Assembly: GCF_001517975.1 (NCBI RefSeq)
Contig: NZ_KQ950181.1
Span: forward strand, 372,060 to 436,059
Source: Thermobifida cellulosilytica TB100
GTDB lineage: Bacteria > Actinomycetota > Actinomycetes > Streptosporangiales > Streptosporangiaceae
Direction of reading: 5' to 3'
Length of the DNA stretch: 64,000 bases
Under the pieces are notes generated by a model that searched no databases, was not told where the DNA came from, and saw only the letters and a program-made list of their open reading frames with translations. The translations under genes and the position numbers were made by a program. Below are positions 1-64,000 of this stretch, in pieces. Every line of letters begins with the position of its first letter. Positions within the stretch are counted from its first letter, which is position 1.

Positions 1-1131
1 GAGGCACTGCACAGAGAGCTGACCCCGCTGGTGGAGGGAGGAGGCTGCGCGGCGGTCATCTGCACCACGGTCGCCGAGGCCCAAGAGGTCTACGACCTTC
101 TCGCAGACTGGTTCGCGGAGCGGGGCGGCAACGCCCCAGAGCTGCACCTGTTGCACGCGCGCTTCCCCAACCGACAGCGCACCGAGATCACCGAGACTGT
201 CGTCGACCTGTTCGGCAAGGACGGTGCGAAGAACGGGCGACGGCCGACGCACGGTGCTGTTCTGGTGGCCACACAGGTCGTGGAACAGTCTCTCGACCTC
301 GACCTGGACCTGATGGTCAGCGACATCGCGCCGGTGTCGCTGCTGCTGCAACGCGCGGGCCGCTGCTGGCGGCACGAGCACCTGGACGTCGTCGAACGTC
401 CCGCGTGGGCCGAGCGTCCCGAACTCGTGGTGCTCACTCCCGAGCAGGACGCCGAGGCCGACGGTCCGCCGCGGTTCCCCCGTTCCTGGCAGGCGGTGTA
501 CCCGCTGTCGCTGCTCCAGCGCACGCATGCGCTGCTGCGCCGCCGGGACGGGGAACCGGTGCGGATTCCCGAGGACGTGCAGTCACTGGTGGACGACGTG
601 TACGACGACGACTCGCTCGCCGAGGACCTGGACGCCGACCTGGAACGCATGGGGGACGAGCTGGCCAAGCGCGGCCTGGCCCGCAACGCGGTCATCCCCG
701 ATGTGGACGAGGTCGAGATTAGTCTGCACGGGCTCACCCAGTTCGACTTCGACGTGGACGAGCACCTGCTTGCGACCCGCTTCGGTGCCGGTTCGGTGCG
801 GGTGCTGTGCTACTACGTCGACACGGCGGGGCAGCGTTGGCTTGACCCCGACTGCACGGTCGAACTTCCTGAGAAAGGGACGGGCAAAGACGGCCGGTTC
901 ACCGTAGCGGACTGCCGTGACCTGGTAGCTCGCACGATTCCGGTGCGCATGGGGCTCTGGTTCGGTCGGCTGTCCGATGCCAACCGGCCACCCGAGGCGT
1001 GGCGGGAGTCGTTCCACCTGCGCGACCTGGTGCTCATCCCCCAGCAGGTGACGGAGGAGGGCACCGTGCTCCCCACCGAGGCGGGCGGGCGCGAGTGGCT
1101 GCTCGATCCGCGTAAAGGGCTGGTCTTCTAG
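1..1131 (+). CDS. cas3: Cas3 helicase-nuclease, C-terminal part (type I-E)
   Basis: Cas3 is recruited to Cascade-bound target DNA, unwinds it and degrades it. The frame is open from base 1, so the HD nuclease domain and helicase motifs I-III lie upstream of the window. Visible here is the second RecA-like domain: the strand AAVICTTVAEA, LLHARFP (motif IV region), VLVATQVVEQSLDLDLD (motif V) and LLQRAGRCWRH (motif VI, QRxGRxxR). The remaining 230 or so residues correspond to the Cas3 C-terminal domain. No damage is seen. It lies on the same strand as the Cascade genes but is separated from cas8e by about 3.4 kb of unrelated genes. The call is secure for family; subtype I-E follows from the neighbours. 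Confidence 0.93.
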   Translation, partial: EALHRELTPLVEGGGCAAVICTTVAEAQEVYDLLADWFAERGGNAPELHLLHARFPNRQRTEITETVVDLFGKDGAKNGRRPTHGAVLVATQVVEQSLDLDLDLMVSDIAPVSLLLQRAGRCWRHEHLDVVERPAWAERPELVVLTPEQDAEADGPPRFPRSWQAVYPLSLLQRTHALLRRRDGEPVRIPEDVQSLVDDVYDDDSLAEDLDADLERMGDELAKRGLARNAVIPDVDEVEISLHGLTQFDFDVDEHLLATRFGAGSVRVLCYYVDTAGQRWLDPDCTVELPEKGTGKDGRFTVADCRDLVARTIPVRMGLWFGRLSDANRPPEAWRESFHLRDLVLIPQQVTEEGTVLPTEAGGREWLLDPRKGLVF

Positions 1132-1206
1132 CCAACGATCTTGGCACCGCGGTCAGATTCGCTGGCTTTTCTGACCGCAGCGCCAGAAACGTGCGGGCCC
1201 TTCCTC

Positions 1207-1410
1207 TCACTGTCCTTCCAGCAGACGCGGGGTGGCGTAGACCCACCGGCCGCGGACCTCCTGGTAGAGGCCGGAGACACCATGACGGGTGAGGAAGCAG
1301 AAACGTTCGGTGCCGTAGTCCTGGACCAGCGCGGCAAGGTCGGTTGCGGGGATGGCCAGACCGTCGAGCGGTCCGGCATAGAGGGTCACGAGGTCGATGT
1401 CGTTGTCCAT
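1207..1410 (-). CDS. Small GGPLDG-type protein (67 aa), function unknown
   Basis: A 67-residue protein starting at ATG 1410. I do not recognise a named family, but it is clearly paralogous to the 76-residue protein at 13063-13293: both have a GPLDG motif near residue 12-16, a central hydrophobic strand, a GLYQ/GVYR strand and a W-V end (GRWVYAT here, GQWVHVP there). It is the last gene of a divergent operon headed by an anti-sigma-like ATPase, 104 bp after the 87-residue gene. No clear Shine-Dalgarno sequence precedes it. The repeated association with the ATPase at two loci is the main reason to call it real. Confidence 0.62.
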   Translation of the reverse strand: MDNDIDLVTLYAGPLDGLAIPATDLAALVQDYGTERFCFLTRHGVSGLYQEVRGRWVYATPRLLEGQ

Positions 1411-1514
1411 GCTGTCGGGGGTGGTGGGGCAGGGCTGGGGAAAGAAGAGCCCCTCCCCTGTCTCGGAGCCGGCCGTGCGCGTGTTTGTCCGCGGGCGGCC
1501 GGCTGCCTGGGCGG

Positions 1515-1778
1515 TCAGGGACGCGGGTACCGCCAGTAGCGGCGGTGGGGGTCGCGTCGGGGCAGCCCTGGTCGCGGCTGGGCGCTGAGGATTTCGGCCA
1601 GTTCGGTGACGGTGGCGGCGCAGACCAGTACGGCCAGGTCGCTGTGCCGGTAGGAGGGTTTGAGCACCGCTGTCACCTCGGGCAGTCCGGCGGGGTCGTG
1701 GAACTGGCAGATCTCGTAGTGCGGGAAGGCGTCGCGGGCGGCGCGCAACTCCTCGGGAGGCACGAGCTGGTACCTCAC
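1515..1778 (-). CDS. Hypothetical protein, 87 aa, coupled to the upstream ATPase
   Basis: An 87-residue protein with GTG start at 1778; the GTG overlaps the TGA stop of the upstream ATPase gene (GTGA, 4 bp), which decides the start and implies translational coupling. The protein begins with a charged segment (PPEELRAARDAF), has a hydrophobic strand around AVLVCAATVTELAEIL (residues 49-64) and ends in an arginine/proline-rich tail. I recognise no domain. The second ATPase operon near 13-14 kb has no obvious equivalent in this position. Confidence 0.55.
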   Translation of the reverse strand: MRYQLVPPEELRAARDAFPHYEICQFHDPAGLPEVTAVLKPSYRHSDLAVLVCAATVTELAEILSAQPRPGLPRRDPHRRYWRYPRP

Positions 1779-2233
1779 TCGCCCACCGCCCATTCGTCCC
1801 CGAAGCCAGGGCTGGTGGGGTCGTCGTTCCAGGTGAGGTGGAAGTAGACGCCGTCCTCCCAGGGGGCGAGGGTGCCCCAGGTGGTGGCGAGCCGCTCCAC
1901 GAGGAACAGGCCGCGGCCGTGCTCGCGGAACGGGTCGTCGGGGACGACCACGTGTGGGAAGGAGTTGCAGCGGCGCGGGGCGCGGGTGCGCACCTCGGTC
2001 CACACGCCGCAGGCGTCCACGCGCACCCGGACGGTGAACGTCTCACCGGGGTCGCCGGAGTGGGTGTGGCGCAGGGCGTTGGTGGCCAGTTCCGAGGTGA
2101 TCAACTCGGCCCGGTCCACCACCTCGGCCGGGGCGCTGGCCTGCGGGCACAGCCGGATCGCCGCGACGACGAACCGGCGGGCGGCGGCCACACTGTCGGG
2201 GAGTCCGGGAAAGGACGTGAACGCGACGGTCAC
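1775..2233 (-). CDS. ATP-binding anti-sigma-factor-like protein (HATPase_c)
   Basis: A 152-residue GHKL ATPase of the RsbW/SpoIIAB-like type common in actinomycetes. AELITSELATNALRHT (about residues 46-61) is the N box, and FREHGRGLFLVERLATTWG carries the G-rich lid with GRGLFLV. The start is taken as GTG 2233 because it overlaps the stop of a preceding 31-codon frame by 4 bp (GTGA); an upstream in-frame start at 2287 would only add low-complexity sequence. Proteins of this type often accompany XRE plus DUF397 pairs, as here, where the operon is divergent from 2555-3612. The partner is unknown; a sigma factor or an XRE regulator is possible by family knowledge only. Confidence 0.82.
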   Translation of the reverse strand: MTVAFTSFPGLPDSVAAARRFVVAAIRLCPQASAPAEVVDRAELITSELATNALRHTHSGDPGETFTVRVRVDACGVWTEVRTRAPRRCNSFPHVVVPDDPFREHGRGLFLVERLATTWGTLAPWEDGVYFHLTWNDDPTSPGFGDEWAVGE

Positions 2234-2325
2234 CGGGCCACCCCCGGCACACGGTACGGCACGTAGGGACGCACCCGGGGAACGCACCGGGGTGGGGGAG
2301 TGGGGCGGGCAGTAGCCTGGGGCAT
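2230..2325 (-). CDS. Candidate 31-aa leader ORF of the ATPase operon
   Basis: A 31-codon frame from ATG 2325 whose TGA stop overlaps the GTG start of the ATPase gene. Its product is proline/arginine-rich and ends in PGVAR. The 60-residue protein that occupies the same position in the second ATPase operon (13763-13945) ends in PAGVAR and shares LPQA/MPQA upstream, so this may be a shortened relative. A GAGG stands a few bases before the ATG. It may be a real small protein, a degenerate remnant or only a translation-coupling leader. Confidence 0.33.
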   Translation of the reverse strand: MPQATARPTPPPRCVPRVRPYVPYRVPGVAR

Positions 2326-2361
2326 GAGTCCTCGACCTGCTCTCTTCAGGTTGGGGGCTAA

Positions 2362-2397
2362 GGCCTCAACCCAGTGCGCTACCACCGGGTTGAGGCC
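2362..2397. promoter_or_regulatory. Perfect 11-bp inverted repeat in the divergent promoter region
   Basis: GGCCTCAACCC (2362-2372) and GGGTTGAGGCC (2387-2397) form a perfect 11-bp stem around a 14-base loop. There is no T-run on either side, so an operator or a leader-RNA hairpin is more likely than an intrinsic terminator. It lies between the divergent ATPase operon (start 2233-2325) and the XRE gene at 2555. Confidence 0.5.
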
Positions 2398-2554
2398 GCT
2401 TGTGTTGCGGCTTCAGGGGTCGCGTGCACTAAGGAACCGCAGACCCGTAGTTACAGTCCCACCACATAGAAGGCCCTGCCAGAGGTTCCACGTGTCTGAA
2501 CTTTTTGGTCGGAACCGGTGGCTAACTCGGTTGGCTTGTGTTGTTCTGTAGAAC

Positions 2555-3370
2555 ATGGTGGAGAAACCGCACCCGGTATGGATCAGGTTCGGCTCCGAGG
2601 TTCGACGCTTCCGGCAGCTAGCTGGGCTGTCGCAGGCTCAGTTGGCCAAGAACACCAACATTTCCCCCTCTATGTTCAGTGCTATTGAGCGCGGAACACG
2701 CATCCCCAAAAAGGACTTCGCGGAAGCGCTGGACGCCCTCCACGACACAGGGGGCTCGTTCACGCGGCTATGGATCAACCTCACCAACAAAGAAGAGATC
2801 CCTGACTGGTTCGCCAACATCCTCGTCCTCGAACAGTCGGCGACAGAGATCCGGGAGTACCAGACGGTCCTCATTCCTGGGCTGCTTCAGGTGGAGGGCT
2901 ATGCGAGGTCAGTCATTCGTGAAGGCCTGCCTTGGGCCAGTAGAGGCGAAGTGGACCGACTCGTAGAAACCCGGATAAAGCGTCACGAAGTGGTCACAAA
3001 GCCTGATAGGCCATTGATGTGGTTTGTTGTGGACGAGAACGCCCTTCGGCGCAGGATCGGGACACCTGAGATTATGCGGGAACAGTTGCGTCGTGTAGCG
3101 AGTGCAGTTGAGGACGAACTCATCAGGTTCCAGGTGATCCCAGAGGATGCCTGGATACCTCACCCTGGACTCTCAGGGCCGTTCCGCATCATGGCCTTCC
3201 CTGATCGCCCTTCGATGGCCTATGCGGAGCACATGCTGGGAGAAGCCATCATCGACACTCCTGAAGATGTCCAACGGTGCAACCTTGTCTTCGGTGCGCT
3301 GCAGGCAGAGGCACTGTCCCGGCGTGAGTCCCTCAAGACCCTTCATGAAGTGATAGGAGAACTCTCATGA
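2555..3370 (+). CDS. XRE-family regulator with DUF5753 domain (WhiJ-like)
   Basis: A 271-residue DNA-binding protein. Residues 12-70 form a lambda-repressor-like helix-turn-helix (VRRFRQLAGLSQAQLAK, then ISPSMFSAIERGTRIP). The rest is the DUF5753 effector region, with typical EYQTVLIPGLLQVEGYAR, RIKRHEVV and HPGLSGPFRIMAFPD stretches. The gene overlaps the following DUF397 gene by 4 bp (ATGA), the standard organisation of WhiJ-type pairs in actinomycetes, where such regulators affect development and secondary metabolism. The start is ATG 2555. Unlike the XRE gene at 11400, this one is intact. Confidence 0.92.
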   Translation: MVEKPHPVWIRFGSEVRRFRQLAGLSQAQLAKNTNISPSMFSAIERGTRIPKKDFAEALDALHDTGGSFTRLWINLTNKEEIPDWFANILVLEQSATEIREYQTVLIPGLLQVEGYARSVIREGLPWASRGEVDRLVETRIKRHEVVTKPDRPLMWFVVDENALRRRIGTPEIMREQLRRVASAVEDELIRFQVIPEDAWIPHPGLSGPFRIMAFPDRPSMAYAEHMLGEAIIDTPEDVQRCNLVFGALQAEALSRRESLKTLHEVIGELS

Positions 3371-3612
3371 CTGAGAGGCTTGACTGGCGCAAGTCCAGCT
3401 ACAGCGGTAACGCGGGAGCCTGTGTCGAGGTGGCTGTCTCCTGGCGCAAGTCCAGTTACAGCAGTGACACGGGAGGCAACTGTGTCGAGGTCGCCGAGAC
3501 CCTCAGTGCGGTCTTGGTCCGCGACACCCAGCACCGCGACCTGGGCCACCTGGGTTTCGCTCCGGCCGAGTGGGTTGTGTTCCTCGCTGACCTCAAGGAC
3601 AACCGGCTCTAG
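3367..3612 (+). CDS. DUF397 small acidic protein with duplicated N-terminal motif
   Basis: An 81-residue DUF397 protein translationally coupled to the XRE gene. DUF397 proteins work with their XRE partner, probably by direct contact. The family signature occurs twice in tandem: WRKSSYSGNAGACVEVA (from residue 7) and WRKSSYSSDTGGNCVEVA (from residue 26), followed by the usual VLVRDTQHRD and the FAPAEWVVFLADLK end. The duplicated DNA copies are nearly identical, which points to a recent in-frame tandem duplication of about 57 bp. Family members are normally 60-70 residues long. Confidence 0.88.
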   Translation: MTERLDWRKSSYSGNAGACVEVAVSWRKSSYSSDTGGNCVEVAETLSAVLVRDTQHRDLGHLGFAPAEWVVFLADLKDNRL

Positions 3613-3981
3613 CAGGACAGCAGAGCGTCCGCCGAGCCGCGGCCAGGCGCTCTTGTCTGTCCGCAAGCGCGGATTGGTCGGCACTGCCCGGGGGGCGTGA
3701 GGTATTCCGCCTGGGAGTCCGGGGCGGGCCGCCCCGGGTTGGCAGCGGATAGGGACCGTCGCGGGCCGGACCGGAATACCTCGACTCGGGAACCGGCGCG
3801 CGGCCTCCATGAACCCAACGTCTCATGAAGATCTCCGCTGCCAAAGCTCAGCAGCGGGCCCTCTGCCTCGCGGGGCCTGAACAGGGAAGCTCTCGGGGCC
3901 TGTGCAGACAGGGTCCAGCTACCCACAGACGGAGAAACATGAACAAGAAGGGTGATTCCTCGCACAAATAAAGCATCCCCA
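3613..3981. other. Intergenic stretch without a convincing gene
   Basis: No frame here has coding character. Near its end, ATG 3939 preceded by GGAG opens a 10-codon frame (MNKKGDSSHK, stop 3971) directly before a strong terminator; it could be a leader peptide or part of a short RNA, but nothing else supports it. Confidence 0.4.
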
Positions 3982-4022
3982 AAAACGGACGGTCTCGACC
4001 CCTGGTCGAGACTGTCCGTTTT
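3982..4022 (+). terminator. Strong intrinsic terminator
   Basis: AAAACGGAC-G-GTCTCGACC pairs with GGTCGAGAC-T-GTCCGTTTT around a CCT loop: two 9-bp arms broken by one mismatch, followed by TTTT. It would end transcription of the XRE/DUF397 operon, and its A-run and T-run make it potentially bidirectional. It insulates the small ORF at 4123. Confidence 0.85.
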
Positions 4023-4051
4023 CCCGTTGTGCGGAGGAGTGAGGGGGTCTG

Positions 4052-4060
4052 TGCTACTGT
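4052..4060 (+). promoter_or_regulatory. Candidate extended -10 promoter of the 36-aa ORF
   Basis: TGCTACTGT matches an extended -10 (TGn followed by TACTGT) about 60 bases before the ATG at 4123; no good -35 is spaced correctly. GTGAGCCCC at 4059-4067 equals the first nine bases of the CRISPR repeat, and CTGTCTA at 4074-4080 repeats the end of the degenerate unit's spacer (4318-4324). Confidence 0.35.
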
Positions 4061-4122
4061 GAGCCCCGCGAAACTGTCTAATCTCGCTTAACTCTTCTTA
4101 TCTACCTTTGGAGGTGCTCGCT

Positions 4123-4233
4123 ATGCTGCGGGTCTCGCTCACGCTCGAAGCAGTACTGACCTGTGGCTTCCTGCTCTTGGGGGGCATATTCCTGGTTGTG
4201 GCGACCAATCTCATCTCCCTCATCCTCAGATGA
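4123..4233 (+). CDS. 36-aa hydrophobic membrane peptide next to cas genes
   Basis: A 36-codon ORF (ATG 4123, TGA 4231) with a textbook ribosome binding site, GGAGGTG at 4110-4116, six bases before the start. The product has a short polar N-terminus (MLRVSLTLEA) and then one continuous hydrophobic span, LLLGGIFLVVATNLISLIL, ending in a single arginine. Size, single membrane segment and strong initiation resemble small hydrophobic toxins of type I or CRISPR-guarded modules, but I recognise no specific family. It stands alone between a strong terminator and a hairpin, next to a degenerate CRISPR unit, between cas3 and cas8e. Confidence 0.62.
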   Translation: MLRVSLTLEAVLTCGFLLLGGIFLVVATNLISLILR

Positions 4234-4241
4234 GGTGCCCT

Positions 4242-4271
4242 GGGCGCAGCCAGCTTCGCCTGGCTGCGCCC
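4242..4271 (+). terminator. Hairpin after the 36-aa ORF
   Basis: GGGCGCAGCCAG (4242-4253) and CTGGCTGCGCCC (4260-4271) form a perfect 12-bp stem with a 6-base loop, nine bases after the stop codon. There is no T-run, so termination is likely but not certain. Its right arm overwrites the first bases of the degenerate repeat at 4266. Confidence 0.6.
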
Positions 4272-4354
4272 ATCCCCACATGCGTGGGGCTCACGACACA
4301 GGCTCGCCTACCTGTTCCTGTCTACCGGTACATCCCCACGTGCGTGGGGCTCTC
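4266..4354 (-). CRISPR. Degenerate two-repeat CRISPR unit, opposite orientation
   Basis: Two repeat-like segments, 4266-4294 and 4326-4354, flank a 31-base spacer (4295-4325). Both match the reverse complement of the array repeat around its palindrome (CCCCACGTGCGTGGGG; the first has an A for G). The first is degenerate over its initial six bases, the second differs at one base near one end and two near the other. Read as a CRISPR unit it is transcribed leftwards, against the cas genes. It could be a relic of an older array or a CreA-like antitoxin RNA unit. Confidence 0.72.
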
Positions 4355-4390
4355 TGGCTGACCAGGCAGCACCTGCTTGGGATCAGACTA

Positions 4391-4407
4391 CCGGATGGAT
4401 CATCCGG
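4391..4407. promoter_or_regulatory. Inverted repeat upstream of cas8e
   Basis: CCGGATG (4391-4397) and CATCCGG (4401-4407) form a perfect 7-bp palindrome around GAT. It lies between the degenerate CRISPR unit and the cas8e leader and could be an operator for either; no regulator is known. Confidence 0.35.
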
Positions 4408-4500
4408 AACTTGACGCACGGTCCTGCCTTGGGGAAGAGCTTCGCGGGAAGTCCGGCGCGTACCCAATTGATGGGATTTTCTCGCTTTCCCGCACCATTC

Positions 4501-4536
4501 GCCGCCTGCGGTGCCATTCTTGTCACCGCAGGCGGC
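4501..4536. promoter_or_regulatory. Perfect 13-bp hairpin in the cas8e leader
   Basis: GCCGCCTGCGGTG (4501-4513) and CACCGCAGGCGGC (4524-4536) pair perfectly around a 10-base loop, 36-75 bases before the possible cas8e starts. No T-run follows. It could act as an attenuator, a processing site or a mRNA-stabilising 5' hairpin of the Cascade operon. Confidence 0.55.
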
Positions 4537-4571
4537 TACCGTACCGTCCATCTCATCCGATTCAGTCGACC

Positions 4572-6218
4572 GTGCCTGTCGGCTGCCCTGTTTTTCCTGT
4601 TGGAGGAGCCATTCCTTCACCACCGTCATTCGATCTGACCACCGCGCCCTGGCTCGTCGCGCGTGGTCGCGATGTCCCGTCCGCGCCTGAGATGCTGGGG
4701 CTACGCGACGTCCTCGTCCGTTCTCACGAACTCGCCGACGTGGAGCTCCCGCTTCCTCCTGCCTCGGCAGTGCTGTGGCGGGTGCTCGCGCTGGTCACCG
4801 CCCGTATCACCGGGCTCGACCAGGCACTGGGCAAGAAATCGAAGTCCAGGTGGCTGGCCCGCCGCGCACAACTCCTCAGCGATGGCTGCCTCGATCCGGC
4901 AGCGGTCGACGCGTACTTCGCTGAGCATGCGGGCCGATTCGACCTGTTCCACCCGGAACGCCCCTGGATGCAGGACCCCCGCCTGCGTGAGGAGTGCTCG
5001 AAGAGCTCGGGCGTCAACAAGCTGGCGTGGGGACGCACCGCCGGGCAGAACCAGGTGTGGCTCGGCGGCCACCACCACGACCTCGACCCGCAGCCGCTCG
5101 CCAGTGCCGAGGCCGTCTGGCACCTGCTGGCGACCCTGGGCTACGGGCCGTCGGGGCGCTGCACCTCCCGTGTGGTGCGCGGACGTAACGAGGCGAACGT
5201 CACCGCTGGTCCGCTGCGCGGCACCGTCTCCTACCACCCGCTGGGCCGCACCCTGTTCGAGAGCCTGGTCCTCAACATCCCCTATCCCGGCACCGGCGAG
5301 GTCGACCTCGCACCGTGGGAGCGGCCCGACCTCAACGACCCGCTCGGCCTCCCGGAGGAGCCCACCGGCCTGGCCGGGCTCCTGGTCAACCAGTTCCGCC
5401 ACGCCGTCCTGGTGCAGCCCTCGCCCGACGGCTCGCAGGTGGTGGACGCCTGGGTGACCTGGGCGTGGCGGGAGCGCGGCGCTCCACCGGAACTCGACCC
5501 CCACTTCATCCACCAGACCAGCAAGGAAGGACGGGTCTACCCGCGCCCCGCCCAGGCCGAGCGTGCCGTGTGGCGCGACCTCGACTCCCTGCTGCGCCAC
5601 GGTGAGGATGACGGCAACTACCGCCCCCGCATCCTGGGTGACTGTACGCGCATGGCACAGGTCCCCCAAGAAGTGCTGGACGCGCTGCGACTGCGAGCCT
5701 TCGGCTTCGACCAGGACGGCCAGACCCGCGACAAGCAGTGGTTCACCGCCACCACCCCGGCCGTGCTGCGCTGGCTGGAGGACAACGAGACCGACGACAC
5801 CGAGAACGCCCGCATCGTGCACCGTATCGGCCTGGCCCGCAAGTCCGCCGAGGCGCTCGGCCGCCGCTTGGAGAAAGCGTGCCGGGAGGCGTGGAAGGAA
5901 AGCAACAGTCCTGGTTCGGGAGGCTCTTCCGGCAAGGGTGTCAAGACCGAGACCGGTGTCGGGCCGTGGGCGCACCACGGTATGAGCCGCTACTGGTCAC
6001 AGGCCGAATCGGTCTTCTGGGACATCGTCTACGACCGACCCACCCCTGGCTACACCCCTGGCACGGCGGGGCCCGGCAACGCCTTCAACCTGGTGGCACT
6101 GGCCGCCTACGACGAGGTGACCGGCCCTTACTGCGAACGCCCGCGTGTGGCCAAGGTCGTGGAGCGGCACCGCAGCGCCCTGTTCGACCACTGGACACCG
6201 CGACAGGAGGCCGCATGA
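4572..6218 (+). CDS. cas8e: Cas8e (Cse1/CasA), Cascade large subunit
   Basis: The large subunit of type I-E Cascade, which recognises the PAM and positions Cas3. From FDLTTAPWLVARG onward the protein follows the family: an N-terminal globular domain (LPLPPASAVLWRVLALV, FDLFHPERPWMQD, LAWGRTAGQNQVW) and a C-terminal helical bundle. The start is uncertain. GTG 4572 gives 548 residues; a GGAGGA at 4602-4607 sits very close before an in-frame ATT at 4611, which would give 535. Longer readings back to 4377 would translate the leader hairpin and are unlikely. It overlaps cse2 by 4 bp (ATGA). First gene of the seven-gene cas operon. Confidence 0.93.
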   Translation: MPVGCPVFPVGGAIPSPPSFDLTTAPWLVARGRDVPSAPEMLGLRDVLVRSHELADVELPLPPASAVLWRVLALVTARITGLDQALGKKSKSRWLARRAQLLSDGCLDPAAVDAYFAEHAGRFDLFHPERPWMQDPRLREECSKSSGVNKLAWGRTAGQNQVWLGGHHHDLDPQPLASAEAVWHLLATLGYGPSGRCTSRVVRGRNEANVTAGPLRGTVSYHPLGRTLFESLVLNIPYPGTGEVDLAPWERPDLNDPLGLPEEPTGLAGLLVNQFRHAVLVQPSPDGSQVVDAWVTWAWRERGAPPELDPHFIHQTSKEGRVYPRPAQAERAVWRDLDSLLRHGEDDGNYRPRILGDCTRMAQVPQEVLDALRLRAFGFDQDGQTRDKQWFTATTPAVLRWLEDNETDDTENARIVHRIGLARKSAEALGRRLEKACREAWKESNSPGSGGSSGKGVKTETGVGPWAHHGMSRYWSQAESVFWDIVYDRPTPGYTPGTAGPGNAFNLVALAAYDEVTGPYCERPRVAKVVERHRSALFDHWTPRQEAA

Positions 6219-6934
6219 ACAGTAATTACGTACTCCAACGAGCCGACGCCCTGGTGGAGCGGGTGGGCAAGCTCGTCGCCGAGGAGCCGGCGGCACGGGC
6301 CGCACTGCGGCGCGGCGTGGGGCTGACGCCCGACGACCCGCGCATGCTGGCCGCCCACCGTGTGGTCGCGCCCTACGTTCCTGTCACCCGAAGCGACGAG
6401 GACCGCCGCGGTTCTGGGACCGAGCAGGAGGCCCAAGCCGTGGAACGCGCTTTCTACGCAGTGGCGGCGATCATGGCCGCCCAGCCCAGAAGCGCCCGGG
6501 ACCAGGACGCGAAGACCGCCGAGGAGGAGCAGGACGGCGCGGCAGCCGCCGAGACACCTCCCGTTGAGCAGAGCGGTGGCGAGAGCACGAACAGGAAATC
6601 GCGGCAGCGCCCCAACCTGGGAGTCTCCCTCGCTGAAGCAGTCTTCAGGCGAGGACTCAACGCAGACACCACCGAGCAGCGCCTGCACCTGCTGGCCCGC
6701 CAGAACCTCGACGGCGTCCACCGCCACCTGCCGCGCCTGATACTGCAGCTGCGCGGTGACGACGTCCACGTCGACTGGGGCGTTCTCGCCCGCGACCTGG
6801 CCCGTTGGGGACGCACCCCCCGACAGGTCGCCAAGGAGTGGGTGCAGAGCTACCACCGCACCCTGGAGACCCTGCGCCGCGAAGCTGAACGAGCCAAGAA
6901 GGACAGCACCACCGAGGAGACCGAAGCCGCATGA
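6215..6934 (+). CDS. cse2: Cse2 (CasB), Cascade small subunit
   Basis: A 239-residue protein starting at ATG 6215, which overlaps the cas8e stop. Two Cse2 copies line the belly of Cascade and stabilise the crRNA and displaced strand. The family's helical pattern is visible: an N-terminal part (PAARAALRRGVGL) and a C-terminal part (NLGVSLAEAVFRRGL, RLHLLARQNLDGVHRHLPRL, VDWGVLARDLARWG). The two are joined by an insert rich in Glu, Ala and Ser at residues 90-130, longer than in the E. coli protein (about 160 residues). It overlaps cas7e by 4 bp. Confidence 0.92.
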   Translation: MNSNYVLQRADALVERVGKLVAEEPAARAALRRGVGLTPDDPRMLAAHRVVAPYVPVTRSDEDRRGSGTEQEAQAVERAFYAVAAIMAAQPRSARDQDAKTAEEEQDGAAAAETPPVEQSGGESTNRKSRQRPNLGVSLAEAVFRRGLNADTTEQRLHLLARQNLDGVHRHLPRLILQLRGDDVHVDWGVLARDLARWGRTPRQVAKEWVQSYHRTLETLRREAERAKKDSTTEETEAA

Positions 6935-8049
6935 CCTACCTGGACATCCACGCCATCCAGACCCTGCCCTACTCCAACATCAACCGTGACGACCTGGGCT
7001 CCCCCAAGACGGTCGTGTACGGCGGCAGGGAGCGCACCCGCGTGTCCAGTCAGAGTTGGAAACGCGCGGTCCGCCACGAAGTGGAGACCCGCCTCGGCGA
7101 CAAGGCGGTCCGCACTCGCCGCATCATCAGCAAGATCGCTGAACGGCTTCAGGAACGCGGCTGGGAGGACGACCTCGCCGAGGCCGGGGCACGCCAGGTC
7201 GTACTGTCGGTCGGCAAGGGCGGAATCAAGCTGGAGAAGGAGAAGGACGGCGAGCCGCCGGCCACCTCCGTCCTGTTCTACCTGCCGCTTCCCGCGATCG
7301 ACGAACTGGCCGCCATCGCCGACGAACACCGGGAGGCCGTCGCCAAGGAGGCAGCCAAGAAGACCCCCAAGGGGGTGCTCCCCGCCGACCGCATCACCGA
7401 GGTCCTCAAGGGGCGCAACGTCTCGGTCAACCTGTTCGGCCGGATGCTCGCCGAACTTCCCTCCACCGAGGTGGACGGCGCGGTGCAGTTCGCCCATGCT
7501 TTCACCGTGCACGGCACAAGCGTGGAGGTCGACTTCTTCACCGCCGTGGACGACGTGCCCAAGGACAACGACCGCGGCAGTGGCCACATGAACGCCGGAC
7601 AGTTCAGCGCCGGAACGTTCTACCGCTACGCCAACGTCAACCTCGGCCGACTGGTGGAGAACACGGGTGACGCCGACGCGGCCCGCACCGCTGTCGCCGA
7701 GTTCCTGCGCGCCTTCGTGAGCACCGTGCCGTCGGGCAAGCAGAACGCAACCGCAGCCATGACCCTGCCCGATCTGGTGCACGTCGCTGTGCGATCCGAC
7801 CGGCCCGTCTCGTTCGCACCCGCGTTCGAGACCGCGCTGTACGGCAGCGACGGCTACACCGTTCGTGCCTGCCAGACACTCAACGACTACGCGGAGCGGC
7901 TCCGCGAGGTGTGGCCCGACGACGCGGTCCGCGGCTACGCGACGGTGGAGACCAAGAGCGACTTCACTGCGCTGGGTGAACGGCACGGCTCCTACCCGGC
8001 GCTCATCGAGGCGATGGTCGCGGCGGCCTTCGACGAGGACCAGGCGTGA
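6931..8049 (+). CDS. cas7e: Cas7e (Cse4/CasC), Cascade backbone subunit
   Basis: A 372-residue RAMP protein. Six copies polymerise along the crRNA to form the Cascade backbone. Typical family stretches are YLDIHAIQTLPYSNINRDD at the N-terminus, GRERTRVSSQSWKRAVR (residues 31-47), the NLFGRMLAELP and VDGAVQFAHAFTVH region, and GAGTFYRYANVNLGRL-like AGTFYRYANVNL. ATG 6931 overlaps the cse2 stop, and the end overlaps cas5e by 4 bp. No irregularity seen. Confidence 0.96.
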   Translation: MTYLDIHAIQTLPYSNINRDDLGSPKTVVYGGRERTRVSSQSWKRAVRHEVETRLGDKAVRTRRIISKIAERLQERGWEDDLAEAGARQVVLSVGKGGIKLEKEKDGEPPATSVLFYLPLPAIDELAAIADEHREAVAKEAAKKTPKGVLPADRITEVLKGRNVSVNLFGRMLAELPSTEVDGAVQFAHAFTVHGTSVEVDFFTAVDDVPKDNDRGSGHMNAGQFSAGTFYRYANVNLGRLVENTGDADAARTAVAEFLRAFVSTVPSGKQNATAAMTLPDLVHVAVRSDRPVSFAPAFETALYGSDGYTVRACQTLNDYAERLREVWPDDAVRGYATVETKSDFTALGERHGSYPALIEAMVAAAFDEDQA

Positions 8050-8810
8050 GCGGATTCCTGATGCGTCTGGCCGGGCCCATGCAGAGCTGGGGGGAGCACA
8101 GCGCTTTCGGGGAGCGCGACACCCTGCCCTATCCGAGCCGCTCCGGCCTGGTCGGCATGTTCGCCGCAGCCCAGGGGGTGCGCCGTGGCGACCCCTTGGA
8201 CCGCTACGCGGAGTTGGAGCTCACCGTCCGAGTCGACCGGACCGGGGTACGGCTCAGCGACTTCCACACGATCGGCGGTGGTCTGCCCAGGGAACGTACC
8301 GTGCCCACCGCTGAGGGCAAACGCCGTCCGGAAGGGCAGACGACCATCGTCACCCACCGTTCCTACCTGGCCGACGCCGTATTCACCGTCGCCGTCTCCG
8401 GCCCCGGCGCGGACGAGATCGCCGATGCGCTGGCCGCGCCGCACTGGCAGCTCTACCTGGGAAGGCGCGCGTTCGTGCCCGATCCGCTGCTGGTGCTGCG
8501 CAGTCGCGTCGCCGACCCGGTACGGGAACTGGTGGAGGCGGTCCCGCTGCCTCACCGCAGGGTGGGGGAGGAAACGGCGACCGTGGTCGTGGACATGATC
8601 CACGAACGCGGCGAGCACACAGCCGCGCGCAGTACCGCCGTGCTCAGCGACGTGCCTCTTTCCTTCGAGAGCAGGAGCCGCCGTTACGCCCTGAGGCAGA
8701 TCAGCGTGGTGCCCACCGAGGTCCCCGCAGCCCTGGTAGCCGGCCCCGGTAGGGACTACCAGGAAAAACTCTTCGCATATGTCAGACGGTACGCCGGGGA
8801 GGCGGCATGA
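8046..8810 (+). CDS. cas5e: Cas5e (CasD), crRNA 5'-handle binding subunit
   Basis: A 254-residue RAMP protein that caps the 5' handle of the crRNA in Cascade. The N-terminus FLMRLAGPMQSWGEHSAFG, followed by TLPYPSRSGLVGMFAAA, is the family hallmark, and VLSDVPLSFESRSRRYALRQ belongs to the C-terminal part. The start is GTG 8046, inside the TGA overlap with cas7e. Translationally coupled on both sides. Confidence 0.95.
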   Translation: MSGFLMRLAGPMQSWGEHSAFGERDTLPYPSRSGLVGMFAAAQGVRRGDPLDRYAELELTVRVDRTGVRLSDFHTIGGGLPRERTVPTAEGKRRPEGQTTIVTHRSYLADAVFTVAVSGPGADEIADALAAPHWQLYLGRRAFVPDPLLVLRSRVADPVRELVEAVPLPHRRVGEETATVVVDMIHERGEHTAARSTAVLSDVPLSFESRSRRYALRQISVVPTEVPAALVAGPGRDYQEKLFAYVRRYAGEAA

Positions 8811-9493
8811 CGTGGCTGACGAAGATCGTCCCTGACCTGCGGAACCACCAGACACGGGCCGATTTCCGCACGGCCGGGGATCTGCACCGCAAACTGGTCC
8901 GCCTCTCCTCCGATCTCGGCGAGGAACGGGTCGCCAACCCCAGCCAGCAGTCGGGCCTGCTGTTCCGGGTCGAGGAGACTCGGGCCGGTCTGCACCTGCT
9001 GGTGCAGAGCCGCTCCCCGCTGCGGCTCGACCGGATCGGCCCGGGATACTACGACGTCCAGACCCGCGACCTCGACCCCTTCCTGGCGCGGCTGGAGAAG
9101 GGAAACTACGTCCGGTACCGGATCGTGGCCAGCCCCACCAAACGGCTCGGCAAGTCCGAGAAGAACACCCAGCGTCTCGAATTGACGGAGGCGCCACCGA
9201 AGCCCAAGGAGTACACTCGGGCGCTTCGCGGTGCGGAGGCCGACGAGTGGTGGCGCTCTCGCGCTGCTGCCAACGGGCTGGAACTACGCAGCGCCTACTC
9301 GCAGGCCCTCGACGACGTTCGCGATCCCGGTACCACTTACCGCAGCCGCAAGATCTGGTACCCGGCCGTGCGGTTCGAGGGAGACGCCGTCATCTCTGAC
9401 GCCGACGCGGTACGTGTCGCCGTGCTCAAGGGCATCGGGCGCGGCAAATCCTACGGTTGCGGGCTGCTCAGCCTTGCCTTGGTCGAGGGATGA
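8807..9493 (+). CDS. cas6e: Cas6e (CasE), pre-crRNA endoribonuclease
   Basis: A 228-residue RAMP endonuclease that cleaves pre-crRNA at the 3' base of each repeat hairpin and stays bound to it. A candidate catalytic His is His27 (AGDLHRKLVRL), at the place of His26 of the E. coli enzyme. The C-terminal glycine-rich loop GIGRGKSYGCGLLSLA is characteristic. ATG 8807 overlaps the cas5e stop. The array repeats carry the stable palindromic stem that this enzyme type needs. Confidence 0.94.
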   Translation: MTWLTKIVPDLRNHQTRADFRTAGDLHRKLVRLSSDLGEERVANPSQQSGLLFRVEETRAGLHLLVQSRSPLRLDRIGPGYYDVQTRDLDPFLARLEKGNYVRYRIVASPTKRLGKSEKNTQRLELTEAPPKPKEYTRALRGAEADEWWRSRAAANGLELRSAYSQALDDVRDPGTTYRSRKIWYPAVRFEGDAVISDADAVRVAVLKGIGRGKSYGCGLLSLALVEG

Positions 9494-9494
9494 G

Positions 9495-10499
9495 ATGAAC
9501 GTCGACAGCGCTCGTAAGGCGTTGGCCCGTCCGACACTCGCGATGCTGCCGCGAGTGTCGGACGGCCTTTCCTTCCTGTTCGTGGACATCTGCCGAGTGG
9601 TGCAGACCGACACCGGGGTGTGCGCGGAGATCGAAACCGACGCCGGCGGCATCCACCGCGTCCCCATTCCCACCGCGTCACTGGCGTGCGTCCTGCTGGG
9701 GCCGGGAACCTCGATCACCAGCCCGGCCATGGCAACCTTCATGCGCCACAACACCACGGTCGTGACCTGCGGCGCGGGCGGCATTCTCAACTACGGGAGC
9801 TTTCCCGCGCCCAACCGCACCACGAAGTGGATCGACCGGCAGGCCCGCGCCTACTCCGACGACAACCGCCGTCTGGAGATCGCCACCCGGATGTACGAGA
9901 TGCGGTTCGGCGAGGAAGCGCCTCCCGGTGTGTCCATCGAGAGGCTGCGACAACTCGAAGGGGCACGCATGAAGGCTCTGTACCGGAGCCTGGCGGCCAA
10001 GAACCGGGTGAAGCCGTTCAAACGCAACTATGATCCCCACGACTGGGACAACCAGGACCCCGTCAACAAGGCCTTGTCGGCAGGCAACGCCGCCCTGTAC
10101 GGAGTGGTGCACTCGGTGCTGGCTCACCTGGGATGCCATCCCGCGCTTGGGTTTGTCCACTCGGGCAAGCAGGACGCCTTCGTCTACGACATCGCCGACC
10201 TCTACAAAGCGAAGACCACTGTTCCTCTCGCTTTCTCCCTGAGCCGGGCGGACAATCCGGAACGGGAGGCGCGCTTCCGGCTCCGCCAGGATCTGAAGCT
10301 GTTCCGCCTGATTCCGCAGATTGTCCAGGACGTGCAGACTCTCCTCTCCCTGGACTCCCCCGACGAGGTTCACGCTGAAGAAGAACCGCAGAGGTCAGGA
10401 GGTCCTTGGAAGGTCGTCGACCTATGGGATCCGCTGGCAGGAGCCGTCGCCGGAGGGGTGAACTACGCGGAACACACTGTCGATGACGGGGAGCCCTGA
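9495..10499 (+). CDS. cas1: Cas1 spacer-acquisition integrase (type I-E)
   Basis: A 334-residue integrase that, with Cas2, inserts new spacers at the leader end of the array. ATG 9495 follows the cas6e stop by one base; longer upstream readings would overlap cas6e. The metal-binding residues can be aligned with E. coli Cas1: Glu155 (LEGARM), His222 (GFVHSGKQDAF) and Asp232/Asp235 (VYDIAD). NKALSAGNAALYG is also typical. The C-terminus has the extra tail usual for actinobacterial I-E Cas1. Adaptation should therefore be functional. Confidence 0.96.
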   Translation: MNVDSARKALARPTLAMLPRVSDGLSFLFVDICRVVQTDTGVCAEIETDAGGIHRVPIPTASLACVLLGPGTSITSPAMATFMRHNTTVVTCGAGGILNYGSFPAPNRTTKWIDRQARAYSDDNRRLEIATRMYEMRFGEEAPPGVSIERLRQLEGARMKALYRSLAAKNRVKPFKRNYDPHDWDNQDPVNKALSAGNAALYGVVHSVLAHLGCHPALGFVHSGKQDAFVYDIADLYKAKTTVPLAFSLSRADNPEREARFRLRQDLKLFRLIPQIVQDVQTLLSLDSPDEVHAEEEPQRSGGPWKVVDLWDPLAGAVAGGVNYAEHTVDDGEP

Positions 10500-10828
10500 T
10501 GACCCGGCTCGTGATGATCGCAACGACGGCCGTTCCCGACCACGTACGGGGCGCACTGTCGCGGTGGATGCTCGAACCGGTTGCTGGCGTGTACGTGGGC
10601 ACGATGAGTGCCCGAGTCAGGGACGAATTGTGGTCTGCGGTGAGTGCCTCGGTAGGGGAGGGAGCCGCCGTGTGCGTCCACCCCGACGACAACGAGCAGG
10701 GATTCACCGTACACACGGCGGGAGAACGTCGCCGCACAGTCGTCGATTTCGACGGGCTCCAACTGATTCAGATGTCAGCACTGGAACAAGTCGAACAAGG
10801 GATGCCTCCCATTCCGGAAGGATGGTAA
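10499..10828 (+). CDS. cas2: Cas2 (type I-E, CasF-like)
   Basis: A 109-residue structural partner of Cas1 in spacer integration. The I-E version is recognised by MTRLVMIATTAVPDHVRG, followed by LSRWMLEPVAGVYVG and VRDELWSAV, with QGFTVHTAGERRR later. Its ATG shares one base with the cas1 stop. Last gene of the operon; the first CRISPR repeat follows only 39 bp later. Confidence 0.95.
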   Translation: MTRLVMIATTAVPDHVRGALSRWMLEPVAGVYVGTMSARVRDELWSAVSASVGEGAAVCVHPDDNEQGFTVHTAGERRRTVVDFDGLQLIQMSALEQVEQGMPPIPEGW

Positions 10829-10867
10829 CGCCAAGATAACGCCCTGCAAATTGGCAGGTCGTCAACT
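10829..10867 (+). promoter_or_regulatory. Very short leader between cas2 and array 1
   Basis: Only 39 bp separate the cas2 stop from repeat 1. It contains CTGCAAATTGGCAG, a small imperfect palindrome, and is locally less GC-rich than its surroundings. If the leader elements needed for Cas1-Cas2 and transcription are longer, they must lie within the 3' end of cas2. Confidence 0.5.
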
Positions 10868-11262
10868 GTGAGCCCCACGCACGTGGGGATGAACCGCCCC
10901 ACCTGACCCACAAAACCGAGTAGAACAGGTGAGCCCCACGCACGTGGGGATGAACCGCGCGGGTCGCGCGCCCGCCAGGCGATTCCGGAGTGAGCCCCAC
11001 GCACGTGGGGATGAACCGCCACTGCCTGGTCGTCGCGGTCCACCGCCTCGGTGAGCCCCACGCACGTGGGGATGAACCGGCACTCGCCGCCGCGCTCGGC
11101 GTTCCGCAGTCGTGAGCCCCACGCACGTGGGGATGAACCGGAGCCCTCCGTGACGAACCCCGCCCCGTACTGGTGAGCCCCACGCACGTGGGGATGAACC
11201 GAAGGTTCCCCCCCTGAACTGGGGGAAGCAGCCGTGAGCCCCACGCACGTGGGGATGAACCG
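10868..11262 (+). CRISPR. CRISPR array 1, seven perfect repeats
   Basis: Seven identical 29-bp repeats (first half GTGAGCCCCACGC, second half ACGTGGGGATGAACCG) start at 10868, 10929, 10990, 11051, 11112, 11173 and 11234, with six 32-bp spacers: an exact 61-bp period. Even the last repeat is perfect, which suggests a young array or recent loss of its distal end. Orientation (leader left, repeats ending in ATGAACCG) agrees with cas1-cas2 immediately upstream. Spacer 6 contains a 7-bp inverted repeat (TTCCCCC and GGGGGAA). No spacer matches anything else I noticed in the window. Confidence 0.99.
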
Positions 11263-11343
11263 ATTCAGACACGGCAGACGAATTCATGCCGCACACAAAA
11301 AAGACACCTGGCCTGCGATAAGCACAAAATGCCACGTCTCTCG

Positions 11344-11371
11344 GGGGCGGCCGTAGGATTTTGGCCGCCCC
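11344..11371. terminator. Hairpin between array 1 and the XRE pseudogene
   Basis: GGGGCGGCC (11344-11352) and GGCCGCCCC (11363-11371) form a perfect 9-bp stem with the loop GTAGGATTTT. It may end the array transcript or act as an operator for the gene starting at 11400. Confidence 0.45.
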
Positions 11372-11399
11372 ACACCCCTGGCATAGAGGAGAGTGACAG

Positions 11400-12175
11400 G
11401 TGGCCGTCAGTCCCGCTCTGCGCCGCCGCCGAATAGCCCGGACTCTCCTGCACCTCCGTGAATCCCGGGGACTCACCGCCCGCCAGGCCGCCGCTGAGGC
11501 GAAGAGACGCGCACCCGCCCTGTCCTGGTCGGAGTCGAAGGTCACCCGGCTGGAGACCTGCCGGGTTCGGCGTCCCCGCGCCGTGGACGTGGCCGCCCTC
11601 CTCGACGTGTACGACGTCACCGACCCCGCCACGCGCGCCGCCTACCTGCGTTACGCCCGCGAAGCCGCGCAGACCGGGTGGTGGGACGGCTACCGTGACG
11701 TGCTCGGCGATGCGGCTCTTCACGCTGATCTGGAGACCGGGGCGTCCCGTATCCGCGTGTTCGGGTTGGCTGCCCTCCCCGAGGTGGTGCAGACCGACGG
11801 TTATGCGCGGCTGCTGGTGGACGCCACTCTCGACGTTGATGAGGAAACGGCGGAGCGTCACGTCGAGGCGAGGATGCTGCGCAAACAGATCCTGGCCCGT
11901 CCGGATGCGCCCCGCCTCACCGTGGTCATCGACGAGTCGGCGCTGCGTAAGATCCCCGAACCGGTCCGCGACGAGCAGCTCCGCTACCTCGTGCAGGTGC
12001 AGCGTCCCGGGGTGCGTGTGCACGTCCTGCCGGACCGGGTCGGCCTGCACCCCGCGGTGTCTTGGTCGAGGACCCCGACGAGGTCGAGCACTACAGCCGT
12101 CTCCACGACGCCCTGCAGGGGCGCGCGCTGCCCCTGGGGGAAACGCGCGCCCTGCTGCTCAGCCAGACCCGCTAG
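11400..12175 (+). pseudogene. XRE/DUF5753 regulator with internal deletion and frameshift
   Basis: GTG 11400 with GAGGAG upstream opens an XRE-family helix-turn-helix gene: RRRIARTLLHLRESRGL, then SWSESKVTRLETCRVR, and a DUF5753 domain with LPEVVQTDGYARLLV and RVHVLPDRVGLHPAV. After HPAV (about 12057) the frame is lost. The expected end of the family (LVEDPDEVEHYSRLHDAL, then LGETRALLLSQTR and TAG 12173-12175) continues in another frame, and the usual 15-25 residues between these parts are missing. The reading frame that runs on to 12740 is antisense to the next gene. Best explained as a deletion with frameshift; no DUF397 gene follows. Confidence 0.75.
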
Positions 12176-12707
12176 TCCAGCCTGGGGGCCACGCGAACCA
12201 CGGCTGTTTCGGGGCGCTGCGGTCCGCCCACCGTTCCCGGCGGTCGCGGCGCTCCAGCAGGACCGCGCACTCGGAGAACGCCTCCGACAGGCGCCGCAGC
12301 AGGTCAATGCTGGTGGGACCGTGCTCGGACGGGCGCAGCACCAGACTGCGCATCCCGAAATGGAGCACGATGATGTCGGGGTTGGGCACGTGGATGTGGA
12401 CCTCCCCCGGCCAGCTGAGCGCTTCCACCACGGACTCGTCGAGATCGACGGTGTCGTCGTAGATGTAGGGCCACCCTCCCCTCGGTGCACTGTGGTCTGG
12501 CGGTTCCGGGTTGTCCCGGTCCCAACCGCGCAGCCTGATGAACTCCTCCAGACGAGACGTCCGGTAGACGAATCTTCCGTCGGGTCGCAGTTCGTGGGGG
12601 ATGTAGGGCCGCCACTTCTGGAGCTGGTGAACGGTAATCCCCAGCATCCCCGCGGCTTTGCGGGCGCTGATGACGTCGTCATCGGTGGTCGTCTGCTCCG
12701 TCTCCAT
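12159..12707 (-). CDS. MerR/excisionase-type DNA-binding protein
   Basis: A 182-residue protein. Residues 12-60 look like a MerR/AlpA-type winged helix: ISARKAAGMLGITVHQLQKW, then a wing ending in RFVYRTSRLEEFIRLRG. The remainder (hydrophobic strands VHIHVPNPDIIVLHFG and SIDLLRRLSEAF) is unassigned. Such proteins occur as excisionase-like or plasmid regulators, fitting the mobile-element setting, but no integrase is nearby. Its 3' end overlaps the native end of the XRE pseudogene by 17 bp (convergent). Confidence 0.6.
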   Translation of the reverse strand: METEQTTTDDDVISARKAAGMLGITVHQLQKWRPYIPHELRPDGRFVYRTSRLEEFIRLRGWDRDNPEPPDHSAPRGGWPYIYDDTVDLDESVVEALSWPGEVHIHVPNPDIIVLHFGMRSLVLRPSEHGPTSIDLLRRLSEAFSECAVLLERRDRRERWADRSAPKQPWFAWPPGWTSGSG

Positions 12708-12803
12708 GAGGGGGAGCGTAACCCGCGCGACCAGAGTTAACCGCAGTTAACTGCACACGTATGCGCTTAGGGGCGCTGGTCTGAGGTTATCTAGGGTCGC
12801 GCC

Positions 12804-13085
12804 ATGGAATGGACTGTCCCGAGTGACCGTTACGGCCCCGACACCGACATCGACGCGGAGGCCGCAGACCCGGTGTGGGTGCAGCTCGCGTCGATCCTCG
12901 CGGCGCGGATCGTGGCTGGCCGCTACCAGCGGGGCCGGGTGATTCCGTCGGAGAACCAGGTGATCGGGGAGTTCGGGGTGGCCCGCTCCACGGTCCGTAA
13001 GGCCGTGAAGCTCCTCGTGGAGGAGGGCCTGGTGCGCACGGTGCACGGTCGCGGCTCCTACGTCAGAGAGGACCTGGACGTGTGA
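12804..13085 (+). CDS. GntR-family winged-helix regulator without effector domain
   Basis: A 93-residue protein consisting almost only of a GntR helix-turn-helix: WVQLASILAARIVAGRY, IPSENQVIGEFGVARSTVRK and LLVEEGLVRTVHGRGSYV. Short GntR proteins like this control transfer genes in Streptomyces-type plasmids and integrative elements (KorSA-like), which suits the traB-like cluster downstream. ATG 12804. Its 3' end overlaps the convergent gene at 13063 by 23 bp. Confidence 0.85.
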   Translation: MEWTVPSDRYGPDTDIDAEAADPVWVQLASILAARIVAGRYQRGRVIPSENQVIGEFGVARSTVRKAVKLLVEEGLVRTVHGRGSYVREDLDV

Positions 13086-13293
13086 ACCCGGGCGGCAGGC
13101 CGTGGTCGGGGACGTGGACCCACTGCCCGTTCACCAGTCGGTAGACGCCGGTGCGTCCGTCCGGGGTGGCGAACCGGATCACGGAGCACCCCGGGAAGCC
13201 GGCCTTCCGTACCAGCCGGTCCAGTTCGGCGCGGCCGAGTACGGCCCCGTCCAGCGGGCCGCCCCGCAGCACGATCTTGTCGCCCACGGTCAC
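13063..13293 (-). CDS. Small GGPLDG-type protein (76 aa), paralog of 1207-1410
   Basis: A 76-residue protein of unknown function. LRGGPLDGAVLGRAELDRLV (residues 8-27) and TGVYRLVNGQWVHVP (from residue 48) align with the protein at 1207-1410. The start is GTG 13293, which overlaps the TGA of the ATPase gene by 4 bp, so the two are translationally coupled. The fact that both ATPase operons end with this protein argues for a functional link with the ATPase. Confidence 0.72.
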   Translation of the reverse strand: MTVGDKIVLRGGPLDGAVLGRAELDRLVRKAGFPGCSVIRFATPDGRTGVYRLVNGQWVHVPDHGLPPGFTRPGPL

Positions 13294-13766
13294 TCCCTGC
13301 GCCGGGACAGTTCGAACCAGACGCTGGTGCGGCCGTCAGCGTGCCGTGCCGTCCCCCACTGGGTGGCGGTGGTGTGCACGAACCACAGCCCGAAGCCGCC
13401 CTCGCTGTCGGTGTCCGGCAGCCGCGGGACGGGGAACCGCAGCTCCCCGTCGGGTTGGCCGTCGTCGATGACGCGGACCTGTACCCGGTCGGACAGGGTC
13501 ACCAGGGTCACGGTGACCTCGCCCCCGGACAGGCCGGAGGCGGTGTGGCGGATCGCGTTGTTGAACAGTTCGCTGGCCAGCAGTTCGATGTTCTCGCGGA
13601 GGCCGGCCGGGAGGGCGGCGGTGAGCACCGCCAGGCGGCTGCGCATCTCGGTGGCCTGCTCGGGCCGGCCGGGGAGGGTTACCGAGCGGCCGTCCACGGT
13701 CGTGTCGAGCACCACGGGGGCACGGTCGGCCGGGTCGGTGGTGCGGCGGGGCAGGAGCACGGTCAC
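13290..13766 (-). CDS. ATP-binding anti-sigma-factor-like protein (HATPase_c), second copy
   Basis: A 158-residue GHKL ATPase of RsbW type. The N box is IELLASELFNNAIRHT, followed by VQVRVIDDGQPDGEL (G1 box, DxGxPD-like) and SEGGFGLWFVHTTATQWG (lid). GTG 13766 is chosen because it forms a GTGA overlap with the preceding 60-residue gene. It resembles the ATPase at 1775-2233 in length, start context and neighbours but not closely in sequence, so the two loci look like old paralogs or independent acquisitions. Confidence 0.82.
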   Translation of the reverse strand: MTVLLPRRTTDPADRAPVVLDTTVDGRSVTLPGRPEQATEMRSRLAVLTAALPAGLRENIELLASELFNNAIRHTASGLSGGEVTVTLVTLSDRVQVRVIDDGQPDGELRFPVPRLPDTDSEGGFGLWFVHTTATQWGTARHADGRTSVWFELSRRRE

Positions 13767-13945
13767 CGGGCCACCCCCGCGGGCAGTGCGGCCAGGTGGG
13801 CCGGGGCGGCCTGGGGCAGGCGCCGGTGGGTGATGCCCCAGCGCAGCAGGAAGGCCAGCTCGGCGTCGAGCCGCCGCTCGGGAGGCAGGTGCTGGATGGC
13901 CCGCCAGGCCACCCATTCGGTGCAGTTGCGCGGGCAGAGGGTCAC
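13763..13945 (-). CDS. Hypothetical small protein (60 aa) in ATPase operon
   Basis: A 60-residue protein from GTG 13945 with GGAGGAG eight bases upstream. It begins TLCPRNCTEWVAWRAIQHLP and contains LDAELAFLLRWGITHRRLPQA, suggesting a compact helical fold with a CxxxC pair near the N-terminus. Start and stop both form 4-bp GTGA overlaps with the flanking genes. Family unknown. A shorter frame with the same end motif (GVAR) precedes the other ATPase gene. Confidence 0.55.
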   Translation of the reverse strand: MTLCPRNCTEWVAWRAIQHLPPERRLDAELAFLLRWGITHRRLPQAAPAHLAALPAGVAR

Positions 13946-14058
13946 TGGGAGTTCTCCTCCCCCGCGTCCTGGGCGCCGTGGTCTGAGGGCGGTTCGGGGG
14001 GCTCGTCCGGCCAGGGGCCGTGCAGCAGGTCTCGTTCCTCTTGGCGATCTCGTCTCAT
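13942..14058 (-). CDS. 38-aa acidic leader protein of ATPase operon
   Basis: ATG 14058 with an excellent ribosome binding site (GGAGGTGG four bases upstream) opens a 38-codon frame: a charged start (MRRDRQEERDLLHG), a proline stretch and an acidic end (DAGEENSQ). Its TGA overlaps the GTG of the next gene. It is too short for routine annotation, but the initiation signal and the coupled architecture support it as the first gene of a four-gene operon (38, 60, 158 and 76 residues). Confidence 0.55.
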   Translation of the reverse strand: MRRDRQEERDLLHGPWPDEPPEPPSDHGAQDAGEENSQ

Positions 14059-14181
14059 GTGTCCACCTCCAGTAGGTGGACGCTACACACCGCTCATCAG
14101 GGGTGACAGTAACAGAGTGCACCCGTTCGAGGCAGGTGCGCTCCTGGTGTGTATGCGGCGTACCAACCCGCAGGTCAGAGG

Positions 14182-15405
14182 TTAGGCGGGGACGCCGAGG
14201 AAATCGGCGAGGTCCCGCTGCTCGGCCGAGGGCATGCGGGTGCGGGCGGCGAGGATGTCCTCGGCGACCTCGCGCGCCGCCTGCTGGTGGCGCAGCCACC
14301 CGGGCACGGCGGACCGCAGCTCGGCGAGAGTGGCGGTGGCGGCCTCGGCGTCGCCGAGCAGCACCTGGGACTTGGCCACGTCGATGCGGTGGCGGTGGAC
14401 AGCGAGCGAGTAGGTCAGCCCCACGTCTCGCGGCAGCTGTTCGGCGAGCTGGAGGGCCCGGTCCGGTCGCCCCGCGATCAGAGTGTTCTCGACCTCCTTC
14501 ATCGCCACGGTCAGCGGCCCGAACGGGCGGCGGCCCGTTACCTCGGCCTCGCGGCCCAGGCGGGCCGCGGCCGCCGCCGCTGCCCGTAGGTAGTCCTCGG
14601 CCTCCTCAGGCCGGTTGTTGCGGGCGGCTGCCGCGGATGCCCACAGCAGCAGGTGGCCCCACGCGCCGAGCTCGTCAGGGGTGGCCTTGGACAGCTTGGT
14701 GGGCTCCACCTTGTCCGCGGTGCGTTCACACAGCTTCTCGACCTCGTCGAAGCGCGCCTGGCGCAGCAGTGCCCAGCTCTGCACGGGCACCACGGCTGCG
14801 GCGAACACCGGGTCGTCCGCGGTCAGCGCGTCGGTGAGCGCGTCCCGTAACGCCATCAGCGCCAGGTCGTGCTCGCGCACCTGGATCAGGTACTGGCCCG
14901 CAGACACGAGGATGTCGGCGCGTACCCGGTGGGCGCGCACCTTCTCCTCCCCGTCGAGGGCCTGGACGTGCTGGTGGGCTGACTGCACCACGGCGGGCAG
15001 CAGCGACGCCAGCTCGTTGTAGGTGCCTCGGGCGTAGTGCCCGGCCAGGGCGTCAGCGGCACCGGCCAGGACGTCCAGGTTCGGTTCGGCGTCCTCCACG
15101 GCGGGGAAGAGCAGGCCGCCGTCCACGGAGACGGGCGGGTTGATGACGGCGCGGATCTGCGCCAGGGCCGTGTCGCGGTGAGGGTCTGCGACCGGCTCGG
15201 GGTCCTGGGGTGAGACGAACATCAGGGTGCGCACGCCCAAGGCGCGGGCGAGCGCGTGATAGGTCGCCATGCGTGCGGTGCCGCCCCGCTCGATCTTCGC
15301 GATGACTTCCCGGGAGAGGCCGGCTCGGGCGGCGAGTTCCTCTTGCGTCCAGCCGCGCCGCTGGCGCAGGGATCGAATCTTGTCGCTGATTTCCGTATCC
15401 TTCAC
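14182..15405 (-). CDS. XRE-family regulator with TPR-like C-terminal region
   Basis: A 407-residue protein. Residues 8-62 are an XRE helix-turn-helix (IRSLRQRRGWTQEELAARAG, SREVIAKIERGGTARM). The rest is alpha-helical and repeats TPR-like pairs, e.g. AGQYLIQVREHDLALMALRDAL, read here only in part, and NRPEEAEDYLRAAAAAAARL. Actinomycete proteins of this build are putative signal-responsive regulators, often near anti-sigma-like ATPases. ATG 15405. It is transcribed towards the ATPase operon on the same strand, with a 123 bp gap carrying that operon's likely promoter. Confidence 0.85.
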   Translation of the reverse strand: MKDTEISDKIRSLRQRRGWTQEELAARAGLSREVIAKIERGGTARMATYHALARALGVRTLMFVSPQDPEPVADPHRDTALAQIRAVINPPVSVDGGLLFPAVEDAEPNLDVLAGAADALAGHYARGTYNELASLLPAVVQSAHQHVQALDGEEKVRAHRVRADILVSAGQYLIQVREHDLALMALRDALTDALTADDPVFAAAVVPVQSWALLRQARFDEVEKLCERTADKVEPTKLSKATPDELGAWGHLLLWASAAAARNNRPEEAEDYLRAAAAAAARLGREAEVTGRRPFGPLTVAMKEVENTLIAGRPDRALQLAEQLPRDVGLTYSLAVHRHRIDVAKSQVLLGDAEAATATLAELRSAVPGWLRHQQAAREVAEDILAARTRMPSAEQRDLADFLGVPA

Positions 15406-15477
15406 TTAAGCCCCGCTCCTGTTCTGTATGGGTCCCACCGTCAGGATAGGGCGGGGCTGTACGTCTGTCAGGGGCTT

Positions 15478-15705
15478 TCAACCAGCCAGCTCCACCGTGA
15501 AAACACCCTCCCCCGCGTCCAGCAGATCGGTGTAGGTGCACACGACCTCGTCACCGTCCCGGACCGCATGGGACTGCACGACCTCCCACCCGCTACAGGT
15601 GCGGCGGATCACTGCGTGCGCCCCGGCACCCAGCAGTATCCACCGGTACCGAAGGGGCACGGACAGCAGCAGGCGAGCGGTTTTAGGCACGACCGACTCC
15701 GTCAA
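15478..15705 (-). CDS. Hypothetical protein (75 aa)
   Basis: A 75-residue frame from TTG 15705; GTG 15690 is an alternative. It reads as a small beta-rich protein: RLLLSVPLRYRWILLGAGAH, a WEVVQSHAVRDGDEVVCTYT segment and GVFTVELAG. Composition is protein-like and hydrophobic/charged alternation is good, but there is no clear ribosome binding site and I recognise no family. It sits between the XRE/TPR gene and the repeat cluster at the end of traB. Confidence 0.45.
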   Translation of the reverse strand: MTESVVPKTARLLLSVPLRYRWILLGAGAHAVIRRTCSGWEVVQSHAVRDGDEVVCTYTDLLDAGEGVFTVELAG

Positions 15706-15761
15706 CAGGGCTCAGGGGATGGGGTGATTGTCGCAACAGGCGGCGACGGTCGACAGGGACG

Positions 15762-15940
15762 GTGTCACACCTGTGGGCAACACCGTCCGAGACCGGCGGC
15801 CACTGCCTCTACGACGCGGGGAACCGGCTACACGTCACACCTCGTGACACGCATTGTCGCAGGTCACGGGCGTGACACGGTGTAACAGCGGGTGTGACGT
15901 CACGGCCGTGTCACACCGCATGTCACACCCGGTGTCACAA
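15762..15940. repeat. Cluster of TGTCACAC-type repeats at the 3' end of traB
   Basis: Eight copies of a GTCAC(A) core in both orientations: GTGTCACACC at 15762 and 15908, CGTCACACC at 15833, GTGACAC at 15844 and 15872, GTGTGAC at 15892, TGTCACACC at 15921 and GTGTCACAA at 15932. The last copy runs into the traB stop codon. Iterated short repeats beside an actinomycete tra gene are where the clt locus, bound by the TraB translocase, is found on Streptomyces plasmids. This is a candidate clt-like or iteron site. Confidence 0.6.
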
Positions 15941-18058
15941 GGGCGGGGACCAGTCCGCCACCTCGTCGGGCACCCCCCGGTGGCCTTCGCGGATCTCGGC
16001 TGCCGCAGCCTCGACGGCCTGACGCGAGTAGCCGCGGCCCGTGCCGCGTCCGGGCATGCGGAACGGGGTCGGCAGCGGGGCGATGCCGACGGCCTTGAAC
16101 AGGGCCGTGAGACGGTCCTTGTCGCCTCCGGTGAGCCGTTCGGCGAGCACCTGGCGGTGCACCTGGTCGGTGTCCTCCTCGTCGAACACGGCCAGCGCGG
16201 CGGTCAGCAGCAGCGGCAGCGTCCCCTCCGGTGCCAGGCCGGCGACGATTTCGGAGAACCGCTGGTCGACGTCGTCGATCTCGTGGCCGTTCTCGTCCAG
16301 CAGCGGCCTGCCCGACAGGCGACGCAGCCGGTTGCGGACCTCGATGGCCGCCTGCCTGCGCTCCTCGCTGGAGCGCCGCGGCCGCGTCGGCTCCGGCGGG
16401 GTGGCGGGGCGCGCCGCAGGCGAGGAGGGGGCTGCTGTGCCGGGCAGGGACGGCACGCCCAGCCACCCGTGGGCCAGAGCGCGCTGCCACCGCTCCTCGT
16501 AGACCCGGCGCACCTCCCCTTCCCCGAGGGTGATCTCGTCCATGGCGGGCCGCCACTCGTCGCAGGTCAACGCGTCCTGGTAGGCGTCGGCGTCCTGGCT
16601 GCGGGACGCCTTGTACAGCATCGGCCGCTGCCCGGCGGTGGCGACCGCGTGCCCCCACCCCGGCGCGGGCGCGGCCGTCACCCTCGTGCCCTGCCCGAAC
16701 AGGCGCTGCAGTTCGCTCTGCGCGTTCACGCGCACGCTCAGCCGGGTCTCGGACTGGGCGAGCAGGTCCGTGGGCAGGCCCTCCATGCCCTGGGCGACCG
16801 CGCGCAGCCACGAGGTGAGCATGCTGATCGACGCTGCCCCGCACCGGTCGTTCAACTCCACCAACCGTGTCTTCACCGACCTGGGCAGGGACTTGGACTC
16901 GTCGGTGAGCAGCAGGATGTGGGGGATGTCGTGGGACACGGCGAGTTTGTCGTCGCCGCCCTTCTGCCACATGTAGTCGGAGTAGCCGGCGCGGCGCCGC
17001 TCTACTGCGCCGATCAGCCAGGTCAGCATGAGCTCGGCCTCCTCGGCGGTGGTGGCGACCCAGTCGATCGCCGGACGCCGGGTGCGGCCCTCCAGCCAGG
17101 GCCGCAGGAACGGCTTGAACACCGCACCGCCGTTGGGGTCGATGCCCATGACCAGCACGTCGTTGCAGCGCAGCGCCTGGCGCGCCACCGTCTTGAGCAG
17201 GTTCGACTTGCCCTGGCGTTTCGCGCCGACCAGCACCGCCGAGGTCCACCGCAGCGGCAGGCTCACCAGCGACCCGTTGGAGTACAGGCCCACGGGAAGC
17301 GGGGCGTCGATCGTCGCGGGCAGCGTCTCGGGCTCGACCAGGGGAATGTCGCCGTCGAGGACGTTGAGGGTGGTGACGTCGACGAGGGCGCGCCCCAGGT
17401 CCACGCCCGGCCGCACCTCCAGGCCGCATCCGTGCGGCAGCCTCAGGTCAGCGGCGAGCCGGGTGGCGAACATCGCCAGGTTCTCCCACGACACCCCGCC
17501 GAGCGGCAACTCCACGTCCACGGTGTAGCCGGTCTGCCGCTCCCTGCCGGGCCGGTCCGGGTCCGGGTGGATCCACGGCTCGATCGCGACCACCCGCGCG
17601 CCCCTGATGTTCGCGACCCGCTCCAGGCGCGCCGTCCACTGCCGGGCCTCCGACCAACGCTGCTGCTCTGCGGTGGCCTGCCGGGCGTGTTCGCGGACGT
17701 GGTGCTGGCGCAGGGCCACGGCGAGGGCGAGCAGCCCGGCCGCCAACGCCGCCCCGCCCCCCAGCAGCAGGGTGTTGACGTCCCACACCCCGTCGTGGAG
17801 GGCGTACGTCGTCCATGCTCCCGCCCCGGCCCAGCAGAACAGCCGGTAGGCGCGCACCGCCCGGCTGGCGTTCGTGGCGCGGGCGTGGACGTAGGACGCG
17901 GCCGCGCCGACCCCGGCCAGGCCGGCCGCCCACCACGGGGAGATACCCCAGGTGAACGCGTCGTTGGCGGCCGTGAACGCGCCGAGGCCCAGCGCGGTGT
18001 TGATGCTGCCGGACACGGGGCCGTGCCGCGGCGACCAGTCGATGCGCCTCGCAGCCAT
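15935..18058 (-). CDS. TraB-like FtsK/SpoIIIE DNA translocase
   Basis: A 707-residue protein from ATG 18058; two hydrophobic segments lie near residues 20-45 and 75-110 and anchor it in the membrane. The motor domain has a Walker A, VGAKRQGKSNLLK (about residues 278-290), a MGIDPNGG strand and a Walker B, HILLLTDES (about 377). This build matches the single-protein conjugative translocases of Streptomyces plasmids and integrative elements, which move double-stranded DNA between mycelial cells. The C-terminus has a winged-helix-like stretch (AVFDEEDTDQVHRQVLAERL) that may read DNA repeats. It lies one base after the gene upstream. Confidence 0.82.
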   Translation of the reverse strand: MAARRIDWSPRHGPVSGSINTALGLGAFTAANDAFTWGISPWWAAGLAGVGAAASYVHARATNASRAVRAYRLFCWAGAGAWTTYALHDGVWDVNTLLLGGGAALAAGLLALAVALRQHHVREHARQATAEQQRWSEARQWTARLERVANIRGARVVAIEPWIHPDPDRPGRERQTGYTVDVELPLGGVSWENLAMFATRLAADLRLPHGCGLEVRPGVDLGRALVDVTTLNVLDGDIPLVEPETLPATIDAPLPVGLYSNGSLVSLPLRWTSAVLVGAKRQGKSNLLKTVARQALRCNDVLVMGIDPNGGAVFKPFLRPWLEGRTRRPAIDWVATTAEEAELMLTWLIGAVERRRAGYSDYMWQKGGDDKLAVSHDIPHILLLTDESKSLPRSVKTRLVELNDRCGAASISMLTSWLRAVAQGMEGLPTDLLAQSETRLSVRVNAQSELQRLFGQGTRVTAAPAPGWGHAVATAGQRPMLYKASRSQDADAYQDALTCDEWRPAMDEITLGEGEVRRVYEERWQRALAHGWLGVPSLPGTAAPSSPAARPATPPEPTRPRRSSEERRQAAIEVRNRLRRLSGRPLLDENGHEIDDVDQRFSEIVAGLAPEGTLPLLLTAALAVFDEEDTDQVHRQVLAERLTGGDKDRLTALFKAVGIAPLPTPFRMPGRGTGRGYSRQAVEAAAAEIREGHRGVPDEVADWSPPL

Positions 18059-18059
18059 C

Positions 18060-19592
18060 TCAGATCTCCTCGTTGAGGAGCTTGTCCCACTCCTCCTCGG
18101 CAACCCGAGGGCTGCGGAGGCGTTCCAGGTCGATCTCGTGCGCCTTCTCGAACACGGGCTCCAGGTCGTCGCCGATCTGCACGGCATCGTTCAGGCCGTT
18201 GCCCATCTCCCGGAGGGCCTCGACCACAGCGGGGTTGGCCGGCCGCTCCTCCTCCAGGGTCGCGGCCATCTTGTTCACGCCGTCGCGCATCTGCTCGACC
18301 ACGTGGGTCAGCGCGGACATCAGCTGTCCGAGCTGCGACATCGGCACGGCCTGGGCGTAGGCGGCGATCTTGGCGGCCAGCTCCTCGCCTTCGCTGCGCA
18401 GGTCTTCGATCTCCACGGACATGTCGTGTGCTCCCTCGTCGTGCGGTGTGTGATCAGAGGTGGGGTGGCTGGGGCGTTCGGCCCGGTCGCCGACCCTCCT
18501 GGGCGGCGGCTCCTTGGCGAAGACCTCGACGATCGGCTCCCACATGCCGATCAGGAACGCCACGATCCACTGCTCTCGCGGGGAGAGCTGGCCGTACTTG
18601 GCCCTCCAGAACGGGTCGACCAGCCGTTCCGCCCAGCCGCGGGGCGTGGTCAGGACGATCCAGGCGCGACGCAGGCGGCGCTTCACCGCCCGGGGGGTGG
18701 AGGTGCGGGCGATCCACCAGGTGACACGGCTGAGCGCGCACACCCCCTGCCAGGCCACGCTGCCCGTGGCGAGCAGGACCCGGCCGCCCCGGACCGATCC
18801 GATTCGGCGCCTCATCTTCGCCAGCTGCCCGGTGATGACCGGTTCGGCTCGGGCAGCCAAGCCGACCCGGGGCCCCCTGGCCCGGTTCGATCCGCTTCGA
18901 GCCGCTCCACCGCCGGCCCGGCTCGGTCCGGTCCGAACCGAACCGCGGTTCGACCAGCCCTCCGAACCGGACCACGCCGATCCGGGCCAGCTCGGTCCGA
19001 TCCGACCCGAACCGCGCGCCGCCCCGGTCCGAACCGAACCGGTCCGGTTCGATCCGAGCCGAGCCGGGGCCTGGCTCGGCTTCACACTGCTGCCGGTTCG
19101 AGCCGATCCAGTCCGGGCCGGTCCGCCGCCCCGAACCGCTGTCCGCCCCCCGAGCGGTAGCCGACCTCCGAGCGGGGGCCGACCCTTCCGGCTCGGCGAC
19201 GCCGCCCGGGAGCCTCCCCCCGACGAGGAGGCACTGCTCCGTCTCGCCGGTCGGCTGGCCCCGCTGCGGGCCGCTCCCAGCCACCTGCGGCGTGTCCTGC
19301 GGCGGCCGCGACGCGCCCCGTAGAGCGCTGCTCCGGTGCCCACCGCAGCCACGACCGCGGCAGCCCCCAGGGGCCCCGCGGCGGTCATCGCCCCGGACAC
19401 GGCCATGCCGAGGGCGCCTGCGGCTCCCAGGGCAGCGGGGACCGGGCGGAACGGCTGCGGTTCGGGAGCCGGTTCGGGGCGAGCCGATCTGGTTCGGTCT
19501 GCCGATTCGGGCCGGTCCGGTCCGGTTCGATCCACCGGTTCGCCCGAGCCCGGTTCGATTCGGTTCGATCCGGTGTCAGTGCGGGTCTGCAT
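18060..19592 (-). CDS. Low-complexity membrane protein of the transfer module
   Basis: A 510-residue protein of unknown function. It has an Arg/Pro/Asp-rich N-terminus, a hydrophobic stretch at about 50-90 (ALGMAVSGAMTAAGPLG onward), a long repeat region of NRTGSVRTG-type units (about 150-250), a basic region with VLLATGSVAWQGVCALS, and an acidic helical C-terminal domain. The last 120 residues (MSVEIEDLRSEGEELAAKI onward) follow a GAGGGAG and ATG 18424 in the same frame, so they may also be made as a separate protein. It ends one base before traB. Position suggests a spread or mating function, but this is inference. Confidence 0.62.
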   Translation of the reverse strand: MQTRTDTGSNRIEPGSGEPVDRTGPDRPESADRTRSARPEPAPEPQPFRPVPAALGAAGALGMAVSGAMTAAGPLGAAAVVAAVGTGAALYGARRGRRRTRRRWLGAARSGASRPARRSSASSSGGGSRAASPSRKGRPPLGGRLPLGGRTAVRGGGPARTGSARTGSSVKPSQAPARLGSNRTGSVRTGAARGSGRIGPSWPGSAWSGSEGWSNRGSVRTGPSRAGGGAARSGSNRARGPRVGLAARAEPVITGQLAKMRRRIGSVRGGRVLLATGSVAWQGVCALSRVTWWIARTSTPRAVKRRLRRAWIVLTTPRGWAERLVDPFWRAKYGQLSPREQWIVAFLIGMWEPIVEVFAKEPPPRRVGDRAERPSHPTSDHTPHDEGAHDMSVEIEDLRSEGEELAAKIAAYAQAVPMSQLGQLMSALTHVVEQMRDGVNKMAATLEEERPANPAVVEALREMGNGLNDAVQIGDDLEPVFEKAHEIDLERLRSPRVAEEEWDKLLNEEI

Positions 19593-20095
19593 GTCTCATT
19601 CCCAGGTTGGGGTGGGTCGCTGACGTCTCCCCACCGCCCCGGCCACCGGGGCGGCAGAGGCACCTCAGCGCGCTGTTTCCTGCTGTGCCTGCTTGTCGGG
19701 GTCGAACAGGCCCACCTCGTTGGCCCAGTCGCGGAGCTGGCGGCCCCGCTTCTTCCCGATCCGCAGTTCCCGGCAGAACCAGTCGACGACGTTCGCGGTG
19801 ATCCGCCCGGACTCGACTGCGGCTCGCAGCTCCTCCCGGAGCTGTTCCATCGAGCGGTGGGTGCTGATCGGTGTCGGGGCGGGCAGCGGATTCGACTCGA
19901 CCCGGTTCGGCTCGGTCCGATCCGGCTCGGGCTGGTCCGGTTCGGTCCGGTCCGCCGGTTCGGGCTGCTCCTCCGACTCGGTGTGCTCTGCCTCGCCCCG
20001 GTCCGATCCGGTCCGGTCCGGCTCGGCCCGGTCCACCAGTTCGACCCGATCCGGTCCAACCCGGTCCGGTTCGACGTCCTGGACCGGACCGGACC
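18885..20095. repeat. Dispersed GAACCGGACCGG-type repeats inside two genes
   Basis: Variants of a 10-12 bp motif (minus strand GAACCGGACCGG, GGATCGAACCGG, GGTTCGGACC) are iterated in three blocks, about 18885-19100, 19490-19580 and 19890-20095. The first two lie in the 510-residue gene and the third in the DUF2637 gene. The same bases are read as NRTG in one gene and EPDR in the other, so the repetition acts at DNA level rather than protein level. Confidence 0.7.
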
Positions 20096-20888
20096 CCAAC
20101 TCCAGCGGCTGCAACCGCTCCAGGGTGATCAGCCCAGCCATCGCCCGCCGCGCCTCCGCCGTCGACGAGTAGTCCATCCCCGCGAACCGGGGGGCCAGAG
20201 TCATCACCTGCAGAGTGCGCAGCACCTCCGCCACCGTCTCCGGGGAGTCGGCGAGCCCGGCCCGGAAGATCGCCTCCTGGGCGCGGGACTCCCTCCTCCT
20301 CTCCACCAGGTCGACCAGCCACCCGAACCCCCACGGGCGGTGCGCCAGCTGGGCCCGACGCAGCCGCCACTCCGCGCGGGTCACCTCCCGCAGCAGACGC
20401 TCCCGCCGCGCCCGCTCGGCCTGTTCCCGCACGATCCGCGTGGCCTCCTCCGCCGACAGCGTCTCGTCACGCGCCAGCTCCAGCGCCACCCGCACCCGCT
20501 CAACCGGGTGCAGCCACCGCACCAAGGCGAGCCTGCGGTTCGTCCACGTGCCCGCCGCCTCCCGAAGCTCCCGCTCACGGTTGGCCCGCTTGGCGGACAT
20601 CCGCAGCTCATAGGAGCAGCCGGCCAGCAGAGTGATCGAGGCGTACACCACCCGTCCCGCCCACGTGTCGGAATGGGTGGCGTTCAGCGCCGCGGCCAGG
20701 CCGATCACCGCCCAGTACCCCGCGCGCAGCCCCATAGCGGGGATGCCCTGCTCGGCACGCTGGTTGATCAGCGTCATGATCACCAGCGCGAACCCCTCGA
20801 ACACCGCGAACAGCAGCCAGTTCGCAGGAACCGGCACGTCCGCGTGGACACGGGCCACCGTGGCCATGCCGTAGGCGGAGAAGCTCAT
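19665..20888 (-). CDS. DUF2637/SpdB-like membrane protein, 5' end probably truncated by array 2
   Basis: From ATG 20888 the frame gives 407 residues. The N-terminal half has membrane segments (ANWLLFAVFEGFALVIMTL, GYWAVIGLAAALNATHS, VVYASITLLAGCSYELRM) typical of DUF2637 proteins of actinomycete plasmids and integrative elements, then a coiled, arginine-rich cytoplasmic part and a Glu/Pro/Asp/Arg repeat tail with a final helix-turn-helix-like VDWFCRELRIGKKRGRQL. The first membrane segment (IAIQFVIAMSFSAYGMATV) runs directly into the CRISPR array, and the frame stays open through its first repeat. The original start thus seems lost. Confidence 0.68.
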   Translation of the reverse strand: MSFSAYGMATVARVHADVPVPANWLLFAVFEGFALVIMTLINQRAEQGIPAMGLRAGYWAVIGLAAALNATHSDTWAGRVVYASITLLAGCSYELRMSAKRANRERELREAAGTWTNRRLALVRWLHPVERVRVALELARDETLSAEEATRIVREQAERARRERLLREVTRAEWRLRRAQLAHRPWGFGWLVDLVERRRESRAQEAIFRAGLADSPETVAEVLRTLQVMTLAPRFAGMDYSSTAEARRAMAGLITLERLQPLELGSGPVQDVEPDRVGPDRVELVDRAEPDRTGSDRGEAEHTESEEQPEPADRTEPDQPEPDRTEPNRVESNPLPAPTPISTHRSMEQLREELRAAVESGRITANVVDWFCRELRIGKKRGRQLRDWANEVGLFDPDKQAQQETAR

Positions 20889-20915
20889 CGCGATCACGAA
20901 CTGGATGGCGATGAG

Positions 20916-21553
20916 GTGAGCCCCACGCACGTGGGGATGAACCTCGGAGGGCGAGGAGGAGGTCGACGCGACGGATGTGAGCCCCACGCACGTGGGGATG
21001 AACCGTCAGCGTTCTTCTCGCTGACCTCGCTCACGGCGTGAGCCCCACGCACGTGGGGATGAACCGGCCGGGCACGGTCCGCTGAGCTGGACGGAGTAGT
21101 GAGCCCCACGCACGTGGGGATGAACCGCGGACCTGGAACGCGACGTTCCGCCGGTGTGGGTGAGCCCCACGCACGTGGGGATGAACCGGAGACAACCATG
21201 ACCGTCACGAACCCCCACCTGTGAGCCCCACGCACGTGGGGATGAACCGGGGGTGGCTGCCCCGGCACTCCTCGCACTCCAGTGAGTCCCACGCACGTGG
21301 GGATGAACCGACACAGGACCTGGAGGAACCTACTCTCGCCTTGTGAGCCCCACGCACGTGGGGATGGTCCGACCTCGCCTCAGCCCTGGCCGCGGAGGCC
21401 AGGGTGCTCCCCATGCACGTGGGGATGGTCCGGAGATGTACCTGAGCCTCGAGCGGCCCGGGTGGTGCTCCCCACGCACGTGGGGATGGTCCGGAGGGCC
21501 GCCGGTGACCCAGCACGACGAAAACGTGCTCCCCACGCACGTGGGGTGAACTG
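20916..21553 (+). CRISPR. CRISPR array 2, eleven repeats of two variants
   Basis: Repeats start every 61 bp at 20916, 20977, 21038, 21099, 21160, 21221, 21282, 21343, 21404, 21465 and 21526; the ten spacers are all 32 bp. Repeats 1-7 match array 1 except for single changes (last base of repeat 1, one base of repeat 7). Repeat 8 has the normal first half but ends GATGGTCCG. Repeats 9-10 begin GTGCTCCCC and end GATGGTCCG. Repeat 11 is damaged (one base deleted, end altered). Orientation equals array 1, but no leader is visible: the truncated DUF2637 gene abuts the first repeat. Confidence 0.98.
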
Positions 21554-21746
21554 TTCCTGGTGATTTTCGGGAGACAGCAGTTCGCCGCTTCTTGCGTGCG
21601 ACGGGAGGCAACAAGAACCGGACGACTTTAAATTGTGAGAAGTCGGGGCTTGTGTGTCTGTGAGGAAAAACTGTCTCGGGGCAACAGAACCGTCCATCGG
21701 TGGGTAGGGAACTGTGCGCCGAACCGCTTCTGCAGAAGGAGTTTCC

Positions 21747-22937
21747 TTGCCTGCCTCAGTGCCGAGAATTGCGCTGGACGCCGACGGCGGTGTCACCGAG
21801 AGCGACATCCACACCCTGGCTGCTCTGGGCCCCGTGGTCCGGCTCGACGTGATGGGGCTGGACGTGTGGGCCGTGACCGGATACGAGGAACTGCGGTCGC
21901 TCATGGCCGACCCCACGGTCAAACGCGGTGTCGAGCACTGGACCGCCGCGGCCCGGGGGGAGGTCCCCGCCGAGCACCCGTTGGTGAAGCTGGTCTCCAT
22001 GGGGTCGATGCTCAGCAAGAACCCGCCCGAGCACACCCGGTTGCGCCGCCTCGTCCAGCATGCGTTCACCGCCCGCCGGGTCGAGGGGCTGCGCCCTGCG
22101 GTGCACGACCTCACCCGGGCCTGCCTGGACCGGATCGACGCCACGCAGCCGTTCGACGTCGTCGCGGCCCTGGCCCACCCGGTGCCCACGGGGGTCATCG
22201 GCTCTCTGCTGGGCGTTCCCGAAGCGGACCGGCCCGCCCTGGACTCCCTGGTCACCCGGCTGCTGTCGGGCACCGACACCACGGTGCACGAGGAGCTGTA
22301 CGCCTACGTCGCGGACATGGTGGCGGCCAAACGGGAGAACCCGGACGACGGGCTGATCAGCGCCCTGCTGCGGGTCCACGACGAGGACGGCTCCACCCTG
22401 TCGGAGGAGGAGCTCGTCTGGACGTCGGTCCTGCTCGTCGACGCGGGATTCGAGACCACGGTCGGGCAGATCACCAACTCCGTCCGGCTGCTGCTGGAGC
22501 ATCCCGACCAGCTCGCCCTGGTCACCTCCGGCAAGGTGCCGTGGGAGCGGGCGGTGGAGGAGTGCCTGCGCCACAGCGCCTCGGTGGTGATGCTGCCGTT
22601 CTGCTTCCCCACCCGCGACTTGGAACTGGGCGGCCAGACCATCGGCGCGGGCGAGCCGGTGATGATGGTCTTCCTGGCGGCCAACCGCGACGTCCGGATC
22701 CACGCCCTCCCCGACTTCTTCGACGTCACCCGGTCCGACAGCCGCCACGTGGCGTTCGGGCACGGTCCCCACCACTGCCTGGGCGCTCCGTTGGCCCGGC
22801 TGGAACTCAACGTGGTGCTGCCCGAACTGTTCGCGCGCTTTCCCCGTCTGCGGCTGCTCGACAGCAGACCGGAGCCGGTCACAAGCCTGTTCGTGAACCG
22901 GCCCCGCGAACTGTGGGTGACCGCGGCCCCCGAGTGA
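21747..22937 (+). CDS. Cytochrome P450
   Basis: A soluble bacterial P450 of about 396 residues. Heme-binding motif FGHGPHHCLGAPLARLE with Cys344, ExxR as ECLR in the K helix, and I-helix LLVDAGFETTVGQ. TTG 21747 is preferred because AGAAGGAG lies six bases before it; GTG 21714 would add 11 residues. No ferredoxin or reductase is adjacent, so it would use partners from elsewhere, for instance those at 50-53 kb. It begins about 190 bp after CRISPR array 2 and marks the return to ordinary chromosomal sequence. Substrate unknown. Confidence 0.93.
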   Translation: MPASVPRIALDADGGVTESDIHTLAALGPVVRLDVMGLDVWAVTGYEELRSLMADPTVKRGVEHWTAAARGEVPAEHPLVKLVSMGSMLSKNPPEHTRLRRLVQHAFTARRVEGLRPAVHDLTRACLDRIDATQPFDVVAALAHPVPTGVIGSLLGVPEADRPALDSLVTRLLSGTDTTVHEELYAYVADMVAAKRENPDDGLISALLRVHDEDGSTLSEEELVWTSVLLVDAGFETTVGQITNSVRLLLEHPDQLALVTSGKVPWERAVEECLRHSASVVMLPFCFPTRDLELGGQTIGAGEPVMMVFLAANRDVRIHALPDFFDVTRSDSRHVAFGHGPHHCLGAPLARLELNVVLPELFARFPRLRLLDSRPEPVTSLFVNRPRELWVTAAPE

Positions 22938-23117
22938 GCCACGGCCGGGGCACCCACTCGGGCAGGACGACCGGCTCTCCCGAGGCCGCGCCAATGCGGC
23001 AGCCCGGTGGAGGGGGCGGGAGGCGTGCTGGCGTAGGGTCGGAGGCCGGGCCGGTCGGCGGCCGCATCCGCCGGAGTCCGAACCGCACCGTGATCCCCCA
23101 CCCCCGAGGAGACGGCG

Positions 23118-23768
23118 ATGCCGGTCATCTATCTCGTCCGCCACGGTCAGGCGTCCTTCGGCGCCGACGACTACGACGTGCTGTCCGACCTCGGCCGCCG
23201 CCAGGCGGAGGTGGTCGGCGCGGAGCTGGCCCGGCGCGGCCTGCGCTCCCCGCTGGTGGTGTGCGGGACCCTGCAGCGGCAGCGCGAGACGGCGGAGATC
23301 CTGATGAAGGCGGCCGGGCTGCCCGGGCGGCCCCGCACCGACGCCCGGTGGAACGAGTACGACCACGTCGCCCTGGTGGAGCGCTACGGGGGCGCGTCCG
23401 GGGCGGGGCCGGTGGACTCGCGCGTGATGCAGGTGCTGCTGGACCGGGCGCTGCGGGCGTGGATCGAGGACGACGCCGAGGACGGGTGGCGGCGGTTCGC
23501 CGCGCAGGTCGCCGGAGCGCTCGACGCGCTGGTGGCCGACCTCGGCCCCGGGCGCGACGCGGTCGTGGTCACCTCCGGCGGGGTGCTGGCCGCACTGTGC
23601 GCCGGTCTGCTGTCGGCGCCCGCGGAGGGGGTCGTGGCGCTCAACCGGGTCGCCGTCAACGCCGCCGTCACCACGCTGGCCGCGGGCGGCTCGGGGGTGA
23701 GCCTGCTGGCCTTCAACGACCACGCGCACTTCTCCGGTGAGCGGCGCGAGCTGCTCACCTACCGGTGA
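23118..23768 (+). CDS. Histidine phosphatase family protein (phosphoglycerate mutase-like)
   Basis: A 216-residue phosphatase with the catalytic RHG at residues 8-10 (VIYLVRHGQASFG), the second-site arginine region LVVCGTLQRQRETAEILM and a C-terminal VVVTSGGVLAAL in place of the more usual GH. ATG 23118 with GAGGAGACGGCG upstream. The substrate cannot be predicted; most such proteins act on small phosphate esters. It lies 180 bp after the P450 gene and is probably transcribed separately. Confidence 0.88.
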   Translation: MPVIYLVRHGQASFGADDYDVLSDLGRRQAEVVGAELARRGLRSPLVVCGTLQRQRETAEILMKAAGLPGRPRTDARWNEYDHVALVERYGGASGAGPVDSRVMQVLLDRALRAWIEDDAEDGWRRFAAQVAGALDALVADLGPGRDAVVVTSGGVLAALCAGLLSAPAEGVVALNRVAVNAAVTTLAAGGSGVSLLAFNDHAHFSGERRELLTYR

Positions 23769-23929
23769 CGTGCCGGTAGCGGTCCGGGGAAGGCGCGCCG
23801 GGCGAGGCGGGGCCGCCGCACGGCCGGGGAAGCGGGCGTCCTAGGGTTTCGGTGCTGCCCGGCGGCCGCCGCACCGCGGGGCCGCGAGGGGAGGGGCGGC
23901 GCAGACACGAAGAGAGGTGGGGTGATCGG

Positions 23930-24682
23930 ATGAGCGGTGTGCGCTGTGCCGTGGACGGAGGAGTCGCACGGATCACGCTCGCCCGTCCGGAGGCGTCGAA
24001 CTCCGTCGACATGGCGACCGCGCGGGCCTTCGGCGAGGCCGTCGACCAGGCCCGCGACCCGTCGGTCCGGGCGGTCCTCGTCACGGGCGAGGGGCCGCGG
24101 TTCTGTGCGGGCGGCGACGTGGCGTCGATGGCGGCGGCCGAGGACCGGTCGGCGTACCTGCACGAACTGGCCGCCGTCCTCGGCGGCGAGCTGCTGCGCC
24201 TGGCCGAGCTGGACAAGCCCGTGGTGGCCGCCGTGCACGGCGCCGTCGCCGGTGCCGGGCTCGCCTTCGTGCTCACCGCGGACCTGGTGGTCGCGGCGCG
24301 CTCCACCAGGTTCCTCATGGCCTACTCCGGGGTCGGCCTGACCCCCGACTGCGGGGTCTCCTACCTGCTGCCCCGGGCTGTCGGGCAGCAGCGCGCCCTG
24401 GAGATGGCCCTCCTCAACCGTGCGCTCACCGCGGCGGAGGCCCTGGAGTGGGGACTGGTCACGCAGGTCGTCGAGGACGACGAGGCGCTCGGCCGCGCCG
24501 AGGAGATCGCCGCGCGGCTCGCGGCAGGTCCGGCGTTCGCGCTCGGCCAGGCCAAGCGGCTGATCCGCGGCTCCTGGGAGACGACGCCGCAGCAGAGCGT
24601 CGCCGACGAGGCCGCGACGATCGGCCGTGCGATCACCACCGGGGACGCGGCCCGGCTGATCGACGCGTTCCTGCGGCGCTGA
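23930..24682 (+). CDS. Enoyl-CoA hydratase/isomerase family protein
   Basis: A 250-residue crotonase-fold protein. CoA-binding and oxyanion-hole stretches are FCAGGDVASMAA (about residues 61-72) and AAVHGAVAGAGLAFVLTADLV, read here in part; GLTPDCGVSYLLPRAVG follows. One catalytic glutamate position holds Asp in TPDCG, as in isomerase-like members, so the exact reaction is unclear. ATG 23930 follows GAGGTGGGGTGATCGG; longer readings upstream only translate arginine-rich non-coding sequence. Confidence 0.88.
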   Translation: MSGVRCAVDGGVARITLARPEASNSVDMATARAFGEAVDQARDPSVRAVLVTGEGPRFCAGGDVASMAAAEDRSAYLHELAAVLGGELLRLAELDKPVVAAVHGAVAGAGLAFVLTADLVVAARSTRFLMAYSGVGLTPDCGVSYLLPRAVGQQRALEMALLNRALTAAEALEWGLVTQVVEDDEALGRAEEIAARLAAGPAFALGQAKRLIRGSWETTPQQSVADEAATIGRAITTGDAARLIDAFLRR

Positions 24683-24773
24683 CCTCCCCGCCCGGTGTTC
24701 CGGTGCGCCCGGAACGCCGGGCGCACGCCGCCGCTAGGGTGGGCCGGACGGCCCCGAGCACGAGGAGGCGGAC

Positions 24774-25328
24774 GTGGCAGGTCAGAAGGAGCGCATGCTC
24801 GCCGGTGAGCCCTACATCGCCGACGACCCCGAACTGGCGGCCGACATGCTGCGCGCGGCCAGGCTGATGGAGCGGTTCAACGCCCCCGACGGCGGGGACG
24901 CCGAGGAGCGGCAGAAGGTCCTGCGGGAGCTGCTGGGCGAGGTCGGCGAGGGCGTGGTGGTCCGCCCGCCGCTGTACGTGGACTACGGCTACCAGATCAG
25001 CATCGGGCCGCGCACGTTCGTCAACTTCGGCGCGGTCATGCTGGACGTCGCGCGCATCCGCATCGGCGCTGACGTGCAGATCGGCCCCAACGTGCAGCTG
25101 CTCACCCCCACCCACCCGCTCGACCCCGAGCAGCGGCGGGCCAAGTGGGAGTCGGCCGAGCCGATCACCGTCGGCGACAACGTGTGGCTGGGCGGCGGGG
25201 TCATCGTCTGCCCCGGCGTGACCATCGGCGACGACACGGTGGTGGGTGCCGGATCGGTGGTCACCCGGGACCTTCCGCCCGGCGTGGTGGCGGTCGGCAA
25301 CCCGGCGCGCGTCGTCCGGGAGCTGTAG
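24774..25328 (+). CDS. Maltose/galactoside O-acetyltransferase-like protein
   Basis: A 184-residue hexapeptide-repeat acetyltransferase of the LacA/Maa type. The Maa N-terminal domain (ERMLAGEPYIADDPELAADM) is followed by left-handed beta-helix turns (YQISIGPRTFVNFGAVMLD, IRIGADVQIGPNVQLL) with TPTHPLD containing the catalytic His, and ends with VGDNVWLGGGVIVCPGVTIG. It transfers acetyl from acetyl-CoA to a sugar hydroxyl. The start is GTG 24774 with GAGGAGG upstream. Confidence 0.93.
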   Translation: MAGQKERMLAGEPYIADDPELAADMLRAARLMERFNAPDGGDAEERQKVLRELLGEVGEGVVVRPPLYVDYGYQISIGPRTFVNFGAVMLDVARIRIGADVQIGPNVQLLTPTHPLDPEQRRAKWESAEPITVGDNVWLGGGVIVCPGVTIGDDTVVGAGSVVTRDLPPGVVAVGNPARVVREL

Positions 25329-25369
25329 GCCGGTGCGGGGCGGCCGCGCCGCCGCCCCGCCAGAGCGGG

Positions 25370-25684
25370 TCAGTGCAGCAGCTTGAGGCCGACGATGCCG
25401 CTGACGATGAGCAGCAGGCAGCAGATCTTCGCCACGCTCACCGTCTCGCCGAGCCAGGCCATGCCGACGACGGCGGTGCCGACCGCGCCGACGCCCACCC
25501 ACACCGCGTAGCCGGTGCCCACCGGGATGGATCTCAGCGCCAGGGCCAGGCCGCCCATGCTCGCCGCCATGGCGACGAGGAAGACCAGCGAGGGCCACAG
25601 CCGGGTGAAGCCGCGTGACGCGGCCAGCGCGACCGCCCACACGGTTTCCATGAGTCCGGACAGGATGAGGATCAGCCAGGCCAT
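25370..25684 (-). CDS. gdx: Guanidinium exporter, SMR family (Gdx/SugE)
   Basis: A 104-residue small multidrug resistance protein with four membrane helices. Glu13 in LSGLMETVWAVAL is the coupling residue, and the ETVWA motif is typical of the Gdx (SugE) subfamily that exports guanidinium in exchange for protons. GTGYAVWVGVGAVGTAVVG forms helix 3. ATG 25684. The leader carries a guanidine-III riboswitch (25712-25752), so the substrate assignment is strong. Confidence 0.93.
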   Translation of the reverse strand: MAWLILILSGLMETVWAVALAASRGFTRLWPSLVFLVAMAASMGGLALALRSIPVGTGYAVWVGVGAVGTAVVGMAWLGETVSVAKICCLLLIVSGIVGLKLLH

Positions 25685-25711
25685 CTCCGCCTCCGAGTCG
25701 TAGGAAGTACC

Positions 25712-25752
25712 GCGCCGTCGTGTCCTGACCGGGTACGACGCACCTCGTCCGG
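25712..25752 (-). promoter_or_regulatory. Guanidine-III riboswitch
   Basis: Read on the minus strand, 41 bases just before the exporter gene begin CCGGACGAGGTGCG, continue TCGTACCCGGTCAGG and end ACACGACGGCGC. This matches the compact pseudoknot of the guanidine-III (ykkC-III) class, including the Thermobifida example used for structural work, as far as I recall it. Guanidinium binding is expected to expose the ribosome binding site 28 bases downstream and turn on export. Confidence 0.88.
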
Positions 25753-25857
25753 GGCCGAGGCCTGCGACCTCGCCGACGCACAGGATAACGGTGCCGGTCG
25801 GGCGGTGATTCCCCGGCGGCCCTTCGGGAGCCCCGCGCACGGGTGCACCGGGGGCGG

Positions 25858-27135
25858 TCAGGTGGCGCGGCCGGCCGCGACCCGGTGGTCGGGCAGCTCC
25901 ACGGCGTTGGCGGCGCGCTGGATGCCGCTGCCGAGCCGGCTGAGGACGGGAAGGCGTGCGGCGAGGCGCAGCATCTGGTCGCGCAGCCACAGGCGGGTGC
26001 GGGTGGTGGGGAGGAGGAAGCCGCCTCCGGAGGAGACGAGGGCCTGGTTCTGGGCGACGTAGGGGCGCATCCGGGCCTCGTAGCGGGGGAGCGCGGCGCG
26101 GTGGTCGCCGTCGGCGGCGGCGAGTTCGCAGGCGAGGACGTAGGCGTCGACCAGCGCCAGGCTGGTGCCCTGGCCGGACAGCGGGGAGGGGCAGTGCGCG
26201 GCGTCGCCGAGGAGCGCCACCCGCCCCCGCCACTAGCGGTCCATGCGGATCTGGCTGATGGAGTCGAAGTAGAAGTCCGGGGTGCTGCCGTCCAGCAGCC
26301 GCAGCGGCCTCGGCGTCTCCCAGCCCATGTCGGCGAAGACGGTCGGCAGGATCTGCTTCTGCGCGGAGGTGTCGCGGGGGCGAAGGGGAGCGGGGCACGG
26401 GAGGAGAACGCGAAGACCGCCTTGGCCTCCGGGTTCACCCCGGGGGCGGCCTCCTTTCCCGGGCGGGCGGTGCGACGCGGCCGGTGTGGGGAGCGGCGCT
26501 GTAGAGGCCGACGAGCCTGCCGGGGACGTTGTGCAGCACCACCTCGCGGTCCAGGCCCAGGTGGTTGGGCACGCCGAAGACGGAGAGGTAGCGCCCCAGG
26601 TCGTGGCGGAACCGCTCCTCGGGGCCGAAGGCGGTGCGGCGGACGGTGGAGTGCAGGTCGTCCGCGCCGACGACGAGGCCGAAGGTGCGCGGTGCGCCGC
26701 GTTCGAAGCCCACGCGCACCCCGTTGGCGGTCTCCTCCAGGGCGGTGACCGAGTCGTCGAAGACGTATTCGACGTCGTGTTCGGTCGCGGCGTACAGGAT
26801 GCGGCCGAGGTGGCCGCGCATCAGTTCGACGTCGCGCCTGTCGGTGTCGGCGCCGAACAGGGTGGTGTCGACGTCGACGCGGCGGCGTCCGGCGGAGTCG
26901 GCGACGGACATCCGGCGCAGGCCGGTGGCGGCGCGGCGGACCTGCGGCAGCAGGCCCATCCGGTCGACGACCTCGACGGCGGCGCCGCGGACGTCGACGG
27001 CGTAGCCGCCGTCGCGCAGGCGGGGGCGCGCTCGACGACGACGGGGGTGAAGCCGAACCGGTGCAGCCAGTAGGCGAGGGCGGGACCGGCGATGCTCGCC
27101 CCGCAGACGAGGACGGTGCGGTCGGCAGAGGACAT
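25858..27135 (-). pseudogene. Decayed FAD-dependent monooxygenase
   Basis: The pieces of one PHBH-type flavoprotein monooxygenase lie in different frames. [20 protein letters not shown] (FAD GxGxxG-type start from ATG 27135) is in one frame. [15 protein letters not shown] to VGLYSAAPHTG (26959-26470) is in another. ILPTVFADMGWETPRPL and RVALLGDAAHCPSPLSGQG (GD motif, 26370-26160) follow in a third. There are breaks near 27030, 26470 and 26400, and a TAG at 26233-26235 just before WRGRVALLGDAA. At least three frameshifts plus a stop mean no full-length product. Sequencing error in GC-rich DNA could explain some of these but hardly all. Confidence 0.8.
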
Positions 27136-27210
27136 GTCCTCCTCCTTTCTGGAGTGGCGGCCCGGGCGGGGCCGCGCCGTGGACCGCTCACCGTCCAGGG
27201 TGAGCGCTTT

Positions 27211-27247
27211 ACTTGCCGGTCGGCAAGTAAGTTACCGGCCGGCCGGT
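27211..27247. promoter_or_regulatory. Two adjacent palindromic operators, TetR type
   Basis: ACTTGCCGGTCGGCAAGT (27211-27228) has 8-bp arms around GT, and ACCGGCCGGCCGGT (27234-27247) is a perfect 14-bp palindrome. They lie between the decayed monooxygenase and the TetR gene at 27301 and are likely its operators, covering both divergent promoters. Confidence 0.65.
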
Positions 27248-27300
27248 TTTCGATAGGGTGGGGGCGAAGCGGTGAGGCTGCCGTGCGAGGAGGTGGGGGA

Positions 27301-27834
27301 GTGGTGAGGCAGCGCAACGACACCAGGGCGGAGATCCGTGCGGTCGCCCTGGAACTCTTCGCGGAGAAGGGGTTCGGCAAGACCAGCCTGCGCGAGATCG
27401 CCGATCGCCTCGGTATCACCAAAGCCGCGCTGTACTACCACTTCCCGGCCAAGACCGACCTGCTGCGGGAGCTGGTCCAGCCGTTGCTGGACGACGTCGC
27501 GGCGCTGCTCGACGCGGCCGAACGGGCCGACGAACGGGATCCCCGTGCTTTCCTGGGGGACTACTTCGACGCGATCTCCCGCAACCGCACCGTGTTCATG
27601 GTGCTGCTCAACGACATCGGGACACTGGAGGAACTCGGCCTCGTCACCGAGATCTTCGCCTGGCGCGGCCGGGTCCACGGTGTGCTGCTCGGTCCCGACC
27701 CCACCGCGGTGGACGAGGTCCGGGCGACGGTCGCCACGGGCGGCCTCCAGGACGCCGCGATCCTCGCGGCCGACCCCTCGCCCGAGGTGCGGCAGGCCGC
27801 CGTCGAGGCGGCCTGCCGGGCGCTGTCCTCCTGA
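27301..27834 (+). CDS. TetR-family regulator
   Basis: A 177-residue repressor. The N-terminal helix-turn-helix reads [20 protein letters not shown] and [20 protein letters not shown] (residues 11-50); the ligand domain follows. GTG 27301 or GTG 27304 is the start, preceded by GAGGAGGTGGGGGA. It is divergent from the pseudogenised monooxygenase it presumably controlled, with intact palindromes in between, so it may be an orphan regulator now. Confidence 0.9.
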
Positions 27835-28196
27835 CTGCGGCCTCGACGCCCATCGCCTTCCGGGCCTGCCGAAGGGGCGCGGGGCGGCTGCCGGTGGTGC
27901 GCTGCCGCCCGCCGCGGACCCGTCCGGCGGCGGGGCTCTTGGGCGGGCTGCCGTGCCGTGCACGGGAGGGGCGCTGGTGCTCCACAGACGGGCGGGGTCT
28001 TTTGTCCGGGTCGGGGAACCGGTGCGGGGAGAAATGGCCGACAGGGGCGGGCGAGCGTTTTCCCGCGTGCGGACAATCGGTCTTCTGCACCATAAAGCGA
28101 AATTTCAACTACGGTTAATAGAATGGTGCGTAATGGCCGATGAGCGGCGGGGGCGAAGGTAGGGTTTTCCCGTGTTCTTGGGGTGAGGGGGAGACC
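27835..28196. other. Intergenic region with AT-rich promoter patch
   Basis: No gene seen in 362 bp. Around 28085-28135 the base composition drops to about half A+T (CATAAAGCGAAATTTCAAC, then TTAATAGAAT), in contrast with the flanks. This is probably the promoter of the TetR gene at 28197. No clear palindrome. Confidence 0.45.
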
Positions 28197-28943
28197 GTGA
28201 AAGAGGCAGACGCGCACGCGATCACCGACAGGTTCGTGATCCGACCGCCGCGTCAGGAGCGGAGCCGCAGGGCGTGGGCACGGGTCCTGGACGCCGGTGT
28301 CGCCCTGTTCGAGGAGGGCGGCTACGAGGCGTTCACCATCGCGGCCGTCTGCGAGCGGGCCAGAGTCGCCCCCCGGGCCATCTACGACCGGACTCCCAGC
28401 AAGGAGGTCCTCTTCGTCGCCGTCTACGAGTACCGGACCAGCCAGATCTGGGAGGAGCTGAGGGTCTTCGACGACGAGGAGCACTGGACCGGCCTCGACG
28501 CCCCCGAACTGATCGCGGCGCTCTTCGGCGAGCTCGCTGCCGTCCTCCGGCGCCACGAGGCGTTCCTGAGGGCGCTCATGACCGTCTCACCCGCCGGTAA
28601 CACCAGGGTCTACCAGCAGGCCCGCCGCCACACCGCCCAGCTCGCCGAGAAGATCGTCGGCCTGCTCCTCTCGGCCGGGCCGCACATCGCCCACCCCGAC
28701 CCGGAGACGGCCGTGCGGGTGTGCTTCAACGCCGTCTACTCCGCCCTGGTCACCCGCATCGGCTGCGGGAAGGACCTCATCCTGTCGGTTCCGGACCACG
28801 ACGTCTTCGTCGGCCAGCTCGTCGAGATGGCCGCGCGCTACCTGCTCGGCAGCGCAGCCGACACGGCCCGCTCCGCCGGACCGGACCCGGGCGACGGCAC
28901 CGGTCCGGCGGAGCGGCCGGTCAGGCCGGAGGCCGCCAACTGA
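28197..28943 (+). CDS. TetR-family regulator
   Basis: A 248-residue regulator. The helix-turn-helix is RRAWARVLDAGVALFEEGGY followed by FTIAAVCERARVAPRAIYDR (about residues 24-64), which has Arg-Ala-Ile-Tyr where most TetR proteins have an LYxHF recognition helix. GTG 28197 has GAGGGGGAG just upstream; a start at 28140 would add an unlikely segment. The 3' end overlaps the convergent monooxygenase gene by 23 bp. Confidence 0.88.
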   Translation: MKEADAHAITDRFVIRPPRQERSRRAWARVLDAGVALFEEGGYEAFTIAAVCERARVAPRAIYDRTPSKEVLFVAVYEYRTSQIWEELRVFDDEEHWTGLDAPELIAALFGELAAVLRRHEAFLRALMTVSPAGNTRVYQQARRHTAQLAEKIVGLLLSAGPHIAHPDPETAVRVCFNAVYSALVTRIGCGKDLILSVPDHDVFVGQLVEMAARYLLGSAADTARSAGPDPGDGTGPAERPVRPEAAN

Positions 28944-30051
28944 GGATCTCGTCCGCGGTGGTGAGCATCAGATCCGGGTTGATCCGTCCGCCCAGCGCCA
29001 TCGCCGCCTCCCGCAGCCGCACCGCCAGCGGGTTGCGCAGCTTCGTGATCCGGCAGACCGAGTCGGACGCCTTGACCACCGTGGTGGTGCGGGGCAGGCG
29101 GGCGGCGGTGTAGGCGGCCAGGCCGTCCGGCCGGTCGGCCAGGTGGGCGAGCACGACCGCGTCCTCGATCGCCTGGCAGGCACCCTGCCCGAGGTAGGGC
29201 GTCATGGCGTGCGCGGCGTCGCCGAGCAGCGCGATCCTGCCCCGGTGGAACGCGGGCAGCGGGGTGGCCAGCGAGTACAGGTCGGTGCGCAGCACGCTCC
29301 CCGCCTCGGCGGCCTCGAGCAGTCGGGGGATCGGGTCGTGCCAGTCGCCGAACAGGCGCAGCAGCTCGGATCGCTCGTCGTCGGCACGGCCGCCCGCGGG
29401 CACGGTGTCGGTGCCGTAGCAGTACGCCAGGCCGTCGGCGAGCGGCACCACACCGAAGACCCGCCCCCGCCCCCAGGTCTCGGAGGCCGGGCAGGACAGG
29501 CCATCGCGCGGGACCAGCAGCCGCCAGCTCGTCACGCCCGAGTAGAGGGGGCCGGGGTGGTCGGGGAACAGGGAGTGGTGGATCGCGGAGTGGATGCCGT
29601 CGGCGGCCACCACCAGGTCGGCGGTCACCTCGCCCGCGCCGGTGGCCACCCGTCCGGTGTCGGGGTCGGCCGAGTGGACCGCGGTGCCCAGCCGCAGTGT
29701 GCCGGGGGCGAGCCGGGAGGCGAGCAGGTCGACGAGGGCGGCGCGGGTCAGCAGCACCACCGAGTCGCCGTAGCGCGCCGCGGCCGTCTCCTCGGTGGTG
29801 CGGATCAGCCAGCGCCCGTCCTGTCTGCGGATCCCGCCCTCCCCCTTGAGGGCCGACAGCTCGCGCACCGCGTCGCCGACGCCGAGGACGTCCAGGGCCT
29901 TCAGGGCGTTGGCGGCCACGGTCAGCCCTGAACCGATCGGGTCCAGCGACGGGGCGCGTTCGTAGACGGCCACCTCCCAGCCCCGCTGCTGCAACGCCAG
30001 CGCCGCTGTCAGGCCGCCGATGCCGCCGCCGATCACCACTGCGTGGGACAT
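28921..30051 (-). CDS. FAD-dependent monooxygenase (PHBH fold)
   Basis: An intact 376-residue flavoprotein hydroxylase. VVIGGGIGGLTAALALQQRG (residues 5-24) binds the FAD ADP part, DLVVAADGIHSAIH is the DG motif, and RIALLGDAAHAMTPYLGQGA is the GD motif. Such enzymes hydroxylate aromatic or polyketide substrates with NAD(P)H and oxygen. ATG 30051. Three operator-like palindromes separate it from the divergent TetR gene at 30125, its likely repressor. Confidence 0.93.
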   Translation of the reverse strand: MSHAVVIGGGIGGLTAALALQQRGWEVAVYERAPSLDPIGSGLTVAANALKALDVLGVGDAVRELSALKGEGGIRRQDGRWLIRTTEETAAARYGDSVVLLTRAALVDLLASRLAPGTLRLGTAVHSADPDTGRVATGAGEVTADLVVAADGIHSAIHHSLFPDHPGPLYSGVTSWRLLVPRDGLSCPASETWGRGRVFGVVPLADGLAYCYGTDTVPAGGRADDERSELLRLFGDWHDPIPRLLEAAEAGSVLRTDLYSLATPLPAFHRGRIALLGDAAHAMTPYLGQGACQAIEDAVVLAHLADRPDGLAAYTAARLPRTTTVVKASDSVCRITKLRNPLAVRLREAAMALGGRINPDLMLTTADEILSWRPPA

Positions 30052-30063
30052 GCCCCCTCCTTC

Positions 30064-30115
30064 ACTACGTCTGTAGTGAAATTTACTACAGGCGTAGTTT
30101 CACTGCAACTGTAGT
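30064..30115. promoter_or_regulatory. Three ACTAC-N4-GTAGT operators
   Basis: ACTACGTCTGTAGT (30064-30077, extended to 10-bp arms plus two outer bases), ACTACAGGCGTAGT (30085-30098) and the variant ACTGCAACTGTAGT (30102-30115) have the same arms and 4-bp spacing. Centres are 21 and 17 bp apart. They fill the whole gap between the divergent monooxygenase and TetR genes and should control both. Confidence 0.8.
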
Positions 30116-30124
30116 ATCCCTGGT

Positions 30125-30712
30125 GTGAAGCGAGCCGAAGTCATCGCGGAGGCGGCCGTCGCGCTGCTGGCCGAACGGGGGATGCGCGGACTCACCCACC
30201 GCGCGGTGGACGAGGCCGCGGGCCTGCCGCCGGGGTCCACCTCCAACCTGGCCCGCACCCGTGCCGCCCTGCTCGAACTCGCCCTGGAGCACCTCACCGA
30301 GCAGGAGGCCGCCCTGTTCGCGCCCATGACGGCGGCGGGCCCGCCCCGGGGGGCCGAGGAGCTCGTCGAGCTGATGGCGCGCCTGGCCCACCTCCAGTTG
30401 ACCGAGGGCCGGGAGCGCACCGTCGCCCGCTACGAGCTGGCGCTGGAGGCCACCCGCCGCCCCGAGCTGCGCGCGATCTACGACCGGGCCGGGCAGCGCT
30501 TCCGGGAGGCCGCCGTCGCCGTGCTCGCCGCTGCGGGCTCTCCCGACCCGCTGCGGCACGGCCACCGGCTCGTGGCGTTCGCCGAGGGCCTCATGTTCGA
30601 CGCGATCGTCGGCGCGGGAAGCGAGCCGACGCTGGACGAGCTGCGCACGTGCCTGCGGGAGCTGCTCGACGGGATGCTCGGTCGGCCGGACGCCGCCGAC
30701 CGACCGCGGTGA
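30125..30712 (+). CDS. TetR-family regulator
   Basis: A 195-residue regulator from GTG 30125. The helix-turn-helix is AEAAVALLAERGMRGLTHR followed by VDEAAGLPPGSTSNLARTR (residues 8-46), a form often found in actinomycete repressors of flavin enzymes. The GTG lies ten bases after the last operator half-site, so the mRNA may be leaderless or nearly so. Confidence 0.9.
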   Translation: MKRAEVIAEAAVALLAERGMRGLTHRAVDEAAGLPPGSTSNLARTRAALLELALEHLTEQEAALFAPMTAAGPPRGAEELVELMARLAHLQLTEGRERTVARYELALEATRRPELRAIYDRAGQRFREAAVAVLAAAGSPDPLRHGHRLVAFAEGLMFDAIVGAGSEPTLDELRTCLRELLDGMLGRPDAADRPR

Positions 30713-31766
30713 GCGGAGGTGCGGGTGTTTTTCCCGAGCCTCCCCTCCCGCCGCTCGACGATTTCCCGGCGGCGTCCCCGCCCGCGGGAATTCGGAAGGG
30801 GAACGGCACGGGCGGCCGAGTGCAGGCGGATTTATCCCGGTTGTCGGGAATTTCTATGGAACGGAACTCCTTGGGCGAGAAAAACCGGGAGATTCTCATG
30901 AATGGTTCCGCGGGGGAAGAACGGGGCGCCCGGGAATTCTCGCGGGGAACGGGACGCGCGCACCGGCGCGGCCCGGGGGAAAGCCGCGGACGCCGGTCGG
31001 CTCCGGGGAGGAGGAAGCCGTGGGCGGCGGGACACGGAGTGCTTCGGGCCTGGGTAAACCGATCGGAGGCCGCGTTCCCGGAGAGCGATTGAGGTCGGTT
31101 CCTGTCCGCTGGAGAGTGCAGGGCCGCTGCTTCCTCCGCTGCGGTGCGCGACGGGGTCGGCGGTCCGGGGCGTCCCGCCCCAGGAACGAAGCGGAACAGC
31201 GGATCCGTCGGCGCGCCCGGCCCTGTCCGACTAGAGTCGGAGGGTGGATGGCGCACTCCTCAGCCGGGTGCGGCGGTGCCACCGGACCGCCGCCCGGCGG
31301 ACCGCAGCTCCCGGGCCTCTCCCGGACAGGCGTGCCTGCCGAGCCAACCCCGCTTCCCGCTGCGTCCGGGCGCCGACTCCCCCACCGGATGCGCCACGCC
31401 CCGCAGGCCGACGCGCTGGCGACGGCCGGCCGGGCCGCAGCGCCGGCGGACCGGCCCGCCCCGCCGCTGTGCCCGCTCGACGGCCGCCGACGAGCCTGCC
31501 CGGCGGCCGCCAGGACCGAGGCGGAACACCTGCTGGTCGCCGCCCGGCATGCCGTCCCGGTCCGCGCACGGCGGGAGCGGCTCGCATGCCGGACCGGAGA
31601 CCGGGCGGCCGCCCGCGGCGTCCACCCCTGAGACCGGCGACCGGCCCGGCACTGCCGAGGCGGCTGGTCCGTACCGTTGCGCCGGATGCCGTGAGACGGA
31701 CCCCACCGGCCGCCGGTCCGCGAAGACCCTCGACCGCCCCCCGTTCGGACGACTGAGAGGACCGAC
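30713..31766. other. One-kilobase region without a supported gene
   Basis: No frame shows convincing protein character; the readings are arginine/proline/glycine-rich. Two weak candidates exist: a 79-codon frame from ATG 30855 (charged, stop 31092) and a 128-codon frame from ATG 31247 preceded by CGGAGGGTGG (stop 31631). Neither has a recognisable domain. The stretch 30830-30910 is relatively AT-rich and could hold a promoter. Confidence 0.4.
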
Positions 31767-32474
31767 ATGAAACCCGAGGAGTTGAACCGCAGGTTCGCGA
31801 CATTGACCACCGCCCACCTGGCGGACGCGTGCATCCGGGCGGGCGTGCCGGTGCGGTGCGGCCCCGCCGGACTGCGCGCCGTGGCCGACGGCAGCCGCCT
31901 CGCCGGACGGGTCGTCCCCGCCCGGCACACCGGGAGCGTGGACGTGTTCCTGGAGGCGTTCGAGCAGGCCGACCCCGGTGACGTGCTGGTGGTCGACAAC
32001 GGCGGGCGGCTCGACGAGAGCTGCGTGGGCGACCTGGTCGTCCTGGAGGCCGCGGCCGCCGGCCTCGCCGGGGTGGTGATCTGGGGGCTGCACCGCGACA
32101 CCGCCGACATCCGCGCCATCGGACTGCCGGTGTTCAGCCTGGGCACGCTGCCCACCGGCCCGCTGCGCCTCGACCCCCGGCCCGCCGACGCCCTGACACG
32201 CGCCACCGTGGGGGAGTGGACCGTGGACCGCACCGACCTGGTCCTGGCGGACGAGGACGGCGTGCTGTTCGTCCCCGCCGACCGCGTCGAGCAGCTCCTC
32301 ACCCTGGCCGAGGGCATCCGCGACACCGAGCGCGGCCAGGCCGACCGCGTCCGCGCGGGCACCACGCTGCGCGCACAGTTGCGCTTCGCCGACTACCTCG
32401 CCCGGCGCGGCGAGGACCCCTCCTTCACCTTCCGCGACCACCTGCGCGCCGTGGGCGGGGCCGTCGAGGAGTGA
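31767..32474 (+). CDS. RraA-like / HMG aldolase family protein
   Basis: A 235-residue protein of the RraA / 4-hydroxy-4-methyl-2-oxoglutarate aldolase family. The family core GDVLVVDNGGRLDESCVGDL and GVVIWGLHRDTADIRAIGLP (with the catalytic-type RD pair) is followed by VFSLGTLPTGP. Members either cleave oxo acids with a divalent metal or inhibit RNase E; the sequence does not decide between these. ATG 31767 has AGAGGACCGAC upstream. Confidence 0.87.
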   Translation: MKPEELNRRFATLTTAHLADACIRAGVPVRCGPAGLRAVADGSRLAGRVVPARHTGSVDVFLEAFEQADPGDVLVVDNGGRLDESCVGDLVVLEAAAAGLAGVVIWGLHRDTADIRAIGLPVFSLGTLPTGPLRLDPRPADALTRATVGEWTVDRTDLVLADEDGVLFVPADRVEQLLTLAEGIRDTERGQADRVRAGTTLRAQLRFADYLARRGEDPSFTFRDHLRAVGGAVEE

Positions 32475-32484
32475 CCCGGGGCCG

Positions 32485-33057
32485 TCACCACTGCGGGGAG
32501 TCGGGCCAGGCGCCGCGCTGCACCAGGTGCAGCACCAGTGCGGCGATGTTCCAGGCGTCGTCCTCGCCCCGGTGGTGGCGGTCCTCCAGGGGCAGGCCCG
32601 CGAACGCGAGCGCCTGCGCCATGCCGGGCTTGCGGCGCAGGCCGTGGGCCTCGGTGAAGACCGCCTTGGCGTTGGTGTGCCTCCCCCCGAAGGGGTAGGG
32701 CGTGCCCGTGGCCGAGCACTGCCGGAGGAACTGTTTGCGGTCGTAGTCGCCCCAACTGGCCCACGGGCGTTCGGCGGCCCGGTGCTCTGCCGCGAGCAGG
32801 CGGCAGGCGTCGGCGAAGCTGACGCCGGTGTCCACCTCCTCCTGGGTCAGCCCGGTCAGTTCGGTGCAGAAGGCGCTGACGGTGGAGCGGGCCGGGCGGA
32901 CCAGGATGCGGTGCCGTTCCAGGCGCCGGCCCGCAGCCAGGTCGACGACGGTGAGTCCGATCTCGATGATCTCGCTGACCTGTCCGGGAGGCGGTCTGCC
33001 CTCCCAGCAGGTGGCCTCGACGTCGACGACGTTGAGCAGTTCCGTGGAGTTGTCCAT
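32485..33057 (-). CDS. DEDDh-type 3'-5' exonuclease
   Basis: A 190-residue exonuclease of the ERI-1/KapD-like group. Exo I is VVDVEATCWEG (Asp12, Glu14), with SEIIEIGLTVVD next; the middle has FCTELTGLTQEEVD and WASWGDYDRKQF, and Exo III is HHRGEDDAWNIA. It should degrade single-stranded or structured RNA/DNA ends. Convergent with the RraA-like gene, with only 10 bp between the stops. Confidence 0.88.
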   Translation of the reverse strand: MDNSTELLNVVDVEATCWEGRPPPGQVSEIIEIGLTVVDLAAGRRLERHRILVRPARSTVSAFCTELTGLTQEEVDTGVSFADACRLLAAEHRAAERPWASWGDYDRKQFLRQCSATGTPYPFGGRHTNAKAVFTEAHGLRRKPGMAQALAFAGLPLEDRHHRGEDDAWNIAALVLHLVQRGAWPDSPQW

Positions 33058-33114
33058 GGCGCGGCAGCATACGGGGGCCGCGGTCCGAGGGCATCCGGTT
33101 TTTGCGCCGCCCGG

Positions 33115-34383
33115 TCACCGGCGCGGGGACAGCACCACCTCGGTGACGGCGTGGCCGGACACGGCGGTGACCGTGGCCGTCCAGGACCCCAGGTCCACCC
33201 GCTCGCCCGGCCGCTGCGGGATGTGGCCGAGCCGGGCCAGCAGCATCCCCGCCACGGTCACGTAGCCGCCCGGAGGAGCACCGGTGAGGTGCACGCCGAC
33301 GTCGGGCAGGTCGTGCACGGGAAAGGCGCCGGGCAGCCGCAGCGAGCCGTCGGGCAGCCGGGCGGCGGTGCGCACCTCGGAGTCGGTCTCGTCGTAGATG
33401 TCGCCGACGATCTCCTCCAGCAGGTCCTCCAGGCTCACGATGCCGTCGACCGCTCCCGTGCCGTCCACGACCAGCGCCAGTTGCTGGCGTTCGGCGATCA
33501 TGCGCTCCAGGGCCAGCGACACCGGAAGGGAGTCGGGCAGCAGCAGCGGCGGACGGGCCGCCGCACCGGCGCTGCCCGCGCCCCGCAGCAGGTCCGACCA
33601 GTGCACGACGCCCACCACGGTGTCGCGGTCGCGGTCGGCCACGACCGGGGCGCGCGAGTGCCCGTGCTCGGCGAGCAGGCGCGCCGCGTCGGCGGCGGAA
33701 GCGGACTCGGGCACGGTGACGACGTCGCGGCGCGGCACGAGGACCTGCCGCAGCCTCCGCTCGGAGATCTCGAACGCGCCGGTGAGGATGGTGCGCTGCC
33801 CCCGGGTCATGCCGGGCCGGGTGGTGATGATGTCGCGCAGCTCCTCCTCCGACATCTCCTCCCGGGTCGCCGCGGGGTTGCCGCCGCTGAGCCGCACCAC
33901 CAGGTCGGTGGAGACGCTGAGCAGCCACACCGCGGGCCGGGAGACCACCGAGACCAGGGTCAGCGGCCGGGACACCAGCAGCGCCCAGGTCTCGGCCCGC
34001 TGCATGGCGATGCGCTTGGGGGCCAGCTCGCCGAAGACCAGGGTGACGAAGGTGAGCGCCACGGTGACCAGCACGATCGCCGCCGGTCCGGCCGCCGCCC
34101 CCAGCAGCACGCCGAGAGGGGCCACCAGGGGCTGGGCCAGGGAGACGGCCGCCGTCGCCGAGGCCAGGAACCCCGCCAGGGTGATGCCGATCTGGATGGT
34201 GGCCAGGAACCGGTTGGGGTCACGGGCCAGGCGCGCCACCGCGCGGCCGCCCGCACTGCGCCCCGCCAGCTTCCGCAACTGGCTCTCGCGCAGGGTGACC
34301 AGCGCGATCTCGCTGCCCGCGAAGACCGCGTTCACCAGCACCAGCACCAGGACGAGGCCGAGTTGGAGCGCGTAGCTGTCCAT
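33115..34383 (-). CDS. CNNM/CorC family membrane protein (hemolysin C-like)
   Basis: A 422-residue protein with an N-terminal DUF21 membrane domain (LQLGLVLVLVLVNAVFAGSE onward, about residues 5-190), two CBS domains (about 215-335, e.g. RDVVTVPESASAADAARLL and LPVSLALERMIAERQQLALV) and a C-terminal CorC/HlyC domain (LRLPGAFPVHDLPDVGVHL). Family members are implicated in magnesium and cobalt efflux or homeostasis. The start is ATG 34383. Confidence 0.92.
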   Translation of the reverse strand: MDSYALQLGLVLVLVLVNAVFAGSEIALVTLRESQLRKLAGRSAGGRAVARLARDPNRFLATIQIGITLAGFLASATAAVSLAQPLVAPLGVLLGAAAGPAAIVLVTVALTFVTLVFGELAPKRIAMQRAETWALLVSRPLTLVSVVSRPAVWLLSVSTDLVVRLSGGNPAATREEMSEEELRDIITTRPGMTRGQRTILTGAFEISERRLRQVLVPRRDVVTVPESASAADAARLLAEHGHSRAPVVADRDRDTVVGVVHWSDLLRGAGSAGAAARPPLLLPDSLPVSLALERMIAERQQLALVVDGTGAVDGIVSLEDLLEEIVGDIYDETDSEVRTAARLPDGSLRLPGAFPVHDLPDVGVHLTGAPPGGYVTVAGMLLARLGHIPQRPGERVDLGSWTATVTAVSGHAVTEVVLSPRR

Positions 34384-34575
34384 GGCACCGATCTTCGTTC
34401 GGAGGAACTCTCCGCCCCTCTACCCGGGCGGGCCGCGCCCCAACACCCGGCGGCGAGGCCCGCCCGGCACCGGGACGGGACGATTGGACCGGCCCGCCCC
34501 GGGCAGCCGTGCCAGGGAGCACGGGACGCGCCTCTGCGGCGCGCGGTCCCGTGGACGGACGAGCCCAGGGAGGCG

Positions 34576-35067
34576 ATGATGAACGGTCCCGAGTTCGACG
34601 CTCCCTCCGGCGGTGTCCCCGCCCAGCGGGGACAGCGGCTGGTGGCGAGCTATCCCACCTACGTCGAGGCCCAGCGCCTGGTGGACCGGATGTCCGACCG
34701 GGGTTTCCCCGTGGAGCACGTGCGCATCATCGGCGACGGAGTGCGCACCGTGGAGCAGGTCACCGGGCGGATGACCAAGGCCAAGGCCGCCCTGGCCGGA
34801 GCCGGGACCGGCGCCTGGTTCGGCCTGTTCATCGGCCTGCTGTTCGGCCTGTTCGCGGTCGGCCCGGCGTGGTTCTGGGTGATCCTGGTCAGCGTGGCCA
34901 TCGGCGCGGTCTGGGGCGCGGTCTTCGGCTTCATCGCCCACTGGGCGACCCGGGGGCAGCGGGACTTCTCCAGCGTGCAGACCCTGCAAGCGCAGCGCTA
35001 CGACATCTACGTCGACGCCACCCACGCCGGGCAGGCCGAACGCTTCCGGCAGGAGGCCGGCCTGTAG
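34576..35067 (+). CDS. General stress protein (17M-like) with membrane hairpin
   Basis: A 163-residue protein. The first half (LVASYPTYVEAQRLVDRMSD, VEHVRIIGDGVRTVEQVTG) is the fold seen in actinomycete general stress proteins. Two hydrophobic segments (AWFGLFIGLLFGLFAVG and WVILVSVAIGAVWGAVFGF) form a membrane hairpin. Function is unknown at molecular level. ATG 34576 or ATG 34579 follows AGGGAGGCG. Confidence 0.8.
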   Translation: MMNGPEFDAPSGGVPAQRGQRLVASYPTYVEAQRLVDRMSDRGFPVEHVRIIGDGVRTVEQVTGRMTKAKAALAGAGTGAWFGLFIGLLFGLFAVGPAWFWVILVSVAIGAVWGAVFGFIAHWATRGQRDFSSVQTLQAQRYDIYVDATHAGQAERFRQEAGL

Positions 35068-35133
35068 CCGGAAAGTCCCGGTGCCGGGACGGCTGCCGTC
35101 CGTACCCGGCGGGCCCCGCGAAGCGGGCAGGCG

Positions 35134-35170
35134 GGGCGGCCCCCGTCGGCTCCGCTGACGGGGGCCGCCC
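35134..35170 (+). terminator. Hairpin terminator after the stress protein gene
   Basis: GGGCGGCCCCCGTC (35134-35147) pairs perfectly with GACGGGGGCCGCCC (35157-35170). No T-run, as usual in this GC-rich genome. The rest of 35068-35400 contains no gene that I can support. Confidence 0.65.
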
Positions 35171-35400
35171 GGTTCCGGGGCGCTTCGCATCCGCCCTCGA
35201 CCACCCGACGGTTCCCACCGGTGCGGCCGGTCGCCCGGCGCCTCCGGTGCTTCGGGGAGGGAGCCCGCCGACCGGCGGTCCGCCCGTGGTCCACTGGACC
35301 GAGCACGGGATGCGCGGCGGTCGGCCGCACCGGGCTGTGCCCCTCGGCCGCCGCGCGCCGCGCGCCCCGAACCGACCGAGTGGAGAGGAAGCGCAGCGAC

Positions 35401-36279
35401 ATGGCCCGCATCGCCTTCATCGGACTGGGCATCATGGGCAGTCCCATGGCCGTCCACCTGCACAACGCCGGACACCGTGTGGTCGGCTACAACCGCACTG
35501 CGGCCAAGGCCGCGCCGCTGGTCGAAGCGGGCGGGACCGCCGCGGCCAGCATCGCCGAGGCCGTCGCCGACGCCGACGTCGTCGCGCTGATGGTCACCGA
35601 CACCCCCGACGTCGTCGACGTCCTCACCGGCGGGGGAGGCGTCTTCGAGACCGCCCGCCCCGGCACCCTCGTCATCGACTTCTCCACCATCCGCCCCGAC
35701 ACCGCCGCCCGCCTCGCCGAACAGGCCCGCGCCAGAGGGCTGCGCATGGTCGACGCCCCCGTCTCCGGAGGCGAGGCGGGAGCCCGCGACGCCACGCTGT
35801 CCATCATGGTCGGCGGTACCGAGGAGGACTTCGCCGCCGCCCGGCCCGTGCTCGACGTCGTCGGCCGGACCGTCGTGCACGTCGGCCCCAGCGGCGCCGG
35901 CCAGACGGTTAAGGCCGCCAACCAGCTCGTCGTGGCGGGAAACCTCGCGCTGCTCGCGGAGGCTCTCGTCTTCCTGGAGGCCCACGGCGTGGACGCCGCG
36001 ACCGCGGTCGAGGTCCTCCGCGGCGGGCTGGCGGGTTCGGCGATCATGGAGCACAAGGCGGCCAAGATGATCGACCGCTCCTTCGACCCCGGCTTCCGCC
36101 TCGAGCTGCACCACAAGGACCTCGGCATCGTCACCTCCGCCGCCCGCGAGGCCGGCGTGGTCCTCCCCCTCGGCGCGCTCGCCGCCCAGCTCGTGGCCGC
36201 GGCCCGCGCGGGAGGGGACGGCGCGCTCGACCACTCCGCGCTCTTCCGCACCGTCGCCCGCCTCTCCGGACGCGACTGA
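35401..36279 (+). CDS. NAD(P)-dependent beta-hydroxyacid dehydrogenase
   Basis: A 292-residue oxidoreductase of the 3-hydroxyisobutyrate / tartronate semialdehyde reductase family. IAFIGLGIMGSPMAVHLHNAG (residues 4-24) is the Rossmann GxGxMG motif, DAPVSGGEAGARDATLSIMVGG is the substrate signature, read here in part, and GQTVKAANQLVV holds the catalytic Lys. ATG 35401 has GAGAGGAAG upstream. It stands alone, with no HpcH or kinase gene next to it, so the substrate is open. Confidence 0.92.
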   Translation: MARIAFIGLGIMGSPMAVHLHNAGHRVVGYNRTAAKAAPLVEAGGTAAASIAEAVADADVVALMVTDTPDVVDVLTGGGGVFETARPGTLVIDFSTIRPDTAARLAEQARARGLRMVDAPVSGGEAGARDATLSIMVGGTEEDFAAARPVLDVVGRTVVHVGPSGAGQTVKAANQLVVAGNLALLAEALVFLEAHGVDAATAVEVLRGGLAGSAIMEHKAAKMIDRSFDPGFRLELHHKDLGIVTSAAREAGVVLPLGALAAQLVAAARAGGDGALDHSALFRTVARLSGRD

Positions 36280-36414
36280 CCCCGGCGCGCCGCGCGGCGC
36301 CGGACCAGCCACGGCAGGGGGCGCCGCCGACCCGACCGGACCGGGTCGGGAAAGGTCGGGTGCGGCGGCCGGCCCGCTGCCTAGCGTGGGTGGCGCAAGG
36401 GAGGGAGATCCGGG

Positions 36415-37290
36415 ATGCTGGACCGTCTCAACCAGGTCATGGAGTACATCGAGCGCCACCTCGACCAGCCGATCGACGGCGCCGAGCTGGCGCGGATCGC
36501 CGCCACATCCGAGTACCACCTGCGGCGGCTGTTCTCCGCTCTGGCGGGCCTGCCGTTGTCGGAGTACATCCGGCGCAGGCGGCTCACCGTGGCCGGGGCC
36601 GAGGTGCTCGCGGGGGAGCGCACCCTGCTCGACATCGCGGTCCGCTACGGCTACGGCTCGGGCGAGGCGTTCGCGCGGGCGTTCCGCGCCGTGCACGGAG
36701 TGGGCCCCGGCGAGGCCCGCCGCACGGGCGCTGCGCTGTGCTCCCAGCCCCGGATGTCCTTCCGGCTCGTCGTCGAAGGGAGTCGTGACATGCGGTACCG
36801 GATCGTGGAGAAGGACGCCTTCCGGGTCGTCGGGAGGAAGGCGCGGGTGCCCCTGGTGTACGAGGGGCACAACCCGGCGATCGTCGAGTTCGTGCGCAGC
36901 ATCGACGCCGCGACGCTGCGGAGGCTGGCGGAGCTGTCCGACCAGGAGCCGCGCGGGATCGTCGCGGCCGTCCACAACTTCGCCGCCGCCCGCCTGGACG
37001 CGCCGGAGGGCACCGAGCTGGACTACTACCACGGCGTGGTGACCGGCGCGGACGCGCCCGGGGACATGGACGTGCTGCCCGTTCCCGCGGGCACCTGGGC
37101 GGTGTTCGAGGTCTCCGGAGAGGCGCCGCAGGCCATCCAGTACCTGTGGCGGGACGTGTTCACCGAGTGGTTCCCGTCCAACCCCTACCAGAGCGTCCCG
37201 GGGCCGGAGATCCTGCGCACCGTGCTGTCGGAGGACGGCGCCCGGGCCGAGGCCGAGCTGTGGATCCCCGTGGAGCGGACCCTCGCCTGA
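36415..37290 (+). CDS. AraC-family regulator with GyrI-like ligand domain
   Basis: A 291-residue protein. Residues 8-105 are an AraC double helix-turn-helix (LDQPIDGAELARIAATSEYH, RRLTVAGAEVL, AVRYGYGSGEAFARAFRAVHG), followed by a GyrI/SOUL-like small-molecule binding domain (YRIVEKDAFRVVGRKARVPL to WIPVERTLA). The build matches the Rob/BmrR class of multidrug-sensing activators. ATG 36415 with GGGAGATCCGGG upstream. Confidence 0.93.
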   Translation: MLDRLNQVMEYIERHLDQPIDGAELARIAATSEYHLRRLFSALAGLPLSEYIRRRRLTVAGAEVLAGERTLLDIAVRYGYGSGEAFARAFRAVHGVGPGEARRTGAALCSQPRMSFRLVVEGSRDMRYRIVEKDAFRVVGRKARVPLVYEGHNPAIVEFVRSIDAATLRRLAELSDQEPRGIVAAVHNFAAARLDAPEGTELDYYHGVVTGADAPGDMDVLPVPAGTWAVFEVSGEAPQAIQYLWRDVFTEWFPSNPYQSVPGPEILRTVLSEDGARAEAELWIPVERTLA

Positions 37291-37441
37291 CGCACCCCGC
37301 TGCCGCGGGCCGGGCCGTCCGCGGCAGCGCTTCCGGCCGGGCGTCCGGGTCGGGAAGAACCCGCGCGCACGGGGCGTTGGTGCGGATGTTCGACCCGATG
37401 ATGGTGAGGATTTTGCCGTGGATCAGGTAAGTGAGGCCGCC

Positions 37442-37588
37442 ATGGACACACCGCAGCCCGCGCCCGCGCCGCCCCCCGCGCCCCCGGAGGAGCGCGGGGA
37501 CGCCGGGGCCGCGCCCCGGGCGGTGCCCGGACTGGCGCTGCTCGGCGGGGCGGACGCCCCCGCCTGCACCGACGGGGTGTGCCGGTGA
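37442..37588 (+). CDS. 48-aa Cys-containing peptide coupled to DsbA-like gene
   Basis: ATG 37442 opens a 48-codon frame with an Ala/Pro-rich first part, a hydrophobic PGLALLGG and a C-terminal ACTDGVCR with two cysteines. Its TGA stop overlaps the GTG start of the DsbA-family gene by 4 bp. The cysteine pair next to a thiol-disulfide enzyme and the translational coupling make a real small protein plausible. The ribosome binding site is weak (GTGAGG). Family not recognised. Confidence 0.5.
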   Translation: MDTPQPAPAPPPAPPEERGDAGAAPRAVPGLALLGGADAPACTDGVCR

Positions 37589-38256
37589 GCGCCCCGGAGG
37601 CCACCGTGACGGTGGAGGTCTGGTCGGACGTGGTGTGCCCGTGGTGCTACATCGGCAAGCGCCGTCTGGAGCGCGCCCTGGAGCAGTTCGAGCACGCCGA
37701 CGAGGTCGAGGTGGTCTGGCGCAGCTTCCAGCTCGACCCCGCCTTCCCCGCGGGCGTCCGCCAGCCGGTGCCCGAGATGCTGGCGAAGAAGACCGGCGGT
37801 TCGCCCGAACAGATCCGCCGGATGAACGCGCAGGTCACCGAGTTGGCAGCGCGCGAAGGGCTGGACTACCGCCTGGACCGCGCCACCATGGTCAACACCG
37901 TCGACGCCCACCGCCTGGCCCACCTGGCCAAGGCGCGCGGCCTGGGCGACGCGGCCCACGAGCGGCTGCTGCGCGCCCAGCTCGTCGAGGCGCAGGTCCT
38001 CGACGACGTCGACACGCTGGTCCGGCTGGGCGTGGAGATCGGGCTGCCCGAGGAGGAGACCCGCAGGGCCCTCCGGGGAGACGACCACGTCGAGGACGTC
38101 AGGGCCGACCTCGCGGAGGCCCGCGCGCTGGGGATCAGCGGGGTGCCGTTCTTCGTGCTCAACCGCGCCTTCGCGGTCTCGGGGGCCCAGCCCGTGGAGA
38201 CGTTCCTGTCGGCGCTGCGCACCGCCTACGGGCACGCGCGCGGCTCCGCGGCCTGA
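37585..38256 (+). CDS. DsbA-family oxidoreductase, FrnE-like
   Basis: A 223-residue cytoplasmic thioredoxin-fold protein without signal peptide. The active site CPWC is at residues 18-21 (WSDVVCPWCYIGKRRLE), and the cis-proline loop is GISGVPFFVLNRAF. FrnE-type proteins are disulfide isomerases or polyketide-pathway oxidoreductases. GTG 37585 overlaps the stop of the 48-residue gene; GTG 37579 in the same frame is an alternative. Confidence 0.92.
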   Translation: MSAPEATVTVEVWSDVVCPWCYIGKRRLERALEQFEHADEVEVVWRSFQLDPAFPAGVRQPVPEMLAKKTGGSPEQIRRMNAQVTELAAREGLDYRLDRATMVNTVDAHRLAHLAKARGLGDAAHERLLRAQLVEAQVLDDVDTLVRLGVEIGLPEEETRRALRGDDHVEDVRADLAEARALGISGVPFFVLNRAFAVSGAQPVETFLSALRTAYGHARGSAA

Positions 38257-38307
38257 GAGGGCCGCTCCGCACGCGGACCGGCGCCCCGGCGGTTCCGCGT
38301 CCGGTTG

Positions 38308-38336
38308 CCGTGCGGGTGGGCCGTTCACCCGCACGG
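38308..38336 (+). terminator. Hairpin terminator after the DsbA-like gene
   Basis: CCGTGCGGGTG (38308-38318) and CACCCGCACGG (38326-38336) form a perfect 11-bp stem with a 7-base loop between two convergent genes. Confidence 0.65.
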
Positions 38337-38390
38337 CGGTCCGGAGCGGCGCCGGGGCGCCGGCTCTCCCGGGAGCGGTGCCGGGCCGCG

Positions 38391-38418
38391 GTCCCGCCGA
38401 CGCGGAGGTCGGCGGGAC
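38391..38418 (-). terminator. Hairpin terminator after the LPMO gene
   Basis: GTCCCGCCGAC (38391-38401) and GTCGGCGGGAC (38408-38418) form a perfect 11-bp stem, 29 bp beyond the LPMO stop on the minus strand. Confidence 0.65.
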
Positions 38419-38446
38419 CCGTGACGTGTCGGCCCGGGCCGGCGGA

Positions 38447-39115
38447 TCAGACGAAGTTCACGTCACTGCACAGGTAGTAGGTCTGGTCCATGTGCGAGGC
38501 CTTCCAGATGGTGAAGACCACGTGGCGGCCGCTGCGGTTGGGCGCGTGCACCGTGAACTGGATGTTCTGGCTGGGCGCGTAGCGGCCGGTCCGGTGGACC
38601 AGTTCCAGGCTGCCCCAGGTCAGCGGCTGGGTGGTCGGGTCGAAGCCCTGGCGGGTGACGTAGACCTCGAAGTAGTCCGCGCCGTGGCTGGCCTGGTCGT
38701 ACAGGTGGATCGTGAAGGTGTTGCCGATGTCGGTGGTCTTCCACGGACCCACGGCGTCCATGGAGCGGTAGCGACCGCCCTCGGCCAGACCGCCGCTGCA
38801 CAACTGGCCGTCGGGCAGCGCGGCCCGGTGGTTGCCGCCGACCCCGTCCCGGTACAGGCCGTTCCAGTTCCACATGGCGTTGGGGTTGTCCTGCCACGCC
38901 TGCCAGCACATGGGGTCCTCGTGCCGCATGTTGGGGTTGAGGTGGTCGCTGCCCCAACGCAGCCAGCAGCCGTAGTTGCGCGTCGCGGGGTTGATCACCG
39001 ACCCGTGGGCGGCCGCGGGGGCGGTCCACTGGGTCAACCCCAGCACGGCCGCGAACAGCACGGCCAGGGCCCGCACGGTCCACCGGGAGCTCCCGGTGCG
39101 AACATGACGATGCAT
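38447..39115 (-). CDS. Secreted lytic polysaccharide monooxygenase, AA10 (E7-like)
   Basis: A 222-residue secreted copper enzyme that oxidatively cleaves crystalline chitin or cellulose. A signal peptide (basic start, AVLFAAVLGLTQW core, cut after AAA) leaves His37 as the mature N-terminus. His37 and His144 (ASHGADYF) form the copper histidine brace. GSVINPATRNYGCW, NPNMRHEDPMCW and FTIWKASHMDQTYYLCSDV are hallmarks of the single-domain AA10 of Thermobifida. No carbohydrate-binding module is fused. A CelR-type operator lies 39 bp upstream, so cellobiose induction is expected. Confidence 0.97.
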   Translation of the reverse strand: MHRHVRTGSSRWTVRALAVLFAAVLGLTQWTAPAAAHGSVINPATRNYGCWLRWGSDHLNPNMRHEDPMCWQAWQDNPNAMWNWNGLYRDGVGGNHRAALPDGQLCSGGLAEGGRYRSMDAVGPWKTTDIGNTFTIHLYDQASHGADYFEVYVTRQGFDPTTQPLTWGSLELVHRTGRYAPSQNIQFTVHAPNRSGRHVVFTIWKASHMDQTYYLCSDVNFV

Positions 39116-39153
39116 GGTCGATCTCCAATTTCCGGATGTGGGGGTTCCGGGCG

Positions 39154-39167
39154 TGGGAGCGTTCCCA
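39154..39167. promoter_or_regulatory. CelR-type operator upstream of the LPMO
   Basis: TGGGAGCGTTCCCA differs by one base from the 14-bp palindrome TGGGAGCGCTCCCA known as the CelR (LacI family) site of Thermobifida cellulase genes. Its position 39-52 bp before the LPMO start fits repression relieved by cellobiose. Confidence 0.88.
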
Positions 39168-39396
39168 CGCTAAGGCAATGTTACACAGAGAGATTGATCA
39201 AAAACAGTGTGTTACTGAAATGGTGGGATATGCCCTGATTGGTCCATTGGAGAACGTGGCCGATGTGTAACGCACAAGGCCGAGATTTTGCTCAGACGTC
39301 CAGAAAACAGCCGGAGGGCTCGACGGGATGTACGGTCGGAGCGCCGGGGCGGGAGACCGGTGGGGCGAGGCCGTGCGGGAGCGGAGGGAGAACGGC

Positions 39397-39801
39397 GTGA
39401 CCGAGCGCAAACCGTCCGGAGAGCGGTTCGAGTCGTGGGTGGACCGCCAGATCCGTGAGGCGATCGAGCGGGGCGAGTTCGACGACCTGCCCGGACTGGG
39501 CAAGCCGATCCCCGACATCGACCGGCCCTACGACGAGATGTGGTGGGTCAGGCGCAAGCTCCAGCGCGAGGGCGTCTCCGCGCTGCCGCCCGCGCTGGCC
39601 CTGCGCAAGGAGGCCGAACGGGCGATGGCCGAGGCGATGCGGGCGGACTCGGAGGACGAGGTGCGCCGCATCGTGGCGGACCTCAACGACCAGATCCGCG
39701 CGCTGATGCGGCGCCCGCTGCCCGGCCCCCCGCTCACCCTCCTCCCCTACGACGTGGACGAGGCCGTCCGCAGGTGGCGGGAGGAGCGGCGGCCGCGCTG
39801 A
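39397..39801 (+). CDS. DUF1992 / DnaJ-C28-like protein
   Basis: A 134-residue protein with the DUF1992 core: FESWVDRQIREAIERGEFDD, LPGLGKPIPDIDRPYDEMWW and KLQREGVSALPPALALRKE. The family includes the conserved domain of DNAJC28; no J-domain is present and the molecular role is unknown. GTG 39397 is preferred for its GGAGGGAG seven bases upstream; ATG 39328 would add 23 arginine-rich residues. Confidence 0.88.
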   Translation: MTERKPSGERFESWVDRQIREAIERGEFDDLPGLGKPIPDIDRPYDEMWWVRRKLQREGVSALPPALALRKEAERAMAEAMRADSEDEVRRIVADLNDQIRALMRRPLPGPPLTLLPYDVDEAVRRWREERRPR

Positions 39802-39852
39802 ACGGGAGCCGGGCAGAGCGGCGGCCCCGCCCGGCGGTCCGCCCGCGGGCGC

Positions 39853-40770
39853 TCACCGGCGGCGGACCTGCGCTCCCGGGCTCCTGGGCCGGGGCGCGGA
39901 GGCCTCCGCCATCCCGGTGCGGCGTGCGACGAGGTCCAGCGCCTGCCTCAGGTATCCGGCGAACCTCGGATAGTTCTCGCTCATCGGGAAGTGCCCGATC
40001 TCCGTCATCTCGATGAACTCGGCCCCCGGGATCTGCTCGGCGGTGCGCCGGCCGGCCTCGGGCGGGGTGAGGTAGTCGTACGCCCCGGTCAGCATGACCA
40101 CCGGGCAGCGCGAGGTGTCGATCTCCCCGCAGCGGCCCCTCAGGTCGTGGTCGACCGAGTAGAAGTAGAGGTCGCCCCGGAACGCCTCGGACCCCTGGGA
40201 GTAGTAGAACCAGGTGCGCCAGCGGTCGTGCTCCGGAGACTGGGGCGCCATCAGGTCCCACACGCCGCTCGCGCACACCTGCGCGGCGTTGGCGTGCGGG
40301 TGCTGCCACCAGTCGAGGAAGAAGCCGGGGGAGTGGTCGGCCGCCTCCACCGGGATGACCGCCCTGAACCGGTCGGGGTGGCGCAGCGCCAGTTGCAGGG
40401 CGACGTTGCCGCCGAAGGAGGAGCCCATGAAGATCGGCTCCTCCAGGCCGAGCGCGTCGCAGAAGGCCACGATGAACGCGACGTAGTGGTCGGCGGTGAG
40501 CCGGTACTCCTCCTTCCACCACTCCGTGTTCATCGGCGGGTCGGACTTGCCGTGCCGGGCCAGGTCGTAGGCGATGATCCGGTAGTCCCGGGTGAACTCC
40601 GGGTCCTCCAGGAGCCCCATCCACTGGTGGTTGTGGCATCCGGCGGTGTGCTGGCAGACCAGCGGCTGGCCGGTGCCGTTCTCCAGGTAGAAGACGCGGT
40701 AGCGCGCTCCCTCGACCTCGATGGTGACGTAGTGGCCGGTGACCGGGGAGATCTCTGTCTGCGTGGGCAT
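39853..40770 (-). CDS. Alpha/beta hydrolase
   Basis: A 305-residue hydrolase. The nucleophile elbow is GSSFGG with Ser118, the oxyanion region is CQHTAGCHNHQW, the acid is likely Asp in LTGAYDYLTPPE, and the catalytic His is in EIGHFPMSENY. The N-terminal YRVFYLENGTGQPLV is typical of MhpC/haloperoxidase-like enzymes. ATG 40770. It lies 17 bp after the SCP2-like gene on the same strand and is surely cotranscribed with it. Substrate unknown. Confidence 0.92.
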   Translation of the reverse strand: MPTQTEISPVTGHYVTIEVEGARYRVFYLENGTGQPLVCQHTAGCHNHQWMGLLEDPEFTRDYRIIAYDLARHGKSDPPMNTEWWKEEYRLTADHYVAFIVAFCDALGLEEPIFMGSSFGGNVALQLALRHPDRFRAVIPVEAADHSPGFFLDWWQHPHANAAQVCASGVWDLMAPQSPEHDRWRTWFYYSQGSEAFRGDLYFYSVDHDLRGRCGEIDTSRCPVVMLTGAYDYLTPPEAGRRTAEQIPGAEFIEMTEIGHFPMSENYPRFAGYLRQALDLVARRTGMAEASAPRPRSPGAQVRRR

Positions 40771-40787
40771 GGGTGTGTCCTTCCGGG

Positions 40788-41183
40788 TCAGACCAGGGGG
40801 CCGGTGGTGCGCAGCAGTTCGATCTGCCGGGTCACGCAGCGCAGGTTCTGCATGAGCACCAGCAGGTCGCCCTCCAGGCGCATGTCGCGCCGGAAGGTGG
40901 CGGCCCAGATGCCGTGGAACATCGGGGCGGGGACCGGCCGTCCGAACTCCCGCCAGGTGTCGGCGCTGGCCCGGACGGCGAAGTCGTAGCCCTCCAGCGG
41001 CCCGGGATCGACGACCAGCTCCTCGATCTTCCCCCGGTGCATGCGGAACAGGAACGTCTTCTCCTCCATGTCCCACAGGAACGAACAGGAAAAGTACCTC
41101 CCGTGGGCCTGGATCTCCGGATCGGAGTCGCTGAGGCGGCGGAACTCCGCGACGGCGGACTCCGTGTCGGTCGTCGTGGTCAT
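40788..41183 (-). CDS. SCP2 sterol-transfer-like protein (131 aa)
   Basis: A 131-residue protein. GRYFSCSFLWDMEEKTFLFR and KIEELVVDPGPLEGYDFAVR, followed by ASADTWREFGRP, resemble the beta-sheet and hydrophobic pocket of SCP2-type lipid-binding proteins; LEGDLLVLMQNLRCVTRQIE ends it. The match is by pattern only. ATG 41183 with GGAAGGGACCGCC upstream. First gene of a two-gene operon with the hydrolase, suggesting handling of a lipophilic substrate. Confidence 0.6.
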   Translation of the reverse strand: MTTTTDTESAVAEFRRLSDSDPEIQAHGRYFSCSFLWDMEEKTFLFRMHRGKIEELVVDPGPLEGYDFAVRASADTWREFGRPVPAPMFHGIWAATFRRDMRLEGDLLVLMQNLRCVTRQIELLRTTGPLV

Positions 41184-41516
41184 GGCGGTCCCTTCCCGGG
41201 TGACGGACAGGTGCGCGCCCCGAGCGGCAGGGCTACCTCGGGTGCTCTCCCCGGAGCGGGCAGATATACGGCGCTTGACGGTGACCTGCCCCTGGATCAC
41301 CTGATTTTTGGGGCCTGTTTTGTACGGGGAGCCCGAACCGCCGCGGGGCCGCGGCCGACCGGGTAGCACCCCTGACGGGGCCTTCCGCGGCTTCCGCCGC
41401 CGACCGCGGGGCCGGACGGCCGGAAGAGCGGAACGGCCCCGCCGGAGAACGCGCCGGAGCGGACCGGACACCGGCAGGCCCCGGCGCGACGAACCGCACA
41501 GGACAGGGGGAGAGCA
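41184..41516. other. Divergent promoter region
   Basis: No gene in 333 bp. GGTGACC (41280-41286) and GGATCACC (41294-41301) form an imperfect inverted repeat, next to TTGACG at 41275. It lies between the SCP2-like gene (minus) and the SRPBCC gene (plus) and may contain the operator for both. Confidence 0.4.
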
Positions 41517-41990
41517 GTGGGTGAGACCGAGATCGTCGTCGAACCGGGCCGCCAGGACATCGTCATGACGCGCGTCTTCGACGCGCCCCGCGGCGCGGTG
41601 TTCCGTGCGCTCACCGACCCCGACCTCCTCACGCGGTGGTGGGGGCCCGGGGAGTTCGAGACCGTCGTGGACCACATGGACGCGCGCCCGGGAGGCTCCT
41701 GGCGGATGCGCCACCGCAGCGGCCGGGGCGAGGAGTACGCGTTCCACGGCGTCTTCCACGACGTCGCGGCCCCCGAGCGGATGGTGCAGACCTTCGAGTT
41801 CGAGGGCGCGCCCGGGCACGTGTCGCTGGAGACCGCCGTGCTGGAGGAGGTCGGCGGCGGGAGGACCCGGTACGTGGCCACCTCCGTCTTCCCGTCGACG
41901 GCCGAGCGTGACGCCATGGTCGGGTCGGGAATGGAGGAGGGCGCCCGCGAGAGCATGGACCGCCTCGCCGCTCTGGTGGAGAGCACCTGA
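41517..41990 (+). CDS. SRPBCC/AHSA1 domain protein
   Basis: A 157-residue START-like fold protein: VMTRVFDAPRGAVFRALTDP, LLTRWWGPGEFETVVDHMD, GGSWRMRHRSG, EEYAFHGVFHDVAAPERMVQ and a C-terminal helix. Such Activator-of-Hsp90-like proteins bind hydrophobic ligands; the function is unknown. GTG 41517 with AGGGGGAGA upstream. Confidence 0.88.
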   Translation: MGETEIVVEPGRQDIVMTRVFDAPRGAVFRALTDPDLLTRWWGPGEFETVVDHMDARPGGSWRMRHRSGRGEEYAFHGVFHDVAAPERMVQTFEFEGAPGHVSLETAVLEEVGGGRTRYVATSVFPSTAERDAMVGSGMEEGARESMDRLAALVEST

Positions 41991-42017
41991 GCGGACCACC
42001 GGAGGCGGGCCCGCCCG

Positions 42018-44423
42018 TCAGACGCCCAGCCGGTGGCGTTCGGCCAGGACGAGCCGCTGCTCCAGCGGAACGGCCGGATCGTCGAGTACGGACGGCCGGT
42101 ACTCGCCGGCGTCCACGGCGCGCGCGTCCGCCTCCTTGGCGGCGCTGCGGCGCGCGAACGCGTCGAAGAGCAGGCGCTTGTGCTCCTGGAGCTCCCGGAT
42201 CCGCTCGTCGACGCTCCCCCGGGCCAGCAGGTGGTGCACCTGGACCGTGCGCACCTGGCCCATCCGCAGGACGCGGGCGATCGCCTGCTCCTCGGCCCCC
42301 GGCGTCAGTTGCGGTTCGGCGATGACCACCACGGAGGCCGCCTGGATGTTGAGCCCCACCCCGCCGGCCTCGATCTGGCTGAGCAGGACGGCGGGACCGG
42401 GGTGGGCGGTGAACTCGTCGACGAGCTGCTGCCGCCGTCCCCCGGGCACCGAACCCGTCAGCGGTCCCAGGACCCGCAGGTCGGCCGGGTACGACCGGCT
42501 GTGGGAGCCGCACCCGGGGAAGAGGTGCCGCGACAGGCTGTCGAGGACCCCGCGGAAGTAGGAGAAGACGACCACCTTGCGCCGGTCGGCGAACGCCCCC
42601 TCCAGGATCTCGCGCAGCCGCTCCGTCTTCGCCGAGCCGGGAAGGCCGAACCCGTTCTGGCGCATGCGCATGAAGTGGCCCGCCGCGACCGCCCGGCGGT
42701 ACTCGGCCTCGTCGTCGGAGGTGAGGTGCACCCAGGCGGGGACGTCGATCCTGTCGGGCAGCTCGGTGAGCACGTCCTCCTGGTTGCGGCGCAGGTACAC
42801 GGACGCCACGGCACGCCGGAACGCCCGGGCGTCGGCGAATCCGTCGGCGCCCAGGCGGCGTGCCAGGGAAGGGCTCAGGTGGCCGACCAGGGAGCGGAAC
42901 TCCTCGACCCGGTTCTGCATGGGGGTGCCGGTGAGGAAGAGGACGTGCTTCGTCCGGTCGCCCACCTCGCGGACGTTCGAGGAGCGCCGGGTGGCGGGGT
43001 TCTTCACGTAGTGGGCCTCGTCCACGACCAGCAGGGCGATCTGGGACTGCCGCACGCACTCCAGTCTGCCGAGGGTGTCGAAGGTGGTGACCGCGACGCC
43101 GCCGTCGCGCAGCCAGGCCCGTCCCGCGGCCTCGCGGTGGGGGCCGTGCAGGCTGTGGGCGGCCAGCAGGGTGTGCCGCTCGGTCTCCTTGATCCAGTTG
43201 ACCTGCACGCTGGCGGGGCACACCACCAGGAAGTGCCGGTGCCCCTGGGCGGCGAGGTGGGCGACGGCCGCGAGGGCCTGCACGGTCTTGCCCAGCCCCA
43301 TCTCGTCGCCGAGCATGCAGCGCCGCTGCCGCAGCGCGTACCGCGCGCCGAACGCCTGGTAGTTGCGGAGGACGAGGCCGGGGCGCAGCAGGCGGGTGTC
43401 CAGCCGGACCCTGGCGACCTCCCGGCGCAGCGGTTCGGGAACGAATCCGTAGGCCGCCTCGTCGACGGGAACGGCCGTGACGCTGCCGGGGGAGGGGCGC
43501 AGTCGGCCGGTCCCCGGCCGGTCCTCGGCGGCCTCGCGGCGCGGCTGCGCGGGAGCGAGTCCGTAGGCCGCCTCGTCGACGGGGAGGTCCGTGCCGCCGA
43601 GGGTGGAGAGCAGGGCGTTGAACGAGGCCGCGTCCGCCTCGTAGTCCCGCCACAGCCGCTGCTGCGCCGCCTCGTGGAAACGGGGGTCCGACCACTGCTC
43701 CGCCCGGACGAGGGCCGAGCGGAGCTGGAGCGCCCACGGCGAGGCGAGCAGGACCTCGAGGTGGAGCAGACAGGTCAGGGCGGCCTGCTTCGTGGCGCGG
43801 CGTGCAAAGAGCATCCGCCAGCGGCTGGTCGCGCGCCTGGCCGCTGCGAGCAGCGGGCCGAACAGTCGGGCGAGGCCCTGGAGGGGGTCGCGCAGTGCGG
43901 CCACGGCCTGGTCGGCACTGCGGATCGCGGCCAGGAGCGCCAGGAGCCGGGTCGAGTCGGGGGAGCGGTCGTCGGGAGTCAGCCGGATCCGCACTCCTCG
44001 CACGGTCTGCGCCTCGACGCGGCGTGCCGCGGCGAGGACCTGCCGGGCGGTGAGCGCTCCCACCCCGGGCAGGGCGAGCAGCGAGGGTTCCGGGAAGTAC
44101 AGCACGGCGCCGACCGTGGTGAGCCCGGCCCGTTCCAGCGGACCGAGCCGCAGGCCCGGGGGTGCGACGGCACGCAGGTCGCCGAGAGGGCGCTGCCACA
44201 GCAGCGCGTCGGCCTGCTTGCGGACGAGGGAGGCGACCAGGTTCCGTGCGGCCTCGCGCAGCCGGTGCACCGCCGTCGGCAGCGCCTCCGCGCGGCCGAC
44301 CAGCTCCTCGGCCGCGGCGATCGTCGCCCGCGCGGGCGCGCCGATCCGGGAGCGCGCCGCGTCCAGTGCGGTCGGCGGCGGGGGGTACAGCGGGGGAGGA
44401 GGGGGCGCGGGGGGAGCGGTCAT
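42018..44423 (-). CDS. SNF2/HepA-family DEAD-like helicase
   Basis: An 801-residue ATP-dependent DNA translocase. The N-terminal 350 residues include a helix-hairpin-helix-like LLALPGVGALTARQVLAAA and a proline-rich start. The motor follows: GDEMGLGKTVQALAAVAHL (Walker A), LLVVDEAHYVKN (DEAH-like), LFLTGTPMQNRVEE, then domain 2 with VVVFSYFRGVLDSLSRHLF, LLSQIEAGGVGLNIQAA and IARVLRMGQ. A short element, PVDEAAYG, occurs twice before the motor (about residues 275 and 322), as if duplicated. ATG 44423. It stands alone, without a methylase or nuclease of a defence island nearby. Confidence 0.92.
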   Translation of the reverse strand: MTAPPAPPPPPLYPPPPTALDAARSRIGAPARATIAAAEELVGRAEALPTAVHRLREAARNLVASLVRKQADALLWQRPLGDLRAVAPPGLRLGPLERAGLTTVGAVLYFPEPSLLALPGVGALTARQVLAAARRVEAQTVRGVRIRLTPDDRSPDSTRLLALLAAIRSADQAVAALRDPLQGLARLFGPLLAAARRATSRWRMLFARRATKQAALTCLLHLEVLLASPWALQLRSALVRAEQWSDPRFHEAAQQRLWRDYEADAASFNALLSTLGGTDLPVDEAAYGLAPAQPRREAAEDRPGTGRLRPSPGSVTAVPVDEAAYGFVPEPLRREVARVRLDTRLLRPGLVLRNYQAFGARYALRQRRCMLGDEMGLGKTVQALAAVAHLAAQGHRHFLVVCPASVQVNWIKETERHTLLAAHSLHGPHREAAGRAWLRDGGVAVTTFDTLGRLECVRQSQIALLVVDEAHYVKNPATRRSSNVREVGDRTKHVLFLTGTPMQNRVEEFRSLVGHLSPSLARRLGADGFADARAFRRAVASVYLRRNQEDVLTELPDRIDVPAWVHLTSDDEAEYRRAVAAGHFMRMRQNGFGLPGSAKTERLREILEGAFADRRKVVVFSYFRGVLDSLSRHLFPGCGSHSRSYPADLRVLGPLTGSVPGGRRQQLVDEFTAHPGPAVLLSQIEAGGVGLNIQAASVVVIAEPQLTPGAEEQAIARVLRMGQVRTVQVHHLLARGSVDERIRELQEHKRLLFDAFARRSAAKEADARAVDAGEYRPSVLDDPAVPLEQRLVLAERHRLGV

Positions 44424-44552
44424 GCCCTTCTCCGTGGCAGGGCGGGCGGTGGCGGGAGAGGACCCGGTGCGGGCGGTGCAGGGGCCAGGGTACTTCGGCG
44501 GCGGCCGACGGGAGGCGGGAACCGGAAACGGCGCCGCCGAGGGGATTGTGGA

Positions 44553-44569
44553 ACCGAATCTGATTCGGT
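44553..44569. promoter_or_regulatory. Palindromic operator between helicase and thiolase genes
   Basis: ACCGAATC and GATTCGGT flank a single T: a perfect 8-bp-arm palindrome in the gap between the divergent SNF2 (start 44423) and thiolase (start 44673) genes. Confidence 0.55.
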
Positions 44570-44588
44570 AATATCGCCGTACCTAGTC

Positions 44589-44658
44589 AGTTGGAAATCC
44601 AAACTCACGGGCTCGGATGGGGAGAACCGGGTTCGGCTGGTGAGTTGGAAAAACCAAT
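44589..44658. promoter_or_regulatory. Two AGTTGGAAAnnCCAA elements before the thiolase gene
   Basis: AGTTGGAAATCCAAACT (44589-44605) and AGTTGGAAAAACCAAT (44643-44658) are near-identical inverted-repeat elements 54 bp apart; the second lies just before the thiolase ribosome binding site. They may bind the HxlR protein encoded downstream. Confidence 0.5.
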
Positions 44659-44672
44659 CGAGGGAGGTTGTC

Positions 44673-45836
44673 ATGCGCGACGCGGTGATCGTCGAAGCGG
44701 TCCGCACCCCGGTCGGCAGGGGCAAGCCCGGAGGGGCGCTCCACGGGGAGCACCCCGTGGACCTGCTGGCCCGCACCCTGCAGACGCTGGTGGAGCGGGC
44801 CGGGATCGACCCCGCCCTGATCGACGACGTCATCGCCGGGTGCGTGACCCAGGTGGGCGAGCAGGCGCAGAACATCGCCCGCACCGCGGTCCTGGCCGCC
44901 GGGTTCCCCGAGAGCGTGCCCGCCGTCACCGTCGACCGGCAGTGCGGCTCCTCCCAGCAGGCCGCGCACATCGCGGCCCAGGGGGTGATCAGCGGCGCCT
45001 ACGACGTCGCGGTCGCCTGCGGGGTGGAGGCGATGTCGCGGGTGCCGATGGGCTCCAACGTGCCGCCCGGAGCCGACCCGCGGGGCGCCCTGCTGGCCGA
45101 GCGCTACCCCGACGGGCTGGTCGGACAGGGCATCAGCGCCGAACTGATCGCGGCCCGATGGAAGATCAGCCGCGAGGAGCAGGACGCCTACGCCCTGGAG
45201 TCGCACCGGCGCGCCACCGCGGCCTGGCAGCGCGGCGAGTTCGACCGGGAGGTCGCCTGGGGCGGCCGGTGGGACGAGAGCGTGCGCCCCACCACCTCGG
45301 CCGAGGCGCTGGCCGGGCTCAGGCCCGCCTACCACCACCCCGCCCTCGCCGAGCGCTTCCCCGAGATCGGCTGGACCGTCACCGCGGGCAACGCCTCGCC
45401 GATCAACGACGGCGCGGCGGCACTGCTCGTCATGGGCTCGGACGTGGCCCGGAGACTGGGACTGCGGCCGCGCGCCCGCTTCCACAGCTTCGCCGTGGCC
45501 GCCGACGACCCGCTGCTCATGCTCACCGCGATCACCCCGGCCACCGGCAAGGTCCTGGCCCGAGCCGGACTGAGCGTCGACGACATCGACCTGTTCGAGG
45601 TCAACGAGGCCTTCGCCTCGGTCGTGCTGGCCTGGCAGCGCGAGACCGGCGCCGACCTGGAGCGGGTGAACGTGCGCGGCGGCGCGATCGCGATCGGCCA
45701 CCCCCTGGGGGCCAGCGGCGCCCGCATCATGACCACCCTGCTCCACCTGATGGAGGACCGCGGCGCCCGCTACGGCCTCCAGACCATGTGCGAGGCCGGG
45801 GGAATGGCCAACGCCACGATCCTGGAACTGCTCTGA
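44673..45836 (+). CDS. Acetyl-CoA acetyltransferase (thiolase)
   Basis: A 387-residue degradative-type thiolase. The nucleophilic Cys91 is in VDRQCGSSQQAA; NEAFAS, AIGHPLGASGAR and TMCEAGGMANA carry the other catalytic residues. ATG 44673 with GAGGGAGG seven bases upstream. It closely resembles the thiolase at 55054 (shared HPVDLLA, GCVTQVGEQ/GCVSQVGEQ and LPPGADP-like segments) and is followed 45 bp later by an HxlR regulator, probably cotranscribed. Confidence 0.95.
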   Translation: MRDAVIVEAVRTPVGRGKPGGALHGEHPVDLLARTLQTLVERAGIDPALIDDVIAGCVTQVGEQAQNIARTAVLAAGFPESVPAVTVDRQCGSSQQAAHIAAQGVISGAYDVAVACGVEAMSRVPMGSNVPPGADPRGALLAERYPDGLVGQGISAELIAARWKISREEQDAYALESHRRATAAWQRGEFDREVAWGGRWDESVRPTTSAEALAGLRPAYHHPALAERFPEIGWTVTAGNASPINDGAAALLVMGSDVARRLGLRPRARFHSFAVAADDPLLMLTAITPATGKVLARAGLSVDDIDLFEVNEAFASVVLAWQRETGADLERVNVRGGAIAIGHPLGASGARIMTTLLHLMEDRGARYGLQTMCEAGGMANATILELL

Positions 45837-45881
45837 CCGCGGCCCGGCCGCAGGTCGCGGCGGCTGACCTAAGATGGGAGC

Positions 45882-46328
45882 ATGGCGAAGCGCGTGGCCC
45901 CCCGCAAGTGCTCGGTTGCCGACACGCTCGAGTTGGTGGGCGACCGCTGGTCGCTGCTGGTCGTGCGCGAACTGAGCCACGGCTTCCACCGCTTCGACCA
46001 GATCGTGTACCACACCGGGGCCTCCCGCGACATCCTCGCCGCCCGGCTGCGCAAACTGGAGGCGGTCGGCATCATCAGGCGCAGGCTCTACAACGAGCAC
46101 CCGCCGCGCTACGAGTACCGCCTCACCTCCGCCGGCTGGGAGCTGTGCGACGTGCTGCTGACCCTCATGAAGTGGGGGGACCGGCACCTCAACCCCGACA
46201 ACCCGCCCCTGCGCTACCACCACTCCTGCGGCGAGGTCCTGGACCCGGTGGTGGTCTGCGCCCACTGCGGCGGCCCGGCCGTGCGCGGCGCCCACTCGCC
46301 GTTCGGCCCCGCGCTGGCCCAGGACTGA
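45882..46328 (+). CDS. HxlR-family regulator with Cys-rich tail
   Basis: A 148-residue winged-helix regulator: LELVGDRWSLLVVRELSHG, FHRFDQIVYHTGASRDILA, RLRKLEAVGIIRRRLYNEHP and YEYRLTSAGWEL. The C-terminal HHSCGEVLDPVVVCAHCGG has three cysteines plus histidines and may bind a metal, an extension present in some actinomycete HxlR proteins. It likely controls the thiolase gene 45 bp upstream. Confidence 0.92.
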   Translation: MAKRVAPRKCSVADTLELVGDRWSLLVVRELSHGFHRFDQIVYHTGASRDILAARLRKLEAVGIIRRRLYNEHPPRYEYRLTSAGWELCDVLLTLMKWGDRHLNPDNPPLRYHHSCGEVLDPVVVCAHCGGPAVRGAHSPFGPALAQD

Positions 46329-46446
46329 TCCCCGGTATCGGCCCCGACTGCGGATTCCGCGTGCTGTCCGGGCCGGTGCCGGGGCGCGGTTTTCCGAGGC
46401 GGCGGGGGCGCTCGGCGTCCGTCCCCGGACCAGGGCGGCGGACCGT

Positions 46447-48204
46447 TCAGCGGGAGCCGACGCCCTCCCCCGAGGACGCCGACCCCCCGTCCTCGGCGAC
46501 GCGCAGGGCCAGCAGGGCCACGTCGTCGTTGTCGGAGGGGCGGACGCGTTCGATGAGGCCCTGGCACAGGTCCGTGAGCGGGCCGCGCGCCAGTTCTGCG
46601 GCGTGGCGGCGCAGCGCGGCCAGGCCCGCGTCGATGGGGCGGGAGGGGGACTCGACCAGACCGTCGGTGTAGAGCACCACCGTGGCCGACGGCTCCAGCA
46701 CGAGACTGGCGCTGTGGCGGCCGGCGGAGGGGTCGATGCCCAGCAGCAGGTCGCTGTCGTGGCCGAGGAAGCGGGCCCCGCCGTCGGAAGACACCAGCAG
46801 CGGCGGCGGATGCCCCGCATTGGTCCAGTGCAACCGCCAGGAACCGTTCGCGAGCCGGTCGATTCGGGTGAGCACCAGGGAGGCCATGGTGGGGACGCCG
46901 ATGGCGGCCAGCGCCCGGTCCAGCCGGGAGACGATCACTCCGGGAGGCGACTCGAAGTCCCAGGCGAACGCGCGCAGCATGCTGCGGACCTCGGCCATGC
47001 GGGCCGCCGAGTGCAGGTCGTGGCCCATGACGTCGCCCAGCACCAGGGCGAGCGTGCCGTCGGGCAGCACGAACGCGTCGTACCAGTCGCCGCCGACCCG
47101 GGAGGAGTGCGGCGCGGGATGGTAGCGCGCCGCCAGAGCCATCCCCGGGACCCGGGGGAGCTGCGGCAGCAGATAGCGCTGCATCGCCTCGGCGACCCGG
47201 CGCTGCTGCTCGTAGTCGAGCGCCAGTCCCGCCTGGAGCGCGATGTCGTCGACCAGCATGATCTCGGTGGAGTCGAAGTCGGGGCGCTGCCCGGAGCGCC
47301 CCAGGGTCAGCACGCCCAGCACCTCGTCGCCCCGGCCGCGCAGTGGCGCGGCGATCGCCGAGCGCATGCCTGTTGCCTCGAACAGCCTGCGCTGCACCAC
47401 CGCCATGTCCGAGTCCAGGGGGTCGGTGTAGTCGTCGGGGCTGAGCCGGGTCACGGGCGCTCCCATCAGCACCCGCGACAGCGGCATCACGGAGTGCGGG
47501 GACACCGATGGCAGCGGGCCCTCCAGTTCCTCGACGCGCACGTGCTGCTCGTCCTGGTAGTGCATCACGGCGACCCGCTGCAGGTCGCCGTCCTCGTTGA
47601 TCAGGTCCACCACGGCCCAGTCGGCCAGGTACGGCAGGACCAGCCGCACCAGGCGGCGCAGCGTCTCCGCCATCTCCAGGTTGGAGGCCAGCACCGTGGT
47701 GGTCGCGGAGATCAGGGACAGGCTGTCGGCGAGGGCCGACAGCGCCGCCACGTGGTCGGCGGACTCCACCGAGCCGAGCGCCTTGGACTGCTCCGCGGCG
47801 CGCTCGTGGAACAGCACCGCCACCCCGGTCGACCCGTCGGCCAACTGGTACGGGGTGATCAGCCAGACCACCGGCAGCAGGGTCCCGTCGCCGCGCACGA
47901 ACCACTTGCTGCCGCCGTGGCCGGCCCTCCCCCTGCGGAAGACCTTCATCAACTGGCACTGGGCGCGCGGCAGCGGGGTGCCGCCCGCCCCCCGGTGCAG
48001 CAGGTCGTGGGCGTTGCGGCCGACGAGGGACGCCGCCGGCCGGACGAGCAGCTCCTCCGCACGCGGGTTGACCGCGACGATCCGTTCCTGCTCGTCGGTC
48101 ACGTACACGCCGACGTCCAGTCGGCTCAGGACCTTCGGGAGCAGCAGCGGGTCGGCCGTGGCCGGTCCGTCGGGGCGTCGGCGGTGCTCTGTCCGGTGCG
48201 TCAT
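46447..48204 (-). CDS. PAS-GAF-PP2C (SpoIIE/RsbU-type) phosphatase
   Basis: A 585-residue signalling phosphatase. A PAS domain (about 25-140, VLSRLDVGVYVTDEQERIVA) is followed by a GAF domain (about 180-340) and a SpoIIE-type PP2C domain with GGDWYDAFVLPDG, LVLGDVMGHDLHSA, YTDGLVESPSR and DNDDVALLAL carrying the metal-binding aspartates. It should dephosphorylate an anti-anti-sigma protein in a partner-switching pathway, the same kind of pathway to which the RsbW-like ATPases at 1.8 and 13.3 kb belong, though no link is shown. ATG 48204 with GGAGAG upstream. Confidence 0.93.
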   Translation of the reverse strand: MTHRTEHRRRPDGPATADPLLLPKVLSRLDVGVYVTDEQERIVAVNPRAEELLVRPAASLVGRNAHDLLHRGAGGTPLPRAQCQLMKVFRRGRAGHGGSKWFVRGDGTLLPVVWLITPYQLADGSTGVAVLFHERAAEQSKALGSVESADHVAALSALADSLSLISATTTVLASNLEMAETLRRLVRLVLPYLADWAVVDLINEDGDLQRVAVMHYQDEQHVRVEELEGPLPSVSPHSVMPLSRVLMGAPVTRLSPDDYTDPLDSDMAVVQRRLFEATGMRSAIAAPLRGRGDEVLGVLTLGRSGQRPDFDSTEIMLVDDIALQAGLALDYEQQRRVAEAMQRYLLPQLPRVPGMALAARYHPAPHSSRVGGDWYDAFVLPDGTLALVLGDVMGHDLHSAARMAEVRSMLRAFAWDFESPPGVIVSRLDRALAAIGVPTMASLVLTRIDRLANGSWRLHWTNAGHPPPLLVSSDGGARFLGHDSDLLLGIDPSAGRHSASLVLEPSATVVLYTDGLVESPSRPIDAGLAALRRHAAELARGPLTDLCQGLIERVRPSDNDDVALLALRVAEDGGSASSGEGVGSR

Positions 48205-48313
48205 AAGGAACTCTCCGCGCGGGTGGGTCCGTTCCCCAACGCTGCCCAACTGCCCCCGCCGACGTGCGGTAACCCCGGCGGCCGCGGGGCGGTCCCGCCC
48301 CGCGGCCGGACCG

Positions 48314-48835
48314 CTAGCCGCAGTGCTCGTAGACGCTGACCCCGGACAGCTCGTCGTTGCCGACCTTGCCGTACGGGAAGTTGCCCGCCCGGTTCTTCGG
48401 GAAGAACGCCGCCGGGCGGGTGCCCGGGGCGTGGACGTGGAAGTAGCCGCAGAACCCGTAGGAGCCCCACGCGCTGGCCTGGTCGTTGAACCGCTGCGGG
48501 ATGTAGTACAGGCCGGGCTCGACGAAGTAGAGGTGCCAGCCCTGGCGCTCGGCGCGGGACCCCCACGGGCCGTGCTCGGTCACGACCACGTAGGAGACGT
48601 GGTCCCAGTCGTCGTGGTCCCGGCCCCGGTCGCGGCCGCCGGCCGCGGAGTGCTCCCGCAGCGGCTGCAAGCACTCGGCGACGTCGATGTCCCCGCCGTC
48701 GGGCACGAAGGTCACCGCACAGCCCGGCAGGACCACCGGTGCGTTCTCGGTGTCGGCCGAGGCCGTGGACGCGCTGGTGGACAGCAGAGCACCGGCCAGC
48801 GCCCCGGTGAGGACGATCGTCGTGAGACGACGCAT
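48314..48835 (-). CDS. Secreted hypothetical protein (173 aa)
   Basis: A secreted protein of unknown function. The signal peptide is MRRLTTIVLTGALAGALLST, cut near ASA in TASADTE. The mature part is aromatic and rich in His and Asp, with four cysteines (PGCAVTF, AECLQP, GFCGYF and the C-terminal EHCG) probably making two disulfides. ATG 48835 with GGGGGAG upstream. The promoter side is strikingly AT-rich (ACTATACAGT around 48867). Confidence 0.78.
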   Translation of the reverse strand: MRRLTTIVLTGALAGALLSTSASTASADTENAPVVLPGCAVTFVPDGGDIDVAECLQPLREHSAAGGRDRGRDHDDWDHVSYVVVTEHGPWGSRAERQGWHLYFVEPGLYYIPQRFNDQASAWGSYGFCGYFHVHAPGTRPAAFFPKNRAGNFPYGKVGNDELSGVSVYEHCG

Positions 48836-48948
48836 GACTCCCCCCAATGTCATGTCGTTTGGTGACTGTATAGTTACACAACGTATCTGTGTGGTGCAGT
48901 CTCCGGCACCGTGTCGGCTTTCGCGCGGGGGGAGCGGAAAGTCCTCGC

Positions 48949-49911
48949 TCAGGTCGGCGGGGCGGGCAGCAGACGCAGCACCGGCACTTCCGCCCCGGGG
49001 GCGGCCAGGTCGGCTCCGGCGACCACCACGAGTCCGGTCCCCGGGGGCACCGCCGCCGCGGCCTCCCCCGGAGGGAGGACCCGCCGGAAGCGGAACTCCG
49101 GCTCGGCGGACGCCTCCTCCGACGTCGCCGCGGTCTCCGCCGGGCCGGGCGGCCGGGCCACCGAGCGGCCGGTGCGGCCCACCGCCCGGCCGAAGTCGGC
49201 CTCCGCCACGGGGTCGTGCGGCGGGGGTTCGGGCGGCGGCCTGCCGGGGACCAGCCACAGCGTCGTCCCGGGGGTGCACAGCCCGGCCAGCAGCGCCACC
49301 GCGGCAGGGGCGTGCGGATCGGGGACAGGCACGGTCGCGTCGGCTCCGGCGGCCAGGCGGCGCACCGCCGCCACCTGCTCCGGCGGCGGGTCCGCCCAGT
49401 CCAGCAGGCCAAGGGCCGCGGCGAGCGGCAGCGGACCGTCCCCGGAGCGCCGCAGCGGCCAGCGGGGAAAGACCGGCGGCGGCCACACGTAGGGCAGGTC
49501 GGCGGGCACGTCGCCGAAGAGCGGCCGGTAGTGGTCGGGGTCCTTGCGGACCAGGGCGGAGCGGTGCGACCGGTGCAGCTCCTCGTCCCCCAGCCACGGC
49601 GGCAGCAGGTCGCGGGCGGCCAGGTCCGCCTCCCGCGGCACGCGGCCCCCGGTGAACTCCAGCAGCGCGGGCAGGACGGCGTCCGCGCGGCCCCGCAGCC
49701 GCCACTCGGCGCAGACCGCCACCCCGTAGGCCGCCAGCGCCGGGACGAAGCCCCGCCACATCGCCACGGCCGGGTGCCGCTGCCAGCCGTAGGAGGGCCA
49801 CACCAGGGCGCGCAGGATCTGCAACGTCTCCACGCGCTGCTTGCCCAGACGGCGGTCGTCCAGGGCCGCGGCGCAGGCCGCGAAGGTGGGAAGCGGCAGG
49901 AAGGTCTGCAT
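48949..49911 (-). CDS. MSMEG_6728-family protein (pyrimidine-dimer glycosylase-like)
   Basis: A 320-residue protein. The N-terminal 120 residues match the family annotated MSMEG_6728 in actinobacteria, related to T4 endonuclease V: MQTFLPLPTFAACAAALDDR, RLGKQRVETLQILRAL and YGWQRHPAVAMWRGF, with EELHRSHRSALVRKDPDHYR further on. The proline-rich C-terminal half is unassigned. The N-terminal Met-Gln-Thr and the conserved Arg/Lys suggest DNA-lesion glycosylase activity by family only. Confidence 0.7.
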   Translation of the reverse strand: MQTFLPLPTFAACAAALDDRRLGKQRVETLQILRALVWPSYGWQRHPAVAMWRGFVPALAAYGVAVCAEWRLRGRADAVLPALLEFTGGRVPREADLAARDLLPPWLGDEELHRSHRSALVRKDPDHYRPLFGDVPADLPYVWPPPVFPRWPLRRSGDGPLPLAAALGLLDWADPPPEQVAAVRRLAAGADATVPVPDPHAPAAVALLAGLCTPGTTLWLVPGRPPPEPPPHDPVAEADFGRAVGRTGRSVARPPGPAETAATSEEASAEPEFRFRRVLPPGEAAAAVPPGTGLVVVAGADLAAPGAEVPVLRLLPAPPT

Positions 49912-50015
49912 GCGCAGCCCCCTACCCGGTTGTGCACCGCACACCGGGCAAGGGGCCGCGGGGGAGGCGGTCGGCTCCGTACAGGGGTGCGGGAGGCGGA
50001 GCCGACCGTCCGGGG

Positions 50016-51206
50016 CTACTTCCCGCGGGAGGGCGCGAGTTTCGCCTCGGGGTCGCGCAGCGCCGCCTCGTCGGGGCGGACGCCCGCCTGGATGGCCATC
50101 CGAGCGTCGACCATCTGGCGCGGCGAGTCGATGCTCAGGTGGGCGGTGAGTCGGCCGTCGGGGGTCAGCCAGGCCGCGGACCACCGCTCCCCGCCGTCCC
50201 CGCGGACGACCAGGGTGTCGTCGGGGCCGTGGTGGCCGACGTACTGGATCTTGTGCCCGAACTGGTCGCTCCAGAAGTAGGGGATCGGGTCGTGCACGGG
50301 CAGCGGCTCCCCGCAGGACGGGTCGTGCAGCGCGACACCCGCGACGGTGCGCGCCGCCTCCCGGGCGTCGTCCCAGTGCTCGACGCGCAGCCGGGTGTTC
50401 CACCGCGGCGACCAGCGCACCGCCACGTCGCCGAGGGCGAGGACCCCCGGCAGCGAGGTGCGCAGGTGCTCGTCGACCACCACGCCCCGGTCCAGTTCGA
50501 TGCCGGAGCCCTCCAGCCAGCCGGTGTCGGGGCGGACCCCGACACCCACCACGACGACGTCGGCGTCCACGTGGCCGCCGTCGGTCAGCCGGACCCCGGT
50601 CTCGGTGACCTCCGCGACCCCCGTGTCGAGCCGCAGGTCCACCTCCGACCACCAGGGCAGGAAGCGGGAGCCCACCGCCGGCCCCAGCGCGGCGGCCAGC
50701 GGCGCCGGTCCCGCCTCGACGCAGGTCACCGAGCAGCCCTGGCGCAGCGCCGCGGTGGCGACCTCGGCGCTGATCCAGCTCGCGCCCACCAGCACCACCC
50801 GCTGGCCGGGCTTCAGCTCGGCCCTGAGCCGGACCGCGTCGTCCACGGTGCGCACCGTGAACTGGCGGCCCGGACCGGGAAGCCGCACGGGGGAGGCGCC
50901 GGTGGCGATGACGAGCGTGTCGTAGGACAGTTCGCCCTCGCTGGTCCGCACCGTGCGGGAGGCGGGGTCCAGACCGGTGGCGGCGACGCCGAGACGCACG
51001 TCCACCGACAGCTCCGCGTAGTCGGTGGGGAAGGTGGAGTCGTGCTCCTCCTCCGTGAGCGCGGCCTTCGACAGCGGCGGCCGGTCGTAGGGCGGGTGCG
51101 GCTCGGCGCAGAGCATGACCAGCTCGCCCGTGTAGCCGCGGGAGCGGAGCTGCTCGCAGGTCCGGACCGCGGCCAGGCCGCCGCCCGCGATGACCATCCG
51201 TTCCAT
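50016..51206 (-). CDS. FAD/NAD ferredoxin reductase (Rhodocoxin/putidaredoxin reductase type)
   Basis: A 396-residue flavoprotein that passes electrons from NAD(P)H to a ferredoxin. MVIAGGGLAAVRTCEQLRSRG binds FAD (residues 4-24), DTLVIATGASP is the ATG motif, VVLVGASWISAEVATAALRQG binds NAD(P)H, and GVLALGDVA completes the FAD site. It lies 25 bp after the P450 gene on the same strand; the ferredoxin gene is divergent at 52659. Together they make a complete class I P450 system. Confidence 0.95.
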   Translation of the reverse strand: MERMVIAGGGLAAVRTCEQLRSRGYTGELVMLCAEPHPPYDRPPLSKAALTEEEHDSTFPTDYAELSVDVRLGVAATGLDPASRTVRTSEGELSYDTLVIATGASPVRLPGPGRQFTVRTVDDAVRLRAELKPGQRVVLVGASWISAEVATAALRQGCSVTCVEAGPAPLAAALGPAVGSRFLPWWSEVDLRLDTGVAEVTETGVRLTDGGHVDADVVVVGVGVRPDTGWLEGSGIELDRGVVVDEHLRTSLPGVLALGDVAVRWSPRWNTRLRVEHWDDAREAARTVAGVALHDPSCGEPLPVHDPIPYFWSDQFGHKIQYVGHHGPDDTLVVRGDGGERWSAAWLTPDGRLTAHLSIDSPRQMVDARMAIQAGVRPDEAALRDPEAKLAPSRGK

Positions 51207-51231
51207 GTTCGGGACGTCCCTGTCAGTTCGG

Positions 51232-52482
51232 TCAGCCGATGACGGCTTCGGACTCGGGGAGCACGCGCTTGCCGGGGGTGAACCGGGCGGGGATGCTCCG
51301 GAAGCCCACGTTGGTCCCCTGGTCGTGGAAGTGCTTCAGAGCGTCGAAGTCGATCGTGTAGTCGGGCATGCGGGTGAGGATCTCCTGCAGCAGCCGCTTG
51401 GCCATCAGGCGGCCGAGGTGGGAGCCCGCGCACCGGTGGACGCCGATGCCGAAGGCGACGTGGCGGTTGGGCCACCGCCGGATGTCGATGGTGTCGGGGT
51501 TCTCGAACTGCTCCTCGTCGCGGTTGGCCGAGGCCCACGACAGCAGGACCCGGTCGCCCTTCTTCATCGGGCAGCCGTGGAACTCCACGTCGCGGGTGAC
51601 GGTCCGGGCCAGCGCCTGGGTGGGGGAGAAGACGCGCAGGAACTCCTCGACCGCGCGGTCGAGCAGGCTCAGGTCGTCGATGAGCTCCTGGCGGACGTCG
51701 GGGTTCTTGGCCAGCCACACCAGGGCCTGGCTCACCAGCGAGGCCGTGGTGCCGGTGCCGCCGGAGACGAGCAGGTCGACGATGGCGAAGACCTCGTCGT
51801 CGGTGATCGGGCGGCCGTCGATCTCCTGGGCGACCAGGAAGCTGATGACGTCGTCGGTGGGCTGCTCGCGCCGGGCCCGGATGGTGTCCCACATCTGCTG
51901 GGCCAGGGCGGGCATCTCCACCTCGACGGCGTGGCGGAACGCCTCGCTGTCCTGGGGCTCGGCCAGGGTGGCGCGGTGGGCGTCGGCGTAGCGCTTCCAG
52001 TCCTTCACGGGCAGGCCCAGCCAGTCGATGGTGACGATCGCGGGCACGCCGATGACCGTGGTGAAGTCGCACTCGCCGGACTCGATGACGCTGTCGACGA
52101 AGGCGACGGTGTAGCGCTCGACCATCTCCGTCATCCGGTCCACCGCGGAGGGAGCGGTGATCCGGTTGACGATCTTGCGGTACTTGCGGAACTCCGGCGG
52201 GTCCACCTCGATGGGGATGTGGTGGTGCACCGGGGTCGGGGGGATGACGATCGCCAGGCCGTCGGTGCCGGCCGCCTCGCGGGTGGAGGAGAACAGGTCG
52301 TCGTCACGGGCCGCGTCGAACACGCTCTGGTAGTCCGACAGCACCCAGTAGCCGCCGTGAGCCTCGGTCCAGCCCCGCTTGTGGGACTGCCGCAGGGCTC
52401 GGTACGAGGCGACCGGGTCCGCCGCGTGCTCTGGTGAGTGGTGGTCGAAGTGGATCACCGGGCAACGCGTGGGGTTGCTCAT
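51232..52482 (-). CDS. Cytochrome P450 (class I) with own redox partners
   Basis: A 416-residue P450. Heme ligand Cys351 lies in FGIGVHRCAGSHLGR; ExxR is EEFLR; the I helix is LLVSGGTGTTASL, with Gly-Thr-Gly-Thr-Thr in place of the usual AGxDT. The start is ATG 52482 (AGGAAGGG eight bases upstream); TTG 52488 is possible. The neighbouring reductase and ferredoxin make its electron chain self-contained. Substrate unknown; the following CoA-degradation genes suggest it opens a catabolic route. Confidence 0.95.
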   Translation of the reverse strand: MSNPTRCPVIHFDHHSPEHAADPVASYRALRQSHKRGWTEAHGGYWVLSDYQSVFDAARDDDLFSSTREAAGTDGLAIVIPPTPVHHHIPIEVDPPEFRKYRKIVNRITAPSAVDRMTEMVERYTVAFVDSVIESGECDFTTVIGVPAIVTIDWLGLPVKDWKRYADAHRATLAEPQDSEAFRHAVEVEMPALAQQMWDTIRARREQPTDDVISFLVAQEIDGRPITDDEVFAIVDLLVSGGTGTTASLVSQALVWLAKNPDVRQELIDDLSLLDRAVEEFLRVFSPTQALARTVTRDVEFHGCPMKKGDRVLLSWASANRDEEQFENPDTIDIRRWPNRHVAFGIGVHRCAGSHLGRLMAKRLLQEILTRMPDYTIDFDALKHFHDQGTNVGFRSIPARFTPGKRVLPESEAVIG

Positions 52483-52488
52483 GCTCAA

Positions 52489-52658
52489 TACCCTTCCTGT
52501 AGTGCGCGGAAGTCCGTTGTGACCTGGGCGGCTGTCGTCTGTGACGAAGGCGCGTATTCATGTGATCTTTATTGCGGTCCTACTGATAATCGTTATACTG
52601 AAAATCATCGATGTCAAGACGGCTGGAGGACAGGAACTCCGGCTTCGAGGAGGGCAAC
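52489..52658. promoter_or_regulatory. AT-rich divergent promoter region of P450 and ferredoxin genes
   Basis: A 170 bp gap whose centre (52560-52615) is strongly AT-rich, e.g. ACTGATAATCGTTATACTG with ATAA-TCG-TTAT as a small palindrome. It must hold both divergent promoters and likely an operator. Confidence 0.55.
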
Positions 52659-52850
52659 ATGCGCGTCCGAGTCGACGGAAAGCAGTGCCAGGGGCACGGC
52701 GTGTGCTACATGACCGCGCCCGACGTCTTCGCACCGCGCGAGGAGGACGGGCACGCCGAGGTGCTCCTCGACGAGGTGGGACCGGACCTGGAGGCGGCGG
52801 CGCGCGACGGCGCGGAGGCCTGCCCGGAGCGGGCCATCACCGTCGAGTAG
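52659..52850 (+). CDS. 3Fe-4S ferredoxin
   Basis: A 63-residue ferredoxin of the P450-partner type. Cys10 and Cys16 (KQCQGHGVCYM), with His13 where a fourth cluster cysteine would be, and Cys55 followed by proline (EACPERAI) bind a 3Fe-4S cluster. ATG 52659 with GAGGAGGG upstream. Divergent from its likely partner P450. Confidence 0.93.
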   Translation: MRVRVDGKQCQGHGVCYMTAPDVFAPREEDGHAEVLLDEVGPDLEAAARDGAEACPERAITVE

Positions 52851-52868
52851 CGGCCACGACTCCGCGGC

Positions 52869-52921
52869 GGGGCGTGTCCCGGAGCCGGGCCTCCGCGGGG
52901 CGCGGCCCCGGGACACGCCCC
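52869..52921 (+). terminator. Hairpin terminator after the ferredoxin gene
   Basis: GGGGCGTGTCCCGG (52869-52882) and CCGGGACACGCCCC (52908-52921) pair over 14 bp around a 25-base, itself GC-rich loop. Confidence 0.6.
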
Positions 52922-53000
52922 GGGGGCAGTGGATTCCGCAGATGGGGGCGGGTTCTATACTCCGGCAGACCGATGGCGGCCACGAGTGAGGGGGAAGTGG

Positions 53001-53969
53001 ATGTTCGCTGTCTACGCCGAGAGTTTTTCGCCCGATGATCCGCTGTCCGCGCTGCGCCTGGGGGAGCGCCCCGAGCCCGAGCCGGCGGAGGACTGGGCGG
53101 TCGTCACGGTCCGGGCCGCGGCGCTCAACCACCACGACCTCTGGTCGCTGCGCGGTGTGGGCCTGCGCGAGGAGTACCTGCCGATGATCCTCGGCTGCGA
53201 CGCCGCCGGCTACGACGAGGACGGCAACGAGGTGGTCGTCCACGCCGTCGTCGGCAGTGCCGACTGGACCGGCGACGAGACCCTCGACCCGGGCCGCACC
53301 CTGCTCAGCGAGCGCTACCAGGGCACCCTGGCCGAGAAGGTGGCCGTGCCCAGGAGCAACCTCGTCCCCAAGCCGAAGTCGCTGTCGTTCGAGGAGGCCG
53401 CCTGCCTGCCGACCGCGTGGCTGACCGCCTACCGGATGCTGTTCACCCAGGCCCAGCTCAAGCCGGGCGACAGCGTGCTGGTGCAGGGGGCGGGCGGCGG
53501 CGTGGCCACCGCGCTGATCGCCCTGGCCCGCGCCGCGGGGCTGCGGGTCTTCGCCACCAGCCGCGACGAGGCCAAGCGCAGGCGCGCCCTGGAGCTGGGC
53601 GCACACGAGGCCCTCGCCTCCGGTGAGCGCCTCCCGGTCAGGGTGGACGCCGTCATGGAGACCGTCGGCCGGGCCACCTGGTCGCACTCGATCCGGTCGC
53701 TGCGTCCGGGCGGCACCCTGGTGATCTCGGGGGCGACCTCGGGCGCCAACCCCGACGACGCCGAGCTGACCCGGATCTTCTTCAAGCAGTTGCGGGTGCT
53801 GGGCTCCACCATGGGCAGCCGCCGCGAGCTCGCCCAGTTGCTGGACTTCCTCGACGTCACCGGGGTGCGTCCGGTCATCCACGACACGATGCCGCTGGAG
53901 CGGGCGCGCGACGGCTTCGCGGCCATGGCCGAGGGGGAGCTGTTCGGCAAGATCGTCTTCACCCGGTGA
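53001..53969 (+). CDS. Zinc-binding-dehydrogenase / quinone oxidoreductase family protein
   Basis: A 322-residue MDR-superfamily oxidoreductase. The GroES-like part has VRAAALNHHDLWSLRGVG and LPMILGCDAAGYDEDG; the NAD(P) part has VLVQGAGGGVATALIALARAAG and RVFATSRDEAKRRRALELGA. ATG 53001 with GAGGGGGAAG upstream. It could oxidise an alcohol made by the P450 or reduce an enone; by sequence it is closer to zinc-independent quinone oxidoreductases, since the GHE motif of zinc alcohol dehydrogenases is absent. Confidence 0.9.
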   Translation: MFAVYAESFSPDDPLSALRLGERPEPEPAEDWAVVTVRAAALNHHDLWSLRGVGLREEYLPMILGCDAAGYDEDGNEVVVHAVVGSADWTGDETLDPGRTLLSERYQGTLAEKVAVPRSNLVPKPKSLSFEEAACLPTAWLTAYRMLFTQAQLKPGDSVLVQGAGGGVATALIALARAAGLRVFATSRDEAKRRRALELGAHEALASGERLPVRVDAVMETVGRATWSHSIRSLRPGGTLVISGATSGANPDDAELTRIFFKQLRVLGSTMGSRRELAQLLDFLDVTGVRPVIHDTMPLERARDGFAAMAEGELFGKIVFTR

Positions 53970-54009
53970 GCGCCCGGCCCTGACCGAGTGCCTCCGGCGA
54001 GCCACGACC

Positions 54010-54053
54010 GTGTGGGCCGCCGCTCCTCACGGAGCGGCGGCCCACACGCTTTT
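54010..54053 (+). terminator. Strong intrinsic terminator
   Basis: GTGTGGGCCGCCGCTCC (54010-54026) pairs perfectly over 17 bp with GGAGCGGCGGCCCACAC (54031-54047) around TCAC, followed by GCTTTT. The clearest intrinsic terminator in the cluster. Confidence 0.92.
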
Positions 54054-54208
54054 CCCCGACGCGCCGACGCTGCGGCCGGGACCGCTCGTAACGAACGTGT
54101 TTCGCAACGTAGCAGGGAAAAGGTAAAATGAACTAACTATGCGTATCATTAGTCTATCTGGTGACGTCTGTGTCGCCGGAGGACCGACCGAGACGTGAGG
54201 TGCTTGCC

Positions 54209-54943
54209 ATGGCACAGCCGCCGCTGCGGCCGCAGAAGACGGCGATGCTGGTCGCCCAGCAGATCGTCGCCGACATCAACCGACGGGGCAACACGGTGGG
54301 CGACCGGCTGCCCCCCGAACGGGTCATGCTCGACGAGTACTCCGTGGGGCGGGGGACCCTGCGCGAGTCGCTGCGCTTCCTGGAGCTCCAGGGGGTCATC
54401 TCGCTGCGCCCGGGTCCGGGCGGCGGCCCCGTCGTCCAGCAGCCGGACGCCAGCAGCCTGACCACCACGCTGACCCTGCTCATGCAGTTCGAGAAGGCGC
54501 CCTTCCGCACCATCACCGAGGCGCGCACCGCGCTGGAGCCCATGATGGCGCGGCTGGCCTCGGAGCGCATGAGCGACGAGAAGCTGGAAGAGCTCAAGCA
54601 GAGCCTGGACACCATGTACGACAACCTGGAGGACCAGGAGGTCTTCCTGGAGGAGAACAAGCGCTTCCACGACCTCATCGCCCACGGCTCCGGCAACGTG
54701 ATGTTCGGCTACCTGGTGGACTCCCTGCTCGGCATCCTGGACGGCTCGGCCATCGGCATCGACTACCCCCAGTTCCGGCGCGCCGCGGTGCACAAGGCCC
54801 ACCTGAGCATCTACGAGGCGATCGCCTCGCGCGACCCCGACGCCTCCGCCGAGGCGATGTCCCGGCACATCCAGGAGTACGTCCGCTACGCCGAGAAGAA
54901 GTTCCCCGACGTGCTCGACGCCCCCATCGTCTGGAGCTCCTGA
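54209..54943 (+). CDS. GntR-family regulator, FadR subfamily
   Basis: A 244-residue regulator. The winged helix is AMLVAQQIVADINRRGNTVG, RLPPERVMLDEYSVGRGTLR and ESLRFLELQGVISLRPGPGG (residues 10-70), followed by an FCD ligand domain (TITEARTALEPMMARLAS, NKRFHDLIAHGSGN, HLSIYEAIASRDPDA) with metal-binding-type histidines. ATG 54209 is favoured by GAGGTG upstream over GTG 54161. It stands at the head of the CoA-degradation operon and is the obvious candidate regulator. Confidence 0.93.
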   Translation: MAQPPLRPQKTAMLVAQQIVADINRRGNTVGDRLPPERVMLDEYSVGRGTLRESLRFLELQGVISLRPGPGGGPVVQQPDASSLTTTLTLLMQFEKAPFRTITEARTALEPMMARLASERMSDEKLEELKQSLDTMYDNLEDQEVFLEENKRFHDLIAHGSGNVMFGYLVDSLLGILDGSAIGIDYPQFRRAAVHKAHLSIYEAIASRDPDASAEAMSRHIQEYVRYAEKKFPDVLDAPIVWSS

Positions 54944-55053
54944 CCGCTGCTGTGGTGACGGCGACGCCGTCCCCCTCCCCAGGAGCAGCGTCGCCGGGGA
55001 TCGCGCTGTGCCCAGATATAGACGAATGATCCAAATCATGATAAGAAATATTC

Positions 55054-56247
55054 ATGTCAAAAGCGCGATCCAACGATGTGGTCATCGTCGACGCGGTGCG
55101 CACCGCCGCCGGTCGCGGCCGTGAGGGCGGAGCCCTCGCCGACGTTCACCCGGTGGACCTGCTCGCCCAGACCCTCCAGCAGTTGATCTCGCGCCACGAC
55201 CTCGACCCGGGGACCGTGGACGACGTCATCATCGGCTGCGTGTCGCAGGTGGGCGAGCAGTCCGCGACACCGGGACGGATGGCCTGGCTGGGCGCCGGCT
55301 TCCCCACCCACGTCCCGGCCACCACGATCGACCGCAAGTGCGGCTCCAGCCAGCAGGCGGTCCACTTCGCCGCCCAGGGCATCATGGCCGGCTCCTACGA
55401 CATCGTGGTCGCCGGCGGCGTGGAGTCGATGAGCCGCGTCGTCATGGGCTCCGCGCGCATGGGAGCCGACCCCTACGGCACCATGGTCGCCGAGCGCTAC
55501 GCGCCCGGGCTGGTCTCCCAGGGAGTGGCGGCCGAGCTGGTCGCGGCACGCTGGAAGCTGGACCGCACCGCGCTGGACGAGTACTCCGTCCGCTCCCACC
55601 AACTGGCCGCCCGGGCCCAGGAGGCCGGCCAGTTCGACCGGGAGATCGTCCCGGTGCGCACCCCGGCCGGCGTCGTCGACCGCGACGAGACGATCCGCCC
55701 CGGCAGCACCGTCGAGAAGCTCGCCGGCCTCAAGACCGTCTTCGCCACCCACGAGCTGTCCGAGCGCTTCCCCGAGATCGACTGGAGCATCACCGCGGGC
55801 AACTCCTCGCAGATCACCGACGGGGCCAGCGCGCTGCTGCTGATGAGCCGTGCCAAGTGCGAGGAGCTCGGCTACACCCCGCGCGCCCGCGTCCACTCCA
55901 TGGCGGTGTGCGGCGACGACCCGCTGCTCATGCTGACCGCTCCCATCCCGGCCACCCGCAAGGTCCTGGAGCGCTCTGGCCTGTCGCTGTCCGACATCGA
56001 CCACGTCGAGATCAACGAGGCGTTCGCCCCCGTCCCCCTGGCCTGGCTCGCCGAGTTCGACGTCGACATCGCCAAGGTCAACCCGCGGGGCGGTGCGATC
56101 GCGCTCGGCCACCCGCTCGGCGCCTCGGGCGCGCGGCTGATGACCACGATGCTGCACGCGCTGGAGGACAACGACCAGCAGTTCGGCCTGCAACTGATGT
56201 GCGAGGCCGGGGGCATGGCCAACGCCACCATCATCGAACGCATCTGA
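55054..56247 (+). CDS. Acetyl-CoA acyltransferase (thiolase)
   Basis: A 397-residue thiolase. Cys96 in IDRKCGSSQQAV is the nucleophile; NEAFAPVPLAW, ALGHPLGASGAR and LMCEAGGMANATI supply the His and second Cys. It catalyses the terminal cleavage of 3-ketoacyl-CoA. ATG 55054. First gene of an operon with the SDR (23 bp later) and the enoyl-CoA hydratase. It is the closest relative of the thiolase at 44673 in the window. Confidence 0.95.
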   Translation: MSKARSNDVVIVDAVRTAAGRGREGGALADVHPVDLLAQTLQQLISRHDLDPGTVDDVIIGCVSQVGEQSATPGRMAWLGAGFPTHVPATTIDRKCGSSQQAVHFAAQGIMAGSYDIVVAGGVESMSRVVMGSARMGADPYGTMVAERYAPGLVSQGVAAELVAARWKLDRTALDEYSVRSHQLAARAQEAGQFDREIVPVRTPAGVVDRDETIRPGSTVEKLAGLKTVFATHELSERFPEIDWSITAGNSSQITDGASALLLMSRAKCEELGYTPRARVHSMAVCGDDPLLMLTAPIPATRKVLERSGLSLSDIDHVEINEAFAPVPLAWLAEFDVDIAKVNPRGGAIALGHPLGASGARLMTTMLHALEDNDQQFGLQLMCEAGGMANATIIERI

Positions 56248-56270
56248 CAGCGACTTTCGGAGGAGACAGC

Positions 56271-57029
56271 GTGGACGTCAACGGAGCTTCCGTCGTGGTG
56301 ACCGGAGGGGCCTCCGGTCTGGGCGCGGCGACCGCGGCGCGGCTGGCGAAGCAGGGGGCGCACGTGGTCATCGTCGACCTGCCCCAGTCGAAGGGAGCCG
56401 AGGTGGCCGAGCAGATCGGCGGGACGTTCGCCCCCGCGGACGTGACCGACCCCGCGGCGGTCGACGCGGCGCTCGACCGCGCCGAGGCCGCCGCCCCGCT
56501 GCGCGCTCTGGTGCACTGCGCCGGACGGGGCGCCACCGTGCGCGTGGTCGAGAAGGACGGCAGCCCCGGCTCCCTGGAGACCTACGAGGAGATCGTCCGG
56601 ATCAACCTGTTCGGCACCTTCAACGTGCTGCGCCTGGCCGCCGCCCGCATGGCGAAGAACGAGGTCGTCGACGAGGAGCGGGGCGTGTGCGTGCTGACCG
56701 CCTCGGTCGCCGCCTACGAGGGCCAGATCGGGCAGATCCCCTACGCCTCCGCCAAGGCCGGCGTGGCCGGCATGACCATCGTCGCCGCCCGCGACCTGGC
56801 CTCCAAGAAGATCCGGGTCGCCACGATCGCCCCGGGCGTGTTCGACACCCCCATCCTCAGCCGCTTCTCCCAGGAGATCCGCGACGCCCTCGGCCGGTCG
56901 GTGCCGCACCCCAACCGCCTGGGCCACGTCGACGAGTACGCCATGCTCGCCCAGCACATCATCGAGAACAAGATGCTCAACGGCGAGGTCATCCGCCTGG
57001 ACGGCGCCCTGCGCATGAGCGCGCGCTGA
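56271..57029 (+). CDS. SDR dehydrogenase (3-hydroxyacyl-CoA dehydrogenase type 2-like)
   Basis: A 252-residue short-chain dehydrogenase. TGGASGLGAATAARLAKQGA (from residue 11) binds NAD(H), LVHCAGRG is the NAG-like motif, the catalytic residues are Ser in LTASVAAYEG and YASAKAG. GTFAPADVTDP and VATIAPGVFDTPILS resemble HSD10-type enzymes that oxidise 3-hydroxyacyl-CoA. GTG 56271 has AGGAGA upstream; no ATG start is available close by. Confidence 0.93.
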   Translation: MDVNGASVVVTGGASGLGAATAARLAKQGAHVVIVDLPQSKGAEVAEQIGGTFAPADVTDPAAVDAALDRAEAAAPLRALVHCAGRGATVRVVEKDGSPGSLETYEEIVRINLFGTFNVLRLAAARMAKNEVVDEERGVCVLTASVAAYEGQIGQIPYASAKAGVAGMTIVAARDLASKKIRVATIAPGVFDTPILSRFSQEIRDALGRSVPHPNRLGHVDEYAMLAQHIIENKMLNGEVIRLDGALRMSAR

Positions 57030-57078
57030 GGACACCGGACCCGCCCGCCCCGGCGGGCAGCAGGAGAGAGAACCCAAG

Positions 57079-57864
57079 ATGAGCAGCACCACCAACGACG
57101 ACGCACCCGAGCTCCTCGTCGAGGAACGCGGGCGGGTGCTCGTGCTCACCATGAACCGCCCCCGGGCCCGCAACGCGATGTCGCAGGCGATGGCCTTCCA
57201 GATCGCCGAGGCCCTGGAGACCCTGGACAGCCGACCCGACCTCAGCGTCGGCGTCATCACCGGGGCGGGCGGCACGTTCTGCGCGGGGATGGACCTCAAG
57301 GGCTTCGCCCGCGGTGAGCGGCCGATCGTGCCGGGCCGCGGGTTCGCCGGACTGGTGCAGCAGCCGCCGAAGAAGCCGCTCATCGCGGCGGTGGAGGGCT
57401 ACGCCCTGGCCGGGGGCTTCGAGATCGTGCTCTCGTGCGACCTGATCGTGGCCTCCTCGGAGGCCAAGTTCGGCCTGCCCGAGGTCAAGCGCGGCCTCAC
57501 CGCCGCCGCGGGCGGCCTGCTGCGCCTGCAGCACCGCATCCCCTACCACCTGGCCATGGAGCTCGTCCTCACCGGCCGGATGTGGCCGGCCACCGAGGCC
57601 GCCGAGGTGCGCCTGGTCAACCGGCTCACCGAGCCCGGCAAGGCGTTCGAGGCCGCGCTCGACCTCGCGGAGGAGGTCGCCGCCAACGCGCCCCTCGCCC
57701 TGGCCGCCTCCAAGCAGGTGCTGGTCAACTCGGTGGACTGGCCGCTGGACACCCAGTTCGAACGCCAGGAGGAGTACGTCGACCCGGTGCGCAAGTCGGC
57801 GGACGCCAAGGAGGGCGCGCTCGCGTTCGTCGAGAAGCGCGAGCCGCGCTGGACCGGCCGGTAG
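57079..57864 (+). CDS. Enoyl-CoA hydratase
   Basis: A 261-residue crotonase. GTFCAGMDLKGFARGERP and AVEGYALAGGFEIVLSCDLI form the oxyanion hole; FGLPEVKRGLTAAAGGLLRL holds the catalytic Glu. It hydrates 2-enoyl-CoA, between the acyl-CoA dehydrogenases and the SDR of the same cluster. ATG 57079, 49 bp after the SDR stop, with GGAGAGAGAA upstream. Confidence 0.94.
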   Translation: MSSTTNDDAPELLVEERGRVLVLTMNRPRARNAMSQAMAFQIAEALETLDSRPDLSVGVITGAGGTFCAGMDLKGFARGERPIVPGRGFAGLVQQPPKKPLIAAVEGYALAGGFEIVLSCDLIVASSEAKFGLPEVKRGLTAAAGGLLRLQHRIPYHLAMELVLTGRMWPATEAAEVRLVNRLTEPGKAFEAALDLAEEVAANAPLALAASKQVLVNSVDWPLDTQFERQEEYVDPVRKSADAKEGALAFVEKREPRWTGR

Positions 57865-57909
57865 CTCCGACCCGGGGCGCGCCGCCGCGCTGTTTCGCCC
57901 GTCTCCACG

Positions 57910-57948
57910 CATGCCGGGGGCGTCCCGACACGGGGCGCCCCCGGCATG
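57910..57948 (+). terminator. Hairpin terminator after the enoyl-CoA hydratase gene
   Basis: CATGCCGGGGGCG (57910-57922) and CGCCCCCGGCATG (57936-57948) form a perfect 13-bp stem, followed by TTGTTG-like TTGTGG. Confidence 0.75.
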
Positions 57949-57989
57949 TTGTGGCGTCTGAGGAGGATCGGAACCCAACATTCCCATAA

Positions 57990-58018
57990 TTGCTGATCAA
58001 CATAACAATGATTATGGT
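57990..58018 (+). promoter_or_regulatory. Promoter candidate of the acyl-CoA dehydrogenase operon
   Basis: TTGCTG, 17 bases, TATGGT, in an AT-rich island; a second possible -10 is the perfect TATAAT at 58221-58226, closer to the gene. The intervening GC-rich DNA (58025-58200) contains no gene that I can support. AATGATTA occurs in both AT islands (58007 and 58224). Confidence 0.5.
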
Positions 58019-58256
58019 ACGCTGATCTCCAATGCCGGAGGTGTGCGACGGTCCCGCCGGCGCCTCCCGGGGGTGCCCGTCCCGGGGTGGCTCGCGGGCG
58101 GGGTCGGCGGGGCGTACGGCTTTCCGGTGCCCCCGGGGCTGCAGAGGGCTGCTTCGGAGGCGGGTTGCGGTGGCGGCGCGGCGGCTGTTGACCCGGGGAC
58201 TGCTGGATGCTGAAATCTAGTATAATGATTAACCAAGACCGGAAGGGGGTAGCCCC

Positions 58257-59420
58257 ATGACGGCCAGACCCGTCGATGAGTACACGGAGATCCGTGAACT
58301 TGCTGCGAAGGTCGCCCGCGAGGTGTACGGGCCGATCGCCGAGCAGTTGGACGTCGAGCGCAAGCCGATCTCGCGCGAGGAGCGGCTCCGCCTGGGCGAG
58401 CTCGGGTTCCTCGGTATCGCCCACCAGGAGCGCTACGGCGGCGCCGGTGCGCCGCTGGCCCAGGCGCTGGCGGTGATCGAGGAGTTCGGCCGGGTCTGCC
58501 GGCCGGCCGCCTTCCAGATCTTCGAGGCCAACACCGGACCGGCCCAGGTGATCAACTACCTGGGCACCGAGGAGCAGCGCGAGCGCTGGCTCCCCGACAT
58601 CATCTCCGGTGCCAAGACCATGGCCGTCGCCATCTCCGAGCCCGACGCCGGCTCCGCCGCGACCGACATGCGCACCACGGCCCGCCCCTCCGGCGACGGC
58701 TACGTCATCACCGGCACCAAGCGCTGGATCTCCAACGGCGGCGAGGCCGACCAGTACCTCGTCTACGCCCGGCTCAACGACGAGCCCGGCTCCCGGGCGA
58801 TCGGCGCGCTCGTCGTCGACAAGGGCACCCCCGGTCTCAGCTTCGGCCCCCCCGAGCGGCTCATGGGCTTCCGCGGCATCCCCTCGGCCGACGTCATCCT
58901 CGACGAGGTGTGGGTGCCCAAGGAGAACCTGGTCGTCCCCGCGGGCGGTTTCGGCAAGCTGTTCGGCGTCTTCTCCATCGAGCGCCTGGGCAACACCACG
59001 ATGAGCCTGGCCATCGGCCAGGAGGCGCTGGACCGGACCATCAAGTACGTCCAGGAGCGCGAGCAGTTCGGCAAGCAGCTCATCGAGTTCCAGAGCGTCC
59101 AGCTCACCCTGGCCGACATGGTGATGCAGGTCGACTCCTCGCGGCTGTTGCAGCAGCGCGCCGCGGCCAGCGCCGAGGGCGGCAAGCTGCCCGACCCGCT
59201 GCTGGTCTCCCTGGCCAAGTGCTCCGCCAACGAGATGGCCAAGCGGGTCACCGACCTGGCCATGCAGTTGCACGGCGGAAACGGGTACACGGAGGAGTAC
59301 GGCCTGGAGCGGCTGCACCGCGACGCCCACGGCTGGGCCATCGCGGGCGGCACGCCGAACATGCAGCGCATGCGCATCGTCTCCGAGCTGCTGGGCCGCA
59401 AGTTCAACCAGCGCCGCTGA
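58257..59420 (+). CDS. Acyl-CoA dehydrogenase
   Basis: A 387-residue flavoprotein dehydrogenase. MAVAISEPDAGSAATDMRTT and KRWISNGGEADQYLV bind FAD and substrate; REQFGKQLIEFQSVQLTLAD and MQLHGGNGYTEEYGLERLHR are the C-terminal signatures. The catalytic base position in this subfamily would be the Glu of YTEEYG. ATG 58257 with GGAAGGGGG upstream. Followed by a second family member. Confidence 0.95.
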   Translation: MTARPVDEYTEIRELAAKVAREVYGPIAEQLDVERKPISREERLRLGELGFLGIAHQERYGGAGAPLAQALAVIEEFGRVCRPAAFQIFEANTGPAQVINYLGTEEQRERWLPDIISGAKTMAVAISEPDAGSAATDMRTTARPSGDGYVITGTKRWISNGGEADQYLVYARLNDEPGSRAIGALVVDKGTPGLSFGPPERLMGFRGIPSADVILDEVWVPKENLVVPAGGFGKLFGVFSIERLGNTTMSLAIGQEALDRTIKYVQEREQFGKQLIEFQSVQLTLADMVMQVDSSRLLQQRAAASAEGGKLPDPLLVSLAKCSANEMAKRVTDLAMQLHGGNGYTEEYGLERLHRDAHGWAIAGGTPNMQRMRIVSELLGRKFNQRR

Positions 59421-59530
59421 GCCGTCCGGCGGCGGCCTCCGGCGGGCGGACGGCCCGCCGACCGCACCCGGGGGAGCCGCCGGACCGGCCCGGACCGTTT
59501 CAGCACACCGCTTCGAGGGAGAAGGCGATC

Positions 59531-60673
59531 GTGGAAGAGGGGCAGTTGTTCGACCTGGGTCCGCGCCACCGCGAGATCCAGCAGCTCGCGCGTTCCGTGG
59601 CCGAGCGGGTCGAGGAGTTCGCCGACGAGGCGGACGCCGCAGTGGAGGTGCACGAGGGCGTGGCCGAGGTGCTGCGCGACAGCGGCCTGGCGCGCCAGGT
59701 GGTGCCCGCGGCCTACGGGGGTGAGAGCGACGTCCTCGACCCGCTCGCGATCGCCGTCGTGCGCGAGGCGCTCATGTACACCTCGGCCCACCTGGACTCG
59801 CTGTTCGGCATGCAGGGGGTGGGCAGCTACTCGCTCACCGTCGGCGGCACCGAGGAGCTCAAGCGCGAGTGGCTGCCCCGGGTGGCGCGCCTGGAGGCGA
59901 TCGCCGGGCTCGCCCTGACCGAGCCGGACATCGGCTCCGACCTGCGCGGCGTCACCACGACGATCCAGGCCACCGCCGCGGGCGTGCGGGTCGACGGCCG
60001 CAAGTCGTTCATCACCAACGGCGGCGCCGCCGACTTCTACTGCGTCCTCGGCCGCGAGGGCGAGGGCTACTCCATGGTGCTGGTCCCCGCCGACGCGCCG
60101 GGCCTCACCGTGCGGCGCGGCGACGACCTGATCGCCCCCCACATCCTGGGCGAGCTGCACTTCGACGGCGTCGAGGTGCCCGAGAACCACCGCCTGGGCG
60201 TTCCCGGCAAGGCGTTCTCCCTGATGTTGCAGACCCTGGCGGTGTTCCGGGTGACCGTGGCGGGCTCGGCGGTCGGCCTGGCCCAGGCCGCCCTGGACGA
60301 GGCCCTGCGCCACGCCCGGAACCGCAAGCAGTTCGGCCGCCCGCTGCTGGAGCTGGGCGCGGTCTCGCAGAGCCTGGCCCTGTCGTGGAGCGAGGTCGAG
60401 ACGGCCCGGGCCATCACCTACCGGGCGGCGGCGCTGGCCAAGAGCGACCCGCTGGGCCACCTGGACTACTCTTCGATCGCCAAGGTCAGCGCCACGGAGG
60501 CCGCCGGAAGGGTGGTCGACCGCTCGGTGCAGACCATGGGGCGCTTCGGGCTGGTCCGCGGCTCCAAGATCGAACGCCTCTACCGGAACGCGCGTCCGCT
60601 GCGCATCTACGAGGGGGCCACCGAGGTGCTGCTCGACTCCCTGGCCCGCCGACTCGCCAAGCAGCGCGGCTGA
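59531..60673 (+). CDS. Acyl-CoA dehydrogenase
   Basis: A 380-residue acyl-CoA dehydrogenase. IAGLALTEPDIGSDLRGVTT and GRKSFITNGGAADFYCVLG are the FAD/substrate regions; RNRKQFGRPLLELGAVSQSL and IYEGATEVLLDSLARRLAKQ close it. GTG 59531 has GAGGGAGAAGG upstream and starts 110 bp after the preceding gene. Adjacent pairs like this may form heteromers, as known for steroid-degrading FadE pairs, or act on successive substrates. Confidence 0.94.
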   Translation: MEEGQLFDLGPRHREIQQLARSVAERVEEFADEADAAVEVHEGVAEVLRDSGLARQVVPAAYGGESDVLDPLAIAVVREALMYTSAHLDSLFGMQGVGSYSLTVGGTEELKREWLPRVARLEAIAGLALTEPDIGSDLRGVTTTIQATAAGVRVDGRKSFITNGGAADFYCVLGREGEGYSMVLVPADAPGLTVRRGDDLIAPHILGELHFDGVEVPENHRLGVPGKAFSLMLQTLAVFRVTVAGSAVGLAQAALDEALRHARNRKQFGRPLLELGAVSQSLALSWSEVETARAITYRAAALAKSDPLGHLDYSSIAKVSATEAAGRVVDRSVQTMGRFGLVRGSKIERLYRNARPLRIYEGATEVLLDSLARRLAKQRG

Positions 60674-60875
60674 CCCCGCCGCGGCAACCGCCCCGGACCG
60701 TGTGGCCTGGGCCGGGGACACCCTTGACCTACATCACATAAACCATTATGATGATTAGAAGTAATAGGGTGCGCGGATTGTGTGAGCCGCGGTGGACGCA
60801 GGACGGCGCACCCCCGCCGGTGCGCCCCGCACGACGACCAGGCCGAACAAACCACTGTTGGGAAAGGACGCGATA

Positions 60876-61646
60876 ATGCGCCGTTTTGAAGGACGTGTCG
60901 CCGCCATCGTCGGTGGCGGATCCGGCATGGGCCGTGCCATCTCGCACCGCCTGGCCTCCGAGGGAGCCACCGTCTACGTGGCCGACCTCAGCGAGGACGC
61001 GGCGCGCAAGGTCGCCGAGGAGATCACCACCGCGGGCGGCAAGGCGACCCCGGTCCAGGTCGACGCCACCGACAACGACAGCCTCAAGGCGCTGTTCGAC
61101 CGCATCCGCTCCGAGCACGGCGTCCTGCACGTCCTGCACGCCCAGGTCGGCATGCCCGGCCCGGCCGGCATCGAGACCGACGACGCCCAGTGGCAGAAGA
61201 ACATCGACGTCAACATCAAGAGCGCCTACTACACCTGCACCCTCGGCTACGACCTGCTCAAGGCCGCCGAGGGCAAGGGGTCGATCACCATGACCTCCTC
61301 CACCTCGGCGCTCGTCGGCTCCCCCTTCAGCCCGCTCTACTCGCTGACCAAGGGCGCCCTCGTCCCCTTCACCCGCGCCCTCGCCCTCAAGGGGGCCCCC
61401 GACGGCATCCGTGTCAACGTGATCTGCCCCGGGACCGTGCAGACCCCCATGCTCGCCCAGTTCTTCGGCCGTGAGCCGGGGGCCGACGTCTCCGAGCTGA
61501 CCAAGGACTTCATCAGCGGCATCCCGCTCGGCCGCGGCGCCCAGCCCGAGGAGATCGCCTCCGTCATCGCCTTCCTCGCCAGCGACGACGCGAGCTACGT
61601 CACCGGCGTCACCATCCCCGTCGACGGCGGGCTGACCGCCAAGTAG
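60876..61646 (+). CDS. SDR-family oxidoreductase
   Basis: A 256-residue short-chain dehydrogenase: VGGGSGMGRAISHRLASEGA (cofactor), Ser in TMTSSTSALVGSPF and YSLTKGALVPFTRAL (catalytic Tyr/Lys), VICPGTVQTPML, and YVTGVTIPVDGGLTAK at the end. The usual NAG motif is replaced by HAQVGMPGP. ATG 60876 with GGAAAGGACG upstream. It has its own AT-rich promoter region (60735-60775) and probably starts a new operon. Confidence 0.94.
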   Translation: MRRFEGRVAAIVGGGSGMGRAISHRLASEGATVYVADLSEDAARKVAEEITTAGGKATPVQVDATDNDSLKALFDRIRSEHGVLHVLHAQVGMPGPAGIETDDAQWQKNIDVNIKSAYYTCTLGYDLLKAAEGKGSITMTSSTSALVGSPFSPLYSLTKGALVPFTRALALKGAPDGIRVNVICPGTVQTPMLAQFFGREPGADVSELTKDFISGIPLGRGAQPEEIASVIAFLASDDASYVTGVTIPVDGGLTAK

Positions 61647-61711
61647 CGACTGGACACCGACCCGCCCGCGCGGCCCGAGCCCCGCGCGGGCGGGCCCACC
61701 GGGAGGACCCC

Positions 61712-62878
61712 ATGGACTTCAGCAAGGACACGGTGCACGAGGACATCCGCGCCGCGGTGCGCGACCTGTGCGCCAACTTCTCCGACGACTACTGGATGGA
61801 GCACGACCAGTCGCAGGAGTTCCCCTGGGACTTCTACAACGCCGTGGTCAAGGGCGGCTGGCTGGGCCTGACCGTGCCCACCGAGTACGGCGGCGGCGGA
61901 CTCGGCGTCACCGAGGCCGCCATCGTGGAGCAGGAGATCGCCGCCTCCGGCGCCGGCATGAACGGCTGCAGCGCGGTCCACATCGGCATCTTCGGCTTCG
62001 AGCCGATCATCAAGTACGGCAGCGAGGACCTCAAGCAGCGCTTCCTGCCCCGCCTCGTCACCGGCGACCTGCACGTGTCCTTCGCCGTCACCGAACCCGA
62101 CGCGGGCACCGACACCACCAACCTGTCCACCTTCGCCCGCAAGGTCGACGGCGGCTGGCTGATCTCCGGCAAGAAGGTGTGGATCACCAAGGCCCAGGAG
62201 GCCGAGCGGCTGATCCTGCTGGCCCGCACCACCCCGCGCGACCAGGTCGCCAAGAAGACCGACGGGCTGACCCTGTTCTTCGCGCCCCTGGACCGCGAGC
62301 GCGTCACGGTGCGCCGCATCCCCAAGATGGGCCGCAACGCCATCGACACCAACGAGCTGTTCATCGACGACCTGTTCGTCGCCGACGAGGACGTCATCGG
62401 CGAGGTCGGCAAGGGCTTCAAGACCATCCTCGCCGGCCTCAACGCCGAGCGGGTCATCTCCGCCAACGCCGCGATCGGCATCGGCCGCGCCGCGCTGCGC
62501 CGGGCCACCAACTACGCCAAGGAGCGCACCGTCTTCGGCCGCCCCATCGGCAAGAACCAGGGCATCGCCTTCCCGCTGGCCGAGGCCCTGATCAAGCTCG
62601 ACGCCGCCGACGTGATGTGCCAGCGCGCCGCCTGGCTCATCGACAACGGCCAGCCCAGCGGCCGTGAGGCCAACGCCGCCAAGTACCTGGCCGCCGAGGC
62701 CGGGTTCTTCGCCGCCGACGCCGCGCTGAGCGTCCACGGCGGCTACGGCTACAGCAAGGAGTACCACGTCGAGCGGTACTTCCGCGAGGCCCGGCTGATG
62801 CGCATCGCGCCGATCAGCCAGGAGATGGTCCTCAACTACGTGGCCGAGCACGTCCTGGGCCTGCCGAGGAGCTACTGA
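61712..62878 (+). CDS. Acyl-CoA dehydrogenase
   Basis: A 388-residue acyl-CoA dehydrogenase, third of the cluster. SFAVTEPDAGTDTTNLSTFA and KKVWITKAQEAERLILLART are the central region; ERTVFGRPIGKNQGIAFPLA and VHGGYGYSKEYHVERYFREA the end, with the base possibly Glu in YSKEYH. ATG 61712 with GGGAGGACCCC upstream. Its stop shares one base with the start of the lyase gene. Confidence 0.95.
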   Translation: MDFSKDTVHEDIRAAVRDLCANFSDDYWMEHDQSQEFPWDFYNAVVKGGWLGLTVPTEYGGGGLGVTEAAIVEQEIAASGAGMNGCSAVHIGIFGFEPIIKYGSEDLKQRFLPRLVTGDLHVSFAVTEPDAGTDTTNLSTFARKVDGGWLISGKKVWITKAQEAERLILLARTTPRDQVAKKTDGLTLFFAPLDRERVTVRRIPKMGRNAIDTNELFIDDLFVADEDVIGEVGKGFKTILAGLNAERVISANAAIGIGRAALRRATNYAKERTVFGRPIGKNQGIAFPLAEALIKLDAADVMCQRAAWLIDNGQPSGREANAAKYLAAEAGFFAADAALSVHGGYGYSKEYHVERYFREARLMRIAPISQEMVLNYVAEHVLGLPRSY

Positions 62879-63786
62879 TGCAGCCCTACCGTTCCGTCCT
62901 CTTCGTCCCCGGCCACCGCCCCACCTGGGTGGCCAAGGCGCTGGCGTCCGGAGCCGACGCGATCGTGCTCGACCTGGAGGACTCGGTGCCCCAGGCGGAG
63001 AAGGCCGCCGCCCGGGCCACGGTCGCCGAGTCCATCCGCCGGGTGCGCGCCGACCACCCCGACGTCGGCCTGTTCGTCCGGGTCAACCCGCTGCACACCA
63101 AGATGACCGGCGCCGACCTGGAGGAGGTCGTGGTCCCCGGGCTGACCGGCATCTTCGCCCCCAAGGTGGAGCAGGCCACCGACGTGCTGCGCTACGACGC
63201 GCTGCTGGACCACTTCGAGGCCCGCAACGGCGTCAGCGGTCTGGAGTACATCATCCCGGTGGAGACGGTGCGCGCCATCCACTCCTGCCTGGAGGTGGCC
63301 ACCGCGTCCCCGCGGGTGGGCGCCATGATCGGCCCGACCGCCGAGCACGCCGACATCGCCCGGGCCGTGGGCTACGAGTGGACGCTGGAGGGCACCGAGA
63401 CGCTCTACCACCGCAGCCGCATCCTGCTCGCCTGCCGCGAGGCCGGCATCCACGCCCTCACCGGGCTGTGGGAGGACCTGGAGAACCTCGACGGCCTGCG
63501 CGAGTTCGCGCGGCGGGGCCGCCAGCTCGGCTACCGGGGCATGATCGCGATCCACCCCAGCCACGTCGCGGTCATCAACGACGTGTTCACCCCCTCCGAC
63601 GCCGACGTCGCCTTCTACCGGGGTCTGGTCGAAGCCTACGAGAAGGCCGCAGCCGAGGGGATCGGAGCGCTGCGCTACCGGGGCGTGCACATCGACAAGG
63701 CCCACTACGACAAGGCACTGGAGTGGCTGGAGCGTGCCGAGCGCCTGCGGGCACGCGACGCGAAGAGCGCGGAGGAAGCGAAATGA
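62878..63786 (+). CDS. HpcH/HpaI-CitE family lyase
   Basis: A 302-residue TIM-barrel lyase of the CitE group. RSVLFVPGHRPTWVAKALAS and ADAIVLDLEDSVPQAEKAAA are the N-terminal signatures, with acidic metal ligands in DLEDS; FAPKVEQATDV and IIPVETVRAIHS follow. Members cleave citryl-, citramalyl-, malyl- or hydroxymethylglutaryl-CoA type esters. The arrangement with an acyl-CoA dehydrogenase and a MaoC hydratase recalls the FadE19/MaoC/CitE set of mycobacteria. One-base and 4-bp overlaps with its neighbours. Confidence 0.93.
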   Translation: MQPYRSVLFVPGHRPTWVAKALASGADAIVLDLEDSVPQAEKAAARATVAESIRRVRADHPDVGLFVRVNPLHTKMTGADLEEVVVPGLTGIFAPKVEQATDVLRYDALLDHFEARNGVSGLEYIIPVETVRAIHSCLEVATASPRVGAMIGPTAEHADIARAVGYEWTLEGTETLYHRSRILLACREAGIHALTGLWEDLENLDGLREFARRGRQLGYRGMIAIHPSHVAVINDVFTPSDADVAFYRGLVEAYEKAAAEGIGALRYRGVHIDKAHYDKALEWLERAERLRARDAKSAEEAK

Positions 63787-64000
63787 CGATGAGAGGGCTG
63801 TACTTCGAGGAGTTCGAGGTGGGCAAGGTGTACAAGCACCCGTTCACCCGGACCGTCACCGAGATGGACAACATTATGTTCACCTCGCTGACGATGAACC
63901 TCCAGCCGCTGCACCTGGACGAGGAGTTCGCCAAGACCACCATCCACGGCCGCCGCGTCTTCAACAGCCTGTTCACCCTGGCGCTCATCGGCGCGTTCCA
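63783..64000 (+). CDS. MaoC-like hydratase, N-terminal part
   Basis: The gene begins at ATG 63783 inside the stop of the lyase gene and runs off the window after 72 codons. YFEEFEVGKVYKHPFTRTVT and TSLTMNLQPLHLDEEFAKTT are typical of hot-dog-fold MaoC hydratases; the catalytic Asp/His of the hydratase motif may correspond to Asn and His in NLQPLH. It probably hydrates an enoyl-type CoA ester to feed the lyase. Confidence 0.88.
   Translation, partial: MTMRGLYFEEFEVGKVYKHPFTRTVTEMDNIMFTSLTMNLQPLHLDEEFAKTTIHGRRVFNSLFTLALIGAF

Follow-up and report, generated by a model that had tools for sequence, protein, structure and literature searches.

A repeat array at the end of a divergent traB gene of Thermobifida is very probably a present or former clt locus

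TraB recognises short clt repeats, according to the available text of three papers (PMC3583192, PMC4170104, PMC12857230). The clt of pWTY27, as described in the accessible part of PMC3583192, takes in the final 16 bp of tra together with the 159 bp beyond, and includes four TGACACC repeats footprinted by the purified translocase. The same text reports that the clt of pJV1 is made of nine CCGCACA[C/G][C/G] repeats, that the clt of pIJ101 lies near korB, and that the replication iteron of pWTY27, consisting of GTGGGAAC repeats, is separate from the clt. The clt repeats of pSVH1 (Vogelmann 2011) have been likened to those dealt with here from the descriptions found in the available portions of the three papers above, not by sequence. 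In the literature examined, part of it as partial text, TraB recognition sites have so far been described for few Streptomyces plasmids.

A comparable array closes the traB-type gene residing in the window, i.e. the whole 64-kb stretch of Thermobifida DNA analysed. The relevant features are listed below.

14182..15405, minus strand: XRE regulator gene
15478..15705, minus strand: small ORF (75 aa) adjoining the array, similar to a small gene of phiM2
15762..15940, no strand assigned: candidate clt locus, with ten GTCAC/GTGAC cores
15762..15770, no strand assigned: outlying, traB-distal copy GTGTCACAC
15834..15876, no strand assigned: middle part of the array, cores 15834 (plus), 15844 (minus), 15863 (plus) and 15872 (minus), set as inverted pairs
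15894..15939, no strand assigned: traB-proximal part of the array, cores 15894 (minus), 15899, 15910, 15922 and 15934 (plus)
15764, 15834, 15863, 15899, 15910, 15922, 15934, plus strand: the seven GTCAC cores of this strand
15844, 15872, 15894, minus strand: the three GTCAC cores of this strand
15935..18058, minus strand: gene of a traB-type FtsK/SpoIIIE translocase, 707 aa (phrog_31069, NCBIfam plasmid_TraB, P-loop)
15938..16276, minus strand: predicted C-terminal winged-helix domain of TraB, presumed repeat reader (AlphaFold, mean pLDDT 85.5)
16091..16120, minus strand: predicted recognition helix KDRLTALFKA (AlphaFold model)
18060..19592, minus strand: hypothetical gene upstream of traB, in spd-like position; a similar ORF is seen by eye upstream of the traB of L033
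19665..20915, minus strand: DUF2637 (spd-like) gene, its 5' part cut off at a CRISPR repeat

Counting both strands, ten GTCAC/GTGAC cores reside within 175 bp (15764-15938). The earlier note had reported eight GTCAC(A) copies in both orientations within 180 bp; the clustering holds, the number of cores is higher. Read on the traB coding strand, the consensus of the array is approximately 5'-GGTGTGACA-3'. On the coding strand, the four copies closest to the traB stop all read GTGAC; the distances between them are 12, 12 and 11 bp, cores 15910, 15922 and 15934 following each other at 12-bp steps. The last core (15934-15938) overlaps the stop codon (15935-15937), as had been noticed earlier. The array hence overlaps the end of the tra gene, a position expected of a clt locus.

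The array of 7-9-bp direct and inverted repeats exceeds chance. Ten cores in 180 bp were never obtained in 200 dinucleotide shuffles of the whole window (maximum 7), nor in 2000 shuffles of the 191-bp stretch itself (maximum 8). Six of the 11 copies of GTCACA, and all five copies of the heptamer GTCACAC, found in the 64-kb window are inside the array. The window has three copies of the exact octamer TGTCACAC, all of them in the array; this count alone is not significant, because at least three copies were reached in 25 of 100 whole-window shuffles, while the clustering is. The octamer was therefore rejected as the repeat unit, and a GTGAC core with variable flanks fits better. GTGTGAC-N5-GTGTGAC pairs with 0 or 1 mismatch were found in the whole genome, among the matches listed, at three places, all in the array; matches allowing up to three mismatches (157, vs 337 for the reversed control) are background. 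The k-mer cluster score of the array ranks 7 of 346 scan windows in the surrounding 18 kb; in a scan of the first 30 kb it was surpassed by repeats internal to the two genes upstream of traB and by CRISPR repeats.

Translated from the ATG at 18058, traB encodes 707 residues; a longer ORF of 750 aa starts at 18187. A P-loop, GAKRQGKS, can be read by eye in the translation. The protein matches phrog_31069 (FtsK/SpoIIIE-like) with an E value of 2.4e-126, and NCBIfam plasmid_TraB with an E value of 2.2e-10 at 39.7 bits, far below the 800-bit equivalog cut-off. On sequence grounds TraB is an FtsK/SpoIIIE-type ATPase with a P-loop, and a divergent relative of plasmid_TraB, not the named equivalog. 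No relative emerged when the single protein was used to query the genome contigs in a first scan, and no sequence relative was found in PDB at E 0.01. The last 113 residues fold as a winged helix in the AlphaFold prediction, obtained from a five-sequence alignment (mean pLDDT 85.5), and it is this domain that presumably reads the repeats. The winged helix is a common fold, and similarity of the model to PDB folds is weak: Foldseek gave nothing significant for the C-terminus (best E 0.26), and the best VIA-align match is Rex (Z 6.5, rmsd 3.0, 68 residues), followed by winged helices of MarR proteins. FtsK and TraB are absent from the PDB fold lists displayed for the C-terminus, an uninformative absence. 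The sequence LTGGD, preceding the predicted recognition helix, is common to the window TraB, to its relative in L033 and to that of phage P1312, all three associated with a GTGAC core, and these are three cases only. In FtsK the winged helix of a hexameric DNA pump, the gamma domain, reads short motifs known as KOPS, much as is proposed for the window TraB. KOPS are dispersed and polar on the chromosome, whereas the repeats described here are clustered and lie in both orientations.

Among published loci, the clt of pWTY27 is a close counterpart. The earlier note regarded the motif as unlike published repeats. This is not the case, since the footprinted clt repeat DC1 of pWTY27, TGACACC, is close to GTGTGACA, which is present in the window array along with two exact copies of TGACACC. 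Moreover, the clt of pWTY27 overlaps the tra stop, as does the window array. According to the available text, binding of the pWTY27 translocase, called TraA in the paper and TraB in RefSeq, was seen both by gel shift and by footprinting (PMC3583192). The two systems differ in that the C-terminus of the pWTY27 translocase is hardly similar to that of the window TraB (the local score is about 5% of the self score), and pWTY27 has four published repeats, five by our scan, vs ten cores. Also, pWTY27 is a Streptomyces theta plasmid, and the window module a CRISPR-embedded fragment in Thermobifida. Similarly, pJV1 and pSN22 carry nine and eight repeats, respectively, beyond the tra stop, but the repeats are CCGCACA and CGCACA, and the TraB C-terminus is another. 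The novelty lies in a divergent, non-Streptomyces TraB having an array of clt type; the kind of site is known, and the motif is near that of pWTY27.

Relatives of TraB were collected from plasmids, genome contigs, whole genomes and viral contigs, and the 250 bp around each stop were scanned, counting both strands, for over-represented 6-8-mers. Ends that reached a score of 4, and were equalled in no more than 1 of 200 shuffles, were taken as positive; the cut-off was chosen after the first results, and the set is partly hand-picked. From the first plasmid search 16 of 34 matches were taken and 15 used, H35/L055 being left out as devoid of an annotated tra gene. A second plasmid search, queried with another TraB encoded in the genome that hosts the window, contributed six of 69 matching records, three of which are the reference Streptomyces plasmids pWTY27, pJV1 and pSN22; pIJ101 was added separately. 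The whole-genome search contributed 14 of 21 places, after leaving out the window, pTH1 (twice, being already present as L004), a further piece of one gene, and three weak matches that presumably represent chromosomal FtsK. L040, which has no stop, was not counted, and L012, the same plasmid as L007, was omitted. Five of 11 phage records were taken and kept outside the 40 TraB-type ends.

The scan behaved as expected on the positive controls, returning five TGACACC copies from -14 to +50 of the tra stop in pWTY27, and nine CCGCACA copies from +5 to +122 in pJV1. Eight CGCACA copies were found after the tra stop of pSN22, and no array at the tra end of pIJ101, which matches the published clt site near korB. 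At the one cut-off used, repeat arrays were identified at 21 of 40 TraB-type gene ends; of the 131 remaining gene ends in these loci, 5 were positive. Among the five, one closes another gene annotated as FtsK/SpoIIIE (L008, 3259), and one corresponds to the GTGGGAA repeats of pWTY27, the published replication iteron of which is GTGGGAAC. In 12 of the 21 positives the array outscores every other cluster of the locus; in the remaining nine, the window among them, its rank is between 7 and 19. This counts against the clt reading, as do the 19 TraB-type ends in which no array is found by the cut-off. They include all the seven Streptomyces plasmids larger than 50 kb in the set (L048, L050, L051, L053, L054, L056 and L057), the Kitasatospora plasmid L049, and pTH1 of T. 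halotolerans (score 2.8, 16 of 200 shuffles).

The nearest relative is found in a viral contig (L033, a UViG), the TraB of which is 60% identical to that of the window, and hosts ten CGTGAC copies at the stop. Three Nocardiopsis elements (L003, L009 and L011, pSQ10 among them) carry nine copies of CGTTAC, and the array of L010 mixes GTAAC and GTGAC. Four of the five phages have no array; the exception is the Thermobifida phage P1312 (KT021004.1, L081), in which nine of the 20 GTCAC cores of 9.4 kb cluster at the end of a TraB-like FtsK gene, vs a maximum of 6 cores per 180 bp in shuffles. This gene end is a clt-like array in a phage genome. In pSQ10, L033 and P1312 related translocases have arrays in the same position as in the window, and L033 and P1312 share the GTGAC core, which in Nocardiopsis is replaced by GTAAC. 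No statement of clt function was found for these three arrays in the literature examined, part of which was accessible as partial text. A stretch resembling CTG-CCTGC-GT-ACG, noticed by eye, recurs near the middle of the arrays of L033, L081, L003 and L009-L011; its version in the window (15844-15867) has diverged to GTGACCTGCGACAATGCG. The stretch is possibly an additional conserved element of the array.

Other arrays are made of different repeats: TGACGCAA (six copies) in Frankia pFQ12, CCCGTGCC (seven) in Streptomonospora phiM2, ACCCCCC (seven) in Actinomadura, CCGAGTAC (seven) in L052, GGTGTCAC (six) in Thermobispora bispora, CTGACA in pRL1 (seven) and in an Amycolatopsis plasmid (six). 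The genome that hosts the window encodes a second, distant TraB on a 12.3-kb contig (C12, L045), which shows no exact terminal overlap; eight TCTGACA copies, mostly at 11-12-bp steps, follow its stop. After removal of the near-duplicates L009, L011 and L060, gaps of 11-13 bp number 37 in 18 non-redundant clusters, vs 10.4 +/- 3.0 expected by random placement in the same spans, a figure attained in none of 2000 simulations.

Motif similarity correlates with similarity between TraB C-termini (Mantel r 0.545, p 2e-4, 21 elements), and to the same extent with similarity in the rest of the protein (r 0.563, 21 elements); without L009, L011 and L060 (18 elements) the values are 0.348 and 0.36, respectively. 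As far as these comparisons tell, the repeat differs from one element to another and varies along with TraB. The co-variation of repeat and TraB C-terminus, indicated earlier as a check, is thus found in that motifs track TraB similarity, but is not peculiar to the C-terminus. Because the rest of TraB tracks the motif equally well, a residue-level code relating TraB to the repeat, which had been considered, was rejected. The four motifs most similar to that of the window are those of L033, L062, L045 and L058. TraB proteins of the latter three are hardly similar to the window TraB, suggesting that resemblance between motifs may have independent origins.

On the minus strand, the DUF2637 gene is followed by the hypothetical gene, traB, the array, the 75-aa ORF and the XRE regulator gene. 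The 75-aa ORF is 51.6% identical to a small gene located after the repeats in the Streptomonospora plasmid phiM2. The DUF2637 gene has nothing corresponding to residues 1-86 of the annotated homolog of phiM2: BLAST similarity starts at residue 26 of the ORF and residue 87 of the phiM2 protein, and the Pfam match at ORF residue 25, which is the first codon of the island described below. The two genes upstream of traB are also rich in repeats of their own. CGAACCGG/CGGACC sequences are dense at 18800-19110, 19440-19580 and 19910-20110, at a phase of about 5 bp, in several reading frames and on both strands; the heptamer CGAACCG is clustered upstream of traB in L033, too. These repeats were discarded as a rival recognition array, since, though dense, they lie within coding sequence and away from the traB end.

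A second genome of the genus (G001) carries a segment 87% identical to window positions 12296-16020, running from a small HTH gene to the repeats (L080, G001:C1:652000-671000). No copy of the CRISPR repeat of the window is found in the 19 kb around it. The traB gene is reduced to a relic of about 40 codons beside the array, weakly recognisable (E 0.003), and the cores persist nonetheless, which counts against the clt reading. In the alignment with window positions 15755-15945, 46 of 50 core bases are identical, vs 88 of 141 other bases (86 of 141 in the first alignment, Fisher p 2.7e-5), and the true core mask ranks first among 191 circular shifts. Conservation of the cores is supporting evidence only, because the alignment itself could favour repeats.

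Arrays of short repeats are not peculiar to clt loci, and other functions have to be considered. Iterons of a theta origin, bound by a Rep protein that opens the origin, have repeats of this size, and the same scan picks up the GTGGGAA replication repeats of pWTY27. This alternative, already raised in the earlier note, is disfavoured, and we regard it as very unlikely: no replication initiator was recognised in the part of the island ORFs that was scanned, which leaves room for a novel Rep or for one encoded by another ORF of the island, iteron and clt are at separate sites in pWTY27 according to the available text of PMC3583192, and pSQ10 and pTH1 feature further repeat clusters at a distance from tra, none of them identified as an origin. 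An operator array, to which the XRE protein encoded at 14182-15405 or a GntR/Kor-type repressor would bind, may be suspected from the many cores set in inverted pairs, from the start of the XRE gene some 360 bp downstream, and from the segment spanning the XRE gene and the array being retained as a unit in G001. Ten copies in 175 bp phased at about 12 bp would be unusual for an operator, however, and similar XRE genes map about 45 kb (T. bispora plasmid) and 13 kb (phiM2) from tra, while the arrays there are at the tra end; the chances of this explanation are slim, a trifle below those of iterons. Phased short repeats are also typical of some centromeres, and a parS-like partition site, or another stability site, could look alike. 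Yet in pSQ10 several kb separate the annotated ParA gene from the array, and in the window the island ORFs that were scanned include no recognisable par gene. Of the three functions, this is the least credible.

The array very probably is, or was, the clt of the TraB-type translocase encoded by the adjoining gene. This is the best-supported reading, also favoured by the earlier note, because position, repeat size, phasing at about 12 bp and sequence turnover all match known clt loci and the newly found arrays. Whether the site still works is another matter, and one compatible with the clt reading. Since the window module is truncated and enclosed in a CRISPR array, present clt activity is doubtful. 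The DUF2637 gene is truncated, no rep or int gene was recognised among the ORFs scanned, and traB survives only as a relic in G001; on the other side, the traB ORF of the window is open over 707 codons and encodes a P-loop, and the repeats are intact. On balance we lean towards a former clt that is unused today, a fossil module.

Binding, loading of a hexamer and transfer are deduced by analogy with relatives. In this scheme each GTGAC-core repeat would be read by the winged helix at the TraB C-terminus, and phasing at about 12 bp would load several TraB subunits in succession. A TraB hexamer would then form, and pump double-stranded DNA to the recipient. Two published clt loci were retrieved by the scan, which also points to candidate recognition repeats in 17 elements other than the window, pWTY27, pJV1 and pSN22, and in one Thermobifida phage. 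The elements belong to Thermobifida, Nocardiopsis, Streptomonospora, Actinomadura, Frankia, Thermobispora, Amycolatopsis and others, and the family-wide pattern makes TraB recognition codes directly testable. Among the matches listed in a literature search, which left subscription journals mostly uncovered, no title or abstract was found announcing clt predictions across actinobacterial TraB genes.

The location of the module is peculiar, as traB and the array lie in an island set exactly between two full-length CRISPR repeats.

11234..11262, plus strand: CRISPR repeat bordering the island on the left, the last of 7
11263..20915, no strand assigned: island with traB and the array, 9,653 bp
20881..20915, plus strand: AAG (20881-20883) and the 32 nt up to the right repeat, resembling a type I-E protospacer with its PAM
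20916..20944, plus strand: CRISPR repeat bordering the island on the right, the first of 11, with one mismatch at the last base

The seven repeats to the left and the 11 to the right have the same orientation, degenerate progressively towards the right end, and look like one type I-E array. AAG is the preferred PAM of T. fusca Cascade, as stated in the available text of PMC6546366, and makes up 0.25% of the trinucleotides on the plus strand of the island; the arrangement of AAG and 32 nt at the right edge was spotted after the fact, and the presumed spacer was not encountered elsewhere. It is an even bet that the element was captured in its host's own type I-E array by homologous recombination between a spacer and the matching protospacer in the DUF2637 gene. 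Capture would split the array and leave traB and the clt beside the cas operon, and the scenario would also call for another event on the left side of the island. If true, it would disarm the spacer, because this would no longer be flanked by two repeats. The immune array may in that case have become the integration site of the very element it targeted. Alternatively, an assembly error may account for the position of the island.

Recombination between spacers and protospacers has reportedly been seen between phages and CRISPR loci in staphylococci, though such a report is missing from the literature titles among the matches listed. Self-targeting spacers were considered and rejected: a comparison confined to the window gave no match at up to 8 mismatches between the island and any spacer of the split array, and matches of the spacers to the loci compared are 14-18 nt long. 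The sequences at the island edges (32 and 29 nt) have no exact match in the viral contigs. Were capture real, an address label for TraB would reside in the chromosome, and could in principle start a chromosome transfer carrying along the CRISPR-Cas locus, a much longer shot than capture itself. Two more imperfect copies of the CRISPR repeat are found on the opposite strand at 4266-4354, just before the cse1/casA gene.
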